From Thomasclavelia ramosa DSM 1402 (GTDB lineage Bacteria > Bacillota_I > Bacilli_A > Erysipelotrichales > Coprobacillaceae), in the NCBI RefSeq assembly GCF_014131695.1, contig NZ_CP036346.1, positions 1,860,001-1,924,000 of the forward strand: 64,000 nt of DNA, given 5' to 3'. Positions 1 through 64,000 of the stretch are shown here, in pieces (positions within the stretch are counted from its first letter, which is position 1; each line of letters opens with the position of its first letter). The notes below the pieces were generated by a model, which worked only from the letters and a program-made list of their open reading frames with translations, did no database searches and was not told the origin of the DNA. The translations under genes were made by a program, and so were the position numbers.

Positions 1-20
1 ATTTCAATTTAAGTATCAAA

Positions 21-1457
21 TTATTTCATACTTAATAACTTAATGGCCAGATCGATTCTTTTAAGTGATTCATTTTTCCCTAAAATATGTGCAATTTCAA
101 CAGCTCCGCCCGGAGTAAATGACTTAAAAGTCAAAGCAACTCTGACAGGATACATAATCCGTCCATTCTTCACTTCTTTTTCTTGAGCTAAATTAATAAA
201 TAAATCATGTAACGCTAGATCATCATTAAAATTATCAAAAGTACTTAAAGCATCTCTAACCCAAATAAGAGCTTCTAATGAGTTTTCAGGATTTGTTTTC
301 ATCTTTTTATTTTTAAATAATGTTTCATCAGCATTACATGGTTCATTAATAAAATCAATCATCTCCGGTATTTCATTTAAATAGGAAATCCTCAATTGTA
401 GTACTTGACTCAGTTCTAATAAATCAACATCGCGTGTAATTATTTTTTGATAATACGGCATTGCTAGTTGATGAAAATTTTCTAACGTTAAATTTCGTAA
501 ATAAAGTCCATTCATCCACTTTAATTTATCGAGATCAAAAATTGCTGGTGCCTTTGATATTCTTTTAATATCAAAATTTTTAATCAGTTCGGATAAAGAA
601 AAAATCTCTTCCTCACCTTCTGGAGCCCACCCTAATAAAGCAATATAATTAATGACTGCTTCATTTAGGTATCCTTGCTTAATTAAATCTTGATATGAAG
701 CATCTCCATTGCGCTTTGATAGCTTATGCTGCTCATCTTTCATCACTGGCGGAACATGAATGTACGTTGGAATTTCCCAATTAAAAGTTTGATAAATTAT
801 ATTATATTTCGGCGTACTAGCTAAATATTCATTTCCTCGTACTACATGGGTTATACTCATCAAATGATCATCGATGATATTAGCAAAATTGTATGTTGGA
901 TAACCATCACTCTTTAGTAACACCCCCTCATCTAAAGTATCATTATCGACAGTTATTTCTCCGTATACTTCATCATTAAAAGTTGTTTGCCCCTGCTTAA
1001 TTGTTTGTCTGATAACATACGGTTTATTTTCTGACAATAGTTTCTCTATTTCTTCATCAGATAATTGATGACATGGATCTTTAAATATTTGATCCTCTTT
1101 ATTACCCTTAACATTTTCTTGATTACAAAAACAGTAGTGAGCTCCATTCAGCTTAACAAGCTCATGAGCGTACTTTTGGTAAATTTCTAATCTTTGTGAT
1201 TGAATATATGGTCCATATCCGCCATCTTTATCAGGTCCTTCATCATATTCAAGTCCAGTATCTGATAATGTTTGATAAATTACATCTATTGCCCCAGCTA
1301 CTTCCCGGGCTTGATCTGTATCTTCAATCCTCAAAATAAAATCACCATCGTCTTTTTTAGCAATCAAATAACCATACAAAGCTGTTCGTAAGTTACCTAT
1401 GTGCATATAACCAGTTGGACTAGGTGCAAATCTTGTTCTAATTTTCATAAATTTCAT
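21..1457 (-). CDS. gltX: Glutamyl-tRNA synthetase
   Basis: Charges tRNA-Glu (in many Firmicutes also tRNA-Gln, later amidated) with glutamate in the cytoplasm. The N-terminus carries the class I signature RFAPSPTGYMHIGN, with HIGN as the HIGH motif near residue 20, and the KMSKS equivalent KLSKR lies near residue 245. About 478 residues, normal for the family. The reading frame extends 17 codons further upstream, but a good Shine-Dalgarno AAGGGG at 1463-1468 sits 5 bases before the ATG at 1457, so I start there; ATG 1448 is a second option. It runs off toward the left end of the window, followed after the stop by only 20 bases. A tRNA-Gln gene lies just upstream on the other strand. Function is confident from motifs; whether it is discriminating or not cannot be decided here. 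Confidence 0.96.
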   Translation of the reverse strand: MKFMKIRTRFAPSPTGYMHIGNLRTALYGYLIAKKDDGDFILRIEDTDQAREVAGAIDVIYQTLSDTGLEYDEGPDKDGGYGPYIQSQRLEIYQKYAHELVKLNGAHYCFCNQENVKGNKEDQIFKDPCHQLSDEEIEKLLSENKPYVIRQTIKQGQTTFNDEVYGEITVDNDTLDEGVLLKSDGYPTYNFANIIDDHLMSITHVVRGNEYLASTPKYNIIYQTFNWEIPTYIHVPPVMKDEQHKLSKRNGDASYQDLIKQGYLNEAVINYIALLGWAPEGEEEIFSLSELIKNFDIKRISKAPAIFDLDKLKWMNGLYLRNLTLENFHQLAMPYYQKIITRDVDLLELSQVLQLRISYLNEIPEMIDFINEPCNADETLFKNKKMKTNPENSLEALIWVRDALSTFDNFNDDLALHDLFINLAQEKEVKNGRIMYPVRVALTFKSFTPGGAVEIAHILGKNESLKRIDLAIKLLSMK

Positions 1458-1512
1458 TCCATCCCCTTGTATTTTTTCCAATAAAGTTTTAAAATTATAA
1501 ATGTCCACTAAT

Positions 1513-1588
1513 TAGGGTATAGCCAAGCGGTAAGGCATCAGACTCTGAATCTGACATTTCCTTGGTTCGAATCCAAGTACCCTAGCCA
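1513..1588 (+). tRNA. tRNA-Gln (anticodon CTG)
   Basis: Full cloverleaf: acceptor TAGGGTA pairs with TACCCTA, D arm GCC/GGC, anticodon stem TCAGA/TCTGA with loop CTCTGAA (anticodon CTG), T arm with GGTTCGAATCC, discriminator G and encoded CCA at 1586-1588. The body resembles Firmicute tRNA-Gln (TATAGCCAAGCGGTAAGGC). The CTG isoacceptor reads only CAG, so a TTG isoacceptor is expected elsewhere. Confidence 0.95.
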
Positions 1589-1595
1589 TGCATTT

Positions 1596-1624
1596 AAAAG
1601 TAGAGCTTTCTACTTTTTTTATTA
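1596..1624 (+). terminator. Terminator after tRNA-Gln
   Basis: Hairpin AAAGTAGA / TCTACTTT with a GCTT loop followed by a T run, directly downstream of the tRNA. Confidence 0.85.
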
Positions 1625-1650
1625 TATTCCTTTCTTATAAGTAAATCTAT

Positions 1651-1692
1651 AAAAAACAAGTTGAATTAACATACGTTAACCAACTTGTTTTT
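1651..1692 (-). terminator. Terminator of the small GTG-start gene
   Basis: Long inverted repeat AAAACAAGTTG / CAACTTGTTTT with an inner GTTAAC/GTTAA match; on the minus strand it is followed by a T run, 2-3 bases after the stop of the 43-residue gene. It supports that small gene being a real transcription unit. Confidence 0.8.
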
Positions 1693-1693
1693 A

Positions 1694-1825
1694 TTAATTG
1701 CCTCCGGGACCATCTTGACGCTCGCGTTCATCAGGATAATATTTGGTATTATTATTTGTCCATTGATTATTACCAGCTGTTTTTACTGCTTCATTTGACT
1801 TATTTTGTTTTTTCTTATTCTTCAC
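1694..1825 (-). CDS. Small hydrophilic protein, 43 aa, GTG start
   Basis: Unrecognised small protein of 43 residues starting at a GTG with a strong Shine-Dalgarno GGGGTGA six bases upstream and its own hairpin terminator behind it. Composition is Lys/Asn/Gln-rich at the N-terminus (KNKKKQNKSNEAV), then TAGNNQW, and a charged tail ending RERQDGPGGN. No membrane segment or Cys. Small Asn/Gln/Gly-rich proteins of this look are often spore or small acid-soluble-like proteins in Firmicutes, but I cannot name a family. The combination of RBS, terminator and codon-like sequence makes it likely a gene. Confidence 0.65.
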   Translation of the reverse strand: MKNKKKQNKSNEAVKTAGNNQWTNNNTKYYPDERERQDGPGGN

Positions 1826-1995
1826 TATTATCACCCCATAATAGTTTGTCTCCAATAAATAAATTAATACTACATTTCTAACTTATTCATAACTTTCTAA
1901 CTACTTATTGTTAAAAAGTATGTAGCTAAATATTTTTAAGCTTATAACATTATTGAAAATAATATTTATCTAAAATTTATAACTATAAAACTATC

Positions 1996-2979
1996 TTAAC
2001 ATACTCTAAATTTATTTTCTTTACCATCACGATCAGCTACAATACTTTCAATCGAATGTTCAACCATATCACTGACTGCTTGTTCTGTATAAAAGGCCAT
2101 ATGTGGAGTTAATAAAACATTGGGCATATCTCGTAATATAGATAATTCATGGTTTCCAATCACTTTGTATTTATAATCATTATAATATAATCCTAATTCA
2201 TTTTCGATTACATCTAAAGCACAGGCAGCGATTTTACCGCTCTCTAACGCACTAATCAAATCACTGGTATCGATAATACTTCCACGAGCGGTATTAATTA
2301 TAATAACACCATCCTTCATTTTTTCAATAGTTTCTTGACAAACAAGATGATACGTATCTTCTAAAGCCGGAACATGAAATGTTATGATATCGCTCTTAGT
2401 AATAATTTCTTCCATTGCCACATAATCTGCATATTTTCTTACTTCTTCTTTTTCAAATGGGTCATAAGCAAGTATCTGACAGCCAAAACCACTTAGATTT
2501 TTAATCACTTTTTGACCTATAGCACCTGTTCCTATCACCCCAACAACCATATTTTCAAGTTCTAATCCAATACTCTCGTTTAATGAATAATCAAATCCAA
2601 TTGCTCGACGCATGATCATTTTCATTTTTCTTAAAGCCATTAACATTATCATTACTGTATAATTTGCAACGCTGGCAGTCGAATAGGTTACATTACTTAC
2701 GATCATCTTATTCGCCTTAGCTGCTTTCAAGTCAATATGATCATAACCAATAGTTCTTGTTGAAATATGTTTTACACCTTGTTCATGCCAAATCTCAATA
2801 ATTTCCTTAGTGATTGCTGTAGTAATAACACTTACCCCGTTACAACCTTTTGCTAAAACTGCATTTTCTTTATTTGGTGAATCATATATTTTAATTATTT
2901 CAACACAATAATGTTGTGAAAACTTTTCAAAATATTGTCCCTCATCAAATTCTCGATAATTATATACTGCAATTTTCAT
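1996..2979 (-). CDS. D-lactate / D-2-hydroxyacid dehydrogenase
   Basis: NAD-dependent reductase of the D-isomer 2-hydroxyacid dehydrogenase family, probably interconverting pyruvate and D-lactate in the cytoplasm. The Rossmann motif GVIGTGAIG sits near residue 150, NTARGSIID (catalytic Arg) near 235 and TPHMAFYT (catalytic His) near 295. The N-terminal segment ISTRTIGYDHIDL and YSTASVANYTVM are typical of the D-LDH/VanH branch. 327 residues, normal size. It stands alone, with the CDF transporter upstream on the same strand. Substrate is inferred; a related hydroxyacid such as 2-hydroxyisocaproate is possible. Confidence 0.85.
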   Translation of the reverse strand: MKIAVYNYREFDEGQYFEKFSQHYCVEIIKIYDSPNKENAVLAKGCNGVSVITTAITKEIIEIWHEQGVKHISTRTIGYDHIDLKAAKANKMIVSNVTYSTASVANYTVMIMLMALRKMKMIMRRAIGFDYSLNESIGLELENMVVGVIGTGAIGQKVIKNLSGFGCQILAYDPFEKEEVRKYADYVAMEEIITKSDIITFHVPALEDTYHLVCQETIEKMKDGVIIINTARGSIIDTSDLISALESGKIAACALDVIENELGLYYNDYKYKVIGNHELSILRDMPNVLLTPHMAFYTEQAVSDMVEHSIESIVADRDGKENKFRVC

Positions 2980-3045
2980 GTTTTACCCCCTATTATTTAC
3001 AACTACTATAGTTTAGCACTTGCCTTAGAAGATGTAAACTCTTTG

Positions 3046-3921
3046 TCAACTGTCACTAGGATTAACATGAACATTACAATGTTTGACTGTTGGAAAATTA
3101 TTTTCAATCAAATCATGCACTTGATGAGCAATAGCATGAGCATGACGTAAATTATCATTTCCATCAACCTGTACTTCTAAATCTACATATACTTTATTAC
3201 CAAATAATCTTGTTTTCAAATCATCAATATTAATTATTTCACTTTGCTCCGTAATTAAAGAAATCAAATCCTCTTGAAATTCTCTACTACAGGCATGATC
3301 AATCATTTGATCAATCGCATCATTAAAAATCTCGATCGCTACCTTTAGAATAAAACCACAAATGAGAATACTAGCAATTGCATCTAAAATATAATATCCT
3401 AAATAAAAACCAATAACGCCGACTAAACTGCCAATTGAAGAAAAAGCATCACTTCGATGATGCCAGGCATCTGCTTTCATTGCATTTGAATTGATACGTT
3501 TTGCTTCAATAATCGTATACCAATACATCGCTTCCTTAGCCACAATCGATATTACAGCTATAACAATAGCTAACGATCCATATTTTAATTTAACATTACT
3601 TGGGTTAATAATTTCTATAATACCGCTATATCCTATCAACAACGCCGTTAAAAACAACATAACTGCAAGAATAATTGCTGCCACACATTCAAACCGTTCA
3701 TGACCATATGGATGTTCTAAATCACTTTCTTTACTGGATAATTTTACGCCAACCATAACTACAACTGTACTTAAAACATCTGACGCAGTATGGATACCAT
3801 CGGAAATAATTGCATTAGAAAAAGATATAAACCCAATTAAGATTTTAAAAAATGCTAAAATTAAATTTCCTAATAATGTAACTGTTGAAACACGCATTAC
3901 CGTTTTTTGATACTCTTCCAT
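3046..3921 (-). CDS. Cation diffusion facilitator transporter, zinc-type motifs
   Basis: Membrane antiporter that exports divalent metal in exchange for protons. About six hydrophobic segments in the first 205 residues, followed by a cytoplasmic C-terminal domain rich in His. The metal site motifs are visible: HTASD in the second membrane segment (HxxxD) and HHRSD in the fifth (HxxxD), the pattern of zinc/iron-type CDF proteins, in contrast to the second CDF protein at 15824-16990 of this window, which has N/DxxxD. 291 residues, usual length. Metal specificity is inferred from these residues only. Confidence 0.85.
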   Translation of the reverse strand: MEEYQKTVMRVSTVTLLGNLILAFFKILIGFISFSNAIISDGIHTASDVLSTVVVMVGVKLSSKESDLEHPYGHERFECVAAIILAVMLFLTALLIGYSGIIEIINPSNVKLKYGSLAIVIAVISIVAKEAMYWYTIIEAKRINSNAMKADAWHHRSDAFSSIGSLVGVIGFYLGYYILDAIASILICGFILKVAIEIFNDAIDQMIDHACSREFQEDLISLITEQSEIINIDDLKTRLFGNKVYVDLEVQVDGNDNLRHAHAIAHQVHDLIENNFPTVKHCNVHVNPSDS

Positions 3922-3945
3922 ATTATCACCTAAGTTATTATATGC

Positions 3946-3975
3946 AAAAAAAGTAATCTAGTGACCTAGATTACT
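3946..3975 (-). terminator. Terminator of deoC
   Basis: Stem AGTAATCTAG / CTAGATTACT with a TGAC loop and T run on the minus strand; it overlaps the last codons of deoC. Confidence 0.85.
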
Positions 3976-4651
3976 CATCATTTTCCTTAAATTCTTTAAT
4001 AATTGTTTTAGTCGAACTTGTCCCAATTCGTTCAACTCCCAAATTTATAAATTCATTAAAAGTTTTATAATCCCTAATCCCGCCTGCTGCTTTGACTTTA
4101 CAAACACCATCTACAGTTTCTAACATTATTTTCACATCTTCGATCAAAGCTCCACCTGGTCCAAAGCCAGTAGAAGTCTTGATAAAATCCGGTTTAACTT
4201 CTTTAGCAATTTGTGCACATTTCCTGATTTCATCTTTTGTTAAATAACAATTTTCAAAAATTACTTTACTAATGATTCCTGCCTCACGGCAAATCTTAAC
4301 AATTGTTTCCATCTCTTCCTTGATATAAGTAAAATCACCGTCTTTAACTTTAGCAAGATTTAAAACATAATCAATCTCGTCAGCACCATCTTTGATTGCC
4401 TCAATAGTTTCAAAAGCTTTGACTGCTATTGTTGTTTGACCTAAAGGAAAAGAAATAGCTGCGCCAACATGGATTGTGGTGTCTTTTAATAATTCTTTAC
4501 AAAATTTAGTATAGTAAGAATTTATTGCGACCATCTTTACCTTTAATTCTTTTGCCTCATTACAAAAAGCTTGCATCGCTTCTTTTGACGCATATGGCTT
4601 TAATAATGTATGATCAATATACTGAGTAATTTCTTCTAATGTTCGTTGCAT
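3971..4651 (-). CDS. deoC: Deoxyribose-phosphate aldolase
   Basis: Class I aldolase that splits 2-deoxyribose 5-phosphate into glyceraldehyde 3-phosphate and acetaldehyde in deoxynucleoside breakdown. The Schiff-base lysine motif FIKTSTGFGPGGA lies near residue 155 and the second active lysine in KVKAAGGIRD near 185; the family N-terminus IDHTLLKPYA is present. 226 residues, full length. No other deo genes are adjacent; it is followed by its own terminator and so appears monocistronic. Confidence 0.95.
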   Translation of the reverse strand: MQRTLEEITQYIDHTLLKPYASKEAMQAFCNEAKELKVKMVAINSYYTKFCKELLKDTTIHVGAAISFPLGQTTIAVKAFETIEAIKDGADEIDYVLNLAKVKDGDFTYIKEEMETIVKICREAGIISKVIFENCYLTKDEIRKCAQIAKEVKPDFIKTSTGFGPGGALIEDVKIMLETVDGVCKVKAAGGIRDYKTFNEFINLGVERIGTSSTKTIIKEFKENDE

Positions 4652-4714
4652 TTATATCCCGCCTTTCTATTTATCATAATTATACTACAAACCCTCTATT
4701 ATGATAACGTATTT

Positions 4715-5347
4715 TTATTTAACAGGATAACGTATTACTGTTTTTAAATTTTCAGGTTTACATTTTCTTGGATCACTTAAATAAATTTCATGATGTCGGC
4801 GGACTTCATTGAGATCAATTTGTAATCCTTGAGTTTCGATAAATTGATATATTTTTTCAATACTCGTATTTTCTTCATCATAACTGCCTAGATGCATAAT
4901 TTGAACACATTTCCCTTCTTCAATAATTTCGTAATTTACTTTATCAAGATTTAAGTATGGTTTTTTTACTTTTAATAATTCTTTAGCATGTTCAAAAACT
5001 TCAAGTGTAACAAATTCAGGTAATCTAATCATTGATTTCCAATAAAATTTACTTTTATCACCGATTACTTTTTCAGTTGGTTTTTTATCCAGCCACCATA
5101 AGCCTTCCAAAGGGGGAACTACATATTCAAAATAGCCATCTATTTTATTATCCGTCATTTTGGACATTTTAATTGTAAAAGAAATACCATATAATAATTC
5201 TAGAGCCTCTTTATATTCAGCTGATGTATTAGGATTACCTTTACCATCAACTGTTACATACGTGATTTTATCTACATTAATCAACATTGGGGACCTTTTT
5301 GGTAAATATAAATCTTTATATTCTTTCTTATAATCTAATTTAGTCAT
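4715..5347 (-). CDS. GyrI-like small-molecule-binding protein
   Basis: Stand-alone protein of 210 residues with the layout of the GyrI-like/AraC effector-binding fold (features: LYLPKRSPMLINVDKITYVTVDGKGNP near the N-terminus and a GLWWLD segment near residue 80, typical of the COG4832 branch). No DNA-binding domain and no catalytic site I can name. Its start overlaps the stop of the preceding GNAT-YoaP gene by 4 bases, so the two are translationally coupled. A transcription regulator with a WYL domain lies just upstream; proteins of this kind often bind drug-like ligands, but no ligand can be proposed. Confidence 0.75.
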   Translation of the reverse strand: MTKLDYKKEYKDLYLPKRSPMLINVDKITYVTVDGKGNPNTSAEYKEALELLYGISFTIKMSKMTDNKIDGYFEYVVPPLEGLWWLDKKPTEKVIGDKSKFYWKSMIRLPEFVTLEVFEHAKELLKVKKPYLNLDKVNYEIIEEGKCVQIMHLGSYDEENTSIEKIYQFIETQGLQIDLNEVRRHHEIYLSDPRKCKPENLKTVIRYPVK

Positions 5348-6087
5348 ATTAATTCCTCCAATATTTTCTCAAATTTTTTAACCGATAAAATTTCTCTTGT
5401 AATAAATTTATGATTATAAAACAAACTATATGTGGTAAAAAGAATTCCCGCATTTTTTGCTTCCTCACTACTATTTAATAGTTTTAATTTAATTATTAAA
5501 CCTTTTTCTTGACAATACGCTTCAATCATCGGGGCATATTTAGCTGTAAAAGGACACTGATGACTATAATATAAAACTAATCCACCTTCCTCACAAGTCA
5601 TTTCTTTAATCGTAAAACTTGGTTGAACTGCTTGAGAATCTAAACTTAAATACATTAATTCATATTTATCTAGACTCATTATTGAAATAAAACCATGCTT
5701 AATTAAAAATTTATAATCCATTACAAACGGCATTTTCCTTTTTGCAGAAATAACAGTTATTCCATGTTTCTTCTGTTTACGACAATCTTTAATACAAGCT
5801 TCCAACAATTTTTTAGCTAATCCCTGTCCTTGATATTTTCCAGATACCCAAAGACAATTAATATGCATAAGATCATCACCTACGATAGGTACCCAAGCTT
5901 CTTCAAGTGGTAAATATTCAATAAAACACTTTCCCCTTACATCCATCTTTTTAAAAATCAATCCGCATTTAAACTGTTCCTCAAGCCAAGCTTTTTTAGC
6001 TTTAACTTGGATATCATTATTACTAGAAATTGCACAACAAATATGCTCCTTCTCCAAATTATTTTGATCGACTGTGATTATTTCCAT
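5344..6087 (-). CDS. GNAT acetyltransferase with YoaP-like C-terminal domain
   Basis: Predicted N-acetyltransferase. The acetyl-CoA binding motif A is seen as VSGKYQGQGLAKKLLEACI around residues 80-100. The C-terminal ~60 residues (from about 185) contain SHQCPFTAKYAP and end in FEKILEELI, resembling the YoaP-like domain that follows GNAT domains in several Firmicutes. 247 residues. First gene of a two-gene unit with the GyrI-like gene (4-base overlap). Substrate unknown. Confidence 0.75.
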   Translation of the reverse strand: MEIITVDQNNLEKEHICCAISSNNDIQVKAKKAWLEEQFKCGLIFKKMDVRGKCFIEYLPLEEAWVPIVGDDLMHINCLWVSGKYQGQGLAKKLLEACIKDCRKQKKHGITVISAKRKMPFVMDYKFLIKHGFISIMSLDKYELMYLSLDSQAVQPSFTIKEMTCEEGGLVLYYSHQCPFTAKYAPMIEAYCQEKGLIIKLKLLNSSEEAKNAGILFTTYSLFYNHKFITREILSVKKFEKILEELI

Positions 6088-6120
6088 TTAACTCATCCTT
6101 TCTATAGAATCATTATAACA

Positions 6121-6153
6121 AAACAAACTTGACATCCTCTGTCAAGTTTGTTT
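6121..6153 (-). terminator. Hairpin at the end of the WYL regulator gene
   Basis: Stem AAACAAACTTGACA / TGTCAAGTTTGTTT with a five-base loop overlaps the 3' end of the regulator gene. The following T tract on the minus strand (TTTGTTTTG) is imperfect, so termination may be partial. Confidence 0.6.
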
Positions 6154-7056
6154 ATAAACAGCCTTAATTTTATTAATTTCTATAATTACCTTATCTTTAA
6201 GGTCTTGAGGTTCTATTACCTCAACTTTAGACCCAAATGAGAGAATAAAACTAATCAACCAGTAATCATCAGGGACAACACTACTTACTATATAATTTCC
6301 AGCAGTATCCTCACAGATTACACCATCACCGAATTCATCAAAAACAACACTCCCTATACTTTTATCAAATTTTAAAATCACTTTAATCCTCGGGGTATTC
6401 AAATTAGGAATTTTATTTATTTTTGGTGGTAAAGCAATTTCTTCAAGTTGAAAATAATTTGATGTCGTTAGTAATTCTATAATTCTTGTTAGCCGAAAAA
6501 CACGATAGCTATTTTTTTGAAGACAATATCCTTGTAAATACCAAGTATTTGCTTTAAAAAACAGTTTATTTGGAAAAACACATCGCTGTGATTTCTCACC
6601 ATAAGAATTAATATATTTAAATTTAATTTCCTTTTGTTCAAAAATAGCTTTTTTTATTGTTTCAAACTTTTCATTTTGACTATTGTTATGATGCCAAGTA
6701 GTAAAATCAACTTCAATCCAATCTAGTTTATTTTTATTAAATAACGCTGCCATCTTATCAATTAAGCCTGCTTCATCTCTATCTTGAAGCCTCTCTATAC
6801 ATTGAAGTGCCATTAAAATTTGATTCTGTTCATCATCACTGAATGTCATTTTATCCAAAACAAATTCACTATCTATATAAATTCCACCCTTAGCTCCTTG
6901 ATTGGCATAAATTGGAAATCCAGCTACGATCAAGCGATCTAAATCACGATATATTGTCCGGGTTGAAACTTCAAAGTGTTCAGCCAATTCTTTAGCAGTA
7001 GTCTGCTTATGTTCAATCAGATAATAAATAGTTTCAAATAGTCGATTAACGGACAT
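6142..7056 (-). CDS. WYL-domain transcription regulator (YafY/YobV type)
   Basis: DNA-binding regulator. The first 60 residues form a DeoR/HTH_11-type winged helix (TAKELAEHFEVSTRTIYRDLDRL) and the middle of the protein has a WYL domain with the literal motif NTWYLQGYC near residue 175, followed by a WCX-type tail. WYL domains sense ligands, often nucleic-acid-derived. 304 residues, usual length. It starts 2 bases after the HAD hydrolase gene, so the two are probably one transcript, and it may control the neighbouring GNAT/GyrI pair; that is inference. Confidence 0.88.
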   Translation of the reverse strand: MSVNRLFETIYYLIEHKQTTAKELAEHFEVSTRTIYRDLDRLIVAGFPIYANQGAKGGIYIDSEFVLDKMTFSDDEQNQILMALQCIERLQDRDEAGLIDKMAALFNKNKLDWIEVDFTTWHHNNSQNEKFETIKKAIFEQKEIKFKYINSYGEKSQRCVFPNKLFFKANTWYLQGYCLQKNSYRVFRLTRIIELLTTSNYFQLEEIALPPKINKIPNLNTPRIKVILKFDKSIGSVVFDEFGDGVICEDTAGNYIVSSVVPDDYWLISFILSFGSKVEVIEPQDLKDKVIIEINKIKAVYKQT

Positions 7057-7058
7057 AT

Positions 7059-7835
7059 TTAGTCGATCCAGCCAAAATGTTTACAGGCATTATAAATACC
7101 GTCTTTGTCACAATCATCTGTAATATATGCAGCTTTAGCTTTCAAAGCATCAATTGCATTTCCCATTGCGATACTAGTCCATTCATCAGTAAACATACTC
7201 AAATCATTTTTTTCATCACCAAAAACAACTACATCACTATAATCCCCATCAAAATGATCAACCATCATTTTGATTCCAACTGACTTATCGCCAGGTTCTA
7301 CAAACAAGTATTCTTGATGAAAACGACACCAAGGCAGTTCCTTTAAAGTTTCCAGCTTTTCTTCCTCTGGAGCATAACAAGCCACATATACTTTATAAAT
7401 TTTATCAAAGTCTTTTGGATCCAAACCTTCTTGAACTATGGTATCCATATAGATATCATGTGTAAAATCATAAAAGCGATTATCTGGTGCCAATCGTCTT
7501 GTCGCATTATCAGGTGAAATTGCCCAAATATATCCTTTTTCCTTACATTCATTAATTAAATTGATACATTTATCGTAATCTAAGGGTTTAATTTCTACTA
7601 ATTTATTATGTATTGTAATTCCATTTCCACCGTCACTTACCATATTTTCAAACCCTAGTTCTTTCATATGTTCTACTGCCATCGCATAACTCCTTCCAGT
7701 AGCAATAGCAACAAAATGACCAGCCTCTTTTAATTTTGAAATAGCTATTTTAGTCGATTCTGGTACATATTGATTTCCTGGTGTCCCAACTGCCAAAGTA
7801 CCATCAATATCAAAAAAGAAAAATTTACGTTTCAT
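7059..7835 (-). CDS. HAD-superfamily (Cof-type) phosphatase
   Basis: Predicted sugar-phosphate or nucleotide phosphatase of the Cof/HAD-IIB family. Motif I FFFDIDGTLAVG is at the N-terminus, motif II SerThr in ATGRS near residue 50, and motif IV VVFGDEKNDLSMF near residue 205; the cap lies between. 258 residues. The frame could extend to a TTG five codons upstream, but the Shine-Dalgarno GGAGG falls inside that extension and 8 bases before ATG 7835, which I take as the start. Substrate not predictable. Confidence 0.85.
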   Translation of the reverse strand: MKRKFFFFDIDGTLAVGTPGNQYVPESTKIAISKLKEAGHFVAIATGRSYAMAVEHMKELGFENMVSDGGNGITIHNKLVEIKPLDYDKCINLINECKEKGYIWAISPDNATRRLAPDNRFYDFTHDIYMDTIVQEGLDPKDFDKIYKVYVACYAPEEEKLETLKELPWCRFHQEYLFVEPGDKSVGIKMMVDHFDGDYSDVVVFGDEKNDLSMFTDEWTSIAMGNAIDALKAKAAYITDDCDKDGIYNACKHFGWID

Positions 7836-7915
7836 TATTAAAACCTCCAACTGTTTTATCCTATCATATTTTAATATAATTATTTTTTATTTACTGAATA
7901 TGAAAAGATAAAAAT

Positions 7916-8368
7916 TTACTCATCTGTTAGCTTGTCGCTTCCATTATAATTGCCAGTAATTTCAATTTCATTACCATCTGGATCTTTGATTGTAAAATAC
8001 CAGTATGGCATATGGATATTGACAAATAACAGTTCAGATACAGCCCCTATCTTTAATTTTTTAATTCGTTCATATTCACTTATTAAATCCTCTACTTCAA
8101 AATTGAATATAACTGATGTATTTATTTTATCACTATTTTCATTTTTCAAAGTTGTCAAATATGAATGATTATAATGGCCACGATAATCGTTATTTACAAG
8201 AAAATCAATATCAAATTGTCGATTATATAATGATAATGAATTCCCACAATCAAATGTAGCCCACCGATCATCATTACAATATAATGGCTCTTGCTCCAAT
8301 AAAAGCTGATAAAAAGCCAGTGACTTAGCAAAATCATTGACACTAATATATGTTGTTCCTAGCCTCAT
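7916..8368 (-). CDS. VOC-family (glyoxalase-like) protein
   Basis: Small protein of 150 residues with the vicinal-oxygen-chelate fold: N-terminal TTYISVNDFAKSLAFYQLLL and C-terminal YFTIKDPDGNEIEITGN, the two beta-alpha-beta-beta-beta units expected. Its start overlaps the DUF1801 gene stop by 4 bases. Could be a metal-dependent enzyme or a drug-binding protein; nothing in the sequence decides. Confidence 0.75.
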   Translation of the reverse strand: MRLGTTYISVNDFAKSLAFYQLLLEQEPLYCNDDRWATFDCGNSLSLYNRQFDIDFLVNNDYRGHYNHSYLTTLKNENSDKINTSVIFNFEVEDLISEYERIKKLKIGAVSELLFVNIHMPYWYFTIKDPDGNEIEITGNYNGSDKLTDE

Positions 8369-8712
8369 TTAGTGTTCTCCTCTATTTTAAATAAAACCAT
8401 CTTTTTTATTAATTCTACTGGTAATTCTTGTTCAAACATAAATTGCACTGTATTTTTATTATTTGTCTTATAATTAGCTAATTCTGTTTTAAAAGCTTCT
8501 ATTGTTTGCGGTGATGTATAGAAGCCGATATGTTTTTTATATGCTGCAAACTGGACTAGAAAACCGTCTTGAAAATATGTTGGTACACCCCATGATATTT
8601 TTTCTTGAGCTTCAGGCGCCGTTTCTTTAATTATTTTTCTTAACTTAATTAAATTTATTTGTATCTGTTGGTAAAAACTATTAATATATTCGTCTACTGT
8701 TATAGTCATCAT
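8365..8712 (-). CDS. DUF1801 (YdhG-like) protein
   Basis: 115 residues with the DUF1801 core: an N-terminal helix, then EAQEKISWGVPTYFQDGFLVQFAAYKKHIGFY and a C-terminal IKKMVLFKI. Members have a frataxin-like fold; biochemical role is not established for this branch. It lies between the PPase-like and VOC genes, 8 bases and -4 bases away, in one likely operon. Confidence 0.75.
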   Translation of the reverse strand: MMTITVDEYINSFYQQIQINLIKLRKIIKETAPEAQEKISWGVPTYFQDGFLVQFAAYKKHIGFYTSPQTIEAFKTELANYKTNNKNTVQFMFEQELPVELIKKMVLFKIEENTK

Positions 8713-8720
8713 CTTCTCCT

Positions 8721-9056
8721 TTATCTTAGAATAACTGAATTGAAATATCTCTCTTGAAACTCTGTTAAGGCTCTAATCTGTTCATCACTATAATCAACAT
8801 TATGAGGAACAACAATCAATTTATCATCATTATCATTAGTCCGCTGGATAACTGCAATAACTACCCCACGATATCTTTCTACCGGCTCAAAGACACCAAG
8901 CAAATAAGCATCAAGTTCTTCTCCATCTCCGCTAACTGTGTTTTCAATGAAACCATAATTAAGAGGATATATGAAGCCGTATTGAGGATGCTGAGAACCT
9001 AATGGACGATCAATGAGAACCTCTACTTCTTGATACAAATAATCTCTACATAACAT
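8721..9056 (-). CDS. Short inorganic-pyrophosphatase-like protein
   Basis: 111 residues resembling the central part of class I soluble pyrophosphatases: EVLIDRPLGSQHPQYGFIYPLNYGFI, then GDGEELDAYLLG in place of the usual DGDPLDV motif, and VVIAVIQRTNDNDDKLIVVP. It is much shorter than the usual ~175 residues, lacking the N-terminal strand region and the C-terminal helix. The acidic metal ligands (D and E/D in GDGEELDA) are partly kept. This compact form is found in Firmicutes as a separate PPase-like family; pyrophosphatase activity is plausible but unproven. First gene of a three-gene unit. Confidence 0.7.
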   Translation of the reverse strand: MLCRDYLYQEVEVLIDRPLGSQHPQYGFIYPLNYGFIENTVSGDGEELDAYLLGVFEPVERYRGVVIAVIQRTNDNDDKLIVVPHNVDYSDEQIRALTEFQERYFNSVILR

Positions 9057-9117
9057 TGGTAAAACCTCCTAACTTTAAAAATTATATGTTATTTTCTGTA
9101 TCTACGCAATCGCCATA

Positions 9118-9143
9118 ATAAAAAAAGATGCCTAAGCATCTTT
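9118..9143 (-). terminator. Terminator of the met transporter operon
   Basis: Stem AAAGATGC / GCATCTTT with CTAA loop and T run on the minus strand, at the stop of metQ. Confidence 0.88.
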
Positions 9144-9963
9144 ATTTAACCGGAATCACTGATCCATCACTATACGTATTGGTAATAAAATCTTTAATTT
9201 TTTGAGATTGTAATACTGCTACTAAAGCTTTGATTTTTTTATCATTTTCATGTCCCTTTTGACACGCCACGATATTAACATATGGATTACTTTCATCTGC
9301 TGATTCTAAAAGAATCGCATCTTTAGTTGGATTCAAGCCAGCATCAATTGCATAATTCCCATTGATTGCGATTAATGCACCTTCATCATTTTTATACGCA
9401 TTAGTTAGCAATTCTGGTTTAATTTCCTTGAATTCCAAATTTAATCGATTAGTCTTAATATCTTCAATCGTTGCATCTTGCACTTTCACTTTATCATCTA
9501 ATTCAATGATCCCTGCTTCATCTAAAATAGCTAGAATTCGTCCATGATCAGCAACAGAATTAGAAATAACAACAATATCATTTTTCTTTAATTCATTAAT
9601 ATTTTTAATTTGTTTTGAATAAAAACCAAATGGTTCAATATGCACTCCACCAGCATTAACTAGATCATATTTATTATCCTTAATATCCTTTTCAAAAAAT
9701 GGGACATGTTGGAAAAAGTTTGCATCTACATCACCATCATTTAAAGAGCGATTAAAAATATAATAGTCATCTAAAATTTTTATCTCTAGATCAATATCAT
9801 AATCATCCTTTAAAATGTTCTTAGCTTCTTCCAAAATATCACCATGTGGCTTTGAGGTTGCAGCCACTAATAATGTTTTATCATCACGTTCTGTTTTTCC
9901 ACCACATGCAGTTAGTGTAACTGCTAATAATAAACTAATAATTCCGATAAATAATTTTTTCAT
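9142..9963 (-). CDS. metQ: Methionine-binding lipoprotein MetQ
   Basis: Extracytoplasmic substrate-binding lipoprotein of the MetNIQ importer. The signal peptide MKKLFIGIISLLLAVTLTAC ends in a lipobox LTAC at residues 17-20, so the mature protein is lipid-anchored at Cys20. The body is an NlpA-family periplasmic-binding fold (VAATSKPHGDILEEAK; NDGDVDANFFQHVPF; ALIAINGNYAIDAGL). 273 residues. Last gene of metN-metI-metQ, 9 bases after metI. D- and L-methionine are the family's ligands; a T-box with a plausible Met specifier upstream supports this. Confidence 0.93.
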   Translation of the reverse strand: MKKLFIGIISLLLAVTLTACGGKTERDDKTLLVAATSKPHGDILEEAKNILKDDYDIDLEIKILDDYYIFNRSLNDGDVDANFFQHVPFFEKDIKDNKYDLVNAGGVHIEPFGFYSKQIKNINELKKNDIVVISNSVADHGRILAILDEAGIIELDDKVKVQDATIEDIKTNRLNLEFKEIKPELLTNAYKNDEGALIAINGNYAIDAGLNPTKDAILLESADESNPYVNIVACQKGHENDKKIKALVAVLQSQKIKDFITNTYSDGSVIPVK

Positions 9964-9972
9964 AATATTTCC

Positions 9973-10638
9973 CTACCTTTTATCTATTTTCCTTACAAAA
10001 TAATCACCAATAAATTGAATAATAAAAACAATAACTAAAATTAAAAATGTGGCTGTATACATTACATAATTGTTAGTTCTTACAAACCCATATAGATATG
10101 CCAGATTCCCAAGACCACCAGCTCCTATGGCACCTGCCATTGCTGTATAACCAACTAATGAAATGGACATAACTGTAATCGAAGAAATCAAAGCTGGTTT
10201 AGCTTCTGGAATTAAAACCTTAGTAATGATTTGAACATTACTTGCCCCCATTGCTTTACTTGCTTCAATCGTTCCACCATCAACTTCATTTAAAGCAATC
10301 ATGACCATCCGTCCATAAAATGGTGCACTTGATAAAATCAATGACGGTAATGCTGCCTTAGCACCTAACATTGAACCAACCAAAAATGTAGTCAATGGAA
10401 TTAGCAAAAATACTAAAATAATATATGGTACCGCTCTAAATACATTAACGATCAAATTTAAAATTTTATTAACGATCAAATTAGGATACAGTCCATCATC
10501 TTGAGTTAAATATATAGCAATTCCCAAGACCATTCCAAGAATTACCGCAAAAATCAATGAAATCAATGTCATAAAGAGCGTTTCATTTAGAGCTGCTATC
10601 ATCGCATTGATATCAATGTTTTCTAAAATACTTCGCAT
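9973..10638 (-). CDS. metI: Methionine ABC transporter permease MetI
   Basis: Integral membrane permease with about five hydrophobic segments. The EAA loop that contacts the ATPase is seen as GGTIEASKAMGASNVQIITKV near residues 125-145. 221 residues, normal for MetI. It directly abuts metN (next base) and precedes metQ. Confidence 0.93.
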   Translation of the reverse strand: MRSILENIDINAMIAALNETLFMTLISLIFAVILGMVLGIAIYLTQDDGLYPNLIVNKILNLIVNVFRAVPYIILVFLLIPLTTFLVGSMLGAKAALPSLILSSAPFYGRMVMIALNEVDGGTIEASKAMGASNVQIITKVLIPEAKPALISSITVMSISLVGYTAMAGAIGAGGLGNLAYLYGFVRTNNYVMYTATFLILVIVFIIQFIGDYFVRKIDKR

Positions 10639-11643
10639 CTACATCACCTCCACTTTAGCTAAATATTTTTCAAATAAAGTTATTACTTTTTCATAATCAC
10701 CGATTACTTGCAAAATCATAATCCCAAATGAACTATCGATAGTATTGCTTAAATTAGCTTCAATTACATTTATATCACTATCACATTCTCTAATTACTTT
10801 AGTCAAAATTGGCAAACGACTAACATTTTCATCAAACACTACTTTCAATAATCGTCCTTTAGAATAAATTTTCTTTAGAACAGTCTCATCAAATTCATTA
10901 TGATTTTTTCCTTCTTGAATAAAACTTTTAGTTACTGAATGTTGCGGCGAAGTAAAAATCTCTTTAACAGTTCCTTCTTCGATAACTTTTCCTTCTGACA
11001 TAACTGCAATATGATTACAGATTCTTTGGACTACTTCCATTTGATGTGTGATCATAATGATCGTAATATTTAATTTCTTATTTATTTTTAATAATAATTC
11101 TAAAATCGATTTTGTCGTATCGGGATCTAATGCACTAGTAGCCTCATCGCATAATAAGATTCTAGGATCATTAGCAAGAGCTCGCGCGATCCCCACCCGT
11201 TGCTTTTGTCCACCTGATAATTCGCTAGGATAAGCATTCTCACGACCTGTTAAACCAACTAGCTCTACTAGTTCTTGAACCTTTTGCTGACGAATCCTTT
11301 TATCTTTATTACCAGCAATTTCTAAAGCTAATTCAATATTTTCACTTACTGTTCGTGACCACAATAAATTAAAATGCTGAAAAATCATTCCTACTTTAGT
11401 TCTCAATTTTCTTAATTCTATTTGTGATAAATTCCCTAAATCTTGTCCATCAATAAATATTTTACCACTATCTTGTACCTCTAATTGGTTAATTAGACGC
11501 ACTAATGTAGATTTACCAGCTCCGCTATAACCAATTATTCCATAAATATCGCCATCTTCGATAGTTAAAGAAACATCATCTACAGCAACTACTTCACGAT
11601 CCTTTAATCGATAAACTTTACTAACGCGCTTAATTTCAATCAT
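10639..11643 (-). CDS. metN: Methionine ABC transporter ATPase MetN
   Basis: ATP-binding subunit: Walker A GYSGAGKST near residue 38, signature LSGGQKQR near 143, Walker B RILLCDEA near 165. The C-terminal ~75 residues form the NIL domain that binds methionine and inhibits transport in this family. 334 residues. A strong AAGGAGG lies before the ATG. First gene of the operon, under the T-box at 11663-11908. Confidence 0.95.
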   Translation of the reverse strand: MIEIKRVSKVYRLKDREVVAVDDVSLTIEDGDIYGIIGYSGAGKSTLVRLINQLEVQDSGKIFIDGQDLGNLSQIELRKLRTKVGMIFQHFNLLWSRTVSENIELALEIAGNKDKRIRQQKVQELVELVGLTGRENAYPSELSGGQKQRVGIARALANDPRILLCDEATSALDPDTTKSILELLLKINKKLNITIIMITHQMEVVQRICNHIAVMSEGKVIEEGTVKEIFTSPQHSVTKSFIQEGKNHNEFDETVLKKIYSKGRLLKVVFDENVSRLPILTKVIRECDSDINVIEANLSNTIDSSFGIMILQVIGDYEKVITLFEKYLAKVEVM

Positions 11644-11662
11644 AAAATCCTCCTTAAAATAT

Positions 11663-11908
11663 AAAAACTCGTCCTTTAAGCCAAAGGACGAGCATTGCCC
11701 GTGTTACCACCTTAATTCATTATTACCTCACAGCAATAACCTCTTCGAGTACAATCATACTCTAGTGCGCTAACGGGCACACCCGTCATAGGCTAAATAT
11801 CGCCTACAAGACTCCAAGACCATCTTCATTCATTATCCCCTATCCTTTTCCACCATCCAAGGATTCTCTATAAAGTTCAAGTGAACTACTCTTCTTTTCA
11901 TTGTCGTT
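11663..11908 (-). promoter_or_regulatory. T-box leader of metNIQ (probably Met)
   Basis: On the minus strand the leader shows the T-box consensus AAGGTGGTAACACGG (11698-11712) followed by an intrinsic terminator CTCGTCCTTT / AAAGGACGAG with T run (11663-11692). Upstream are Stem I features: an AGAGA-type element and GGATGGTGGAAAAGG. TGGT in the T-box matches a tRNA with discriminator A, as tRNA-Met has, and ATG triplets are present in the expected specifier region (GAATGAAGATGG). Uncharged tRNA-Met would favour read-through into metN. Specifier assignment is by eye. Confidence 0.88.
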
Positions 11909-11914
11909 GGCAAT

Positions 11915-11943
11915 ATATTAACTAAATCTATTTTAAAAGTCAA
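11915..11943 (-). promoter_or_regulatory. Promoter of the metNIQ leader
   Basis: TTGACT, 17-base spacer, TAATAT on the minus strand, placed just upstream of the T-box leader. Confidence 0.75.
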
Positions 11944-12092
11944 GAGTATTTTTTAATTATTTCCTACTTTTTTACTATGCATTATTTTCCTGTCTTTTTT
12001 ATATCTAAATTTATTCCCGTTTGTATCGACATTTATTCATTTTACTTGATTATCTATCAATAGTTCATATAATTATAAAAAAGGAGATGTTT

Positions 12093-12377
12093 ATGAAAGA
12101 GCTTGAAAATAAAATTATTGAATTTGTTCAAAAACGTGGTTGGGATCAATTAGAACATCCCGAATGTCTAATTAAAAGTATTTCTATTGAAGCTGGGGAA
12201 TTACTTGAATGTATTCAGTGGGATAATGATTACAAAACAGAAAATATTAGTGAAGAACTTGCCGATGTAATGATATATTGTTTTCAACTGGCATACTCAC
12301 TAAATCTTGATGTAAGTACAATTATTGAAAAAAAACTTATAAAAAATGCTGAAAAATATCCTGTTAAAGAATTTTAA
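12093..12377 (+). CDS. MazG-like nucleotide pyrophosphohydrolase
   Basis: 94-residue all-alpha NTP-PPase of the MazG-like/iMazG type, expected to hydrolyse (non-canonical) nucleoside triphosphates to monophosphate and pyrophosphate. The metal-binding acidic helices are seen: SIEAGELLECIQW (ExxE) near residue 33 and ISEELADVMIYC (ExxxD) near 57. Start chosen at ATG 12093, six bases after AAGGAG at 12081-12086; the frame upstream of this has no ribosome site. It stands alone before the HTH modules. Confidence 0.8.
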   Translation: MKELENKIIEFVQKRGWDQLEHPECLIKSISIEAGELLECIQWDNDYKTENISEELADVMIYCFQLAYSLNLDVSTIIEKKLIKNAEKYPVKEF

Positions 12378-12409
12378 TCTTTAGCAGGTTTTTATTTTGC
12401 AAAGTTAGC

Positions 12410-12464
12410 TTGACATATATTGCAAAGCAAACTATACTTTAATTGTAAAGTGTACTTTGCAAAG
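12410..12464 (+). promoter_or_regulatory. Promoter and CTTTGCAAAG operators of the first HTH module
   Basis: TTGACA (12410-12415), 17-base spacer, TATACT (12433-12438). The palindrome CTTTGCAAAG lies at 12455-12464, and related TTTGCAAAG / TTGCAAAGC copies lie at about 12396-12404 and inside the spacer at about 12420-12428. Three copies around one promoter point to repression, probably by the HTH protein encoded next. Confidence 0.75.
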
Positions 12465-12478
12465 ATAGGAGTGTTATA

Positions 12479-12688
12479 ATGAAAACTAAAATTCCTGAAC
12501 TTAGAAAAGCCTATAAAATTTCTCAAGAAGAACTAGCAAGGTCTGTCGGGGTAACCCGACAGACAATTACTTCAATTGAAGTAGGCAAATACACAGCTTC
12601 ATTAATTTTAGCTTATAAAATTGCAAAATATTTTAACTTGACAATTGAAGAAATATTTGATTTTGAGGAGGAACTAAATAATGGATAA
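12479..12688 (+). CDS. XRE-family HTH regulator (first module)
   Basis: 69-residue protein that is almost only a Cro/C1-type helix-turn-helix: SQEELARSVGVTRQTITSIEVGKYTASLILAYKIA, followed by the IEEIF tail typical of YozG/ImmR-like small regulators. The Shine-Dalgarno is AGGAG seven bases before the ATG. The following membrane protein gene overlaps it by 8 bases. Likely autoregulates through the CTTTGCAAAG boxes upstream. Confidence 0.88.
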   Translation: MKTKIPELRKAYKISQEELARSVGVTRQTITSIEVGKYTASLILAYKIAKYFNLTIEEIFDFEEELNNG

Positions 12689-13148
12689 AAGAATTGTTCT
12701 AGCACGTGAAGACTTGAAAAAAACTAATTACTGGATGATTACTTTAATGATATCTGCTTTAACTTTAATCATCTTGTCCTTAACTAATGTTTTAACTATT
12801 AATTCAAATAACGAACATTACATTGACTTTGTACATGGATATCAAACAGGACTTTCTTTTGCTTTATTTGTTTTTCCGTGCATTAATCTAATTTCTAACT
12901 TCTTTTTAGCTAAAAATGAAGTAAAGTTAATTGAAAAATATATAAATGATCATGATGAACGTAAATTATTTATTGCTGACAAGGTTGGGGGAAATTTTTC
13001 TTTTACCTTTGAGATTATTACAATGGCATTGGTTTCTGTGATTGCCCCACTCTACAGTTTTGACTTATTGCTTGGAATCGTAGCTTGTATTTTCATTATC
13101 ATTATAATCCGAGGATGTTTATATTTATATTATAATCATAAATATTAA
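12681..13148 (+). CDS. Small membrane protein of HTH module 1
   Basis: Unrecognised integral membrane protein, 155 residues, with four hydrophobic segments (about 20-40, 55-75, 110-128, 130-150) and a cytoplasmic-looking linker NEVKLIEKYINDHDERKLFIADKVGG between the second and third. The DER motif (HDERKLFI) recurs in the partner protein of the next module (LDERQLKI). Its start lies inside the HTH gene, so the two are translationally coupled. Possibly a sensor or anti-regulator partner; no established function. Confidence 0.7.
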   Translation: MDKRIVLAREDLKKTNYWMITLMISALTLIILSLTNVLTINSNNEHYIDFVHGYQTGLSFALFVFPCINLISNFFLAKNEVKLIEKYINDHDERKLFIADKVGGNFSFTFEIITMALVSVIAPLYSFDLLLGIVACIFIIIIIRGCLYLYYNHKY

Positions 13149-13197
13149 TTACAAAATGTAATATATATTTGACATTTATTAAAATATACACTACTAT
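13148..13197 (+). promoter_or_regulatory. Promoter and palindrome of the second HTH module
   Basis: TTGACA (13169-13174), 17-base spacer, TACTAT (13192-13197). Just upstream is the palindrome ATTACA-AAA-TGTAAT at 13148-13162, overlapping the previous stop; it could be an operator. The leader would be very short, as GAGGTG lies at 13204-13209. Confidence 0.7.
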
Positions 13198-13214
13198 TAT
13201 CTTGAGGTGATGAG

Positions 13215-13430
13215 ATGTCTAAAAATCTAAGGATAAAAGCAGCTCGAGCTGCACTGGATATGACCCAAAAAGATTTAGCAGATGCTGTTGGGGTATCACG
13301 TCAAACAATGAATGCGATTGAAAAAGGAGATTATAATCCAACAGTTAAACTTTGTATTAAAATTTGTAAAGTTTTAAATAAATCGTTGGATGAATTATTT
13401 TGGGAGGATATTCTTGATGAAGAAATTTAA
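13215..13430 (+). CDS. XRE-family HTH regulator (second module)
   Basis: 71-residue Cro/C1-type regulator: ARAALDMTQKDLADAVGVSRQTMNAIEKGDYNPTVKL split over the two recognition helices, with the LDELFWED tail common to YgzD-like regulators. GAGGTG five bases before the ATG. It overlaps the following membrane-protein gene by 14 bases. The DNA-contact helix (SRQTMNAIE) differs from that of module 1 (TRQTITSIE) in several positions, so the two probably read different sites. Confidence 0.88.
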   Translation: MSKNLRIKAARAALDMTQKDLADAVGVSRQTMNAIEKGDYNPTVKLCIKICKVLNKSLDELFWEDILDEEI

Positions 13431-13878
13431 GTCATTATTTAAATGCCGACTCGATGAACGACAATTGAAAATTAGAGGAAATATCTATTTTAAGAGTTTT
13501 TCAGTATTGAGTTTTATTATTATTGCAATATTTTTTATTAAAGAGATATTTAATATTGACCTAATGATTGGTGATTGGGAATATTTAATTGCTTTGTTCA
13601 TTAGTATTACTTATTGTTTTATTTTAATGATCTACTATGAAATATATCCTCTAACAAAGGCCCGGTATCGTTTATTATTTATATTTTTTGGTCTTTATGG
13701 ATTTGGTTTTTTTGGTTTATATCTATTTTTAATTATCAATGGAAAACCTTTAATCATAGACAATCAATTATCCGTATTAGGCTGTGAACTAATTTTCACT
13801 TCCTTTTACATCATTATCTTTATCACCTATGTAATCAAAGTAATTTATAACCATTATCATCAAGATGATGATAATTAA
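13417..13878 (+). CDS. Small membrane protein of HTH module 2
   Basis: 153 residues when started at ATG 13417 (GGGAGG lies nine bases before it); the frame extends nine codons further back into the HTH gene. An N-terminal basic stretch KKFKSLFKCRLDERQLKIRGN carries the DER motif, then four hydrophobic segments with KEIF and TKARYR loops. It resembles the small membrane proteins with a DERQ motif that follow HTH genes in Firmicutes (DUF6773-like), which I suggest with low certainty. Directly precedes the ABC exporter genes. Confidence 0.68.
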   Translation: MKKFKSLFKCRLDERQLKIRGNIYFKSFSVLSFIIIAIFFIKEIFNIDLMIGDWEYLIALFISITYCFILMIYYEIYPLTKARYRLLFIFFGLYGFGFFGLYLFLIINGKPLIIDNQLSVLGCELIFTSFYIIIFITYVIKVIYNHYHQDDDN

Positions 13879-13892
13879 TGGAGGGGAAGAAC

Positions 13893-14624
13893 ATGTTAAA
13901 AGTAGAAAACTTAACAAAGACATTTAAAAAAATTAATGCTGTTGAAAATGTATCTTTCGAAGTCAACGCTGGAGAAATTATCGGTCTATTAGGAGAAAAT
14001 GGAGCCGGTAAAACAACAACATTAAGAATGGTAGCAACAATGTTAAAGCCAACTAGCGGTAACGCTTATATTGATAATTATAATATTATTGATAATCCTA
14101 GTAAAATTAGAGAACATATCGGTATTTTATTTGGTGGTGATGTTGCTTTATATGATCGTTTATCAGGACGAGAAAATATGACATATTTTGCTAAACTAAA
14201 CGGGATGAGTGATCAAGAAGCTAAACAAGCAGTTGATCAAATTGCTCAAGATTTAGAAATGGTAGAATATATTGATCGTCCTGTTGGTAAGTATAGTCGG
14301 GGGATGAAACAGAAAGTATCATTAGCAAGAAGTATCATTCATCATCCTGATGTTATGTTATTTGATGAACCAACTACAGGATTAGATGTTTTATCAAGTA
14401 AATTAATTCATGACTTTATCTTAAAATGTAAGCAAGAAAATAAAGCTATTGTTTTTTCTAGTCATAATATGTATGAAACTGAAAAACTATGTGATCGCGT
14501 TATCATAATTCATAAAGGAAAAATTGTTGCCAGCGGCACGATTGAACAATTAAAAAAGGAATATCAACAAGATAATCTTGAGGATTTATTTATTGAATGT
14601 ATTGGAGGTAATGATCATGAATAA
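13893..14624 (+). CDS. ABC transporter ATPase, NatA type
   Basis: ATPase of a two-gene exporter. Walker A GLLGENGAGKTTT near residue 38, signature KYSRGMKQKVSLAR near 135 (SRGMKQ instead of SGGQ, as in NatA), Walker B VMLFDEPTTGLD near 157. Start at ATG 13893, five bases after GGAGGGGA; an upstream ATG at 13878 precedes this ribosome site and is unlikely. 243 residues. It ends 8 bases inside the permease gene. Together with 14617-15789 it matches the sodium exporter NatAB layout, but the substrate may differ. Confidence 0.88.
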   Translation: MLKVENLTKTFKKINAVENVSFEVNAGEIIGLLGENGAGKTTTLRMVATMLKPTSGNAYIDNYNIIDNPSKIREHIGILFGGDVALYDRLSGRENMTYFAKLNGMSDQEAKQAVDQIAQDLEMVEYIDRPVGKYSRGMKQKVSLARSIIHHPDVMLFDEPTTGLDVLSSKLIHDFILKCKQENKAIVFSSHNMYETEKLCDRVIIIHKGKIVASGTIEQLKKEYQQDNLEDLFIECIGGNDHE

Positions 14625-15789
14625 TATTATGACAATTGTAAAAAAAGAATTTAAAGATATTTTACGTGATCGTAAAACATTACTAATGACTTTCGTTATC
14701 CCAATCATAGTCATGCCCCTATTGTTTACCTTTATCTTTTCATCAATTGGTGATATGGCATCACCAAGCGAAGATAATAAATATAAAATTGTTTTAGAAA
14801 CAAATAATCCGGAAATCACTGCTCTTTTTAAAGAAGCGGGTATTTACGAACTTGTTAATAGCAAAGACCCTATTAACGAAGCTTATGATGGGAAAATCGT
14901 AGCTTACATCATCGCTAATGATATTAATGAATCATTAACACAAGGAAGTACACCTGAAGTTGACCTATATTATGATACAACCTCGCAACGTGCAATGACT
15001 GCTATAAGTACTGTTCAAACAATGTTCAGTACTTATCAAAATAGTTATTTAGCATCATATTTAGAAGCAAATCATTTATCAAGTAAAGTTTTACAACCAT
15101 TTACTTATAATGAACATGCTAAAGACGAAGAAGCTGATAGTATGTCCTTAATGATGCTAGGAATGTTAATTCCTATGATGATCATTGGTTATTCTGGTTC
15201 AGGAATCGTACCTATTGCAACCGATTTAGGTGCTGGTGAAAAAGAACGGGGAACTTTAGAACCATTACTTTCAACAAGTATTTCTAGAAGTTCTATTTTA
15301 ATTGGTAAACTGATTGTCACTGCAACTTTTGGTAGCATTACTTCAATTTTATCAGCAGTCGGTTTACTGCTTGCTTTTAAATTTGGAATGAGTGATACGA
15401 TGGCCATCACTATCGATTTATCACTTCAAAGCATGCTGTTAATCGTATTATTAGCAGTATTATATGTAATCTTTATTTCTGCAGTGATGTTATTAGTTTC
15501 AACATATGCTCGTTCTTTAAAAGAAGCTAATACGTATTTAACTCCTGTAACCCTTATTCCGGTGTTACTTTCAGTAATTACAATGTATATGGAGCCAAGT
15601 TCAGTTTCAATGGCGATGATGAATATCCCAATTCTCAATGTTGTAATCGTTATTAAAGAAATTATATTCAATCAATTAAATTATGTTCATCTATATATGA
15701 CAATTGGCTGGTCAATCGTTTATGTAATTGTTTCAATGATTGCAGCTAAAATGATGTATGAAAAAGAAGAGGTAATCTTTAGAGCATAA
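14617..15789 (+). CDS. ABC transporter permease, NatB type
   Basis: Permease of the ABC-2 family with one N-terminal membrane segment (TLLMTFVIPIIVMPLLFTFIF), an extracytoplasmic domain of about 120 residues, and five more segments. MSLMMLGMLIPMMIIGYSGSG and GEKERGTLEPLLSTSISR near residue 200 are typical of NatB. Start at ATG 14617, eight bases after GGAGG; ATG 14611 is too close to it. 390 residues. Ends at a strong terminator. NatB homologues export sodium or drugs; here the HTH modules upstream suggest a stress-induced exporter. Confidence 0.87.
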   Translation: MNNIMTIVKKEFKDILRDRKTLLMTFVIPIIVMPLLFTFIFSSIGDMASPSEDNKYKIVLETNNPEITALFKEAGIYELVNSKDPINEAYDGKIVAYIIANDINESLTQGSTPEVDLYYDTTSQRAMTAISTVQTMFSTYQNSYLASYLEANHLSSKVLQPFTYNEHAKDEEADSMSLMMLGMLIPMMIIGYSGSGIVPIATDLGAGEKERGTLEPLLSTSISRSSILIGKLIVTATFGSITSILSAVGLLLAFKFGMSDTMAITIDLSLQSMLLIVLLAVLYVIFISAVMLLVSTYARSLKEANTYLTPVTLIPVLLSVITMYMEPSSVSMAMMNIPILNVVIVIKEIIFNQLNYVHLYMTIGWSIVYVIVSMIAAKMMYEKEEVIFRA

Positions 15790-15826
15790 AGAGCCGCTGC
15801 AGATAAACTGCAGTGGCTCTTTTTTA
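15790..15826. terminator. Bidirectional terminator between NatB-type and CDF genes
   Basis: Stem AGAGCCGCTGCAG / CTGCAGTGGCTCT with ATAAA loop and a T run on the plus strand; A-rich flank on the other side serves the converging gene. Confidence 0.9.
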
Positions 15827-16990
15827 AATAAAACTATGTTCAATTTGCATAACCGTATAGTAATTAGGGTTAATTGCACGTAGTTTCGTATTGATTTCTT
15901 CTTTTAAAACTTTATGTTTAATTTCATCATTTGAAGGAATCATAACGTCAAAAATTAAATTTGTATGTGTTGGTCCAGTAACAATTCTAAAATCGTGAAT
16001 ACTGTATTCTTTGTTAATTCCTTTGACAACTCCTAAGACTACTTGTTTTAATTCATTTGTTAGAGCATCATTTGTGTCTACTGGATCCATATGAATCGTT
16101 GTCAGGATATGATATTTCTCCAACATTGAACGCTCAATCAAGTCCATCGCATCATGAACTGCCATAATATTATCATTACAATCAACTTCAACATGCAAAG
16201 TTAAAAATTTTCTACCCGGTCCATAATCGTGCATCATTAAATCATGGATTCCTAAAGCTTCTGGATAAGAAAGAATATATTCTTCGATTTCATTAATCAA
16301 TTCCTTATCAGGTGCCATCCCCAATAAAGGATCAACAGTATCTTTAAAGATATCAATTCCTGCTTTTAAAACAATAATTGATACAACAGCTCCCATTATC
16401 CCATCTACTGGTAAATCAGTATAAAGGGATAAAATTAATGAAATTAAAGTCGCTGATGTCGCCATCACATCGTTTAAACTATCTTGACTGGCAGCCATTA
16501 AGGTAGCAGAATTAATATTTTTAGAAACCGTTCGATTAAACATTGCCATCCATAATTTAATTAAAATTGAAACAATTAAAATAACTACAGCTACGATTGT
16601 AAAAGTTACTTTTTCAGGAGCAATGATCTTAAAAATAGAATCTTTTAAAGCTTGAAAACCAACTAATAAAATTAAAAAAGCGATTATTAGACCAGCTACA
16701 TATTCAATTCTACCATGACCATAAGGATGCTCTGAATCAGGATGACGATTAGCTAATTTAAAACCAAATAATGAAGCTAAATTACTACCAACATCTGAAA
16801 GGTTATTCAACCCATCAGCCTGAATGGCAATACTATGAGTAATAGCCCCCATTGTAAGTTTAAAAATTACTAAAACAATATTGCAGGCAATCGAAACGAT
16901 TGAACAAAGCATGCCATACTGTTCTCTTACTTTAGGGTTATTATAATCATTATAATTCTTAATGATTTTTTTAGATATAAATTTAAACAT
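15824..16990 (-). CDS. Cation diffusion facilitator, manganese-type motifs
   Basis: Metal exporter of 388 residues with six membrane segments and a long cytoplasmic tail. The metal-site residues are NNLSD in the second membrane segment (NxxxD) and DSLND in the fifth (DxxxD), the combination seen in manganese CDF proteins such as B. subtilis MneP/MneS, and unlike the HxxxD pair of the CDF protein at 3046-3921. The tail seems to hold two CDF cytoplasmic units (LHVEVDCNDN and FDVMIPSNDE). Its start overlaps the stop of the RepA_N-like gene (TAATG), so they are coupled. Manganese is inferred from motifs. Confidence 0.85.
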   Translation of the reverse strand: MFKFISKKIIKNYNDYNNPKVREQYGMLCSIVSIACNIVLVIFKLTMGAITHSIAIQADGLNNLSDVGSNLASLFGFKLANRHPDSEHPYGHGRIEYVAGLIIAFLILLVGFQALKDSIFKIIAPEKVTFTIVAVVILIVSILIKLWMAMFNRTVSKNINSATLMAASQDSLNDVMATSATLISLILSLYTDLPVDGIMGAVVSIIVLKAGIDIFKDTVDPLLGMAPDKELINEIEEYILSYPEALGIHDLMMHDYGPGRKFLTLHVEVDCNDNIMAVHDAMDLIERSMLEKYHILTTIHMDPVDTNDALTNELKQVVLGVVKGINKEYSIHDFRIVTGPTHTNLIFDVMIPSNDEIKHKVLKEEINTKLRAINPNYYTVMQIEHSFI

Positions 16991-17337
16991 TAATCAATAT
17001 GATAAATATAAATGTCTTGTTTATTAATCTCGATTAAATTAGCTTCTATTAGTTCATCTAGGTATTTAGCTACTTTTGCCTGATTTACCTCTTTATTTGC
17101 CATCGCTGCCAAAGTTTGAGCAATTACTGGATTATCTATTTTTAACAAAGCAATATTTTCTTGATTAAAAACAGGCTTTCTTAATAATGTATCTAGTAAA
17201 GCAGCATATGCTAGTTTTGTTTCTAAACGAATATTTCCAAATTTACTGCCTTGAAATAAAGCTTTTGGCAGATAATAAGTACTATCATCGACACTTTCTT
17301 TCAATGCTTTTAATGTTTCCTTGTTGTATAATTCCAT
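16990..17337 (-). CDS. RepA_N-like domain protein
   Basis: 115-residue protein with DSTYYLPKALFQGSKF followed by LETKLAYAALLDTL and a C-terminal winged-helix-like part with KVAKYLDELIEANLIEI. This is the pattern of the N-terminal domain of plasmid replication initiator A (RepA_N: LPKALF, AKLAYALLLDR, KELxxxGLIE) but nothing else of an initiator is present. I start at ATG 17337 (GGAGG seven bases upstream); the frame reaches nine codons further. It is coupled to the CDF gene, so a small DNA-binding regulator of metal export is one guess; a domesticated plasmid fragment is another. Confidence 0.6.
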   Translation of the reverse strand: MELYNKETLKALKESVDDSTYYLPKALFQGSKFGNIRLETKLAYAALLDTLLRKPVFNQENIALLKIDNPVIAQTLAAMANKEVNQAKVAKYLDELIEANLIEINKQDIYIYHID

Positions 17338-17399
17338 ATTTTTACCTCCAAATATATTATCCATTATACCATAAATGATTAATGATTATGATAATAAAT

Positions 17400-17428
17400 T
17401 AAAAAGATTAGATTTTTGCTATCTAATC
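17400..17428 (-). terminator. Terminator of the histidine operon
   Basis: Stem GATTAGAT / ATCTAATC with a T run on the minus strand; the stop codon of the last gene lies within the stem. Confidence 0.85.
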
Positions 17429-18208
17429 CTTTAAACGCCCTGTAAATGTACTAACATCCTCAAAGCCGATTTTAATTAAATTTTCTTTAACGTCATTGAC
17501 ATACTGACCAACTCGATCACTTGTATGACTATCTGTACCAATAGTAATAATACGACCTCCTAAATCATAATAACGTTGAACTTGTTCAAAATTTGGAAAG
17601 CCGCAAGTCTGATTAACTGCATATCCAGAAGTATTTACCTCAATCCCCTTATTTTTAATAATCAAATTTTTAAATATTTCATCAATTATATTCTGATATT
17701 TCTTATGTTCAACTTTTTTATCTTCATAAGGCCCGTATCGCATAATGTAATCTAAATGTCCTAAAACATTAAAACAGTCAAAATTTTTAACGCACCTTAG
17801 CGTTTCTTCAAAGAAAGCCTGATGAGCTTGCTCTTTATTTAGATTTTTAAAAAAATCCCCATAATAAAATTCAGTATGATCAATTACATGAATTGAGCCA
17901 ATTACAAAATCAAAAGGATACTGGTTAATCAAATTATTAATCTCTAATTGATGATTCATATCTAGACCTATTTCAATGCCCCATTTTATTATAATTTTAT
18001 CTGCAAATTCTTTTTTTAAAGCCATAATTGTTTGATAATAACCTTCGACATCTAGATCAAAAACATCAATTGGGTAATCGAAATCACGATGATCAGTAAA
18101 ACAAATCTCATCTAGTCCCATTTTAATTGCTTGAATTACATGTTCACGCGGATCAGCCTCACTATCACCTGAAAATCTAGTGTGCATATGATAGTCAATG
18201 GAACGCAT
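17423..18208 (-). CDS. hisK: Histidinol-phosphatase, PHP family
   Basis: Metal-dependent phosphatase making histidinol from histidinol phosphate. The PHP motifs are all visible: DYHMHTRFSGDS at the N-terminus, EICFTDHRDF near residue 35, WGIEIGLD near 80, VIGSIHVID near 105, LGHLDYIMRYG near 150 and TIGTDSHTSDRVG near 225. 261 residues, usual for HisK/HisJ. It starts 1 base after the hisIE stop, at the end of the his operon, which supports the role; HisB here has no phosphatase domain, so a separate phosphatase is needed. Confidence 0.92.
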   Translation of the reverse strand: MRSIDYHMHTRFSGDSEADPREHVIQAIKMGLDEICFTDHRDFDYPIDVFDLDVEGYYQTIMALKKEFADKIIIKWGIEIGLDMNHQLEINNLINQYPFDFVIGSIHVIDHTEFYYGDFFKNLNKEQAHQAFFEETLRCVKNFDCFNVLGHLDYIMRYGPYEDKKVEHKKYQNIIDEIFKNLIIKNKGIEVNTSGYAVNQTCGFPNFEQVQRYYDLGGRIITIGTDSHTSDRVGQYVNDVKENLIKIGFEDVSTFTGRLKD

Positions 18209-18209
18209 T

Positions 18210-18848
18210 TTAATAGTCTCCTTTAGTATGAAAATCTTTCTTATTTCCAGTTATTTTATGACGATCTTTTAACTTATTTTCAATATCGTCAAGTGTTACC
18301 CCTTGATTATTCATTAAAACAAAAACATGATAAAATAAATCACTGATTTCACCGATTAATTCTTCCTTATCATCATTTTTAGCCGCGATAATCGTTTCAC
18401 TTGCTTCTTCACCTACTTTTTTACAAATTTTATCAACACCTTGATCTAATAAGTAATTAGTATATGATTTTTCAACTGGGTTTTGTTTCCGATTTTCAAT
18501 TAGATTTGATAGACTTCTAAAAATATTAGTATTATCATAAGCCATTATTTCATTAAAGAAACAAGAGTACGCTCCAGTGTGACATGCTGCTCCAATTTGT
18601 TCAACAAAAATTAACAGTGTATCTAAATCACAATCTAAATACATCCCTTTAATATTTTGAAAATGACCTGATGTTTCACCTTTATGCCATAGTTCATTCC
18701 TACTTCTTGAAAAAAAACAAGTTTGATTTGTTTCTAACATTCTTTGATATGCTTCTTCGTTGACATAAGCTAACATCAAAACTTCATTTGTTTTATAGTC
18801 CTGAACAATAGCAGGAATCAACTCCATTTTTGTAAAATCTGGTTTCAT
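18210..18848 (-). CDS. hisIE: Bifunctional phosphoribosyl-AMP cyclohydrolase / phosphoribosyl-ATP pyrophosphatase
   Basis: Carries out steps 2 and 3 of histidine synthesis. The N-terminal HisI domain (about 1-110) has the metal ligands in [10 protein letters not shown] and [10 protein letters not shown], with [15 protein letters not shown] before them. The C-terminal HisE domain (about 115-205) has [15 protein letters not shown] and [13 protein letters not shown], a MazG-like fold. 212 residues, standard fusion length. Its ATG shares one base with the hisF stop. Confidence 0.95.
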
Positions 18849-19612
18849 TACATTGCTCTCCTTACATTTATATCATGTTTTCTTAATTCTCTGCGGACAT
18901 CTTCAACAGTTGCTTCACCAAAATGAAATAATGAAGCCACTAAAGCTGCATCACAATTTGTTTTTTTAAAGACATCTACAATATCTTGAATACTGCCACA
19001 ACCACCACTTGCAATTACTGGGATATCAACAGCATTACATACCGCATTGATCATTTCAATATCATAACCCGCTTTGGTTCCATCTGCATCCATTGAAGTC
19101 AATAGAATTTCCCCAGCACCCAATTCTTCACATTTAGTTACCCATTCTATTAAATCAATTCCAGTATTTTCACGGCCACCTTTTACATAAACATCATAAC
19201 CGTCATCATCACGTTTTTTAGCATCGATTGCAACGACTACACACTGTACCCCAAATTCATCAGCAGCCGCTTTTATTAAATCAGGGTTTGCAATAGCTGC
19301 CGAATTAACAGATACTTTATCTGCTCCACTAGCTAAGATCGTTCGAAAATCATCAAGCGTCCGGATTCCCCCGCCAACAGCTAGAGGAATCGTTAATTCA
19401 CTAGCCCCGCGTTCAATAATATCTTTAATAATATCACGTTCTTCATAACTTGCAGTAATATCTAAAAACACTACTTCATCAGCACATTGCTGATCATAAC
19501 GTTTAGCTAATTCAATGGGATCTCCAACATCTTTCAATTCTACAAAATTAATTCCTTTTACAACTTTACCATTTTTTATATCCAAACAAGGTATTATCCG
19601 TTTTGTAAGCAT
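18848..19612 (-). CDS. hisF: Imidazole glycerol phosphate synthase, cyclase subunit
   Basis: Cyclase half of IGP synthase, a (beta/alpha)8 barrel working with HisH. Catalytic Asp11 is in [15 protein letters not shown] and the second Asp (about 130) in VVAIDAKKR. 254 residues. Its start lies 19 bases inside the end of hisA, so translation is coupled. Confidence 0.96.
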
Positions 19613-20319
19613 GTAATAACCTCCTTGAGATCTACTTTACCCTCATAATAAGCCTTACCAACAATACATGCATAATAGTTCTTACTAGCTACATCTTTAA
19701 TATTTTGAGCATCTTTAATGCCCCCTGAAACAACAAAGTTAATAGTAGAAGTTCTAGCGATCTGTTCATACATATCAAAGTTAGGACCTTGTAATGTTCC
19801 ATCTTTACTAATATCTGTAGCAACAATGTATTTAACCCCTAACTTCTCTAACTCTTTGATAAACTCCAAGTATGGCACGTTACTGATTTTTAACCAGCCT
19901 GAAGTTGAAACAAAGCCATCTTTAACATCAACTCCTACGACAATTTTTTCAGGACCATAGGTATTAATAGCACTTTTTAAAAACTCTGGATCATTAATTG
20001 CAGCAGTTCCTAAAATTACCCGATCTATTCCTACTTCATCTAAATATAAAGCAACTGTTTCAATATTTCTAATCCCCCCACCAAGTTCTACTTGCATTGA
20101 AGTATTTTGTTTTATTTTTTTAATTGTTTCAAGATTAATACATTCACCATCTTTAGCACCATCTAAATCAACGACATGAAGCAATTTAGCGCCCATTTCT
20201 TCAAAAGCTTTAGCTAATTTTGCCGGTTCATTACTATATACTGTTTTTTGATTATAATCACCTTTAAACAATCTAACGGCTTGACCATCTTTTAAATCTA
20301 TTGCTGGAATAACTAACAT
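19594..20319 (-). CDS. hisA: Phosphoribosylformimino-AICAR phosphate isomerase
   Basis: Isomerase of step 4, a (beta/alpha)8 barrel paralogous to HisF. Catalytic Asp8 in [14 protein letters not shown] and the second Asp near residue 130 in [20 protein letters not shown] near 200 binds phosphate. 241 residues. Overlaps hisH by 7 bases upstream and hisF by 19 downstream. Confidence 0.96.
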
Positions 20320-20921
20320 TCGATCATCTCCTTAAACGCTAATAATATTTTTTGTCCTACAGCTCCACTTTTTTCAGGATGGAACTGGCAACCAATCACA
20401 TTGTCTTTAGCCGCAATTGCCGTTATATTTGTCTTACCATAATCACTATAAGCAATTAATTGTTCATTTGGGCATGTTGCCATAAAAGAATGAACAAAAT
20501 AGACATCATCATTTTCATGAATATTTTTTAAAATTGGATGGTTTTGGTTGAAATGTAATTGATTCCAACCCATATGAGGAACCTTTTCATCAATATCCAT
20601 AAAGACTACTTCTCCATCCAGGAAACCTAATCCTTTAGTTTCTTCAACTTCATACCCTTTTTCAAATAAAATTTGCATTCCCAAACAAATTCCCAAAATT
20701 GGTATTCCAGCATCTTTTCGTTCATTTAAAACATCAATTAAATCAAACTTTTTTAAATTATTCATAGCTACCGGAAAAGCCCCTACTCCAGGTAATACAA
20801 TTGCTTTAGCTTGGCGAATAATATCTTTGTCACGAGTAATTACAGCTTCAATTCCGACCCTTTTTAAAGCGGAAATAACACTACTTAAATTACCAATATT
20901 GTAGTCAATGATTACTACCAT
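20313..20921 (-). CDS. hisH: Imidazole glycerol phosphate synthase, glutaminase subunit
   Basis: Class I glutamine amidotransferase that feeds ammonia to HisF. Catalytic Cys in ILGICLGMQILFE near residue 80, catalytic His and Glu in GCQFHPEKSG near 180. 202 residues, usual. Lies 19 bases after hisB with its own ribosome site. Confidence 0.96.
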   Translation of the reverse strand: MVVIIDYNIGNLSSVISALKRVGIEAVITRDKDIIRQAKAIVLPGVGAFPVAMNNLKKFDLIDVLNERKDAGIPILGICLGMQILFEKGYEVEETKGLGFLDGEVVFMDIDEKVPHMGWNQLHFNQNHPILKNIHENDDVYFVHSFMATCPNEQLIAYSDYGKTNITAIAAKDNVIGCQFHPEKSGAVGQKILLAFKEMIEC

Positions 20922-20940
20922 CTAAATCCCCCCTTGATTT

Positions 20941-21528
20941 TTATAAGACTCCTTTTGATGAAACAACTTTATCTTTGTTAGCTTCATCAATACTAACCGC
21001 TTCTTTTAAAGCTCTTCCTAAACTTTTAAATATAGCTTCAACAATATGATGATTATTAGTTCCATACTGTTCATTAATATGTAAAGTAATCAGTGAATTA
21101 AATGCCAATGCCCGAAAAAATTCTTCCGTCATTTCTGTTTCAAATGTGCCAATTCTTTCACAAGTTAGATTAACATTATAAACTAAGAAAGGACGCCCAC
21201 TAATATCTAAATTGGTTGTTACTAGCGTTTCATCCATCGGAATAGTAAAAGCTCCATATCTTTTAATCCCGAGTTTATTGCCAAGCGCTTCTTTTAAACA
21301 AGTTCCTAAAGCAATTCCAATATCTTCTACTGTATGATGAGTATCAACTTCTAAGTCACCTTCGCATTTAACGATTAAATCAAAACCTCCATGAAAAGCA
21401 AATAGTGTTAACATATGATCAAAGAATCCGATTCCAGTACTAATTTCACTTTTACCTTCTCCATCTAAATCTAATTGCACAAGAATTTTCGTTTCTTTTG
21501 TTTCACGTTCAATCTTTCCAATTCTCAT
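20941..21528 (-). CDS. hisB: Imidazoleglycerol-phosphate dehydratase
   Basis: Manganese-dependent dehydratase of step 6. The two metal motifs are DTHHTVEDIGIALG near residue 68 and NNHHIVEAIFKSLGRAL near 165; the N-terminal GFFDHMLTLFAFHGGFDL is also typical. 195 residues: the monofunctional form without the phosphatase domain found in enterobacteria, consistent with the separate PHP phosphatase downstream. Confidence 0.96.
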   Translation of the reverse strand: MRIGKIERETKETKILVQLDLDGEGKSEISTGIGFFDHMLTLFAFHGGFDLIVKCEGDLEVDTHHTVEDIGIALGTCLKEALGNKLGIKRYGAFTIPMDETLVTTNLDISGRPFLVYNVNLTCERIGTFETEMTEEFFRALAFNSLITLHINEQYGTNNHHIVEAIFKSLGRALKEAVSIDEANKDKVVSSKGVL

Positions 21529-21530
21529 GA

Positions 21531-22829
21531 CTATTCCTCCTCAAATCTTACTGCTACTGAATTTGCATGGGCATCTAAACCTTCACTTTTAGCAAATTTA
21601 ATTACATCTTCCTTGAATTCGCCTAAGACTTTTTTAGGATAATAGCTATAAGATGAATATTTAACAAAATCATATACCCCTAATGCCGAATAAAACTTAG
21701 CAGTTCCTCCAGTTGGTAGTACATGGTTAGTTCCACTCATATAATCGCCTAATGGTTCCGGTGAATATTCTCCTAAGAAAATAGAACCGGCATTTTTAAT
21801 TTTTGGTAACATATTTACAGGATTATCTACTAATACTTCTAAATGTTCTGGTGCTAAATAGTTGGAAACATCAAATGCTTCATTCAAATTATCAACAATG
21901 ATTGCTCCACCATAATTAACCAAGGATTCTTCGATAATATCTCTTCTTGATAAATAAGCCATTTGGCGAACTAATTCACCATTTACTTTAGCCACTAAAT
22001 CACGACTTGTCGTAACTAATAAAGCACTAGCCAGTTTATCGTGTTCTGCCTGACTCATTAAATCAGCAGCAATATATTTAGGATTAGCGTTCTCATCTGC
22101 AATTACCAATACCTCACTTGGGCCTGCAACCATATCAATATCAACAAGTCCATAACTAAGTTTTTTAGCCGTCGCAACGAAAATATTTCCAGGACCTACG
22201 ATTTTATCGGCTTTCTTTATTGTTTCAGTACCATGAGCAATGGCAGCCACCCCTTGAGCGCCACCAAATTTATAGATTGTATCGACCCCACTTACTTTTG
22301 CTGCAGCAATAATAATCGGATTAACTTTTCCATCTTCTTTTACCGGTGTAATAATTACTAAATCTTTAACTCCCGCTAACTTTGCTGGAACAGCATTCAT
22401 TAATACTGTAGAAGGATAACTAGCGGTTCCCCCAGGAACATATAATGCCACCCGTTCAATTGGACGCACCATCTGTCCCATGATTACCCCATTATCTTTA
22501 AATAAAGACCATGATTTATCAATTTGATTTTTATGAAATTCAGTAATTTGTTCTTTAGTTCTTTCAAGGATACGTAGATAATCTGCATCTATTTGTTTTA
22601 ATGCTTCTTCTTTTTCTATCTCACTAACGATTAAATCTTTTTCATCATTAATTTGATAACCATCAAACTTTAAACAATACTCATATAATGCTTTATTTCC
22701 ACGTTCATTAATATCTTCAATAATTTTTAATACAGCCTCATTTACTTCCTTATTAACACTTTCCTTACGGCTGTCTAATTTAGTCGCTACCGCTTCTAAA
22801 TTGCCTTTATAATCAACGATCTTTAACAT
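21531..22829 (-). CDS. hisD: Histidinol dehydrogenase
   Basis: Zinc enzyme that oxidises histidinol to histidine in two NAD-dependent steps. Motifs include VALYVPGGTASYPSTVLM near 115, MVAGPSEVLVIAD, SQAEHDKLASALLVTT near 255 (zinc and catalytic residues) and SGTNHVLPTGGTAKF near 365. 432 residues. Shares one base with the hisG stop. Confidence 0.96.
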   Translation of the reverse strand: MLKIVDYKGNLEAVATKLDSRKESVNKEVNEAVLKIIEDINERGNKALYEYCLKFDGYQINDEKDLIVSEIEKEEALKQIDADYLRILERTKEQITEFHKNQIDKSWSLFKDNGVIMGQMVRPIERVALYVPGGTASYPSTVLMNAVPAKLAGVKDLVIITPVKEDGKVNPIIIAAAKVSGVDTIYKFGGAQGVAAIAHGTETIKKADKIVGPGNIFVATAKKLSYGLVDIDMVAGPSEVLVIADENANPKYIAADLMSQAEHDKLASALLVTTSRDLVAKVNGELVRQMAYLSRRDIIEESLVNYGGAIIVDNLNEAFDVSNYLAPEHLEVLVDNPVNMLPKIKNAGSIFLGEYSPEPLGDYMSGTNHVLPTGGTAKFYSALGVYDFVKYSSYSYYPKKVLGEFKEDVIKFAKSEGLDAHANSVAVRFEEE

Positions 22830-23458
22830 TATTTTCCCTCCGTAACAGTTTCTAATTTAGTAACCAAATTCATAATTTCATCTTTTTTAAACTTAAAACT
22901 AACTTTGTTGGCCACTAATCTAGTTGAAATATCACTAATTTTTTCAATCACTTCTAAGCCATTTGCTTTTAAAGTCGACCCCGTTTCTACAATATCCACA
23001 ATTGCGTCACTGATTCCCACGATTGGTCCCAATTCTACAGATCCTTCTAATTTAATGATTTCAACATCTTCTTGTTTTGTTGCAAAATATTTTTTTGCTA
23101 CTTTAGTATATTTACTTGCAATTTTTTTACGCCGTTCAAATTTCTTGTTACGATACTCTGGATAAGCCGCTACAGCAAAGTAACATTTACCTATATTTAA
23201 ATCCAATAATTCATAATAATCTTCAAAATCAACATCGTCTAATGTATCTTTACCAACAAAACCAATATCGACAATTCCGTGTTCTAAGAAAGTTACTACA
23301 TCATTGGCTTTACCAAAAATCATTTCAATTCCATCTTTTGTTGCAATTAATAATTCCCGATCCTTATTAAAAATTGGTTCCATATCAAATCCCGCTTCTT
23401 GTAACAACTTACAGACCTGCTTTTCAATTCTACCTTTAGTTATTGCTATTTTAATCAT
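22829..23458 (-). CDS. hisG: ATP phosphoribosyltransferase, short form
   Basis: First enzyme of the pathway, joining ATP and PRPP. 209 residues when started at ATG 23458, which has a very strong Shine-Dalgarno GGGGGAAGG five bases upstream; this is the short HisG lacking the C-terminal His-binding domain and therefore needs HisZ, encoded directly upstream (8-base overlap). Motifs: [11 protein letters not shown] at the start, [11 protein letters not shown] near 72 and [17 protein letters not shown], the PRPP-binding loop, near 160. Confidence 0.95.
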
Positions 23459-24431
23459 TATTGCCTTCCCCCTGCTTATCAATCGCTTTTAAAATATGAT
23501 TCATATGGTAGCAAAATCCAATTGCACCGACATTTTTATTGAATCTTGGTAATAAGTCATCATATCTTCCCCCAGAAATGATTGGCTGCGCACTTTTATC
23601 ACTATATCCTTTAATCATTAAGCCAGTGTAGTATTTCATTGTTGGCACCATTCCTAAATCAAAAATGATACTTTCTTTATTATCCAAAGAGTTATATAAC
23701 TCTTTTAATCTTTCCAAAGCCTTTAACAATATTTCATCATTTATTCCTTTGATTGCAGTATCTAATAAAGTGATATCACCAAAAGCAGTCGGCAATTTTA
23801 ATAATAGTTCATTTAACTGCCCATCAAATTCATTATCGGCAACAAACTTTTTCATTTCACTTATATCCCGATACTTCAATATTTCTGTTAATTCAACTGC
23901 CTTATCACCAACCAGTGTGCATAGGCGATTAAAAAAACGTGCTGAACCAATTTCTACAAGAATATTTTTTAATCCAAGATGTGGTAAAGACTCTTGAATC
24001 ATGTTTAAACATTCTTTATCACCAGCAATTCCAGGCTTGTTGATCAACTCAACTCCACCTTGAAAAAACTCACTGGAACGTCCTTTATGCATAGTTTCCT
24101 TACGGTATACTTTACCAAAATAACAATAACGTGCTTCTTCATCACCATAATTGTTTGTTGAATAGAAACGTGCTAATGGAATTGTAAAATCACAGCGCAT
24201 TGCAACATTTTTACCTTCATGATTAATGTACTGAAACATTTTTTCTTGTTCAAAACCACAATCTAATTGAGTATATAAGTCAACATACTCAAATGATGGC
24301 ATTAACACTTCATTATAGTTATTCTTTGCAAAGATAGCTCTTAAACTATTTTCAATCTCTCGTAATTTCGATACATTAGTAATAATTGCGTCAATGCTTT
24401 CTTCCGGTATTAAATACTTAAATTCTTCCAT
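23451..24431 (-). CDS. hisZ: ATP phosphoribosyltransferase regulatory subunit
   Basis: HisRS-like paralogue that pairs with the short HisG and carries feedback regulation by histidine. Class II synthetase-like core: [19 protein letters not shown] split around residue 50, [14 protein letters not shown] (motif 2-like) near 80, and [22 protein letters not shown] near 285. 326 residues from ATG 24431, seven bases after GGGGGAAA; the frame extends 12 codons upstream toward the attenuator but without a ribosome site. First structural gene of the his operon. Confidence 0.93.
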
Positions 24432-24452
24432 TTTATTTCCCCCTTTAGTTAC

Positions 24453-24482
24453 AAAAAAACGAGTCATTACACTAATGACTCG
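24453..24482 (-). terminator. Attenuator terminator of the his operon
   Basis: Perfect 10-bp stem CGAGTCATTA / TAATGACTCG (loop of 3) with a seven-T run on the minus strand, ending 22 bases before the hisZ start. Its 5' arm can pair instead with an upstream CTAATGAC (plus-strand 24496-24503), an 8-bp antiterminator candidate. Confidence 0.88.
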
Positions 24483-24560
24483 CTAAAGTAATATTGTCAT
24501 TAGATACACCCAAATAATATTTAACACAAAATGGGTTGTATCAATAAACTGATAAAACCC
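24483..24560 (-). promoter_or_regulatory. Competing RNA pairings of the his attenuator
   Basis: On the minus strand, segment 1 GGGTTTTATCA (24550-24560) begins at the last base of the leader-peptide stop and pairs with segment 2 TGATACAACCC (24533-24543). Segment 2 can also pair with segment 3 GGGTGTATC (24503-24511). The base after it starts CTAATGAC, which can hold the 5' arm of the terminator. This is the layout of ribosome-mediated attenuation; the order of switching is inference. Confidence 0.65.
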
Positions 24561-24610
24561 TAGGCAATCCAATGATGGTGATGTAATTGTAAATTTGTTG
24601 TTGTTTTCAT
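24560..24610 (-). CDS. Histidine operon leader peptide, 16 aa with HHHHW
   Basis: Short reading frame encoding MKTTTNLQLHHHHWIA with the codons CAT CAC CAT CAT for four consecutive histidines. It has a Shine-Dalgarno GAGAGGTG six bases before the ATG and ends about 80 bases before the attenuator terminator. The same organisation is known from enterobacterial HisL, where ribosome stalling at His codons under starvation prevents termination. No T-box sequence was found in this leader. The peptide itself probably has no other job. Too short for standard gene calling, but RBS, His run and terminator agree. Confidence 0.88.
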   Translation of the reverse strand: MKTTTNLQLHHHHWIA

Positions 24611-24955
24611 AATTAACACCTCTCATTGTATACAATATATCATATCTAATGATAAATGAAAAGATAAAATTAATTAAAATTATAGATTTATCATAAAGTT
24701 TATTTATCTAACTTGTTAAAATCTTAAATTTTTATCTTCAACATTACCATTGCCATTTATAATCAAATATTTACCAAAATTCGTGAGTATTAGCAAATAT
24801 TCGTTAAATATTAGCTAAAAAAGGCGAAATATTTTAGAAAAACATGAATCTTATTACCTAGTTTACTAAAAGAAAATAAATAATAACAATTCCCCTTTTA
24901 CTAAAATCATTGTCTTTATATAATAGTTTTTGTCATTATTTGGAAGGAGAATAAT
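24611..24955. other. Intergenic region between his leader and the Spo0A-like gene
   Basis: 345 bases without a gene. It must hold the his promoter (on the minus strand TATGAT at 24639-24644 with a weak TTATCT 17 bases upstream is the best I see) and the promoter of the Spo0A-like gene (TATAAT at 24919-24924, no good -35). TATTAGC occurs twice, at 24788-24794 and 24809-24815, exactly 21 bases apart, and TTTACTAAAA occurs at about 24862 and 24897. Confidence 0.5.
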
Positions 24956-25453
24956 ATGAAACAATACTACATATATATTTTAGAAGAAGATGAAGAAATA
25001 TCTGCTGAACTGATTGATCATTTATCAAACAATAATAACATTTGGATAGAAGCAGTCAATAATCTTCAGTCCACAAATCATAGTGAAGTTAAACTTGAAC
25101 ATAATATTACAACAATTCTAAAGCAGGTTGGCATTCCGGCTCACTTGAAAGGCTACATGTATTTAAGAACTGCTATTTTAATGGTATACTCTGATATCGA
25201 ATTATTAGGTCAAATAACAAAAAGACTTTATCCAAATATTGCTCGCCAATACAGTACGACAGCCTCAAGAGTTGAAAAAGCAATTCGTCATGCAATTGAA
25301 AACAGTTGGAATCAAGGTGACAAAAGAAAAATTAATACCATTATTAGGGCCGCCCCAGATTCTCTTAAAGGAAAACCAACAAATTCTGAATTTATTGCTT
25401 TAATTGCAGATAAACTCAAAATAAAAAATCGTTATGCATTTGAAAGCAGATAA
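24956..25453 (+). CDS. Spo0A-like protein with deleted receiver domain
   Basis: 165 residues. From about residue 48 to the end it is a full Spo0A effector domain: [37 protein letters not shown], the recognition helix [15 protein letters not shown] and [15 protein letters not shown]. The first 37 residues ([20 protein letters not shown]) resemble only beta-1, the acidic pair and helix 1 of a receiver; the phospho-acceptor Asp and the rest are missing. It should therefore bind 0A-box-like DNA without phosphorylation control, as an activator, or as a competitor of the true Spo0A. AAGGAG precedes the ATG. It converges on a second protein of the same type. Confidence 0.85.
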
Positions 25454-25486
25454 AAAGAAGTTTTATATGAACTTCTTTTTATAAAT
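25450..25486. terminator. Bidirectional terminator between the two Spo0A-like genes
   Basis: Stem AAAAAGAAGTT / AACTTCTTTTT with a seven-base loop; T runs on both strands serve both converging genes. Confidence 0.85.
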
Positions 25487-25908
25487 TACTCATTATATAT
25501 TTTATATTCTGACAACAGTCGATCAGTTACCATTGAAATAAATTCTGAATTACAAGGTCGATGTTTAGCTCGATAACCAAACATTTTTTCTAACTCTACA
25601 AGATTACCGTTTGACCAAATAACCTTGATTATATGTCGGATTGATTGTTCCACCCGTGACGAAGTTGTAGAATACTCTCTTGCTACACTTGGGTATAATT
25701 CTTTTGTAATTTCTGTCAAAATTTCAATATCACTGCATGAACGTTTTATTGCTGAAACTAAATAACCAAATCCGTTTAAATGATTTGGTGCACCTATCGA
25801 TAAAAATATTTCATATAGTCGTTTCATTATAAATATATTTTTATCTCTACTATTCTTTTCTATCATTTGATCCTTTGGTAAGATCACAATACTAAATTCC
25901 CTATTCAT
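25486..25908 (-). CDS. Second, diverged Spo0A-like protein without receiver
   Basis: 140 residues, homologous to the effector domain of Spo0A over about 35-135: IFLSIGAPNHLNGFGYLVSA, DIEILTEITKELYPSVA, YSTTSSRVEQSIRHIIK and PCNSEFISMVTDRL. It is more diverged than the partner at 24956-25453 (for example GF for GY and SIRHIIK for AIRHAIE), and its N-terminus keeps only a strand-like FSIVILPKD in place of a receiver. No strong ribosome site precedes the ATG, so expression may be weak. The pair probably arose by duplication; DNA targets may overlap. Confidence 0.78.
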   Translation of the reverse strand: MNREFSIVILPKDQMIEKNSRDKNIFIMKRLYEIFLSIGAPNHLNGFGYLVSAIKRSCSDIEILTEITKELYPSVAREYSTTSSRVEQSIRHIIKVIWSNGNLVELEKMFGYRAKHRPCNSEFISMVTDRLLSEYKIYNE

Positions 25909-26152
25909 TTTTAATAACTTAGTGTCTAATACACTTATCTCCTCACTTTAAACTTTATCCCATATTGAATCTGTTTTTGAGCGCATTAAAGCCCTTATCC
26001 CGAGATAACCTTGTACTTCACTAAGAATTTATATCTTAATATATTTTTTATATCAAAATAATTCATTATACTCACTCCCCTCTCTTTATCCCAGGATTAG
26101 TATAACAAATTTAGGCCCTTTAAAATATAAAAATTATGTGTATTGATCAAAT
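25909..26152 (-). other. Region with a possible broken small gene
   Basis: On the minus strand GGGGAG precedes an ATG (about 26062) that opens a 23-residue frame, MNYFDIKNILRYKFLVKYKV then ISG and stop. A +1 shift continues as VQGYLGIRALMRSKT and on to WDKV before a stop. The two parts look like one small coding sequence broken by a frameshift. I cannot assign a family, and it may be chance. Confidence 0.3.
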
Positions 26153-26698
26153 TTAGCTAAGCTTTTCACTTAGCCGTAATTGAGATACTATTTTTGAGTA
26201 TGATCTCATCTGCATAAATTGCATTTGATATTTTTTTATAAATACTTTTATTATCTTCTTTTCTTCATCCATTAACGAAAGACCTGTTAATTTCAAAATT
26301 TTCGACCATTTTTTTTCATAATTTTTAACTACATAAAAAGCATTAGAACGTTCAATGGTTGGATATACCATCAAAAATTCTTCAAGTCTATGATTATAAT
26401 ATGAACGCAACAATTCAATTTGAGTTGTTACTAGTAACATTGACGAAGGAACCATACATTCTACAAAAAGCGCATGTGTTCTACCGCAATGTTTACACAT
26501 CACTCGTTGAATTTGAATACATATTTTTCGCGTGGATGTTTTATAATACCTTTGATAATAGCCAATTTTAACTAGTTTACCATTGCTGCCACAGTCACAT
26601 TCAAGCCCCTTCATATCAACCCGTATCAGTGCTTGATCATATGTTTCTTGTGTGAATTCCTTTTTTAAATATACTGTATCATTTGAAATTATAATCAT
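26153..26698 (-). CDS. DUF6431-type zinc-binding protein
   Basis: 181 residues with a zinc ribbon near the N-terminus: CDCGSNGKLVKIG around residue 34 and VMCKHCGRTHALF around 67, with GYYQRYYKT between. The rest is helical and basic. This matches the DUF6431 family (ribbon followed by a region resembling transposase accessory or HTH proteins) found in many copies in gut Firmicutes, often near mobile elements; the link to transposition is inference. No transposase is adjacent here. The C-terminus is slightly unusual and may be frayed. Confidence 0.65.
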   Translation of the reverse strand: MIIISNDTVYLKKEFTQETYDQALIRVDMKGLECDCGSNGKLVKIGYYQRYYKTSTRKICIQIQRVMCKHCGRTHALFVECMVPSSMLLVTTQIELLRSYYNHRLEEFLMVYPTIERSNAFYVVKNYEKKWSKILKLTGLSLMDEEKKIIKVFIKKYQMQFMQMRSYSKIVSQLRLSEKLS

Positions 26699-26790
26699 TT
26701 TTAGCTCTCCCGTTTATACTTATATATTACGCTTAATCAGGTAATCAAATCAATAAATATTTTGCTATTATTTGATATACTAAAGATAAA

Positions 26791-26862
26791 AAACTACGTC
26801 TTACTAAACCATTTCCATTAAATACTTATATATATGAAATTTAGTTCAAATAACGTAGTTTT
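26791..26862 (-). terminator. Long-loop terminator of the small HTH gene
   Basis: Outer stem AAAACTACGT / ACGTAGTTTT with an inner ACTAAA / TTTAGT match and a T run on the minus strand, just past the HTH gene stop. Confidence 0.6.
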
Positions 26863-26865
26863 ATT

Positions 26866-27096
26866 TTATTTAGTTTCTTGAGGCGGAATATAAGTAACTA
26901 ATTCTTCTATGTTACACTCAAGATAATAACATAGTTTACAAATAAGATTTGCATCGATCCTTTGAAAAGAATTTTTGCAATATCGATTAAAATTAGGTCG
27001 AGGTATATCCAATTCTTTGCATATTTTATTTTTGCTTATTCCTTTATTTTTTAAAATCTGCTCTATATTCATTATTATATGTCCATATTCATTCAT
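26866..27096 (-). CDS. XRE-family HTH regulator
   Basis: 76 residues; ILKNKGISKNKICKELDIPRPNFNRYCKN is a Cro/C1-type helix-turn-helix, ending in LECNIEELVTYI. The Shine-Dalgarno GAGGTGA overlaps a possible GTG start, so ATG 27096, five bases later, is chosen. It is divergent from the unknown 235-residue gene, and the shared 145-bp region holds repeats that may be its operators. Confidence 0.82.
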   Translation of the reverse strand: MNEYGHIIMNIEQILKNKGISKNKICKELDIPRPNFNRYCKNSFQRIDANLICKLCYYLECNIEELVTYIPPQETK

Positions 27097-27138
27097 TGAA
27101 ATCACCTCTTTGAAATAAGTATAAATAATAAATTGCCT

Positions 27139-27176
27139 TTTAGTAATTATCTATATAGATATTTGCTATTTAGTAA
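27139..27176. promoter_or_regulatory. Possible operator array between divergent genes
   Basis: Direct repeat TTTAGTAA at 27139-27146 and 27169-27176 (30 bases apart, three helical turns) flanks the perfect palindrome ATCTATATAGAT at 27149-27160. Position between an HTH gene and its divergent neighbour suggests regulatory sites; AT-richness makes chance possible. Confidence 0.45.
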
Positions 27177-27241
27177 GGTATTATATTGATGTAGCTATTT
27201 TTCCCAAAATTAATACTTATAACAAAGAAGGAGTAAAATTT

Positions 27242-27949
27242 ATGTATATGTATGATTTTTTTAATTCATTAGACTTATTACAGCAGGTTCCCAATATTAA
27301 TGATTTACCAAGAGGTAACTATCTATATTTTGGTATTTGTAAAAAAGATGAATTAATTCAAAGAGGTTATAAAGTTAGCTGTGACAAATTGTATCTAACC
27401 TATGCAAGATATGATGATTTATCTAATTTATCATACTATCCAATTGATAAGTTCTATAACTATATGAATCAGCTCACATCAAATCTAATTGATTTAAATG
27501 AGTTAGACAATAATGAACTTAAAGCTAGCTTATTTGAAGCAATATGGCTTATAAATGAGATTGCATATTTAGAAGAAATTCCTTTTTTTAATGCTAAATT
27601 AAACATTGAAGTTTCTACTTTATGTGACATGATCGATCATAATGGTGATGAATTTGATCACAGCATTGACTATTTTGATAATATTGGTTTATTGAAAAAA
27701 ATTCATATTGCTCAAATTAGATATTTTATTTCACAGTATCTTCGTGCTAAATTGAAAATTAATAAAACTTATTCAAACATTGATTTAGCTAAATTTGATA
27801 GTTTCGTTTTAGATTCAATGAATCGATTTATTGAAGTCGCTCCAATTAAGTATAAAGTTGAAATTTATACTAATCTGGATAATCCTGAATTTGACAGTAT
27901 TTTTGAACAAATCGTAGTTTTAAATGAGCGACAAAGTAACAAAACCTAG
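27242..27949 (+). CDS. Unknown protein, 235 aa
   Basis: Not recognised. Soluble, acidic, 235 residues, no signal peptide or membrane segment, no Cys cluster. AAGGAG sits eight bases before the ATG. Visible features: SLDLLQQVPNINDLPRGNYL near the start, an acidic helical middle (IDLNELDNNELKASLFEAIW), ICKKDELIQRGYKV and FFNAKLNIEVSTLCDM. It faces the XRE regulator divergently, an arrangement seen for regulator/effector or toxin-antitoxin-like pairs; that is only context. Confidence 0.7.
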   Translation: MYMYDFFNSLDLLQQVPNINDLPRGNYLYFGICKKDELIQRGYKVSCDKLYLTYARYDDLSNLSYYPIDKFYNYMNQLTSNLIDLNELDNNELKASLFEAIWLINEIAYLEEIPFFNAKLNIEVSTLCDMIDHNGDEFDHSIDYFDNIGLLKKIHIAQIRYFISQYLRAKLKINKTYSNIDLAKFDSFVLDSMNRFIEVAPIKYKVEIYTNLDNPEFDSIFEQIVVLNERQSNKT

Positions 27950-27977
27950 TCTTCTTTATTTCTGAATATACGTCATA

Positions 27978-28000
27978 AAAAAATTCCCTTATTAGGGAAA
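27978..28000 (-). terminator. Terminator of the DUF1648-like gene
   Basis: Stem TTCCC / GGGAA with a loop of six and a T run on the minus strand. Confidence 0.7.
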
Positions 28001-28019
28001 CTTGATTTAATTATACTTT

Positions 28020-28358
28020 TTAAATTATGGCTTTAACTATAAATGCTCCTATAACAACAATTATCAAAAATTGAAAAAATATACTAATTATATCTATCAC
28101 TAACGAGGATTTAATCATTTTATGCAATTCTTTCATCAATGGTATCTCATATTTAAATGTAAATAATAAGTTTATTAGAACTATAATTAGATAGAAAACA
28201 ATAAGTGTAGATTTATTACCATAAGAGAAATTCCCTGACAAATCAGCATGAATAATGACTGGTGATTCAATTGTTTGCCAATTTAGTAACAAGGCTATAC
28301 CTAAAAGAGCAATAATGATCCAAGAAATAATCTTAATAATTTTCTTAATATTTACCAT
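28020..28358 (-). CDS. Small DUF1648/SdpI-like membrane protein
   Basis: 112 residues with three hydrophobic segments (about 8-26, 50-66, 88-110). The loop SPVIIHADLSGNFSYGNKSTLIVFY matches the DUF1648 pattern (P-H-x-x-x-G-x-x-x-x-x-x-K) found at the start of SdpI immunity proteins. It lacks the SdpI C-terminal segments. Function unknown; membrane-located. Confidence 0.65.
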   Translation of the reverse strand: MVNIKKIIKIISWIIIALLGIALLLNWQTIESPVIIHADLSGNFSYGNKSTLIVFYLIIVLINLLFTFKYEIPLMKELHKMIKSSLVIDIISIFFQFLIIVVIGAFIVKAII

Positions 28359-28392
28359 AGTTTCTCTCCTTTACAGCTTTTCAATAAGCGAA

Positions 28393-28638
28393 TTATAACT
28401 CTTTTTCATTAATAATCTCTATTTGACAGCTAGCACATCTAAATACTTTAATTCGACAGCCTTTTATCAAATTTAATTTTGCTAAAATAACCTGCTGTTT
28501 ATTTGGATGATTAATAATCCAGCTATTTTTTTCATTATCCAGAGTCCAACAAATATCATTTTTCCCCGAATAAATATAACCAAGGATCATCTCGCTAGCA
28601 CAATATGGAGATTTCATTGATACTTTCTCAACTTTCAT
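28393..28638 (-). CDS. Small zinc-ribbon-like protein (DUF6487 type), one Cys missing
   Basis: 81 residues resembling DUF6487: SPYCASEMILGYIYSG at the start and VFRCASCQIEIINEKEL at the end. In the family the first motif is CPYC; here it is SPYC, so one of four zinc ligands is lost while the CASC pair is intact. Zinc binding may be weakened or the protein decaying. It lies 34 bases upstream of the DUF1648-like gene on the same strand. Confidence 0.6.
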   Translation of the reverse strand: MKVEKVSMKSPYCASEMILGYIYSGKNDICWTLDNEKNSWIINHPNKQQVILAKLNLIKGCRIKVFRCASCQIEIINEKEL

Positions 28639-28689
28639 AATTATTTAAATAATCAATTTAAGTATACAATTTTTTATTCAAAAATAAAA

Positions 28690-28727
28690 ATGATTAGATA
28701 AACTAACAGCTATTAGTTCTAATCATC
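28690..28727 (-). terminator. Terminator of the YolD / Y-polymerase operon
   Basis: Two-part stem ATGATTAG...AACTAA / TTAGTT-CTAATCAT with a six-base loop and T run on the minus strand. Confidence 0.8.
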
Positions 28728-28841
28728 TCTATTTTGATACCATAAAATTATCATTAAAACTAAAATATTATATACATCCAGCCACATGAAAATAGCAATA
28801 TTTTTTTACTAAAATAAACTTATCTCATAATAACCATTAAC

Positions 28842-29249
28842 TTATTCAAGCTCGTATATATCATCAATATTTATTTTTACACCGTTTTCAAGCACTAATA
28901 AATTTTCATATTCGTTAATTTTTTTTAGGTGATTTATAATTGTAATGTATTGTCCACCCGATTTTTTTTGATCTGCTTCAAAATATGTTATTTTTATTAA
29001 CGGTGCTTCAGTAAGATGCTTTAATAATTGTTGTAATCTGAAATTAATAATTGCTATACGATCTTCATCCAAGATTTTTCTTTGAGCTGTTAGTCGCTCA
29101 GTTTCCTTAATTGAGTCCTTATGTCCTGTCAGTGCAGCAAAAGGAGCAAATTGAGCTGCACGATCTTCTAATGACATCTGTGGATGCTTGATTGAAATAT
29201 GATGTGGTAAATTAATAATATCTTGATAGTCATGAATGTTTTTTGTCAT
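28842..29249 (-). CDS. YolD-like protein
   Basis: 135 residues with the YolD signature: LEDRAAQFAPFAALTGHKDSI near residue 27, then a small beta domain (SGGQYITIINHLKKI). YolD-like proteins are regularly encoded beside Y-family polymerases in Firmicutes and mobile elements and are thought to modulate them. It overlaps the end of the polymerase gene by 4 bases, supporting joint expression. Confidence 0.88.
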   Translation of the reverse strand: MTKNIHDYQDIINLPHHISIKHPQMSLEDRAAQFAPFAALTGHKDSIKETERLTAQRKILDEDRIAIINFRLQQLLKHLTEAPLIKITYFEADQKKSGGQYITIINHLKKINEYENLLVLENGVKINIDDIYELE

Positions 29250-30766
29250 GCTTTATGCCCGCCTATTGTTTTATTACGTTCTCTCCCTGTTGCTCCTTCT
29301 GCTAAGTTCATCCCTTTTAAAACTGCATTCTTACCATATTTCTTTTTTAACTCCAAAGTTGTTTTTTGAAGTCTTTTTTCTTTCTCTAAATCACGTCTTT
29401 GTTTTTCTTCATCTTTCTTTTGTTGATCATAATCAGTAAATAGATCCATTTGTTGTATTGTCGGCTTTATTTTAATACTGCTTTCATCAATAATATGATT
29501 GGCAGAAATATTAAACCTTCTAATTGTTAAGAATCTTTTAACATGTTCTTCATACCATTTTAAAACTGCCAAGATAATTAATTTTGCTGATGCAGTATAA
29601 CTATCAAGATTAATTGTTCCATGGGCATGCTTTGGAATCTTTCGCCCATATCTATCGGTAATTATTTCCTCGCGATAAAGACTACCCGTAGTTACATTTT
29701 CAATATCATATCCAATAGTAATAATAATTTGGTTTGTAACAAGCTTTTTATCAACTAAACTTAATGCTAATGCGTCCAGCATTTCTTTAAGTATCAATTT
29801 ACCTTTTTCGAATGAATAAGGTGAACTCAAAACCTGTCCAATTCCAATGCTATTATTTTCTGGTTTATATGCCTTAATATGTTGCATTGTACAAGGTTCA
29901 CATCCCCAAGCATGATCAATCAGCAATTCAGCGTTAATACCAAATATACTATAAAGAAGGTCTTCATTATAATATTCATCTTCACTGCCCACTGAACATT
30001 TGGCAATATCGCCCATTGTAAATAAACCTATTTTCTTTAATTTTTTTTCATAACCTCGTCCTATTCGCCAAAAATCTGTAATCGGCTGATGATGCCATAA
30101 ATATTTTCGATATCGCATTTCATCTAGATAGGCAATCCGAACCCCATCTTCATCCGCTTTAACATGTTTAGCAACAATATCCATTGCCACTTTTGCGAGG
30201 TATAGGTTTGTTCCTATTCCTGCAGTAGCTGTTATGCCAATCGTTTCTAGAATATCTAATATTATCATTTTAGCAAATTCTCCAGGTGTTTTTCTTGAAG
30301 CTTTCAAATAACTAGTTGCATCAATAAAAACTTCGTCAATCGAATAGACGTGGAGATCCTCAGGTGATACATATTTCAAATAAATGTTATATATTCGTGT
30401 ACTATATTCCATATACAAAGCCATTCTGGGTGATGCTGCTATATAGCTTAATTCTAAATAAGGATTTTTCTTTAGTTGAGAATCAAAATAAGATTTATCT
30501 ATAAAATTTCTGTCGTTAATTGCTCTTTTTCTTTGAAAATTAACTTCTTTGACTTTTTGTATGACTTCAAACAATCTTGCTCGGCCTGAAATACCGTACT
30601 GTTTTAAAGATGGTGATACCGCTAAACAAATCGTCTTCTCTGTTTTACTAGTGTCAGCTACAACAAGATTAGTAGTTAAAGGATCTAAATTTCTTTCAAT
30701 ACATTCAACTGAAGCATAAAAAGATTTTAAATCAATCGCCATATATACATGTCCCGCTGCTTCCAT
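29246..30766 (-). CDS. Y-family DNA polymerase (UmuC/UvrX type)
   Basis: Translesion polymerase. Palm motifs: YMAIDLKSFYASVE near residue 9-22 (first catalytic Asp) and YSIDEVFIDAT near 140 (catalytic Asp-Glu); little-finger region with the HhH-type ITDFWRIGRGYEKKLKKIG near 225. 506 residues, longer than DinB and typical of the UvrX/UmuC-like branch paired with YolD. A basic C-terminus (QRRDLEKEKRLQK) follows. No LexA-type box was found in its promoter region. Confidence 0.92.
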   Translation of the reverse strand: MEAAGHVYMAIDLKSFYASVECIERNLDPLTTNLVVADTSKTEKTICLAVSPSLKQYGISGRARLFEVIQKVKEVNFQRKRAINDRNFIDKSYFDSQLKKNPYLELSYIAASPRMALYMEYSTRIYNIYLKYVSPEDLHVYSIDEVFIDATSYLKASRKTPGEFAKMIILDILETIGITATAGIGTNLYLAKVAMDIVAKHVKADEDGVRIAYLDEMRYRKYLWHHQPITDFWRIGRGYEKKLKKIGLFTMGDIAKCSVGSEDEYYNEDLLYSIFGINAELLIDHAWGCEPCTMQHIKAYKPENNSIGIGQVLSSPYSFEKGKLILKEMLDALALSLVDKKLVTNQIIITIGYDIENVTTGSLYREEIITDRYGRKIPKHAHGTINLDSYTASAKLIILAVLKWYEEHVKRFLTIRRFNISANHIIDESSIKIKPTIQQMDLFTDYDQQKKDEEKQRRDLEKEKRLQKTTLELKKKYGKNAVLKGMNLAEGATGRERNKTIGGHKA

Positions 30767-30801
30767 TTTAACACTCCATTTCTAAAAAGAATCCACTGTT
30801 T

Positions 30802-30830
30802 ATTCTACTATAGTTTGCCCTTTTTCACAA
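30802..30830 (-). promoter_or_regulatory. Promoter of the polymerase/YolD operon
   Basis: TTGTGA, 17-base spacer, TAGAAT on the minus strand, about 35 bases before the polymerase start. Confidence 0.6.
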
Positions 30831-31118
30831 AGAAAAATCTATTATTATCAAATAATAAATTTTATTTTTAATCCTCACGCTAAGTATACAAAAAATAAGT
30901 TTATTAACTTATTAGCTCACTATATTGGAAACTCTCTTTATAGCAGCTATGTATTTATTGATATACAAATAGTATTTTAAAAGACAATATTATAAAGATG
31001 GTATTTTTTATGCGATATAATAATTATATTTATTTATAATATTTTTTTCTTAAATGATTTATTTATTATCAGACTAATAGTATTATATTAAATATACAAG
31101 AAGGAGGACAATATAAAA
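30831..31118. other. Upstream region of gdhA
   Basis: About 290 very AT-rich bases with no gene and no promoter pair I trust. AAGGAGG lies at 31101-31107. No riboswitch consensus was recognised. Confidence 0.5.
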
Positions 31119-32462
31119 ATGGATTATATTACTAAAGTATTTAATCAAGTAAAAGAAAAAAATGCTGATCAACCTGAATTTATTCAAGCAGTTGAAGAAG
31201 TATTAGAAAGCTTACGACCTGTAATCGAAGCTCATCCTGAATATGAAAAACAAGCTATTCTTGAAAGATTAGTAGAACCTGAAAGAACTTTAATGTTTAA
31301 AGTACCTTGGATGGATGATAATGGTCAAGTACAAGTAAACCGTGGATATCGTGTTCAATTCTCAAGTGCAATTGGACCATATAAAGGGGGATTAAGATTA
31401 CATCCTAGTGTAAATCTTGGAATTATCAAATTCTTAGGATTTGAACAAATTTTCAAAAATGCATTAACTACACTACCTATCGGTGGTGGTAAAGGTGGAT
31501 CTGATTTCGATCCACAAGGAAAATCTGATAACGAAATTATGCGTTTCTGCCAAAGCTTCATGACTGAATTATATCGTCATATTGGACCAGACGTAGATGT
31601 ACCTGCTGGGGATATTGGTACAGGTGCCCGTGAAATTGGTTATATGTATGGTCAATATCGTCGTATTCGTGGTGCTTTTGAAAATGGTGTTTTAACTGGT
31701 AAGCCATTGCCATATGGAGGAAGTTTAATTCGTCCCGAAGCAACTGGATTTGGAGCATGCTACTATGGTAAAGAAGTATTAGAACATTTCAATGATTCTT
31801 ATGAAGGAAAAACAATTGCTTGTTCTGGATATGGAAACGTAGCATGGGGTGTTTGTTTAAAAGCTCGTGAATTTGGAGCTAAAGTCGTATCAATTTCTGG
31901 ACGTGATGGATATGTATATGATCCTGAAGGAATTACTACAGATGAAAAAATTGATTTCTTATGTAAAATTCGTGAATCAAATGATGTTAAACTAAAAGAC
32001 TATGCTGAAAAATTCGGATGTGAATTCCACGCTGGTGAAAAACCTTGGGGATTAAAAGTAGATATGGCTTTCCCATGCGCTACACAAAATGAAATTGGTA
32101 TAGAAGAAGCTAAACAATTAACTGCTAATGGTGTTAAATACATTATTGAAGGTGCTAATATGCCTACTACACCTGAAGCAATGGAATACTTTATTAGTAA
32201 CGGTGGAACTCTAGGACCTGCAAAAGCTGCTAATGCTGGTGGGGTTGCAGTTTCTGCATTAGAAATGGCTCAAAACTCAATGCGTTATAATTGGACACGT
32301 GAAGAAGTTGATGCTAAATTAAAACAAATTATGAAAGACATTCACGATCATTCAAAAGCTGCGGCTGAAAAATACGGTCTTGGATATGATCTTGTAAAAG
32401 GTGCAAACATTGCCGGATTTGAAAAAGTTGTTGCAGCAATGATTTCTCAAGGAATTTATTAA
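31119..32462 (+). CDS. gdhA: NADP-type glutamate dehydrogenase
   Basis: Cytoplasmic hexameric enzyme converting 2-oxoglutarate and ammonia to glutamate. Motifs: VQFSSAIGPYKGGLRLHP (substrate lysine) near residue 85, LPIGGGKGGSDFDP (catalytic lysine) near 125, DVPAGDIGTGAREIGYM near 165 and the nucleotide fold CSGYGNVAWG near 235. 447 residues, the size of the small hexameric NADP-type class. Strong AAGGAGG precedes it. Stands alone and ends in a terminator. Confidence 0.95.
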   Translation: MDYITKVFNQVKEKNADQPEFIQAVEEVLESLRPVIEAHPEYEKQAILERLVEPERTLMFKVPWMDDNGQVQVNRGYRVQFSSAIGPYKGGLRLHPSVNLGIIKFLGFEQIFKNALTTLPIGGGKGGSDFDPQGKSDNEIMRFCQSFMTELYRHIGPDVDVPAGDIGTGAREIGYMYGQYRRIRGAFENGVLTGKPLPYGGSLIRPEATGFGACYYGKEVLEHFNDSYEGKTIACSGYGNVAWGVCLKAREFGAKVVSISGRDGYVYDPEGITTDEKIDFLCKIRESNDVKLKDYAEKFGCEFHAGEKPWGLKVDMAFPCATQNEIGIEEAKQLTANGVKYIIEGANMPTTPEAMEYFISNGGTLGPAKAANAGGVAVSALEMAQNSMRYNWTREEVDAKLKQIMKDIHDHSKAAAEKYGLGYDLVKGANIAGFEKVVAAMISQGIY

Positions 32463-32472
32463 TAGATAAGAT

Positions 32473-32507
32473 AAAAGCGCTAATCTTCTTGATTAACGCT
32501 TTTTTTA
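32473..32507. terminator. Terminator shared by gdhA and the converging gene
   Basis: Stem AGCGCTAATC / GATTAACGCT (one C-A mismatch), TTCTT loop, seven T on the plus strand and four on the minus strand. Confidence 0.85.
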
Positions 32508-32872
32508 TATTCTTTGATATTTTCCATTACTTCTTCATAAAATGACTCAGCATCTAAAATATAAAGTGTTGAAATACCTTTATGTTTTATCTTAACTTTG
32601 TGTTTGCTCACTAATTTTATTTCTTTAACATCTTTATAGTCTATCAAAGCTGGTAAGATTCCAATTCCTTTAAATTCATAAACTAGCATCGAATCATTAA
32701 ATATCTTCATATTATATTTTGTTGTTAACATCATTAATACAACAAACGATAAGATTACACCAATAATCACTTTTGAACGATTATGATCTAGTGCAAAATA
32801 AACACACACACCGCCAATCACAAAGAAAAAGATAATTGAAAAAATTAACATTCTAAACTCTTTATATTTCAT
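32480..32872 (-). CDS. Small membrane protein with PH-like tail
   Basis: 130 residues: two hydrophobic segments (about 8-27 and 34-50), then a soluble beta-rich part (MLVYEFKGIGILPALIDYKDVKEIKLVSK in two pieces) like the PH-like domains of YcxB/EbsA-type membrane proteins. The C-terminus is basic. No known role; ordinary chromosomal small gene. Confidence 0.65.
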   Translation of the reverse strand: MKYKEFRMLIFSIIFFFVIGGVCVYFALDHNRSKVIIGVILSFVVLMMLTTKYNMKIFNDSMLVYEFKGIGILPALIDYKDVKEIKLVSKHKVKIKHKGISTLYILDAESFYEEVMENIKEYKKSVNQED

Positions 32873-32911
32873 GAATCCACCTCTTATTAATATTCAATAG
32901 TATATCATAAT

Positions 32912-32940
32912 CAAAAATAAAAACAACCCAAAGGTTGCTA
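32912..32940 (-). terminator. Terminator of the tRNA array
   Basis: Stem CAACC / GGTTG with TTTG loop and a TTTTTATTTTT tract on the minus strand, 10 bases after tRNA-Glu. Confidence 0.8.
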
Positions 32941-32948
32941 ATTTCAAA

Positions 32949-33024
32949 TGGTGACCTGTACGGGATTCGAACCCGTGAATGCATGCGTGAAAGGCATGTG
33001 AGTTAACCGTTTCTCCAACAGGCC
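32949..33024 (-). tRNA. tRNA-Glu (TTC)
   Basis: Loop CTTTCAC gives anticodon TTC; acceptor GGCCTGT / ACAGGTC, discriminator A, CCA encoded. Last gene of the array and outside the duplicated block. Confidence 0.95.
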
Positions 33025-33031
33025 AAATCAA

Positions 33032-33107
<76 letters not shown>

Positions 33108-33109
33108 AT

Positions 33110-33186
33110 TGGCGGTCTGGACGGGACTCGAACCCGCGACCTCCGCCGTGACAGGGCGGCATTCTAACCAACTGAACTACCAGACC
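33110..33186 (-). tRNA. tRNA-Asp (GTC), copy 1
   Basis: Anticodon loop CTGTCAC; acceptor GGTCTGG / CCAGACC; discriminator G and CCA. Confidence 0.96.
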
Positions 33187-33188
33187 AA

Positions 33189-33265
<77 letters not shown>

Positions 33266-33308
33266 ATATTTTTTGCATTATTTTATTTCGGCTGAATTTT
33301 AAATTAAA

Positions 33309-33401
33309 TGGCGAGGGATGAGGGATTCGAACCCCCGCGGGACGTTAATCCCCTGTCGGTTTTCAAGACCGATCCCTTCAGCCGGACTTGGGTAATCCCT
33401 C
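33309..33401 (-). tRNA. tRNA-Ser (TGA), copy 1
   Basis: Class II tRNA with long variable arm; loop CTTGAAA gives anticodon TGA; acceptor GAGGGAT / ATCCCTC, discriminator G and CCA. Confidence 0.95.
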
Positions 33402-33413
33402 GCATTCTTAAAT

Positions 33414-33490
33414 TGGTGGACCCTGTTGGACTCGAACCAACGACCGATCGGTTATGAGCCGATAGCTCTAACCAACTGAGCTAAGGGTCC
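33414..33490 (-). tRNA. tRNA-Ile2 (CAT, probably lysidine-modified), copy 1
   Basis: Loop CTCATAA; the body GGACCCTTAGCTCAGTTGGTTAG matches Firmicute tRNA-Ile2 rather than elongator Met, so C34 is probably converted to lysidine by TilS to read AUA. Assignment by resemblance. Confidence 0.8.
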
Positions 33491-33526
33491 TTGTTGTTTC
33501 TTGACTTACGGGCACCGTTATTAAAT

Positions 33527-33603
33527 TGGTAGCGGGGAAGGGATTCGAACCCCCGACCCACCGGGTATGAACCGATTGCTCTAGCCAACTGAGCTACCCC
33601 GCC
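33527..33603 (-). tRNA. Elongator tRNA-Met (CAT), copy 1
   Basis: Loop TTCATAC; acceptor GGCGGGG / CCCCGCT, resembling Firmicute elongator tRNA-Met; discriminator A and CCA. Confidence 0.88.
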
Positions 33604-33640
33604 GTAATCAACTACAGCAATGCTATAATTTAATAATTAA

Positions 33641-33716
33641 TGGTGGAGCCTAGCGGGATCGAACCGCTGACCCCCTGCGTGCAAGGCAGGTGCTCTCCCA
33701 GCTGAGCTAAGGCCCC
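33641..33716 (-). tRNA. tRNA-Ala (TGC), copy 1
   Basis: Loop CTTGCAC; acceptor GGGGCCT / AGGCTCC with the G3-U70 identity pair; CCA encoded. Confidence 0.96.
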
Positions 33717-33731
33717 AATTATTATTTTAAA

Positions 33732-33808
33732 TGGTCGGGAAGACAGGATTTGAACCTGCGACCCCCTGGTCCCAAACCAGGTGCACTACCAAGCTGTGCT
33801 ACTTCCCG
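33732..33808 (-). tRNA. tRNA-Pro (TGG), copy 1
   Basis: Loop TTTGGGA; acceptor CGGGAAG / CTTCCCG; discriminator A and CCA. Confidence 0.96.
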
Positions 33809-33825
33809 TTCTATTTTTACTCAAA

Positions 33826-33902
33826 TGGCGCGCTAGGCAGGAATCGAACCCACAACCTCTTGATCCGTAGTCAAGCACTCTATCCAGTTGAGCTACTAGC
33901 GC
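33826..33902 (-). tRNA. tRNA-Arg (ACG), copy 1
   Basis: Loop CTACGGA, anticodon ACG (A34 probably edited to inosine); acceptor GCGCTAG / CTAGCGC; CCA encoded. Confidence 0.95.
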
Positions 33903-33926
33903 ATCGTTCACTTACAACGCCTATCT

Positions 33927-33955
33927 ATATTAACACATCTTATTAGCTTTTGCAA
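33927..33955 (-). promoter_or_regulatory. Promoter within tRNA block copy 1
   Basis: TTGCAA, 17-base spacer, TAATAT on the minus strand, about 25 bases before tRNA-Arg. The same promoter is in copy 2. Confidence 0.8.
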
Positions 33956-33995
33956 GATTTATTTATACTTTTTTAGACAACACGCCATCAATGCC

Positions 33996-34022
33996 CGAAA
34001 TAAAAACGAACCATTGTTCGTT
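33996..34022 (-). terminator. Terminator between the two tRNA blocks
   Basis: Perfect stem AACGAAC / GTTCGTT, CATT loop, TTTTTATTT tract on the minus strand. It lies in the 67-base linker unique to the junction and makes the two blocks separate transcription units. Confidence 0.82.
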
Positions 34023-34032
34023 ATGTTTTAAA

Positions 34033-34108
<76 letters not shown>

Positions 34109-34110
34109 AT

Positions 34111-34187
34111 TGGCGGTCTGGACGGGACTCGAACCCGCGACCTCCGCCGTGACAGGGCGGCATTCTAACCAACTGAACTACCAGACC
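34111..34187 (-). tRNA. tRNA-Asp (GTC), copy 2
   Basis: Same sequence as the copy at 33110-33186. Confidence 0.96.
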
Positions 34188-34189
34188 AA

Positions 34190-34266
<77 letters not shown>

Positions 34267-34309
34267 ATATTTTTTGCATTATTTTATTTCGGCTGAATTT
34301 TAAATTAAA

Positions 34310-34402
34310 TGGCGAGGGATGAGGGATTCGAACCCCCGCGGGACGTTAATCCCCTGTCGGTTTTCAAGACCGATCCCTTCAGCCGGACTTGGGTAATCCC
34401 TC
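34310..34402 (-). tRNA. tRNA-Ser (TGA), copy 2
   Basis: Same sequence as the copy at 33309-33401. Confidence 0.95.
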
Positions 34403-34414
34403 GCATTCTTAAAT

Positions 34415-34491
34415 TGGTGGACCCTGTTGGACTCGAACCAACGACCGATCGGTTATGAGCCGATAGCTCTAACCAACTGAGCTAAGGGTCC
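34415..34491 (-). tRNA. tRNA-Ile2 (CAT), copy 2
   Basis: Same sequence as the copy at 33414-33490. Confidence 0.8.
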
Positions 34492-34527
34492 TTGTTGTTT
34501 CTTGACTTACGGGCACCGTTATTAAAT

Positions 34528-34604
34528 TGGTAGCGGGGAAGGGATTCGAACCCCCGACCCACCGGGTATGAACCGATTGCTCTAGCCAACTGAGCTACCC
34601 CGCC
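34528..34604 (-). tRNA. Elongator tRNA-Met (CAT), copy 2
   Basis: Same sequence as the copy at 33527-33603. Confidence 0.88.
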
Positions 34605-34641
34605 GTAATCAACTACAGCAATGCTATAATTTAATAATTAA

Positions 34642-34717
34642 TGGTGGAGCCTAGCGGGATCGAACCGCTGACCCCCTGCGTGCAAGGCAGGTGCTCTCCC
34701 AGCTGAGCTAAGGCCCC
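34642..34717 (-). tRNA. tRNA-Ala (TGC), copy 2
   Basis: Same sequence as the copy at 33641-33716. Confidence 0.96.
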
Positions 34718-34732
34718 AATTATTATTTTAAA

Positions 34733-34809
34733 TGGTCGGGAAGACAGGATTTGAACCTGCGACCCCCTGGTCCCAAACCAGGTGCACTACCAAGCTGTGC
34801 TACTTCCCG
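34733..34809 (-). tRNA. tRNA-Pro (TGG), copy 2
   Basis: Same sequence as the copy at 33732-33808. Confidence 0.96.
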
Positions 34810-34826
34810 TTCTATTTTTACTCAAA

Positions 34827-34903
34827 TGGCGCGCTAGGCAGGAATCGAACCCACAACCTCTTGATCCGTAGTCAAGCACTCTATCCAGTTGAGCTACTAG
34901 CGC
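34827..34903 (-). tRNA. tRNA-Arg (ACG), copy 2
   Basis: Same sequence as the copy at 33826-33902. Confidence 0.95.
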
Positions 34904-34927
34904 ATCGTTCACTTACAACGCCTATCT

Positions 34928-34956
34928 ATATTAACACATCTTATTAGCTTTTGCAA
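34928..34956 (-). promoter_or_regulatory. Promoter within tRNA block copy 2
   Basis: TTGCAA, 17-base spacer, TAATAT, same as in copy 1; it lies between tRNA-Leu and tRNA-Arg, so this block can be read from here as well as from the promoter at 35205-35233. Confidence 0.8.
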
Positions 34957-34975
34957 GATTTATTCTTTTAAGAAA

Positions 34976-35064
34976 TGGTGCCCAGGGCCGGAATCGAACC
35001 GGCACGGATTTTAAGGTCCGCAGGATTTTAAGTCCTGTGCGTCTACCAGTTTCGCCACCTGGGC
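34976..35064 (-). tRNA. tRNA-Leu (TAA)
   Basis: Class II tRNA, loop CTTAAAA gives TAA; acceptor GCCCAGG / CCTGGGC, discriminator A, CCA encoded. Single copy, outside the duplication. Confidence 0.95.
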
Positions 35065-35074
35065 AACACATTAA

Positions 35075-35149
35075 TGGAGGTTCCAACCGGACTCGAACCG
35101 ATGATAACAGAGTTGCAGTCTGTTGCCTTACCAACTTGGCCATGGAACC
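35075..35149 (-). tRNA. tRNA-Cys (GCA)
   Basis: Loop CTGCAAC gives GCA; acceptor GGTTCCA / TGGAACC with the Cys-specific U73; CCA encoded. First gene of the array. Confidence 0.95.
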
Positions 35150-35204
35150 ATTAACTTGTTGTTCTTGTTTTTATCAGTCGGTGTCATCACCAGACTGCTC
35201 ATTT

Positions 35205-35233
35205 ATTATATGTTAAACAGAAAATAATTTCAA
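35205..35233 (-). promoter_or_regulatory. Promoter of the tRNA array
   Basis: TTGAAA, 17-base spacer, TATAAT on the minus strand, 55 bases before tRNA-Cys. Confidence 0.85.
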
Positions 35234-35329
35234 GTATTTTTTATAAAAAAATTACCATTTTCTTATATATAAGAAAAAACACACTAAAAAAGATTCATTT
35301 TATCAATAATTTTTATATTTATATTTTTA

Positions 35330-35361
35330 AAAAAACTGCTGATTTTTAATCAACAGTTTTA
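35330..35361 (-). terminator. Terminator of the pot operon
   Basis: Stem AAAACTG-TGATT / AATCA-CAGTTTT (one bulge) with a T run on the minus strand, just past the potCD stop. Confidence 0.8.
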
Positions 35362-35362
35362 A

Positions 35363-37213
35363 CTATTTTGCTTTCACTTTCGTCCAGCGAGAATTATACA
35401 TCTCTTTTACAGCATTATCCTGATAAGCAAATACTTCATCATTCGGGCCAGTGCGCAGTCCATAAGCACTAATATCTTTAAACTCCTCTTTTTCAGCCTG
35501 AGCCGCTGCATTAACATTTGCAGTTAAATATCCTACTTCGACAGTATTCTTATAAGATACTTTATCACTTATCATATAATTAATAAATTCATTTGCAAGT
35601 TTTGTTTGCTTGCACTCTTTCGAAATAACAAATCCATCAAACCAGACATTAGTCCCTTCTTTCGGCATATAGTAACCCATATTAGGATTTTCCGACATTA
35701 CTGCTGCTGCATCACCAGAATACATTATCGCCATCGCCTTAACACCACTGATCATTGTATCAATTGACTCATCACCTACATAAACCGGATTCATTTCTTC
35801 ACGTTGCTCTAACAGCCACTGATAAGCTTCATTTATTTCACGTTCTTTTGTAGTATTCATTGAATATCCTAAAGCTTTGAGAGCAACCATAAAACTATCA
35901 CGCTCTGAATCATACATATAAATTTGATTTTTGTATTTTGTGTTCCGTAAGATACTCCATCCTGCTTCTAAATCTTTTTCATCTACAACAGTTTTATCAT
36001 ACAAAATACCTACATTACCACAAAAATATGGTACCCAATAATTATTACTCAAATCGAATGACTGTCCTAAAATTCCTTCATTAATATTATCCAAATTAGG
36101 AATTAATGATTTATCAACAGGCTGTAATAAATCCTCTTTGATCATTCGTTCAATCATATATTCTGAAGGAACTAGTACATCATAACTATTTCCACTCATA
36201 TATTTAGTGTACATAATTTCATTTGAATCAAACGTTTCATAAATAATCCGACAATCGAACTTATCTTCAAAATCACTAATAACTGTTTTATCAATATACT
36301 CTCCCCAATTATACACTCGTAACGTTTTACGACTGACACCAGTAGAAATTGACCACACTACAGATAAAACTAGACAAACAGCAATAACTATCTTAGCAGT
36401 TTTACTGCTTAATAGTTTATTTGTCGCTTTTGGAAAGAATTTCGGCACTAATGTTCCAATTGCCACAAAAAGTAATACAACGACTAATATAATAGTCGCA
36501 AGTGCATAAATACTAGGATTAGTTCGCTTTGACATATTGTAAATAACGATCGAAATATTTTCAATTCCATTCCCGCTAACAAAATAAGAAATAATAAAAT
36601 CATCAAATGACATAGTAAAAGCCAATAAAGCCCCTGAAATTATTCCCGGTTTGATCTGAGGGATAATTACTTTTGTAAGAGCCTGAAATGGAGTTGCCCC
36701 CAAATCCATCGCAGCATCGGCTAAATTAACATCTAACTGTCGTACCTTTGGTAAAACATTTGTAATTACAAATGGAGTACAAAAAGCTACATGAGCTAAT
36801 AACATAGTTAAATAGCCCTTTTCTACTTTAATAAACGAAAACAACAACATCAAGGATATCCCGGTAACTATATCAGGGTTCATTATTGGTAAATTATTTA
36901 CTTGTAAAACTAACTTACGTAATAATGGTTTTGACTTTGATACTCCAATTGCTGTGATTGTTCCCAAAACTGTTGAAATAACGGTTGAAAGGATTGCGAT
37001 ACTAACTGACACAACAATAGCATCGATCATTTGTTGATTTACAAATAACTCTTGATACCAGCGTAATGAAAAACCACTCCAGCTTGAAAGTGATTTAGAA
37101 TCATTGAACGAAAAAATTGCCATAATCACAAGCGGTAAATACAAGAACGCTAAAGCAAAACCAATCCATAAACTACTATTAAAATTAAACTTAAAGTTTT
37201 TTAGTTTTTTCAC
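35363..37213 (-). CDS. potCD: Polyamine ABC transporter permease fused to substrate-binding domain (PotC-PotD)
   Basis: One polypeptide of 616 residues. Residues about 1-270 are a PotC-type permease with six membrane segments and the EAA loop AAMDLGATPFQALTKVIIPQ. A further membrane helix (IVIAVCLVLSVVWSI, about 278-292) then tethers a complete extracellular PotD-type binding domain (LRVYNWGEYIDKTVISDFE; VLVPSEYMIERM; MAIMYSGDAAAVM; NEFINYMIS). The start is GTG 37213: GAGGAGG lies six bases before it, inside the end of potB (23-base overlap). PotC and PotD are separate genes in most bacteria. Spermidine/putrescine is the likely substrate. Confidence 0.92.
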   Translation of the reverse strand: MKKLKNFKFNFNSSLWIGFALAFLYLPLVIMAIFSFNDSKSLSSWSGFSLRWYQELFVNQQMIDAIVVSVSIAILSTVISTVLGTITAIGVSKSKPLLRKLVLQVNNLPIMNPDIVTGISLMLLFSFIKVEKGYLTMLLAHVAFCTPFVITNVLPKVRQLDVNLADAAMDLGATPFQALTKVIIPQIKPGIISGALLAFTMSFDDFIISYFVSGNGIENISIVIYNMSKRTNPSIYALATIILVVVLLFVAIGTLVPKFFPKATNKLLSSKTAKIVIAVCLVLSVVWSISTGVSRKTLRVYNWGEYIDKTVISDFEDKFDCRIIYETFDSNEIMYTKYMSGNSYDVLVPSEYMIERMIKEDLLQPVDKSLIPNLDNINEGILGQSFDLSNNYWVPYFCGNVGILYDKTVVDEKDLEAGWSILRNTKYKNQIYMYDSERDSFMVALKALGYSMNTTKEREINEAYQWLLEQREEMNPVYVGDESIDTMISGVKAMAIMYSGDAAAVMSENPNMGYYMPKEGTNVWFDGFVISKECKQTKLANEFINYMISDKVSYKNTVEVGYLTANVNAAAQAEKEEFKDISAYGLRTGPNDEVFAYQDNAVKEMYNSRWTKVKAK

Positions 37214-38048
37214 GTTTAGCCTCCTCTTGATACCCCGCATATTTTTCAACCCGGTTAATAAGTCCCATGAGGACAATAACTAAAACAGCTAAAATCAAAG
37301 AAACAGCACTACCAAAATGCCAATCCCCTACATTAATAAATTGCTGTTCAATAAAATTACCAATTAGAGAGTACTGTCCACCCCCTAACAATTTTGGAAT
37401 TACAAATGAGGAAATAGCTGGTAAAAATACCATTGTAATTCCTGTTAATACTCCACCTAATGACAATCTAAAAGTAATTTTCCAAAAAGTAGTAATCGGA
37501 TTCGCTCCTAGATCATTGCTTGCCTCAACTAAAGATTTATCCATTTTAGTTAAAGCGGTATGAATAGGTAAAATCATAAATGGTAAGAAATCATAAACCA
37601 TTCCTAAAACAACGGCAAAGTCCGTATATAAAAAGCTAACTTCACCAAATCCTAGAAATTGGACAAAATTACTGATGATTCCCTTACTACTCAATATATT
37701 GATCCACGCATATGTTCGCATCAACATATTGATCCAAGTTGGAAACGTAATCAATAAAATAAGAAGTGTCTGCGTTTTTTCTTTACACCTTGAAATTGCA
37801 TAAGCCACTGGATATCCAATTGCCAAGCATAAAACCGTTGTAATTGCACCTAAAACAAACGATTTGACTAATACTGAAACAAAAATTGGATCAAAAAATT
37901 TAGAAAAATTTTCTAATGTAAAATTAAATGTAGTAATCGTATTTCCTTTTTGAACAAAGGCATAGATCATAATTAAAAGCATTGGTACAACTGTCAAAAC
38001 AAACAGCCAAAAACAATATGGGCCAACCAACTTACGAAACTGTTTCAT
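37191..38048 (-). CDS. potB: Polyamine ABC transporter permease PotB
   Basis: Membrane permease of 285 residues with six hydrophobic segments; EAA loop LVEASNDLGANPITTFWKIT near residue 185. Its ATG overlaps the potA stop by one base and its end overlaps the potCD start, so the whole operon is translationally coupled. Confidence 0.93.
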   Translation of the reverse strand: MKQFRKLVGPYCFWLFVLTVVPMLLIMIYAFVQKGNTITTFNFTLENFSKFFDPIFVSVLVKSFVLGAITTVLCLAIGYPVAYAISRCKEKTQTLLILLITFPTWINMLMRTYAWINILSSKGIISNFVQFLGFGEVSFLYTDFAVVLGMVYDFLPFMILPIHTALTKMDKSLVEASNDLGANPITTFWKITFRLSLGGVLTGITMVFLPAISSFVIPKLLGGGQYSLIGNFIEQQFINVGDWHFGSAVSLILAVLVIVLMGLINRVEKYAGYQEEAKREKTKKL

Positions 38049-39091
38049 TAATAGCTACCCATTTTATCCATAACATGAATATCTTCAGGCCAAAAATCCA
38101 AATTAACTTTTTTCCCTACTTCACTAATATCTGTTGTGTGTACCATATAATCACGATCTTTTGTCTCTACAATAATCTCGTAATGAACGCCTTTAAAAAC
38201 AATAGAAGTTACAACCCCTTCTATTTTTCCTTTACCAACTTCAACAATATCTAAATCTTCTGGTCGCAAAACAATATCAACATCTTGACCATCATCAAAA
38301 CCTTTATCAACACATTCAAATTGCTTTCCATCAAATTCAACTAAGTAATCTTTTACAAAAATCCCTTCAATAATATTTGATTCTCCTATAAATTGAGCTA
38401 CAAAACGATTTTCAGGTTCATTATAAATATCGATTGGTGTTCCAATTTGTTGAATTTGTCCCTCATTCATAACTACGATCGTATCTGACATCGTTAGAGC
38501 TTCCTCTTGATCATGAGTAACATAAACAAAAGTAATTCCTACTTCCTGCTGAATATTTTTTAATTCTATTTGCATCGTTTTACGCATTTTTAAATCCAAG
38601 GCTCCCAAAGGTTCATCCAATAACAACACTTTAGGCTCATTTACTAAAGCTCGTGCAATCGCTACTCGCTGCTGCTGTCCACCTGATAACTGATTTATAT
38701 TTCTTTGTCCAAAGCCAGCTAACCCAACTAAATCAAGCATCCGATTAACTTTATGCTTAATTGTTTCTTTGTCCATTTTTTTTATTTTTAAACCAAAAGC
38801 AATATTATCAAAAACATCCATATGAGGAAATAACGCATATTTCTGAAAAACTGTATTTAGTTCTCTTTTATACGGCGGTAACCCACTAATATCTTGACCA
38901 TCAAATAAAACAGTTCCACCATTTGCTTCTTCAAAACCACCCATAATTCTTAAAGTTGTAGTCTTACCGCAACCACTTGGTCCAAGTAAAGTTACAAATT
39001 CTTTTTCATTAATTTCTAAATGAATACCTTTTAAAACAACTTGACCATTATATTCTTTTGTTAGATTGTCTAATTCAATTAATTTTGTCAT
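38048..39091 (-). CDS. potA: Polyamine ABC transporter ATPase PotA
   Basis: ATP-binding subunit: Walker [13 protein letters not shown] near residue 37, signature [13 protein letters not shown] near 137, Walker [13 protein letters not shown] near 157, and a C-terminal TOBE domain (about 275-345). 347 residues. Directly follows the HTH-cupin regulator gene. Confidence 0.94.
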
Positions 39092-39101
39092 AATGTCTCC
39101 T

Positions 39102-39635
39102 TTAAAATAATGGTGGTGTTGAAACCCAAATAACCTTAGCCTTAGTTTCCCCAGGATTAAATAAATAATGCGATACTAATCCCTTCAAATAGAAAGTTTC
39201 TCCTTTTTTCAACACAAATTCATTATCACCATAAATCAACTTAACCCGTCCTTGAACAACATACCCAAATTCCTGTCCTTCATGAGGAGCAATTATCATT
39301 GACTGTTTATCTTTTTCTAATTCAATTAAAATTGGTTCCATATCATTTTTTTGAGCGTTAGGAATAATATATGAAATTTTATAATCATCTTGAATATTTT
39401 CAAAAAAATCATCTTGTTTAAAAACTAGTTGTTCCGCTTCTTTTTCACTAAAGAACTCTTGCAGATTAGTTCCCAAAGCTTCTAAAATATCTTCTAAAGT
39501 AGCAACCGAAGGTGATGTCAAATCCCGTTCTAATTGCGATAGAAAGCCTTTTGTTAATTCACTGCGATTGGCTAGTTCTTCTAAAGTTAAACCATTAGCT
39601 TGCCGTAATCTTTTTACCTTACTCCCGATATCCAT
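39102..39635 (-). CDS. HTH-cupin regulator of the pot operon (PuuR-like)
   Basis: 177 residues: N-terminal XRE helix-turn-helix ([21 protein letters not shown]) and C-terminal cupin (about 105-175, [18 protein letters not shown] and GETFYLKG). This domain pair is that of PuuR-type regulators, which respond to polyamines or related small molecules. It lies 10 bases before potA in the same transcript and probably controls it. Confidence 0.88.
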
Positions 39636-39739
39636 AAGACACCTCCATCATTTATTCTTTTCAACAGTCTAATTATAACGAATCTTGTCAATAAAGCAAC
39701 TATCATTTAACAATTTGTTTAATATATTATACTTAATAG

Positions 39740-39772
39740 CAAAAAAATAATAGGCCTAGACCTATTATTTCT
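39740..39772 (-). terminator. Terminator of tyrA
   Basis: Stem AAATAATAGG / CCTATTATTT with a T run on the minus strand, overlapping the tyrA stop. Confidence 0.8.
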
Positions 39773-40595
39773 CTAATTTTTCCCGTCGTAACGAAGATTT
39801 AATAAATAAATCTTTTAGTAATCGTTCGTCATTATCTTTTAAAGCCACTTTAATTAAGTCTAGTTGTTCTTCAAATGCTTCAATTGAAGCCAACAAATAA
39901 TCACTATTTCGTAAAAATAACTCTGACCATAAATTTTCATTAATATTTGCAATTCGAGTTAAATCACGGTATGAATCTCCTATGTACTTACCAGTTTCAT
40001 ATTTTTCATTATCACTATTAATCAAAGACACTGCAATTGCATGTGGCAACTGTGATGTAAATGAAATAATTTCATCATGAGCTTGTGGCGACATGATTTT
40101 AACACTCTTAAAACCTAAAGTTCCAACAAAACGTTCCATAAAACTAATGCATTCTTTTTGATTAACCGGATGTTCAATCAGTATATAATTAGCATTTTTA
40201 AAAACTTCTTTACTAGCGTACCCATATCCTTTTTTCTCTCGTCCAGCCATTGGATGTCCACTAACAAATTCAACTTCAGGATCAATAATTGTCATTGCTT
40301 CTTCTAAGAAATAAGATTTAATCCCTACCGCATCAGTAATGATACTTCCTTTTTTAAATTTATTCTCTTTAATAAATTTTAAAACCAATGAAGGATATAA
40401 ACATATAATAGTTAAGTCAGATTGTGCAATAATTTCTTTTCCATCTGTAAATCCCTCAATTATAGTTCCTTCATTTTTCGCCATTTGTAAAGTCTTTTCA
40501 TCGATATCAATCCCATAAACTTCATGACCTTGACCTTTTAAGGCTTTAACAAAACTGCCTCCAACTACTCCGAGACCTACTACTGTAATAATCAT
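39765..40595 (-). CDS. tyrA: Prephenate dehydrogenase
   Basis: NAD-dependent oxidative decarboxylation of prephenate to 4-hydroxyphenylpyruvate, toward tyrosine. N-terminal Rossmann motif VVGLGVVGGSFVKAL, VSGHPMAGREKKGYG (substrate-binding His/Arg) near residue 115, and a helical C-terminal domain with FTSQLPHAIAVSL near 180. 276 residues without an ACT or chorismate mutase domain, so feedback control, if any, lies elsewhere. No other aromatic genes are nearby. Confidence 0.92.
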   Translation of the reverse strand: MIITVVGLGVVGGSFVKALKGQGHEVYGIDIDEKTLQMAKNEGTIIEGFTDGKEIIAQSDLTIICLYPSLVLKFIKENKFKKGSIITDAVGIKSYFLEEAMTIIDPEVEFVSGHPMAGREKKGYGYASKEVFKNANYILIEHPVNQKECISFMERFVGTLGFKSVKIMSPQAHDEIISFTSQLPHAIAVSLINSDNEKYETGKYIGDSYRDLTRIANINENLWSELFLRNSDYLLASIEAFEEQLDLIKVALKDNDERLLKDLFIKSSLRREKLEK

Positions 40596-40693
40596 AAAGA
40601 CCTCCTCGATTATTTAATTATCTGGTCTTACCTTATATGTAATATTATTCTCAGTAAAAGTAAGCTCCATAAAATTATAATATTTCTTACACT

Positions 40694-41077
40694 TTAAACT
40701 AAAAATACTGCAATCAATGACGTTGCCCCTAAAAGCAATGCCATAAAACAATAACGAATAAACAAAGCGCTTAGTGGCGGTTTCTCTTCCTTATTGATAA
40801 AATAGAATGTTAAAACTACTAACAAACTCGTCAATACCCCATGCCCTAAAATAAAGGCAGTTTTAGCATCATAGTATTTCATTAATAAAGGAATGAAAGC
40901 TAAACTTACAGCCAAAAAATCTAAAACTATATAAATCACTGTTCGTAAATTTATCTTTATCCACCGAAAACTAAAATTTTCTTTAAATTCAGTCATCTTA
41001 GATTTTTTAGTTTTTTCTTTATGATAAAAATCAAATTCCTTTTTTTGTCTTTCAACCTTACGATCAAATCTTGCCAC
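40694..41077 (-). CDS. Small membrane protein, unknown
   Basis: 127 residues: a strongly basic N-terminus (RFDRKVERQKKEFDFYHKEK), then three hydrophobic segments (about 47-65, 72-90, 105-125). No family recognised. It lies 17 bases after pncB on the same strand and is probably cotranscribed. Confidence 0.6.
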   Translation of the reverse strand: MARFDRKVERQKKEFDFYHKEKTKKSKMTEFKENFSFRWIKINLRTVIYIVLDFLAVSLAFIPLLMKYYDAKTAFILGHGVLTSLLVVLTFYFINKEEKPPLSALFIRYCFMALLLGATSLIAVFLV

Positions 41078-41094
41078 TTTTATTCCTCCATTAA

Positions 41095-42555
41095 CTACTT
41101 TCTTTTTTCTTCTAACATCTTAATTTTATAATCTAACAGTTTTTTTGTTAAATCAACATAGTAATCATGAGGGTATTCTAAGCGGAACACTTCATCCCAC
41201 AAACGTGCTTTTTGTTGATTAGAATATTCACGAATTTCTTCTACAGTATATTCGGGGTATACCCGTTTACCATTAATAAAGACTGGTACTTGTAACTCTT
41301 CTACACTGTATGTATTAGCAGCTATTGTCTTAAATTTCCAAATATTCGATTGATGATATATTGTTAAATCGTGACTACTGGAAATCTCTTCATCATGAAA
41401 AGCAATTACATCACCAATTGCTTTTCCTGTTTCATTTTCGAATAAGCGATATACTTTTTTATATCCTGGATTCGTTATTTTTTCCGTATTTTCAGAAATT
41501 TTGATTTTAGGAATAATTTTTCCATTTTTTTCCAGAGCCACTAACTTATATACACCACCAAAAACTGGCGCACTCCGTGAAACAATAAGGTTTTCACCCA
41601 CCCCAAATGAATCCAGCTGGGCTCCTTGATCCAATAAAGAACGAATCAAATATTCATCTAATGAATTTGATGCTGTTATCTTAGCATCAACTAATCCCGC
41701 AACATCAAGCATCACTCGCGCTCGCTTTGATAAATAAGCAATGTCACCACTGTCTAAGCGGATGCCTTTTAATTTTTTACCTAACGGCGCTAAAACTTCA
41801 TTTGCTACTTTTATAGCATTAGGCACACCACTTTTTAATGTATCATATGTATCAACTAATAATACACAATCATCCGGATATGTAAGAGCATACGCTTTAA
41901 AAGCTTCAAATTCACTTTCAAATGATTGAACAAATGAATGAGCCATTGTTCCTACTACAGGAATATTAAACATCATCCCCGCAGAAACTGTAGCTGTCCC
42001 GGCAACTCCACCAATATAAGCAGCTCGAGCTCCATATGTAGCACTATCATAGCCTTGAGCTCGCCTTGCCCCAAATTCTAAAACCGGTCGTCCTTTTGCT
42101 TCTCGAACAATGCGGTTAGCTTTTGTAGCAATCAATGATTGATGGTTTACAGTTACCAATAATAAAGTTTCAATTAATTGTGCTTCTATAAATTTTGCAC
42201 GAATTGTAATTAAAGGTTCATTAGGGAAAACCGGTGTACCTTCTTTAACCGCATATATTGACCCCGTAAAATGAAAATCTCGTAAATAATCAAAAAATTC
42301 TTCATCAAACTTATTTAGTGAGCGGAGATATTTAATATCTCCCTCACTAAAATGTAGGTGTTCGATACATTCAATCAACTGCTGAAGACCAGCAAATATT
42401 GAGAATCCACCATTATCTGGATTTTTACGATAATACATATCAAAATACACATATTCATCTTTATTGCCTTGTTTAAAATAATTATAAGACATTGTTAATT
42501 CATATAGATCCATTACCAATGTTAAATTACGTTTACTTCCTGCATGTAAATCCAT
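41095..42555 (-). CDS. pncB: Nicotinate phosphoribosyltransferase
   Basis: Converts nicotinate and PRPP to nicotinate mononucleotide in NAD salvage. Family motifs: DLYELTMSYNYF near the start, LEFGARRAQGYDSATYGARAA split around residue 160, GTMAHSFVQSFESE near 205 and LDSGDIAYLSKRARVML near 265 (GxRxDSGD). 486 residues, typical of the Firmicute form. Neighbours are unrelated. Confidence 0.95.
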   Translation of the reverse strand: MDLHAGSKRNLTLVMDLYELTMSYNYFKQGNKDEYVYFDMYYRKNPDNGGFSIFAGLQQLIECIEHLHFSEGDIKYLRSLNKFDEEFFDYLRDFHFTGSIYAVKEGTPVFPNEPLITIRAKFIEAQLIETLLLVTVNHQSLIATKANRIVREAKGRPVLEFGARRAQGYDSATYGARAAYIGGVAGTATVSAGMMFNIPVVGTMAHSFVQSFESEFEAFKAYALTYPDDCVLLVDTYDTLKSGVPNAIKVANEVLAPLGKKLKGIRLDSGDIAYLSKRARVMLDVAGLVDAKITASNSLDEYLIRSLLDQGAQLDSFGVGENLIVSRSAPVFGGVYKLVALEKNGKIIPKIKISENTEKITNPGYKKVYRLFENETGKAIGDVIAFHDEEISSSHDLTIYHQSNIWKFKTIAANTYSVEELQVPVFINGKRVYPEYTVEEIREYSNQQKARLWDEVFRLEYPHDYYVDLTKKLLDYKIKMLEEKRK

Positions 42556-42620
42556 CTATTGTTCTCCTTGTATATATTTATCATTATAATAAACTTTTTT
42601 CTTATAAAAATCTAGTTATT

Positions 42621-42923
42621 TTAGAAATATAGTTCATAAGACTGTCTTGGTTGTGGTTGCGGCTGTGGTAATGGCTGTGGCTTCATTGGTGGCATTTTTT
42701 CAAATAGTACTGGAACTAATAATTGTTGCCCAGGATAGATCATCATTTTATCATCTAGGCTATTCATATTTTTAATATAGTCAACTCGTGTATTAAATCG
42801 TCGTGCAATTGCATAAACGTTATCACCACGATTTACAGTATATAGAAAGATATCACCTACCTTTGGTGCAACTGTTGGCATTGGTCGCCGATCAAACAAA
42901 TTATCCATGTAATCTTCGTACAT
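42621..42923 (-). CDS. LysM-domain protein
   Basis: 100 residues with one LysM domain (about 25-70: VNRGDNVYAIARRFN and MMIYPGQQLLVP) and a short Pro-Gln tail. No signal peptide, like spore-coat LysM proteins (SafA-type) that act inside the mother cell; that role is inferred. Start at ATG 42923, six bases after GGAGGG; an ATG two codons upstream abuts that site. Confidence 0.78.
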   Translation of the reverse strand: MYEDYMDNLFDRRPMPTVAPKVGDIFLYTVNRGDNVYAIARRFNTRVDYIKNMNSLDDKMMIYPGQQLLVPVLFEKMPPMKPQPLPQPQPQPRQSYELYF

Positions 42924-42972
42924 GTACATCCCTCCTACCATAACCTATTCAAATAAAAAAATAATAAATAGG

Positions 42973-43003
42973 CAAAAAAACAGACTTCATAAAAAAGTCC
43001 GTT
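42973..43003 (-). terminator. Terminator of rnc
   Basis: Stem AACGGACTT / AAGTCTGTT (G-U pair) with a seven-T run on the minus strand at the rnc stop. Confidence 0.78.
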
Positions 43004-43682
43004 ATCTTGCTAATTTATTTAATGCATCTTTAGCTGCCTGTTGCTCTGCTCTTTTCTTCGAAGAACCTACTCCAACCCCTAATACCATCTCATCCATTTT
43101 AACAGCCATTTCGAATACTGGATTATTTGACGGTCCTGATGATGAGATTAGATCATAAGTTACCGTCTTTCTCTGATCAGCCTGAATCAATTCCTGCAAT
43201 TTTGTTTTAAAATCTGTAATTTCATCGTAATTAACATCCTCAACATGCTTATAGATCGTAATATCCAGCATTTTTTCAACATATTCTGGTCCACAGTCAT
43301 GACATATCGCACCCATAAAAGCTTCAAAAATATCGGCTAAAACACTATCACGATCACGCCCACCATTATTCAACTCACCTGCTCCTAAATAAATAAGCGG
43401 GCCTAGATCAAGTTCTCTAGCAAAACGTGCTAATGATTCTTCACGAACAAGTTTTGCTCTAAGTTTGGTTAGACGGCCTTCTGGCAATTCCGGGTATAAA
43501 TCAAAGATATGCCGAGAAACATGATACTGTAAAACCGCATCACCTAAAAACTCCAACCGTTCATAATCATGATTTTTCATTTTATTTTCATTTGCATATG
43601 AAGGATGCGTAAAAGCTTCCTTAAATATTTCTATATTCTGATAAGGTATTTCCATTTTTTGTAAAAATTGTTCTAATTCCAC
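43002..43682 (-). CDS. rnc: Ribonuclease III
   Basis: Cleaves double-stranded RNA in rRNA and mRNA processing. Catalytic signature YERLEFLGDAVLQYH near residue 40 and a second acidic site DIFEAFMGAI near 115; C-terminal dsRNA-binding domain from about 155 (TDFKTKLQELIQ to AAKDALNKLA). 226 residues. It starts 1 base after plsX, with no acpP between, unlike B. subtilis. Confidence 0.95.
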   Translation of the reverse strand: MELEQFLQKMEIPYQNIEIFKEAFTHPSYANENKMKNHDYERLEFLGDAVLQYHVSRHIFDLYPELPEGRLTKLRAKLVREESLARFARELDLGPLIYLGAGELNNGGRDRDSVLADIFEAFMGAICHDCGPEYVEKMLDITIYKHVEDVNYDEITDFKTKLQELIQADQRKTVTYDLISSSGPSNNPVFEMAVKMDEMVLGVGVGSSKKRAEQQAAKDALNKLAR

Positions 43683-43683
43683 G

Positions 43684-44658
43684 TTAATTCAATCCTTCTT
43701 TCATTTTTTCCACAACGTCACTAGAAACCATTTCAAAAGCTAAGTTAATTGCATTTTCAAAAGCAATTGCATCACTTGAACCATGGGCTTTAATAACCGG
43801 TTTAACAAAACCCATCATTAAAGCACCACCTGCTGCCTTAGTATCAAATTTAGTCAATAACTGTTTTAAAGCCGGCTTAGCAAGAACCGCTCCTGCCTTG
43901 GTTCTAGTTGATGACATAAAACCATCTTTTAAACTTTTAACCAGCACTTTTGCAACACCTTCAATTGTCTTTAATGCTACATTACCTGTAAAGCCATCCG
44001 TTACGACAACATCAACTTCACCATCCAAAATCTCTTTACCTTCAATATTACCAACAAAATTAATTTCTTGCATATCTTCTAACAATTTATATGTTTCTTG
44101 ATGAATCTCATCACCTTTATGATGTTCACTTCCAATATTTAATAAAGCAATTTTAGGGTTGGTAATTTTTAAAACATTTTTAGCATAAGCGTTACCCATG
44201 ATTGCAAATGATTTCAACTGTTCAGCTGTATTTTCTGAATTTGCCCCAACGTCAAGCATTGCTACTTTATTATCACTGTAAGTAGGCATCATTGCCATTA
44301 AACAAGATTTTTCAACACCTTCAATACGTTTTAAAAATAACATTGCACTTGCATAATAGGCACCAGTATTTCCACAAGATAAGACTGCATCAACTTCGCC
44401 CTTACGAGCCAGCATCATTGTTTTAACCATACTTGATTCCTTTTTACGACGAATGGCTAAAATATTTTCTGTCATTTCCAGAACTTCTCGCGCATCGATC
44501 AAAGTCACTTGATCATATGGTTTTAATGCTTCTAATTCCTCAATCTTTCCCACAACATATAATTCATCTGTTTTATTTTTCTCTAAAAATGATAGACATG
44601 CTTCCACAACTATTCTGCTTCCTAAATCACCACTCATGGCATCAATTCCTAATTTCAT
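43684..44658 (-). CDS. plsX: Phosphate acyltransferase PlsX
   Basis: Makes acyl-phosphate from acyl-ACP, the entry to phospholipid synthesis with PlsY. N-terminal GIDAMSGDLGSRIVVEA, VLSCGNTGAYYASAMLFLKRI near 100 and VVVTDGFTGNVALKTIEG near 215. 324 residues. Sits between recG and rnc. Confidence 0.95.
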   Translation of the reverse strand: MKLGIDAMSGDLGSRIVVEACLSFLEKNKTDELYVVGKIEELEALKPYDQVTLIDAREVLEMTENILAIRRKKESSMVKTMMLARKGEVDAVLSCGNTGAYYASAMLFLKRIEGVEKSCLMAMMPTYSDNKVAMLDVGANSENTAEQLKSFAIMGNAYAKNVLKITNPKIALLNIGSEHHKGDEIHQETYKLLEDMQEINFVGNIEGKEILDGEVDVVVTDGFTGNVALKTIEGVAKVLVKSLKDGFMSSTRTKAGAVLAKPALKQLLTKFDTKAAGGALMMGFVKPVIKAHGSSDAIAFENAINLAFEMVSSDVVEKMKEGLN

Positions 44659-44695
44659 CTACTTCACCTCATATTAGTCATAATTATAACATAAA

Positions 44696-46714
44696 TTAAT
44701 CAATATATTTATTATTGTTGATTAATTGTTCTTCGATTTCTTTTATTAATTTTAAATATATTAAATCATTAGATTTGCTTTCAAGCAGTTCTAATGCATC
44801 CTTTCTAGAAATTTCTAAAATATTGGCATCTTCGAAAATATTTCCAACACTAAACACCGGTAATCCACTTTGTTGATTTCCAAGTATATCCCCCGGTCCG
44901 CGCAATTTTAAATCATAGTAAGAAACTTCAAAACCATCATGACAATTTCTTAAAAATTCTAAACGTTCCCATGCCTCTTGACTTGAAGAATTACTTAATA
45001 AAAAACAATATCCCTGCTGATCACTACGACCAACACGACCACGCAGCTGATGAATCTGACTCAATCCAAATCGCTCAGCATTGTAAATAACAATCCAATT
45101 TGCATTACTTACATCTACCCCAACCTCAATTACAGTTGTTGAAACTAAGATTTGAATCTCATTAGCTTTAAATGCTGCCATGATCTGATCCTTTGTTTCA
45201 TCGTCCATTTTACCATGAAGCAGACCAATTTGATACTGTTCTTTAAAATAGGCCTTCATCCCATTATATATTCCCGTAGCATCCCTGCTATCGATAGCTT
45301 CACTTTCTTCAACCAGAGGGCAGACAACATAACATTGTCCTCCACTTGCTAAATACTCTTTCAAACGGTTTAAAATAGGTTTCATACTATGTGTCTTAAA
45401 AACTTCTGTAATTACTGGTTTTCTTCCACTTGGCATCGTTTTAATAGTTGATACATCCATATCCCCATATATACTTATGGCCAGTGTTCGAGGAATCGGA
45501 GTTGCTGACATAACCATAAAATCTACTTGTTTACCTTTTTCTTTTAGTGCTTTACGTTGATTTACTCCAAAACGATGTTGTTCATCTGTAATAACTAAAC
45601 CAAGTTTTTGATAAATTACTTTTTCTTGAAATAACGCATGTGTTCCAACCACAATATCAATAGTCCCGTTTTCTAAATCATTATAGATTCTTTGTTTTTC
45701 TTTATTTGATAAATGTCCTGTTAACAAAGCAATATTGATATCTATTTTTTTAAATAATTTGATTAATGAACGATAATGCTGAGTAGCTAATATTTCTGTT
45801 GGCGCCATCATTGCTCCTTGATATCCAGCTAAATAATTTGCATATAAACCAATTGCTCCAACCACTGTTTTACCACTTCCAACGTCTCCTTGAACAAAGC
45901 GATACATCATTGTTTCTTTTTGTAAATCATTAATTACTTCCAACGCTGCTTGTTCTTGATCAAAAGTCAATTCAAAAGGCAATTGGGCAATAAACTCATC
46001 TAGAGTTTGGCGATTAAATTGCTTTTTTATTCCCAAATTATCTTTCCTAGATAATTTAATGTATTGCATAGTTAATTGAAAACGTAAAAATTCCTCATAT
46101 TTTAGATAACGTAACGCCTCTTTTACATCACCATTATTACTAGGAAAATGAATTAAATTCAATGCTAATTCTTTATGGATTAAATGATGTTTAATTAATA
46201 AATTAGTAGGAACCTCGTCTTGAATATGACCATGATAAAAATTTAATGCCTTTTTTACATAACCTTGAAAAGATTTTTGAGTAATTCCTTCTTTTAATGA
46301 GTATATTGGTGTAATCCCACTGATTTCATCAAGTGGTTTTAATCGTAAATCACTAGCAGTGATACTTTTTGTTTTACTATTATATTTACCAATAATGGTC
46401 AAAGGCATTTCTTTAGTCATATTTTTTTTCAAAAAATGACGATTAAATAAAGTTACTTTATAAACCTCCTGCTTATATAATATTTGAAAAGATAATCTAG
46501 ATAAGCGCCCCTTATAAAATATTTTAGGCTCATCAATTAAAACACCTTCAATAATAACTTTTTCGTTATCTATTAAAGGTGTTTCTTCAATCGATTCATA
46601 ACGATAAGGGAAATGTAAAACAAGATCGCGAACTGAATAGATATTCATATTATTTAATAATTCAATACGATTTGTATTTATTTTTAATTGTTGTAACGGT
46701 ATTTGTTTAGTCAT
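44696..46714 (-). CDS. recG: ATP-dependent DNA helicase RecG
   Basis: Branch-migration helicase for stalled forks and Holliday junctions. N-terminal wedge/OB domain, then Walker A VQGDVGSGKTVVG near residue 275, DEQHRFG (DExH) near 375, SATPIPRTL near 400, and C-terminal helicase motifs including QLRGRVGRSDQQGYC near 580. 672 residues, normal. Leads the recG-plsX-rnc set. Confidence 0.95.
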   Translation of the reverse strand: MTKQIPLQQLKINTNRIELLNNMNIYSVRDLVLHFPYRYESIEETPLIDNEKVIIEGVLIDEPKIFYKGRLSRLSFQILYKQEVYKVTLFNRHFLKKNMTKEMPLTIIGKYNSKTKSITASDLRLKPLDEISGITPIYSLKEGITQKSFQGYVKKALNFYHGHIQDEVPTNLLIKHHLIHKELALNLIHFPSNNGDVKEALRYLKYEEFLRFQLTMQYIKLSRKDNLGIKKQFNRQTLDEFIAQLPFELTFDQEQAALEVINDLQKETMMYRFVQGDVGSGKTVVGAIGLYANYLAGYQGAMMAPTEILATQHYRSLIKLFKKIDINIALLTGHLSNKEKQRIYNDLENGTIDIVVGTHALFQEKVIYQKLGLVITDEQHRFGVNQRKALKEKGKQVDFMVMSATPIPRTLAISIYGDMDVSTIKTMPSGRKPVITEVFKTHSMKPILNRLKEYLASGGQCYVVCPLVEESEAIDSRDATGIYNGMKAYFKEQYQIGLLHGKMDDETKDQIMAAFKANEIQILVSTTVIEVGVDVSNANWIVIYNAERFGLSQIHQLRGRVGRSDQQGYCFLLSNSSSQEAWERLEFLRNCHDGFEVSYYDLKLRGPGDILGNQQSGLPVFSVGNIFEDANILEISRKDALELLESKSNDLIYLKLIKEIEEQLINNNKYID

Positions 46715-46761
46715 ATTATCACCACGAACATTGTATATTATTTAAACAAAAATATCTACTA

Positions 46762-47673
46762 TTATACAAAAAGCATTAATAAAACAACTAAGACTCCAAT
46801 CCCAATTAAAATTGATAAAGAATTGGCTACAGCAGCTACTTCTCCTTCATATTTACACTGTCTTGTAAAGACTGCAGATACTGTACTGATCGGTGCAGCT
46901 AAAGCAATAATTAAAATCTTTTTAGCAAGCAGCGGCAATGGTAATAAGAAGAAGCACAAAGCCATTAATAACATATTTCCTAAAAGACGGTATGATAAAA
47001 TAGAGATTAAATCCTTGAAGTCATCATGCGAAATTTTAATTTCTAATAACAGTCCAATCATCAGCATTGCTAAAAAACCATTTCCAGCGCCAATAAAATC
47101 AGTGATTGATAAAATTGGAGCTGGTATTTTTATTTTAAATAATGCTAAAAAGAAAATAACAATATATACATCAAAAGGAATTGATGAAAATAATTTTTTT
47201 ATTACATTGCTTACGGATAACTTCTGTTCACTACTAACAACACTTGAAGCAATCGCAAAGGTTCCCCCTAATCCCATTAACGCATTTCCAACATCAAACA
47301 TACATAAATAAGCTACACCCATTCCTGGGAAAAAAGCTTGAACAAACGGTAAAACAAAATTACCAATATTGTAGCCCGAACAATTGATCATATACGCTGC
47401 TCTTGTTGGTGCCGATTTCCCGTTACTAACAAAATACCCAATTGCAACCATTAAAACGTTTAAAATAATCCCCATTAAAATTAAAACAATCATAGCACCA
47501 TTGATCGTAATTCCATTAGCATTAGAAAAAAGTGCACATGGCAATGTAACATTCATAATAATTGTTGCCAAAGTATAACCGTCTTCCTTTTTTAATATTC
47601 TAAATTGTTTTAATAAAAAACCGATAACTATTACAATTACAAAACCTAAAGCCTTTATTAACACATCAAACAT
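46762..47673 (-). CDS. AEC-family transporter
   Basis: Auxin-efflux-carrier-type membrane protein of about 303 residues with ten hydrophobic segments in two halves (FLLKQFRILKKEDG near residue 20 and AAPISTVSAVFTRQCKYEGEVAA near 265 are typical). Start at ATG 47673, six bases after AAGGGGA; the frame extends ten codons upstream without an RBS. AEC proteins carry organic acids such as malate; substrate unknown here. Confidence 0.82.
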   Translation of the reverse strand: MFDVLIKALGFVIVIVIGFLLKQFRILKKEDGYTLATIIMNVTLPCALFSNANGITINGAMIVLILMGIILNVLMVAIGYFVSNGKSAPTRAAYMINCSGYNIGNFVLPFVQAFFPGMGVAYLCMFDVGNALMGLGGTFAIASSVVSSEQKLSVSNVIKKLFSSIPFDVYIVIFFLALFKIKIPAPILSITDFIGAGNGFLAMLMIGLLLEIKISHDDFKDLISILSYRLLGNMLLMALCFFLLPLPLLAKKILIIALAAPISTVSAVFTRQCKYEGEVAAVANSLSILIGIGVLVVLLMLFV

Positions 47674-47747
47674 ATTTATTCCCCTTTTTATATGATAAGA
47701 CAATCATAACTACTTTTTAAACTTTTTTTATTCTTTTTTCAAAATAT

Positions 47748-47782
47748 AAAAAAATAAGTTATTCAATCGAATAACTTATTTA
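47748..47782 (-). terminator. Terminator of the PTS IIB gene
   Basis: Stem of 12 bp AATAAGTTATTC / GAATAACTTATT, AATC loop, A/T-rich tail on the minus strand; the gene stop lies in the 3' side. Confidence 0.8.
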
Positions 47783-48081
47783 TTGATCATTTCAATTGCT
47801 TGTTCTAAAACAGCTTGCCCATCCATTTTAGAAAAGTTAACACCATCAATTGAAGCAACCGGAATAGAACTATTAACGATACCTTTAACCTTTTCAAGAT
47901 CTCCAGCATTTTGAGGAGCAACTAAAATACAATCAGCATCAGCCCAAGATAAGTCGATTGCGCTTTCAGCAACTGCCCAAATCATCACATCTATGTTCTT
48001 TTCTTTTGCATCTTTTTTCATTGCATTTACAAGCATACTAGTAGTTAAACCAGATGCACAGCATAGCAAAATTTTATACAT
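47776..48081 (-). CDS. Stand-alone PTS EIIB component, lactose/cellobiose type
   Basis: 101-residue phosphocarrier. The phosphorylated Cys and its P-loop are LLCCASGLTTSMLVNAM near residues 6-20; DCILVAPQNAGDLEKVKGI follows. Start at ATG 48081 (GGAGG seven bases before); the frame extends nine codons upstream. No IIC or IIA partner is adjacent: the neighbouring PTS gene is of the glucose type and broken. It may serve a distant permease or be a remnant of a lost operon. Confidence 0.85.
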   Translation of the reverse strand: MYKILLCCASGLTTSMLVNAMKKDAKEKNIDVMIWAVAESAIDLSWADADCILVAPQNAGDLEKVKGIVNSSIPVASIDGVNFSKMDGQAVLEQAIEMINK

Positions 48082-48231
48082 AAATATACCTCCATAAACA
48101 TTTATCATTTACATATGAAACGATTTTATCACAATGAAATTAAAATTACTACAATTTTCAGAATTTAAAAATAAATTTTGACATAAAACGATTCACTGTT
48201 TATTTTATGAAAAAATATAGTAAAATATCCC

Positions 48232-49062
48232 CTATTTTAGTTCAATTGATAAAATTCTTTCTAAATGTAAAGCTAAATAACCAATTTCTGATTGTGGAAT
48301 CTCTTTTTTCATTACCTTTGATAAACGAATACAAATTTCTTTAGAACGTTCATATGCAAAAGGAAATCTTTCTTGGGTAAAATCACTAATATCCATTTGT
48401 AATTTTTCTTCAGTATTAAGACGTAATAATAAATATTTAATGTGATTCATCAGTCGAATATAAGAGATTGAATTACGATCAATTCCAATATTCAATTCTT
48501 TTCGTAATTTATCAATACTCTCATGAATTATTTCCATTGCCTGCATCGATTCGCCAACATGATCAGTACTAATGGCTGAATGAACATGTAATGTTATATA
48601 ACCAACTTCATCTTCAGTTATTTCGAAACCAGTAATTGAATTGATTAATTGTTTACCTTTTAATGCCACCTTATATTCTTCTGGAAATAGTAATTCAATA
48701 TCTTTGGTAAACGGATTAGACATATTAACATTTTCTTGGATTCTTTTAATTGCAAAATCAATATGATCGGCTAACGGCAATAAAATCTTTGTATCTACGT
48801 GATCAAATTGTTCTTGAGCAAATCTAATTATATCGGATGCGATTTCAATAAAAACGGGATCAACATTCCTGATAATCTCGTGTGGCAACCTTTTTTCCTG
48901 TTCTTTTGTTTCCATCTTATACTTTTTAACTCCATCACTTGGAATATAAATATCGTTTATCTTTTTACCAAAACCAATACCCTTACCTAAAAAAATAACT
49001 TCCTGATTATCTTTACTTGCTAAAATACTATTATTATTTAACACTTTTTCTATTCGATACAT
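48232..49062 (-). CDS. LicT/BglG-type transcription antiterminator
   Basis: 276 residues: N-terminal RNA-binding CAT domain (about 1-55, MYRIEKVLNNNSILAS and FLGKGIGFGKK), then two PRD domains with the regulatory histidines (HVHSAISTDHVGES near 180 region and the H of GYLALHLERIL near 265; LADHIDFAIKRI near 100). Such proteins bind RAT hairpins in leaders of PTS/glycosidase operons when the sugar PTS is active. Lies directly downstream of the decayed EIICB gene, so its usual partner seems dead. I found no convincing RAT nearby. Confidence 0.9.
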   Translation of the reverse strand: MYRIEKVLNNNSILASKDNQEVIFLGKGIGFGKKINDIYIPSDGVKKYKMETKEQEKRLPHEIIRNVDPVFIEIASDIIRFAQEQFDHVDTKILLPLADHIDFAIKRIQENVNMSNPFTKDIELLFPEEYKVALKGKQLINSITGFEITEDEVGYITLHVHSAISTDHVGESMQAMEIIHESIDKLRKELNIGIDRNSISYIRLMNHIKYLLLRLNTEEKLQMDISDFTQERFPFAYERSKEICIRLSKVMKKEIPQSEIGYLALHLERILSIELK

Positions 49063-49181
49063 GATTATCCCTTCCCATCTTATCCGTTTTCCTTAAGCAG
49101 CAAAATCATTTTATGTTTCACATGTTTATCACCATTATAAACTTACTATAATCTAACTTGATTTATATTACTCTTACCTAA

Positions 49182-50767
49182 TTAAACCTTATTTAGCTTT
49201 TCTAAATATTCTTCTAATTTCATTTTTAGGTTTGATGCCTTAGGCCAAAGACCAGCTGGATATTTAATTCCCGATAAATAATTCCTATAACACCTGATTT
49301 CTTTAGTATATTTTCATCTATCTTTGCAAGATCATTAACAAACCTATTATTTCAACTATCCAAATATTTAAAGTTATTCTTTCCACCCAGTCCTTTTACA
49401 ATATAATAAAATTGCTGATTAAAACCATCTATAACTTTACTGGCTGTTAAAACATCAAAATTTTTCTCATCTTGCTGCAATAGCAACTTACCGTTATTAC
49501 TACGTCCCAATGTTTTTAAGTTATATTTTAGAATTAAATATTTAAAACTACTATAATATAAAAGAAAATAAATAATCCCCACTGGAATTATTAGCAGCCA
49601 ATTTGTTTTGGCGTTCCCCTGCAATATCCCGAATATAATTAAATCAAGTTAATCCTACTGTAATATTCAAAATATGTGCAGCAAGATAAGCACTTTCCGC
49701 CAAAATACTTGCATCCCAAATAACATTGGTGCCATAAAAATAAAAGAAAATTCAATCGATTCTGTGATTCCTGTTAATATACACATTAATGCCGCAGTCA
49801 GCAATATTCTACATACCAACTTTTTTATTGTGAATCGGCACATTGATATATCGCTAGAGCCACATCAGGTAGTCCAAATATCATAAATATAAACCCTCCT
49901 GAAAAATAGCGCGTAGCTGCTACACTAAAATAGAGTATGTTAGGATCAGCTAGTTGGGCAAAGAAAATATTCTGTCCACCTTGAACTAATAAACCATCAA
50001 TAAGCATACTCCCGCCTACTGCAGTTTGCCAAAATGGTAGACAAAATACATGATGCAGTCCAAAGGGAACTAATAAACGCTTTATTACACCAAAAATAAA
50101 AGTCCCTAAATATCCAGTTTCATTTACCAAACTTCCCAGTGTATAAATAATACTTTAAATCTGCGGTCAAATCACATACATTATAATTCCCATAATAATA
50201 AAAATCGAAAGAATCGGTGTGAATTTTAATTTTTCAATACAGGATACACATTTAGAAAGCTTAGTTCGGTAAAAAAATGATTATGCAAGTACGCTACCGT
50301 CGTTCCAACAACTATTCCGCCAAAAATTTCCATTTCTAAAGTCGGAATTACGCATATTACCGTAATCGTACCCTTTAAAACATTATTACTATCGAATTAT
50401 CAGCTAAGATTTGACCGTTAATTACCAATAACACATTAATTAATGCATACATTACAAAGAAAGCAATCACCGACGATAAAACCGTAACTGCTCTTTCTCT
50501 TTTTGCCATTCCCAAAGCCATTCCAGCTGCAAAAATAAAAGATAGATTATCAATGATTCCTAAACCCGCTTTTTTCATTATAACAAGTAGAGCATTTATT
50601 ATCGTCACCTCGCCTAAAATCTTCTACAAATTATATGAAGTGATCATTGTTTCATTTGCAAAAGCAATTGCTAATCCGAACACCGATCTCGTAACTGGTA
50701 GAACTGCTATTGATAACATAAAACTTCGTTCGATTCTTTGTAACAGCGCAAAAATTCGCTCTTTCAT
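49182..50767 (-). pseudogene. Decayed PTS glucose-type EIICB
   Basis: A glucose/N-acetylglucosamine-type PTS permease broken in several places. It begins with a good start (GGAGG five bases before ATG 50767) coding KERIFALLQRIERSFMLSI and SVFGLAIAFANETMITSYNL, then a TAG stop; the frame resumes with KAGLGIIDNLSFIFAAGMALGMAK (50375-50608), then another frame with FGLHHVFCLPFWQTAVGG (49825-50130), and LGGKNNF of the EIIB part (49352-49624). The end has SNLKMKLEEYLEKL, the usual EIIB C-terminus. The EIIB Cys region is lost. At least one stop and two frameshifts: not functional. Confidence 0.88.
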
Positions 50768-50802
50768 TCTTTCCTCCGAATCCAACGAAATCCACTTTCT
50801 CT

Positions 50803-50831
50803 ATGGTATCATTGAAAGTGCTTTCGGTCAA
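50803..50831 (-). promoter_or_regulatory. Promoter with cre-like site before the dead EIICB gene
   Basis: TTGACC (50826-50831), 17-base spacer, TACCAT (50803-50808). The plus-strand sequence TGAAAGTGCTTTCG at 50813-50826 matches the CcpA cre palindrome TGAAAGCGCTTTCA at 12 of 14 positions and fills the spacer. So catabolite control is kept although the gene is broken. Confidence 0.65.
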
Positions 50832-50867
50832 TAAATTGTATTGAATCAAAAACATTTTTTACATTCT

Positions 50868-50897
50868 AAAAACACACGAATCTAATCGTGTGTTTTT
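50868..50897 (-). terminator. Terminator of the GH63 gene
   Basis: Stem AAACACACGA / TCGTGTGTTT, six-base loop, A/T runs on both sides, downstream of the GH63 stop. Confidence 0.85.
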
Positions 50898-50909
50898 ATC
50901 CTCACAGCA

Positions 50910-53690
<2,781 letters not shown>

Positions 53691-53730
53691 CTATAGGATA
53701 AAGATGAACGCGCGCTTTTTCATCAAAAAA

Positions 53731-53802
53731 GGCATCAACATATACTAAAAAAATATATAAAGATAAAAAATATCTTAATATAAATCTAGTATAGTTGATG
53801 CC
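53731..53802 (-). promoter_or_regulatory. Long hairpin with T run in the GH63 leader
   Basis: 72 bases that fold into one long stem: GGCATCAAC / GTTGATGCC, then TATACTA / TAGTATA, and an inner AAGATA / TATCTT with five-base loop; a few mismatches. On the GH63 strand it is followed by TTTTTT, so it looks like an intrinsic terminator inside the leader, about 75 bases before the start. It could be a control point (antitermination) or protect the mRNA 5' end. Confidence 0.65.
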
Positions 53803-53843
53803 TGCATTACCAGTTACACACTATTTCAATTTTTACAAACTAA

Positions 53844-53872
53844 ATACTATCATTGTAAACGGTTACTGTCAA
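53844..53872 (-). promoter_or_regulatory. Promoter with cre-like site of the GH63 gene
   Basis: TTGACA (53867-53872), 17-base spacer, TAGTAT (53844-53849) on the minus strand. TGTAAACGGTTACT at 53854-53867 fits the cre consensus TGTAANCGNTNACA except the last base, and lies in the spacer. CcpA repression in the presence of glucose is expected. Confidence 0.72.
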
Positions 53873-53877
53873 CCCTT

Positions 53878-54567
53878 TTAGTGAAAATTGTTTTTATCCC
53901 AAAACATTTCCTTGTTTTTAAAATAATCATCACCTCGACAAAATATACTGCGTCCAACTATTTTGCCAAAACATTTGGCACTCTTTTTAGCAACTTCAAA
54001 ACTCATTGGTGCAAAATACTGTTCATCGATTCTTTCATCTGGGCAATAATCCAAGAGATTCCCCTCAAAATAAATATTGTCTTTAAAAATAGTAAGTAGA
54101 TCATCGGGTTTATAATAATATCCCGGGGCACTGAATTTAAAACCGATTTGGCTTAACACATGGATAACAAATTCAACACATGTATATGATTGATATGTAG
54201 CAAATCCCTTTGTTACTGGGTAAGTAAGAACCGAAAAAAGGTTATATAAATATTCTTCATTACCATACAACTCCCCAATAATCTCATTAGCTAATTTATA
54301 TTGTTCTAAACTAACCGGAATTTTTATAATTGCAACATCAACAAATGTTTCTTTTCTTAATGTATAGCGAGGAATTGTTTCAAGGACAATCCCGGCTAAA
54401 AATAATGAATTATGCTGTAGACGAGCAAATGAATATAACGCTTGAAGATTTTCATCTAATGCGATGGCACTATGATTATAGCGAATCCTTCCAACTTTTC
54501 TAATCATGTAACCAAATCTTGTTGGTGTTTTGGAAACCATTAAATATAAATTTTTTGTTTTATCCAT
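53878..54567 (-). CDS. NlpC/P60-like (YiiX-type) putative papain-fold protein
   Basis: 229 residues, no signal peptide. RYNHSAIALDENLQALYSFAR near residue 30 and YQSYTCVEFVIHVLSQIGF near 145 give the His and Cys order of permuted NlpC/P60 (YiiX/YebB-like) proteins: catalytic His first, Cys later. The Cys is C149 or close. Substrates of this permuted group are often lipid or peptide conjugates; function here is not known. Monocistronic. Confidence 0.65.
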   Translation of the reverse strand: MDKTKNLYLMVSKTPTRFGYMIRKVGRIRYNHSAIALDENLQALYSFARLQHNSLFLAGIVLETIPRYTLRKETFVDVAIIKIPVSLEQYKLANEIIGELYGNEEYLYNLFSVLTYPVTKGFATYQSYTCVEFVIHVLSQIGFKFSAPGYYYKPDDLLTIFKDNIYFEGNLLDYCPDERIDEQYFAPMSFEVAKKSAKCFGKIVGRSIFCRGDDYFKNKEMFWDKNNFH

Positions 54568-54650
54568 CGTTAGATTCCCTTCAATATTTTTTATCTTAAT
54601 ATTATAACCATACCATATATTTTAAATATCGACAAATTTTGTTCAATTTT

Positions 54651-54686
54651 AGAAAAAATACAAGTCCCGTTAAGGACTTGTATTTA
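54651..54686 (-). terminator. Terminator of ald
   Basis: 12-bp stem AAATACAAGTCC / GGACTTGTATTT, CGTTAA loop, T run on the minus strand. Confidence 0.88.
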
Positions 54687-55790
54687 AAGTAATTCTTCTA
54701 CTTCTTTATATTTACCATTAAGTGCTTGAGCTACCGGCTTACAAGTAAAATATCCTTTATAAGTATTTAATCCTTTCATAAATCCAGCGTCTTCTTTAAG
54801 CGCCTCTATACCTTTGTCGGCAAGTTTTAAAATATATGGTAAAGTTGCATTTGATAGAGCAATAGTTGAAGTTCTTGGTACTGCTCCAGGCATATTAGCC
54901 ACTGAATAATGTAATACTCCATGTTTTATAAAAACAGGATCATCATGAGTAGTGATATGATCACAAGTTTCAATACACCCACCTTGGTCAATTGCAACAT
55001 CGACAATCGCACTACCTTCTTTCATTGTTTTAACCATATCTTCGGTTACTAATTTAGGGGCTTTAGCTCCGGGAATTAATACCGCTCCAATTACTAGATC
55101 AGCTGTTTTTAGAGCTTGTCGCAAATTATATTCATTATTATAAATCGTATGAATAACCCCATTACTAATATCATCGATATATGCCATACGTTCTGCATTA
55201 ATATCAAAAACTCTTACGCTAGCACCTAACCCACAAGCGATTTTAGCAGCATTTAAACCGACTTTTCCACCACCGATAACCACAACTTTAGCCGGCATTA
55301 CTCCAGGTACGCCACCTAATAAAAGGCCACTGCCGCCATTTGCTTTTTGTAGCATGTTAGCCCCTATTTGGACTGCCATACGTCCAGCCACTTCACTCAT
55401 TGGGGTTAAAAGTGGCAAATTATGATTTAATTCAACGGTTTCATAAGCAATTGCAGTTGTTTTTGAATCAATCAATGCTTGTGCAAACGGTTGATCATTT
55501 GCAATATGTAAATAAGTAAATATCATTTGATCTTCGCGTAAATATTTGTATTCACTTTCTAGATATTCTTTTACCTTAACGATCAAATCTGCTTTAGCAA
55601 AAACTTCATCACAACTACAGATTATTGCTCCGGCTTCTTTATATTCATCGTCATTAAAACCACTGCCAGTTCCTGCCATTGTTTCAACATATACTTGATG
55701 TCCGGCCTTGCATAAGGCAAATACTCCAGCCGGCGTCATTGATACTCTATTCTCGTTATTTTTTATTTCTTTAGGAATTCCAATAATCAT
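54684..55790 (-). CDS. ald: Alanine dehydrogenase
   Basis: NAD-dependent interconversion of L-alanine and pyruvate plus ammonia. N-terminal [20 protein letters not shown] (pyruvate-binding Arg15), [14 protein letters not shown] (Lys75 region), [10 protein letters not shown] (His96), and the NAD fold [21 protein letters not shown] near 170. 368 residues. Alone on its transcript, divergence from no gene; LysR regulator lies upstream on the same strand. Confidence 0.95.
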
Positions 55791-55971
55791 ATTCTAATAC
55801 CTTCTTTCATTAATCTTACTATTTTCAAAATAAGTTTAGTACTATTATATCGCATCTTTAGCTATTAAACAAAATTTTTTTAATCTCTATTATCTTTTTC
55901 TTTATGAACTTAGTAAAAAGAAATTAATCAATGATAATTTAGACTAGTATCGTCAATCTCTTAATAATTTT

Positions 55972-56856
55972 CTATAACTTCTTTATTTCCTTAGAAATAA
56001 AATCAATAAATTTTGTAACAGTTAAACTAAATGACTGATATTTTTTCCAGACAAATAATGAATGTGAATTTAAACTTGGATAGAGAGGTCTAAAGCATAG
56101 TTCGTCACTTGCCGCATCACAAATTGACCCTTCAACCACTACGGCATAACCTACATCATTTTTCACTAATATTGCCGCCGTAGTCGTTAAATCAGAAGTT
56201 GCACAAAATGATAGATTTTCATATCCTGTTCCGTACCAGTTGGAAAATATAGTCTGCGCTTCACTACGCGCTGAAGCAATTAAAGGTAAATCTATTAGAT
56301 CTTTAGATGTTATATATTCTTTTTTTGCCAGTGAAGCATTCTTTTTCATTAATATTCCCCATTTTTCTTCAGCGTTAAAATGAATAAAATTTAATTTTTC
56401 AAGCTCAACCGGCTCTAAAACAACTCCAATATCAAGCAAGCCATTATCAATATTTTCTAAAATAAAATCACTATTTCCGTTTCTTATTCGAAAAGATACA
56501 TGGGGATATATTTCTGAAAATTTTTTTATTAATTTTCCCATTGTCTGAGTAGCTTCTGTAACTCCACAGCCTATTGCTATTTCTCCACTGATATCATGAC
56601 TTTGACTGCCAACTTCTAATTCCGCTTTTTCAGATAAAATAATAATTTCCTCGGCTCGTCTTTTCAAAACCATTCCCTCTTCAGTCAAGACCATCTTGCG
56701 TTTTCCACGAATAAAAAGGACGGCACCTAGTTCATCTTCTAACTGCATTAATTGCCTGCTTAAAGTAGGCTGAGTAATATGCAATAATTCTGCTGCACGA
56801 GTGATATTTCCTTCTCTTGCTACTGTCAAAAAATATTTCAATACTCTTATTTCCAT
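55972..56856 (-). CDS. LysR-family regulator
   Basis: 294 residues. N-terminal winged helix LKYFLTVAREGNITRAAELLHITQPTLSRQL in two helices, then a periplasmic-binding-type effector domain with GCGVTEATQTMGKLIKKF near 95 and VEGSICDAASDELCFRPL near 245. Closest in style to the CysL/YwqM-like group; effector unknown. The ald gene lies downstream, and the MATE gene upstream, all on the same strand, so the target cannot be told from orientation. Confidence 0.87.
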   Translation of the reverse strand: MEIRVLKYFLTVAREGNITRAAELLHITQPTLSRQLMQLEDELGAVLFIRGKRKMVLTEEGMVLKRRAEEIIILSEKAELEVGSQSHDISGEIAIGCGVTEATQTMGKLIKKFSEIYPHVSFRIRNGNSDFILENIDNGLLDIGVVLEPVELEKLNFIHFNAEEKWGILMKKNASLAKKEYITSKDLIDLPLIASARSEAQTIFSNWYGTGYENLSFCATSDLTTTAAILVKNDVGYAVVVEGSICDAASDELCFRPLYPSLNSHSLFVWKKYQSFSLTVTKFIDFISKEIKKL

Positions 56857-57000
56857 TTTTTCACCTTCTTAATAGTCGTTTATAATTATGATAAAATAAA
56901 ACCTAAATAATAATGAGGTAGTTGGCAAAAAACAATCAATATACCAATTTCAATCACTTATATCAATATTATATAGGTTTTCATTTATTTATACTATTAA

Positions 57001-58326
57001 TTAAATAACTTTAAATTGACGCCATTTACCTTTTATAAATCTTATTACAAAACAAACTGAACGACATAACCAGTCAGACCCCATTGCAATCCATACACCA
57101 ATAATTCCTAGATTAAAGATAATTCCAAATAACACGGCTGCACCTAGTCTAAATAAGATCATCGATACAATTCCAACAACCATTGAAAATTTAACATCAC
57201 CAGCAGCCCGTAATCCATTTGGTAAAACAAAAGCAGTTGGATGTAATGCTGTTGCCATGATATTATGCATAATAACTAAAATAAAAGTTAAATTTCTTGC
57301 TTCACTTGATAAAGAATATAGATTCAAGATCCACGGCAATAACAATATAACAGCACTGCCAATGATTCCTGTGACAATATAGGATATTTTCATTAATTTT
57401 TTTATATAGTATTTTGCCTGCTCATAATCATTGGCTCCAATACATTGTCCTACAACAACTACAATACCCAAATTAATTGCATTTACAACAACAACTGCAA
57501 TTTGATCAATACTTCCAGCAACGCTATTAGCAGCAATTTGACTTGTCCCAAATAAAGCAACAATACTCGTTACTAACACCCGACCAAGCGTAAATAATCC
57601 ATTTTCAATTCCATTAGGTACTGCAATTTTTAAAATTCTACTAATCATTTCTTGATTCCATGCAAATACGTTTTTAATCTTTACATAAACTAAATTAGAT
57701 GAGTTTAGTGATAATGCGAACATAATAATCGCTGCAACAATCCTTGATATCAATGTTGGTACAGCTACCCCTGCTACTCCAGCATGTAAAATAAATACCC
57801 CAATATAATTTCCAACAACATTAATAATATTCATTAAGATTGATACATACATCGTAGTTCTTGTTTTTTCCATTGATCTATATAATGCCGCTGCTGAATT
57901 ATACACACCTAAAAATGGAAAAGAAATAGCTGAAATTAGAAAATACGTCGTTGCTGCTTTCATAACATCCATTTCAATCGCACCAAAAAATGTACTAAGG
58001 AGTATACGATGAAATACGAGACACCCCAGCATAATTACAGTAGCAATTACTATTGTAATCGTCAAAAGCTGACTAGATGCTTTGTTAGCATTCTTTCGAT
58101 CTTTATTTCCAATATATTGTGAAACAATTATCGCTCCACCAGCATCAATAGCAGCTAGTACAGTAATGATTAAATTATTGAACATATCTACTAATCCAAC
58201 ACCTGAAATAGCCACCTCACCTGCATAAGATACCATTACAGTATCAGCTACTCCTACTGCCATGATTAAAATTTGTTCAATGATCAGTGGTAAAATTAGT
58301 TTTTTTAATGCCTTATTAGAAAACAT
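57001..58326 (-). CDS. MATE-family efflux transporter
   Basis: 441 residues with 12 hydrophobic segments in two homologous halves (LILPLIIEQILIMAVGVADT at the start; SRILKIAVPNGIENGLFTLG near 215). Exports drugs or metabolites by Na+ or H+ antiport. Its upstream region holds two exact copies of TGATACCTTTAA. Confidence 0.9.
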   Translation of the reverse strand: MFSNKALKKLILPLIIEQILIMAVGVADTVMVSYAGEVAISGVGLVDMFNNLIITVLAAIDAGGAIIVSQYIGNKDRKNANKASSQLLTITIVIATVIMLGCLVFHRILLSTFFGAIEMDVMKAATTYFLISAISFPFLGVYNSAAALYRSMEKTRTTMYVSILMNIINVVGNYIGVFILHAGVAGVAVPTLISRIVAAIIMFALSLNSSNLVYVKIKNVFAWNQEMISRILKIAVPNGIENGLFTLGRVLVTSIVALFGTSQIAANSVAGSIDQIAVVVVNAINLGIVVVVGQCIGANDYEQAKYYIKKLMKISYIVTGIIGSAVILLLPWILNLYSLSSEARNLTFILVIMHNIMATALHPTAFVLPNGLRAAGDVKFSMVVGIVSMILFRLGAAVLFGIIFNLGIIGVWIAMGSDWLCRSVCFVIRFIKGKWRQFKVI

Positions 58327-58406
58327 TGTTTCTACCTCCCTTTTTCTTTACAAAAACATTGTATATTAGGAATATTATAATGTCTAATACCTATCATTTA
58401 TCAGTA

Positions 58407-58466
58407 TGATACCTTTAAAGCATTATAAATAGCAAAACTAGTAAATATTATCTTTGATACCTTTAA
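58407..58466 (-). repeat. Direct repeat TGATACCTTTAA upstream of the MATE gene
   Basis: Exact 12-base copies at 58407-58418 and 58455-58466 (48 bases apart), 80-140 bases upstream of the MATE start. Possibly regulator-binding sites. Confidence 0.5.
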
Positions 58467-58600
58467 TCTTCTTTATCCCATATTCAATAAAATAAACCAT
58501 GCAATAACTGTTATCTTTTTATTAAAAAAACTAAATATAAATTTTTGTAATGATTTTTGACACTATCTGTATATTAATTTTTTCTTTATACTTTTTTAAT

Positions 58601-58644
58601 GTCAAATAATTGACGTATTCATAGAAAAGTAAATATAAAAATAA
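58601..58644 (+). promoter_or_regulatory. Candidate promoter and operator of the recombinase gene
   Basis: TTGACG (58610-58615) with TATAAA 18 bases on (58634-58639), then AAGGAG. The -35 is inside the inverted repeat GTCAA-ATAA-TTGAC at 58601-58614, a possible operator. Confidence 0.5.
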
Positions 58645-58659
58645 GGAGAAAAGCAAATT

Positions 58660-59589
58660 ATGAAGACAAAAAAATTTAAAGAAATATCAAATGAATGGAT
58701 TGAGTTAAAAAAGCTATCAGTAAAATATCCGACAATTGCTAAATATAGAGTCGTTATTGACACACAGTTAGCCCATCAATTCAATGATTATACGATGGAA
58801 CAGTTTAATGAAGATATTATCATTGCCTATTTTAATAAACTGTCTACTAAAGAAAACTATGCCAATAGTACCCTTCTAAGTATTCGATATGTATTAAGAG
58901 CCATTATTAATTATTCTCATCAAAAATATAAAACTAATAATTGTAGTTTTGAGCTAATTAAAATTGCCAAGAAACAAAGACAAATTAATACGTTGTCTAA
59001 TTCTCAAAAAATCAATTTATCTAACTACTGCTTTAATAATTTTCAACCAATCTCTATAGCTGTTGCCATTTCTTTATATACCGGTCTTCGGATTGGTGAA
59101 ATTTGTGCTTTAAAATGGGAAGATATTAATTTTGAAGACAACTATATTTATGTATATAAAACAGTTGAACGTTTAAAAAGCAAGGAGGACACCGGTAATA
59201 AAACTGCACTCATGATACTTAACCCTAAAACCAGTTCATCTAAAAGAATTGTTCCTATTCCATTATTTCTTAATGAATTCTTAGTTAATTATAAAAGTCG
59301 ATATCAAATCGAAGATAATAATGTTTTTATCATTACCGGCAATAATAAAATACCTGATCCCAGAACAACTCAGTATCGTTTTAACAAATTATGTAAACAG
59401 TTTGATTTTAATACTAACTTCCATACTCTTCGCCATTCTTATGCTACTAATTGCGTTATGAACGAAGTGGATACTAAATCACTTAGTGAAATGCTTGGTC
59501 ATTCAAATGTAGGAACCACGCTTAATCTTTATGTACATTCAAGTTTAGAATTTAAAAAGAAACAAATTAATAAAATTTCCAGACTATAA
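58660..59589 (+). CDS. Tyrosine recombinase / integrase
   Basis: 309 residues. N-terminal SAM-like core-binding domain (about 1-110, with TKENYANSTLLSIRYVLRA) and catalytic domain with the conserved set: Arg in YTGLRIGEICALKWEDI near 145, Lys in the TSSSKRIVPIP hairpin near 195, HTLRHSYATN near 265 (His-x-x-Arg), LGHSNVGTTL near 285 and the nucleophile Tyr in LNLYVHS near 298. All residues are intact. No relaxase, excisionase or phage genes are near, and no flanking attachment repeats were found, so it could be an orphan element integrase or an inversion recombinase. Confidence 0.9.
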   Translation: MKTKKFKEISNEWIELKKLSVKYPTIAKYRVVIDTQLAHQFNDYTMEQFNEDIIIAYFNKLSTKENYANSTLLSIRYVLRAIINYSHQKYKTNNCSFELIKIAKKQRQINTLSNSQKINLSNYCFNNFQPISIAVAISLYTGLRIGEICALKWEDINFEDNYIYVYKTVERLKSKEDTGNKTALMILNPKTSSSKRIVPIPLFLNEFLVNYKSRYQIEDNNVFIITGNNKIPDPRTTQYRFNKLCKQFDFNTNFHTLRHSYATNCVMNEVDTKSLSEMLGHSNVGTTLNLYVHSSLEFKKKQINKISRL

Positions 59590-59611
59590 TTTTTTATAAA
59601 TAATTTTATTT

Positions 59612-59662
59612 TAAAACAGGTTAAAAATAAAATTTAATTACTTTATTTCAGCCTGTTTTTAT
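59612..59662 (+). terminator. Terminator of the recombinase gene
   Basis: Stem AACAGG...AAATAAA / TTTATTT...CCTGTT with a T tract on the plus strand. Confidence 0.65.
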
Positions 59663-60382
59663 TAAATTATTGGAAATAAGAAATTAGTTGTGGCTTCTTT
59701 ATGAGAATCTTTTATGCATAAGAAATAAATTTTATGATCTAGCGTTTAATAGTAAGTGCCCTATTCTACACTTAATTCAAATACAAAAAAACTCTACGAT
59801 AAAAATCGTAGAGCCAAACCAATTTATAATAATAAAAAAACTTAATTTATATACTAGTCCATAAAAACAGTCTTTATGTTACCACTCAAAATTTACAATT
59901 TAAGTAGAATATATCATTTTTTATAATTTCTGATTAATCCCTATTATATCCATGATAGTGATCATTATCTATAATATTATAACTTATTTGAATTTCAAAC
60001 ATAACTTTTAAAAAGGCACTAAATGTAATCACTTGGTATCTTATCATTTAACTCACTTTTATTTACAAGATATTTATTATAAATTTATATATTAAAACAG
60101 TAATATTTCACATAATGTGTTTAAAACAATAAAGACACTCCAATATTTATCACATTCCTTACTAACTTATTTTAAAAACATTACTATTCATTCTAAAATC
60201 TAATTTTGCATGATATTTAATAATCACTTTGATTCTCAAGGATTATGCAAAGAATATATATGAATTATTGAATATTTATATACATATACTTCGGTTAATG
60301 ACAAATTACCCCAATATCAAATTTTTTCTTATCTTTTACTCTTATTCACTTATTTATATTATAAAACACTATATTTATGTAA
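59663..60382. other. Gene-free region downstream of the recombinase
   Basis: About 720 very AT-rich bases with no supported gene. It contains the orphan T-box-like leader and terminator at 59786-59900 and ends at the terminal repeat of an IS3-family remnant. The region looks like a scar of past insertions and deletions. Confidence 0.5.
59784..59900 (-). promoter_or_regulatory. Orphan T-box-like leader with terminator
   Basis: On the minus strand TGAGTGGTAACATAAAG (about 59873-59889) resembles the T-box core (GTGGTAAC is identical to that of the met leader here), followed 60 bases later by a perfect terminator CTCTACGAT / ATCGTAGAG with seven T (59784-59814). No gene follows and Stem I features are not clear, so this may be a decayed leader whose gene was lost. 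Confidence 0.35.
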
Positions 60383-60851
60383 TGTCACCAAAAAGTTAGA
60401 CATATTAAATTAAAACTGAATCTTGAAAAGGTCTGTAGTCTACATGCAAGCGAACTCAATCCTTTTCTTTTTGTATTAATTTTCTCATTATTATAATACT
60501 CGATATATTTAATAATTGTAGCTTTGAATTGTTCATGCAATTTTCTTTATGAGAATGTAATTACTTGATTTCTTTATCACTTAACCATTTTTGATAGGTT
60601 TTATGCTGACAATGTCATTCTTGATCTAAATGAAAGATTAATCCTTTTGAGATTAAATAATAATTGCAAACTAAGATGTTGAGTTTTTTATTAATACATC
60701 GCCTTATACTGGCAGTTAAAGCTACTAACCGATAATTTTTTCTGTTTCCAACTCTATTTATCAGTTCCATTTTTTCGATGGATAAAGTCAGCTTATTATG
60801 TTCTAATCTTATTCTACTCGTCGAGTCAAAAATTCTTATGACATACACTCG
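60383..60851 (-). pseudogene. IS3-family transposase remnant
   Basis: Terminal repeat TGTCTAACTTTTTGGTGACA at 60383-60402 (minus strand) of the kind ending IS3/IS150-group elements. Upstream of it on the minus strand the three frames give the end of an OrfB integrase: GLIFHLDQE stop HCQHKTYQKWLSDKEIK stop LHSHKENCMNNS, then IIKYIEYYNNEKINTKRKGL near the C-terminus. At least two stops and frame changes; the 5' half and the other terminal repeat are missing. Confidence 0.8.
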
Positions 60852-60921
60852 ATAGATTTTTTAGATATTCCCATCCTTATATTTTTAAATATATTCTAAT
60901 TTAAATTTTTTACTATCCCAT

Positions 60922-60952
60922 ATAAAAAGTGACCTCCTTTTAGGGGTCACTA
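60922..60952 (-). terminator. Terminator of the yloU-fakA operon
   Basis: Stem AGTGACC / GGTCACT with a CCTAAAAGGA loop that can pair further, and a TTTTTA tract on the minus strand. Confidence 0.85.
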
Positions 60953-60980
60953 CAATACATTATTTTTTAATTTCTCTTTA

Positions 60981-62636
60981 TTATTCGACACCAACTATAA
61001 ATGAATAAACAGGCTGTTTACCATTTACTACTTCTAATTCAGCCTCAAAATTATCTTCAACAAAACTTTCAATTTCTTCAATGTCATCATCATTTACGTC
61101 TTCACCATAAATCAATGTAATCAATTCAGCATCCTCATCTACTAGTTTTTCTAAAACAACTTTTAATGCTTTTAATTTATTATCTTTACAAGCAACAATA
61201 TCTTTTTCCACCAAAGCCATATAGTCGTTAGCTTTAATTTCTACACCATCGATATTAGTATCTTTAATTGCAAAAGTTACTTGTCCTGTTTTTACATTTC
61301 CTACTGCTTCTGTCATTTCAGCAACATTATCATCCAATGAAGCATCAGGATTAAACATGATACATGCTGATAACCCTTGAGGAATAGTTTTCGTTGGAAT
61401 AACAATAACATTTACTTCATCTTCTAAAATTGTTGCTGTTTGTTGCGCAGTCATCACAATATTAGAATTGTTTGGAAGAATAATTACATTTTTCGCATTT
61501 ACATCTCTAACTGCTTGAACCATATCCTCAGCTGATGGATTCATTGTTTGTCCACCACTAACAACATAATCACAATGTAGTTCTAAAAAAGCATCCTTTA
61601 GACCATCACCTGCACAAACAGAGATAACTGCTGTTTCTTTAGCTTCACGTTTTGGTTTAGCATTGTCATCAACTCCGACAATCGTTCCTGCATTACTTTG
61701 AATAGTATCTGCCTGTTCTTGCATATTTTCAATTTTCAGTTTAACAAATTCACCAAATCGTTGAGCAATGTTTAAAGCATTACCAGGTTTTAAAGTATGA
61801 ACATGAACTTTAACGATATCTTCATCTTGAACAACAACAATACTTTCACCAGGAATTCTCGCTAATTCTTTCTTTAATTGCTCCTCTTTAAATTTATCAA
61901 CCAAAGAAGGCTCTAGACGAACAATAAACTCTGTACAATATCCATAACCTTCTTCTCCACCTTCAATATCAGCTACAGCATTCATCGCGGAATCAGATGA
62001 TTTAATTTCTACATAATCGACTGTTTCTCCTGCTAATCCAGCTAAAAAGCCAGTAAAAACTAATAGTAGTCCTGCTCCACCACTATCTACTACTCCAACT
62101 TCTTTTAAAACTGGTAATAATTCCGGTGTTCTTTCTAATGAAGCCTCTGCTTCTTTAACAAAATAAGAGAAAACATCTTCAATTTCCATTCCAGGCTTTG
62201 CGTATTTTACTACCGCTTCACTCGATTCTCTAATCACTGTTAAAATAGTTCCTTCAACAGGACGCATAACAGCTTTATAAGCAACTTTTGCACCACTTTC
62301 TAGTGCTTGAGCCCAAAGTACTGCGTCAGCTTCTTCATGACCTTGAAGTGCCATTGAAACCCCTCTAAAAATTTGTGATAAGATAACTCCAGAATTTCCT
62401 CGAGCTCCCATTAAAAGTCCCTTAGATAATTTTTTTGAAATTTCTCCAATATTATTTGAATCCATTCCCTCAATTTCTTTAGCACCAGCAGAAAATGTCA
62501 AAGACATATTTGTTCCAGTATCACCATCAGGTACAGGAAAGACATTTAATGCATCAATTTCAGGATGATTATTATGCAACGTATTTGCGCCACATAAAAC
62601 CATCTCTTTAAATAATTTTCCAGTTACAACTTTCAT
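60981..62636 (-). CDS. fakA: DhaL/DAK-type fatty acid kinase (FakA/YloV)
   Basis: 551 residues. The N-terminal DhaL-type ATP-binding domain has ALNVFPVPDGDTGTNMSLTF (metal-binding DGDTGTN) near residue 30 and GARGNSGVILSQIFRG near 78; the middle has the GYGYCTEFIV segment and the C-terminal part is the EDD/FakA-C domain (VISVCAGDGL). FakA phosphorylates fatty acids bound by DegV/FakB proteins for incorporation into phospholipids. Second gene of the yloU-fakA pair, 12 bases after yloU. Confidence 0.93.
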   Translation of the reverse strand: MKVVTGKLFKEMVLCGANTLHNNHPEIDALNVFPVPDGDTGTNMSLTFSAGAKEIEGMDSNNIGEISKKLSKGLLMGARGNSGVILSQIFRGVSMALQGHEEADAVLWAQALESGAKVAYKAVMRPVEGTILTVIRESSEAVVKYAKPGMEIEDVFSYFVKEAEASLERTPELLPVLKEVGVVDSGGAGLLLVFTGFLAGLAGETVDYVEIKSSDSAMNAVADIEGGEEGYGYCTEFIVRLEPSLVDKFKEEQLKKELARIPGESIVVVQDEDIVKVHVHTLKPGNALNIAQRFGEFVKLKIENMQEQADTIQSNAGTIVGVDDNAKPKREAKETAVISVCAGDGLKDAFLELHCDYVVSGGQTMNPSAEDMVQAVRDVNAKNVIILPNNSNIVMTAQQTATILEDEVNVIVIPTKTIPQGLSACIMFNPDASLDDNVAEMTEAVGNVKTGQVTFAIKDTNIDGVEIKANDYMALVEKDIVACKDNKLKALKVVLEKLVDEDAELITLIYGEDVNDDDIEEIESFVEDNFEAELEVVNGKQPVYSFIVGVE

Positions 62637-62648
62637 CTTCTATCTCCT

Positions 62649-63005
62649 CTACTCTATTCCTCGAACACCTTGAACATATACATTCACTGATTCGACATTT
62701 ACATCTAAAGTAGACTCAACTACATATTTAACTTTCTTTTGGACTTCACGTAATACTTCCGTCATTTTAATTCCATATCCTAATAAAACATATAGATCTA
62801 AAATTAAACCAGTTTCACCATCTCGAGCAACGATTCCCTTAGAATAATTTTCTTTACGTAACAAATCATAATAACCATCTTTTAATTTTTTTTGACTTGC
62901 CATTCCAACAACGCCATAACATTCAATTGCAGCACCGCCAGCAATTGTAGCAACAACATCTAAAGAAATGTTAACAGTTCCCATATTATTATTTTTTTCA
63001 ATCAT
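62649..63005 (-). CDS. Asp23/Gls24-family protein (YloU)
   Basis: 118 residues with the Asp23 core: VNISLDVVATIAGGAAIECYGVVGM near the start, LILDLYVLLGYGIKMTEVLREVQ and VNVYVQGVRG at the end. These soluble proteins are thought to sit at the membrane or influence envelope stress. Cotranscribed with fakA, as in most Firmicutes. Confidence 0.92.
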   Translation of the reverse strand: MIEKNNNMGTVNISLDVVATIAGGAAIECYGVVGMASQKKLKDGYYDLLRKENYSKGIVARDGETGLILDLYVLLGYGIKMTEVLREVQKKVKYVVESTLDVNVESVNVYVQGVRGIE

Positions 63006-63021
63006 TTATATACCTCCTCGT

Positions 63022-63038
63022 ATACAATTGAATTGTAT
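63022..63038. promoter_or_regulatory. Palindrome in the yloU leader
   Basis: Perfect 17-base inverted repeat ATACAATT-G-AATTGTAT between the promoter and the ribosome site of yloU. Possible operator; no known regulator assigned. Confidence 0.4.
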
Positions 63039-63051
63039 TCATCAATAACTA

Positions 63052-63080
63052 ATTATATCTTAAAAATTCGTTCTTGACAA
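63052..63080 (-). promoter_or_regulatory. Promoter of yloU-fakA
   Basis: TTGTCA (63075-63080), 17-base spacer, TATAAT (63052-63057) on the minus strand. Confidence 0.85.
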
Positions 63081-63160
63081 TTATATTGCAGTCAGAAATT
63101 ATTGTAACAAACCATAAAAAAATTCAAGCAAAAAAAATGTAATAATTTTTCAAAAAATAA

Positions 63161-63189
63161 TTGCAATTTAAAACTAAAAATGATACTAT
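63161..63189 (+). promoter_or_regulatory. Promoter of rpmB
   Basis: TTGCAA, 17-base spacer, TACTAT, 45 bases before the rpmB start. Confidence 0.75.
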
Positions 63190-63233
63190 ATGCAAGTACG
63201 TTAAAACACTACTAATGAAGAGGAGGAGAACCT

Positions 63234-63419
63234 ATGTCAAGAAAATGTCAAATCAGTGGTAAAGGACCTATGTCTGGAAATACACGTTCTCATGCATTAA
63301 ACTCAAGTAGAAGAAAATGGAATGTTAATTTACAAAAAGCTACTATTTTAGTAGATGGTAAACCTACGACTGTAAGAATTTCTGCTAGAGAATTAAGAAC
63401 TTTGAGAAAATCAGCTTAA
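63234..63419 (+). CDS. rpmB: 50S ribosomal protein L28
   Basis: 61 residues, complete: [32 protein letters not shown], and a basic C-terminus with [12 protein letters not shown]. Has the usual Cys6 but not the other zinc ligands of the zinc-binding form. Divergent from yloU-fakA, the arrangement typical of Firmicutes. Confidence 0.96.
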
Positions 63420-63425
63420 TAATAT

Positions 63426-63450
63426 AAATAGTACTGCGGTACTATTTTTA
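63426..63450 (+). terminator. Terminator of rpmB
   Basis: Stem AAATAGTAC / GTACTATTT, TGCG loop, T-rich tail. Confidence 0.85.
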
Positions 63451-63456
63451 TTTTAT

Positions 63457-63488
63457 CCAATTATAGTTATTCTATGATTGGTTTTTTT
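63457..63488 (+). terminator. Second terminator behind rpmB
   Basis: Stem CCAAT-ATAG / CTAT-ATTGG (T-G pair), TTATT loop, seven T. Lies upstream of the GH1 promoter, so it isolates the two genes. Confidence 0.78.
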
Positions 63489-63560
63489 GAAACTTTTTTT
63501 CATTAAATTTACATTATTTTCTTATTCAATGAAACTATATTAATAAACAAGGCCAATGTA

Positions 63561-63589
63561 TTTACACCTCAATTATTTCCTAATATGAT
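63561..63589 (+). promoter_or_regulatory. Promoter of the GH1 gene
   Basis: TTTACA, 17-base spacer, TATGAT; the ribosome site AGGAGG follows at 63605-63610. Confidence 0.6.
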
Positions 63590-63618
63590 AATACTATATA
63601 AATTAGGAGGATAATTAA

Positions 63619-64000
63619 ATGACATTTCCAAAAGATTTTCTATGGGGTGGTGCTGTAACCGCTCACCAGAGCGAAGGTGCTTATAACGCAGGTGGTAAAA
63701 GTCCTGCAGTGTGTGATCTCTTCCCTAAACCAGAACATAGTGATTTTAAAGACGGAATTGATAGCTATCATCGTTATGATGACGATTTTTCATTATTTGA
63801 AGAAATGGGCTTCACCAGTTATCGTTTCTCAATTGACTGGTCAAGAGTATGCCCAGATGGTATTAACTTTAGTGAAGAAAGTATGCAATTCTATGATGAT
63901 TTTATTGATTCAATGATTCGGCATGGAATGGAGCCAATGTGCTCATTATATCACTTCGAAATGCCCCAATTGCTAATGAATAAATATAACGGATTTTATT
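63619..64000 (+). CDS. Glycoside hydrolase family 1, N-terminal part (6-phospho-beta-glucosidase-like)
   Basis: Gene cut by the end of the window; 127 codons seen from ATG 63619 (AGGAGG eight bases before). The GH1 N-terminal signature is clear: FPKDFLWGGAVTAHQSEGAY, then SYHRYDDDFSLFEEMGFTSY and RFSIDWSRVCPDG. Family members of this size in Firmicutes usually hydrolyse phosphorylated or free beta-glucosides imported by PTS. The usual NQxEG is HQSEG here. The catalytic Glu residues lie beyond the window, so only the family can be stated. Confidence 0.9.
   Translation, partial: MTFPKDFLWGGAVTAHQSEGAYNAGGKSPAVCDLFPKPEHSDFKDGIDSYHRYDDDFSLFEEMGFTSYRFSIDWSRVCPDGINFSEESMQFYDDFIDSMIRHGMEPMCSLYHFEMPQLLMNKYNGFY

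Follow-up and report, generated by a model that had tools for sequence, protein, structure and literature searches.

We find that the minus-strand DNA upstream of hisZ very likely forms a ribosome-mediated transcription attenuator of the histidine operon. Its leader and terminator very probably switch the his genes on at histidine shortage, a predicted response. As a computational prediction the finding is already known, since such attenuators were reported in Erysipelotrichales by Ashniev et al. 2022 (PMC9413887). The present analysis adds a sharply bounded distribution across the family, the geometry of the ribosome footprint, changes that are compensated twice and a gap in the switching scheme. 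Attenuation is strongly supported by the conservation in 39 genomes, the compensatory changes, the footprint geometry and the absence of a T-box.

Leader and operon architecture

The window is the whole 64,000-nucleotide stretch analysed, and the features below are given in its coordinates.

24634 to 24642, minus strand: extended -10 promoter element TGATATATT, from which the transcription start is predicted
24617 to 24624, minus strand: ribosome-binding site GAGAGGTG of the leader peptide, recognised by sequence
24560 to 24610, minus strand: leader peptide ORF MKTTTNLQLHHHHWIA, stop TAG, with the His codons at 24583-24572
24551 to 24560, minus strand: segment 1, GGGTTTTATC, whose first base is the last base of the leader stop codon
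24533 to 24542, minus strand: segment 2, GATACAACCC, partner of segment 1 or segment 3
24503 to 24512, minus strand: segment 3, TGGGTGTATC, partner of segment 2
24496 to 24503, minus strand: antiterminator 5' arm, CTAATGAC
24472 to 24479, minus strand: antiterminator 3' arm, GTCATTAG, doubling as part of the terminator 5' arm
24453 to 24482, minus strand: intrinsic terminator CGAGTCATTA-gtg-TAATGACTCG with seven T, from sequence, alignment and folding energy
23451 to 24431, minus strand: hisZ, first gene of the operon, start ATG at 24431
17423 to 23458, minus strand: hisG, hisD, hisB, hisH, hisA, hisF, hisIE and a HisJ-type PHP phosphatase gene, from NCBIfam matches and the PHP domain

The original prediction had described a frame with four His codons, its ribosome site and an attenuator hairpin with seven T before hisZ, and all these parts are found on the minus strand. 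The leader ORF reads ATG AAA ACA ACA ACA AAT TTA CAA TTA CAT CAC CAT CAT TGG ATT GCC TAG. The terminator stem pairs 24482-24473 with 24469-24460, the T run occupies 24459-24453, and the hairpin has a calculated folding energy of -11.2 kcal/mol. The whole-leader fold is stabler than those of 200 dinucleotide shuffles (z = -3.5). Segments 1 to 3 form two mutually exclusive hairpins, 1:2 and 2:3, and the 8-bp antiterminator shares an arm with the terminator.

Taken alone, the (CAY)4 run is weak evidence: the window has two where 0.15 would be expected, and the whole genome has 56. It stands above chance because the run, frame and spacing are kept in 38 of 39 related hisZ leaders. In the minimum-energy fold the His codons pair with the ribosome site, a pairing that was rejected for want of convincing covariation among the relatives, judged by eye. 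At the end of segment 2, CCCATTTTG (24527-24535, minus strand) is conserved beyond pairing needs. A GC-ended hairpin and then ATTTT at this place could be a putative pause site that keeps RNA polymerase in step with the ribosome.

The genome is of Thomasclavelia (Coprobacillaceae, Erysipelotrichales), and many members of this genus were formerly named Erysipelatoclostridium. The operon has the order hisZ-G-D-B-H-A-F-IE-J, all downstream of the leader. The best NCBIfam match of hisZ is TIGR00443 (E 1.7e-67), a match below that model's curated cut-off, and the gene also matches Pfam tRNA-synt_His. HisZ shares 93% identity with the Thomasclavelia cocleata protein and 90% with the one from T. saccharogumia. 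The mechanically listed hisZ ORF starts at 24467, inside the terminator; the real start is almost certainly 24431, with its good ribosome site and the relatives aligning there.

Several other features of the window were recorded. Adjoining the his operon are two convergent genes (24956-25453, plus strand; 25486-25908, minus strand) that each encode a Spo0A C-terminal DNA-binding domain on its own, matching PF08769 at E 5e-40 and 3e-34 and having no receiver domain. A tRNA gene cluster at 32949-35149 contains two tandem copies of nine genes (Phe, Asp, Met, Ser, Met, Met, Ala, Pro, Arg). This repeat, of 1001-bp period, points to a recent duplication. A T-box leader at 11681-11910 (minus strand, 125 bits) lies upstream of a MetN-like ABC transporter gene with a NIL domain.

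Proposed mechanism

RNA polymerase would make a leader of about 170 nt while the His-rich peptide is translated. With ample histidyl-tRNA, the ribosome would get to the stop codon and mask segment 1, so that 2:3 would form and the terminator would halt transcription ahead of hisZ. With scarce histidyl-tRNA, the ribosome would stall on the His codons and leave segment 1 free to form 1:2. Segment 3 would then stay open and the antiterminator would take the terminator 5' arm, and the operon would be transcribed. Two of these steps we infer, namely the responsiveness to histidine and the manner in which 2:3 disables the antiterminator. No experimental test of the predicted attenuator was found in the literature searched.

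Conservation and distribution in Coprobacillaceae

A HisZ search at E 1e-60 or better was positive in 40 of 43 Coprobacillaceae genomes, and the leader survey covered 39 genomes of 17 genera with readable DNA upstream of hisZ. The leader is present in all 39 and has at least four His codons in 38. The frame of the peptide and its own ribosome site are also kept in 38 of the 39, which predicts translation. The His motif is typically QLHHHHW or QFHHHHW, and the first half of the peptide is variable. Nearly all relatives have a leader ribosome site like GAGGTG or GAGGTA.

All 39 family leaders carry the extended -10 box, TGnTAnn(A/T)T, at a distance of 30-34 nt upstream of the ATG. Every member has a terminator with a T run between leader and hisZ, and the conserved stems do not include the hisZ ribosome site.

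A covariance model of the element, built from 30 leaders, was scanned over 395 genomes sampled from the class. It matched 16 of the 17 sampled family genomes and none of the 378 others. The sole family genome missed (G022) has a diverged leader form, L041. The model found one significant site in the window's genome, the hisZ leader; as to a second copy there, the scan gave only a weak match (E 0.2) lacking a leader.

Some leaders depart from the common form. L041 lacks the usual segment 3, and by eye CCGTTTT/AAAACGG could substitute for 2:3. L040 (genome G021), the single leader of the 39 that does not keep four His codons, looks degenerate, with HRH only and an intact terminator; its usual TAG stop reads GAG, which extends the frame by four codons. 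L008 and L047 ([Clostridium] spiroforme An567) have about 100 extra bases between terminator and hisZ.

Pairing evidence for the stems

In the 30 aligned leaders used for stem scoring, 99% of the cells are paired for 1:2, 97% for the antiterminator and 99% for the terminator. Across all 39 leaders the antiterminator cells are 94% paired. Sliding the partner strand by 1-3 columns as a control left 20 to 47% paired in the two tested sets. The high percentages say little alone because much of the sequence is invariant. Similarly, 1:2 is nearly devoid of covariation because its sequence is nearly invariant.

More informative are compensating changes. L043 and L045 have a C-to-T change in the shared arm (segment 4) together with matching changes in its antiterminator partner and in its terminator partner, and L053 carries the same antiterminator change from G-C to A-U. 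Such changes are few but good evidence for the stems. Both the conserved His run and such compensatory changes, by which the original prediction was to be judged in relatives, are thus found in the family. In the HisZ tree these three leaders fall within one larger clade, and one or two origins of the change are both possible.

The register of 2:3 moves in several lineages with compensating changes, for example in L043 and L045. In L034-L038 and their relatives the outer antiterminator pair is lost, and many of them have an inner pair instead.

Ribosome position and the choice of hairpin

In 35 of 39 leaders, 2 nt separate the first base of the stop codon from the start of segment 1. The last His codon has its first base 14 nt ahead of segment 1 in 31 of 39. 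A downstream ribosome footprint of 12 nt was assumed, as known from toeprints. With this footprint and spacing, segment 1 lies exactly under a ribosome that has reached the stop codon, and just beyond the reach of one halted on the last His codon. The family-wide spacing fits the earlier claim that a terminating ribosome would cover segment 1 and a stalled one would not.

Folding calculations with a 12-nt downstream footprint gave the same dependence as means over the 39 leaders. Between a modelled ribosome at the first His codon and one at the stop, the mean for 1:2 drops from 5.6 to 0.01 bp and that for 2:3 increases from 4.1 to 9.2 bp. The choice of 1:2 or 2:3 by ribosome position is hence supported. 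In the window leader, 1:2 is weak at equilibrium, with 0 bp when the ribosome is at the first His codon and 2.6 bp at the last. Switching there would therefore need 1:2 to be formed first during transcription.

The link from 2:3 to the antiterminator

The originally proposed set of competing stems holds in that 1:2 excludes 2:3 and the antiterminator takes an arm of the terminator, but 2:3 and the antiterminator share one nucleotide only (24503). With this overlap, the two are not strictly exclusive. The antiterminator pair of the shared nucleotide is lost in eight leaders (L034-L038, L040, L050, L061), so there the two stems have no pair in common. The proposed switching order is likewise supported in its first half only, where the hairpin choice follows the ribosome position; in the second half, 2:3 and the antiterminator coexist in the folding calculations.

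Energetically, the computed antiterminator stability is -4.5 kcal/mol with 1:2. Next to 2:3 it is -4.4 kcal/mol when a ribosome occupies segment 1 and -1.7 kcal/mol when segment 1 is free. These values imply that the link from 2:3 to the antiterminator may act after the ribosome departure, or via timing, stacking or pausing beyond the scope of such energies. In equilibrium folding nearly all states favour the terminator. For the window leader alone, a crude folding run limited by barriers had the opposite outcome, an implausible order that we do not rely upon. The gap at this step does not count against attenuation.

Tentatively, the Coprobacillaceae attenuator may depart from the classical chain of exclusive hairpins. 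Its 2:3 and antiterminator would be contiguous and compatible, and another coupling, by a freed segment 1 that traps the antiterminator arm, by stacking or by pausing, would relay the ribosome position to the terminator.

Alternative explanations

It is extremely improbable that the leader is a T-box sensing uncharged tRNA-His directly, as in other Firmicutes. In the sister family each of the five examined hisZ operons does have a T-box ahead of hisZ, and one precedes hisS in the window's own genome. However, the T-box model has no match in the hisZ leader at the gathering threshold or at E up to 10, the same search picks up the T-box upstream of the MetN-like gene, and a scan of 23 other family members shows none ahead of hisZ; the model search thus refutes this reading. 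The Rfam His leader, RF00514, was rejected too, with no covariance match at the site even at E up to 10, and the leader matches neither of the two Rfam models against which the original prediction was to be checked. All matches to PF01371 for a TrpR/HisR-type repressor in the genome are below the cut-off (best E 0.01), and regulation by HisR was discarded since the genome has no hisR above it. The short ORF might be incidental and the terminator might serve a small-molecule riboswitch or an RNA-binding protein, or merely dampen transcription, which would agree with the segment sequences, including the unpaired CCCATTTTG stretch, being conserved beyond the needs of base-pairing. This is quite improbable, as the His codons, frame, ribosome site and stop spacing are conserved although other residues of the peptide vary, and no Rfam riboswitch matches the leader.

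An element that works chiefly on translation, such as through coupling to hisZ or reinitiation there, would fit the distance of about 130 nt from the leader stop to hisZ, and the title of PMC4833913 states that leader genes can boost downstream translation through reinitiation. It is still very improbable, given the strong conserved terminator and T run in all members and a hisZ ribosome site that is not within the conserved stems. A possible, if less favoured, variant compatible with ribosome-mediated attenuation has no direct competition between 2:3 and the antiterminator. Once the ribosome leaves the stop, the freed segment 1 and its loop would take up the antiterminator 5' arm outside 2:3; otherwise timing and pausing at the hairpin followed by ATTTT would decide. 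In 29 of 36 leaders the antiterminator is indeed less stable, by at least 0.5 kcal/mol, when 2:3 and a free segment 1 take the place of 1:2 (mean 2.8 kcal/mol), and segment 1 pairs with the antiterminator arm in the minimum-energy fold of the window leader, but the position of this extra pairing is not conserved and several genera lack it.

Relation to known systems

The ribosome-mediated attenuator can be compared with several devices. The enterobacterial hisL (RF00514) has the same logic of a His-rich peptide, alternating hairpins and a terminator. It differs from the present leader in sequence and in segment count (a difference of 'fewer segments'), and the likeness is probably convergent. 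The T-boxes before his operons of Erysipelotrichaceae and Lactobacillales control the same genes, sense tRNA-His shortage and act by transcription termination, but they bind the tRNA directly without translation, unlike the present leader.

Ribosome-mediated attenuation was originally regarded as a different solution for a Firmicute, but it is not new there, as both PMC9413887 and Naville and Gautheret 2010 (PMC2965389) reported it. The latter described, for bacilli, His leader peptides ahead of hisZ and hisS*; these share with ours a His codon run before hisZ in Firmicutes and differ in lineage. According to PMC9413887, his operons without HisR and T-boxes were screened for attenuators, and novel candidates with 3-5 consecutive His codons were found in six Erysipelotrichales (Eggerthia, Erysipelatoclostridium, Catenibacterium, Coprobacillus and [Clostridium]), in five Eubacteriales, with Peptostreptococcaceae among the groups, and in the Bacillus cereus group.

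The same paper gives no RF00514 motif in Firmicutes and no HisR in the Erysipelotrichales genomes examined, and our RF00514 and HisR negatives agree with them. By that paper's description, rather than stem by stem, its candidates resemble the present leader in taxonomic order, operon, His run, attenuator or terminator hairpins and antiterminator. The scope differs, with six Erysipelotrichales species there against 39 genomes of 17 genera here.

Hence, one gut Firmicute family appears to use ribosome-mediated attenuation for its his operon, and T-boxes are found at hisS of the same genome and, in its sister family, at those hisZ operons that were examined. The family pair is a clean case for studying how one regulatory device is replaced by another.
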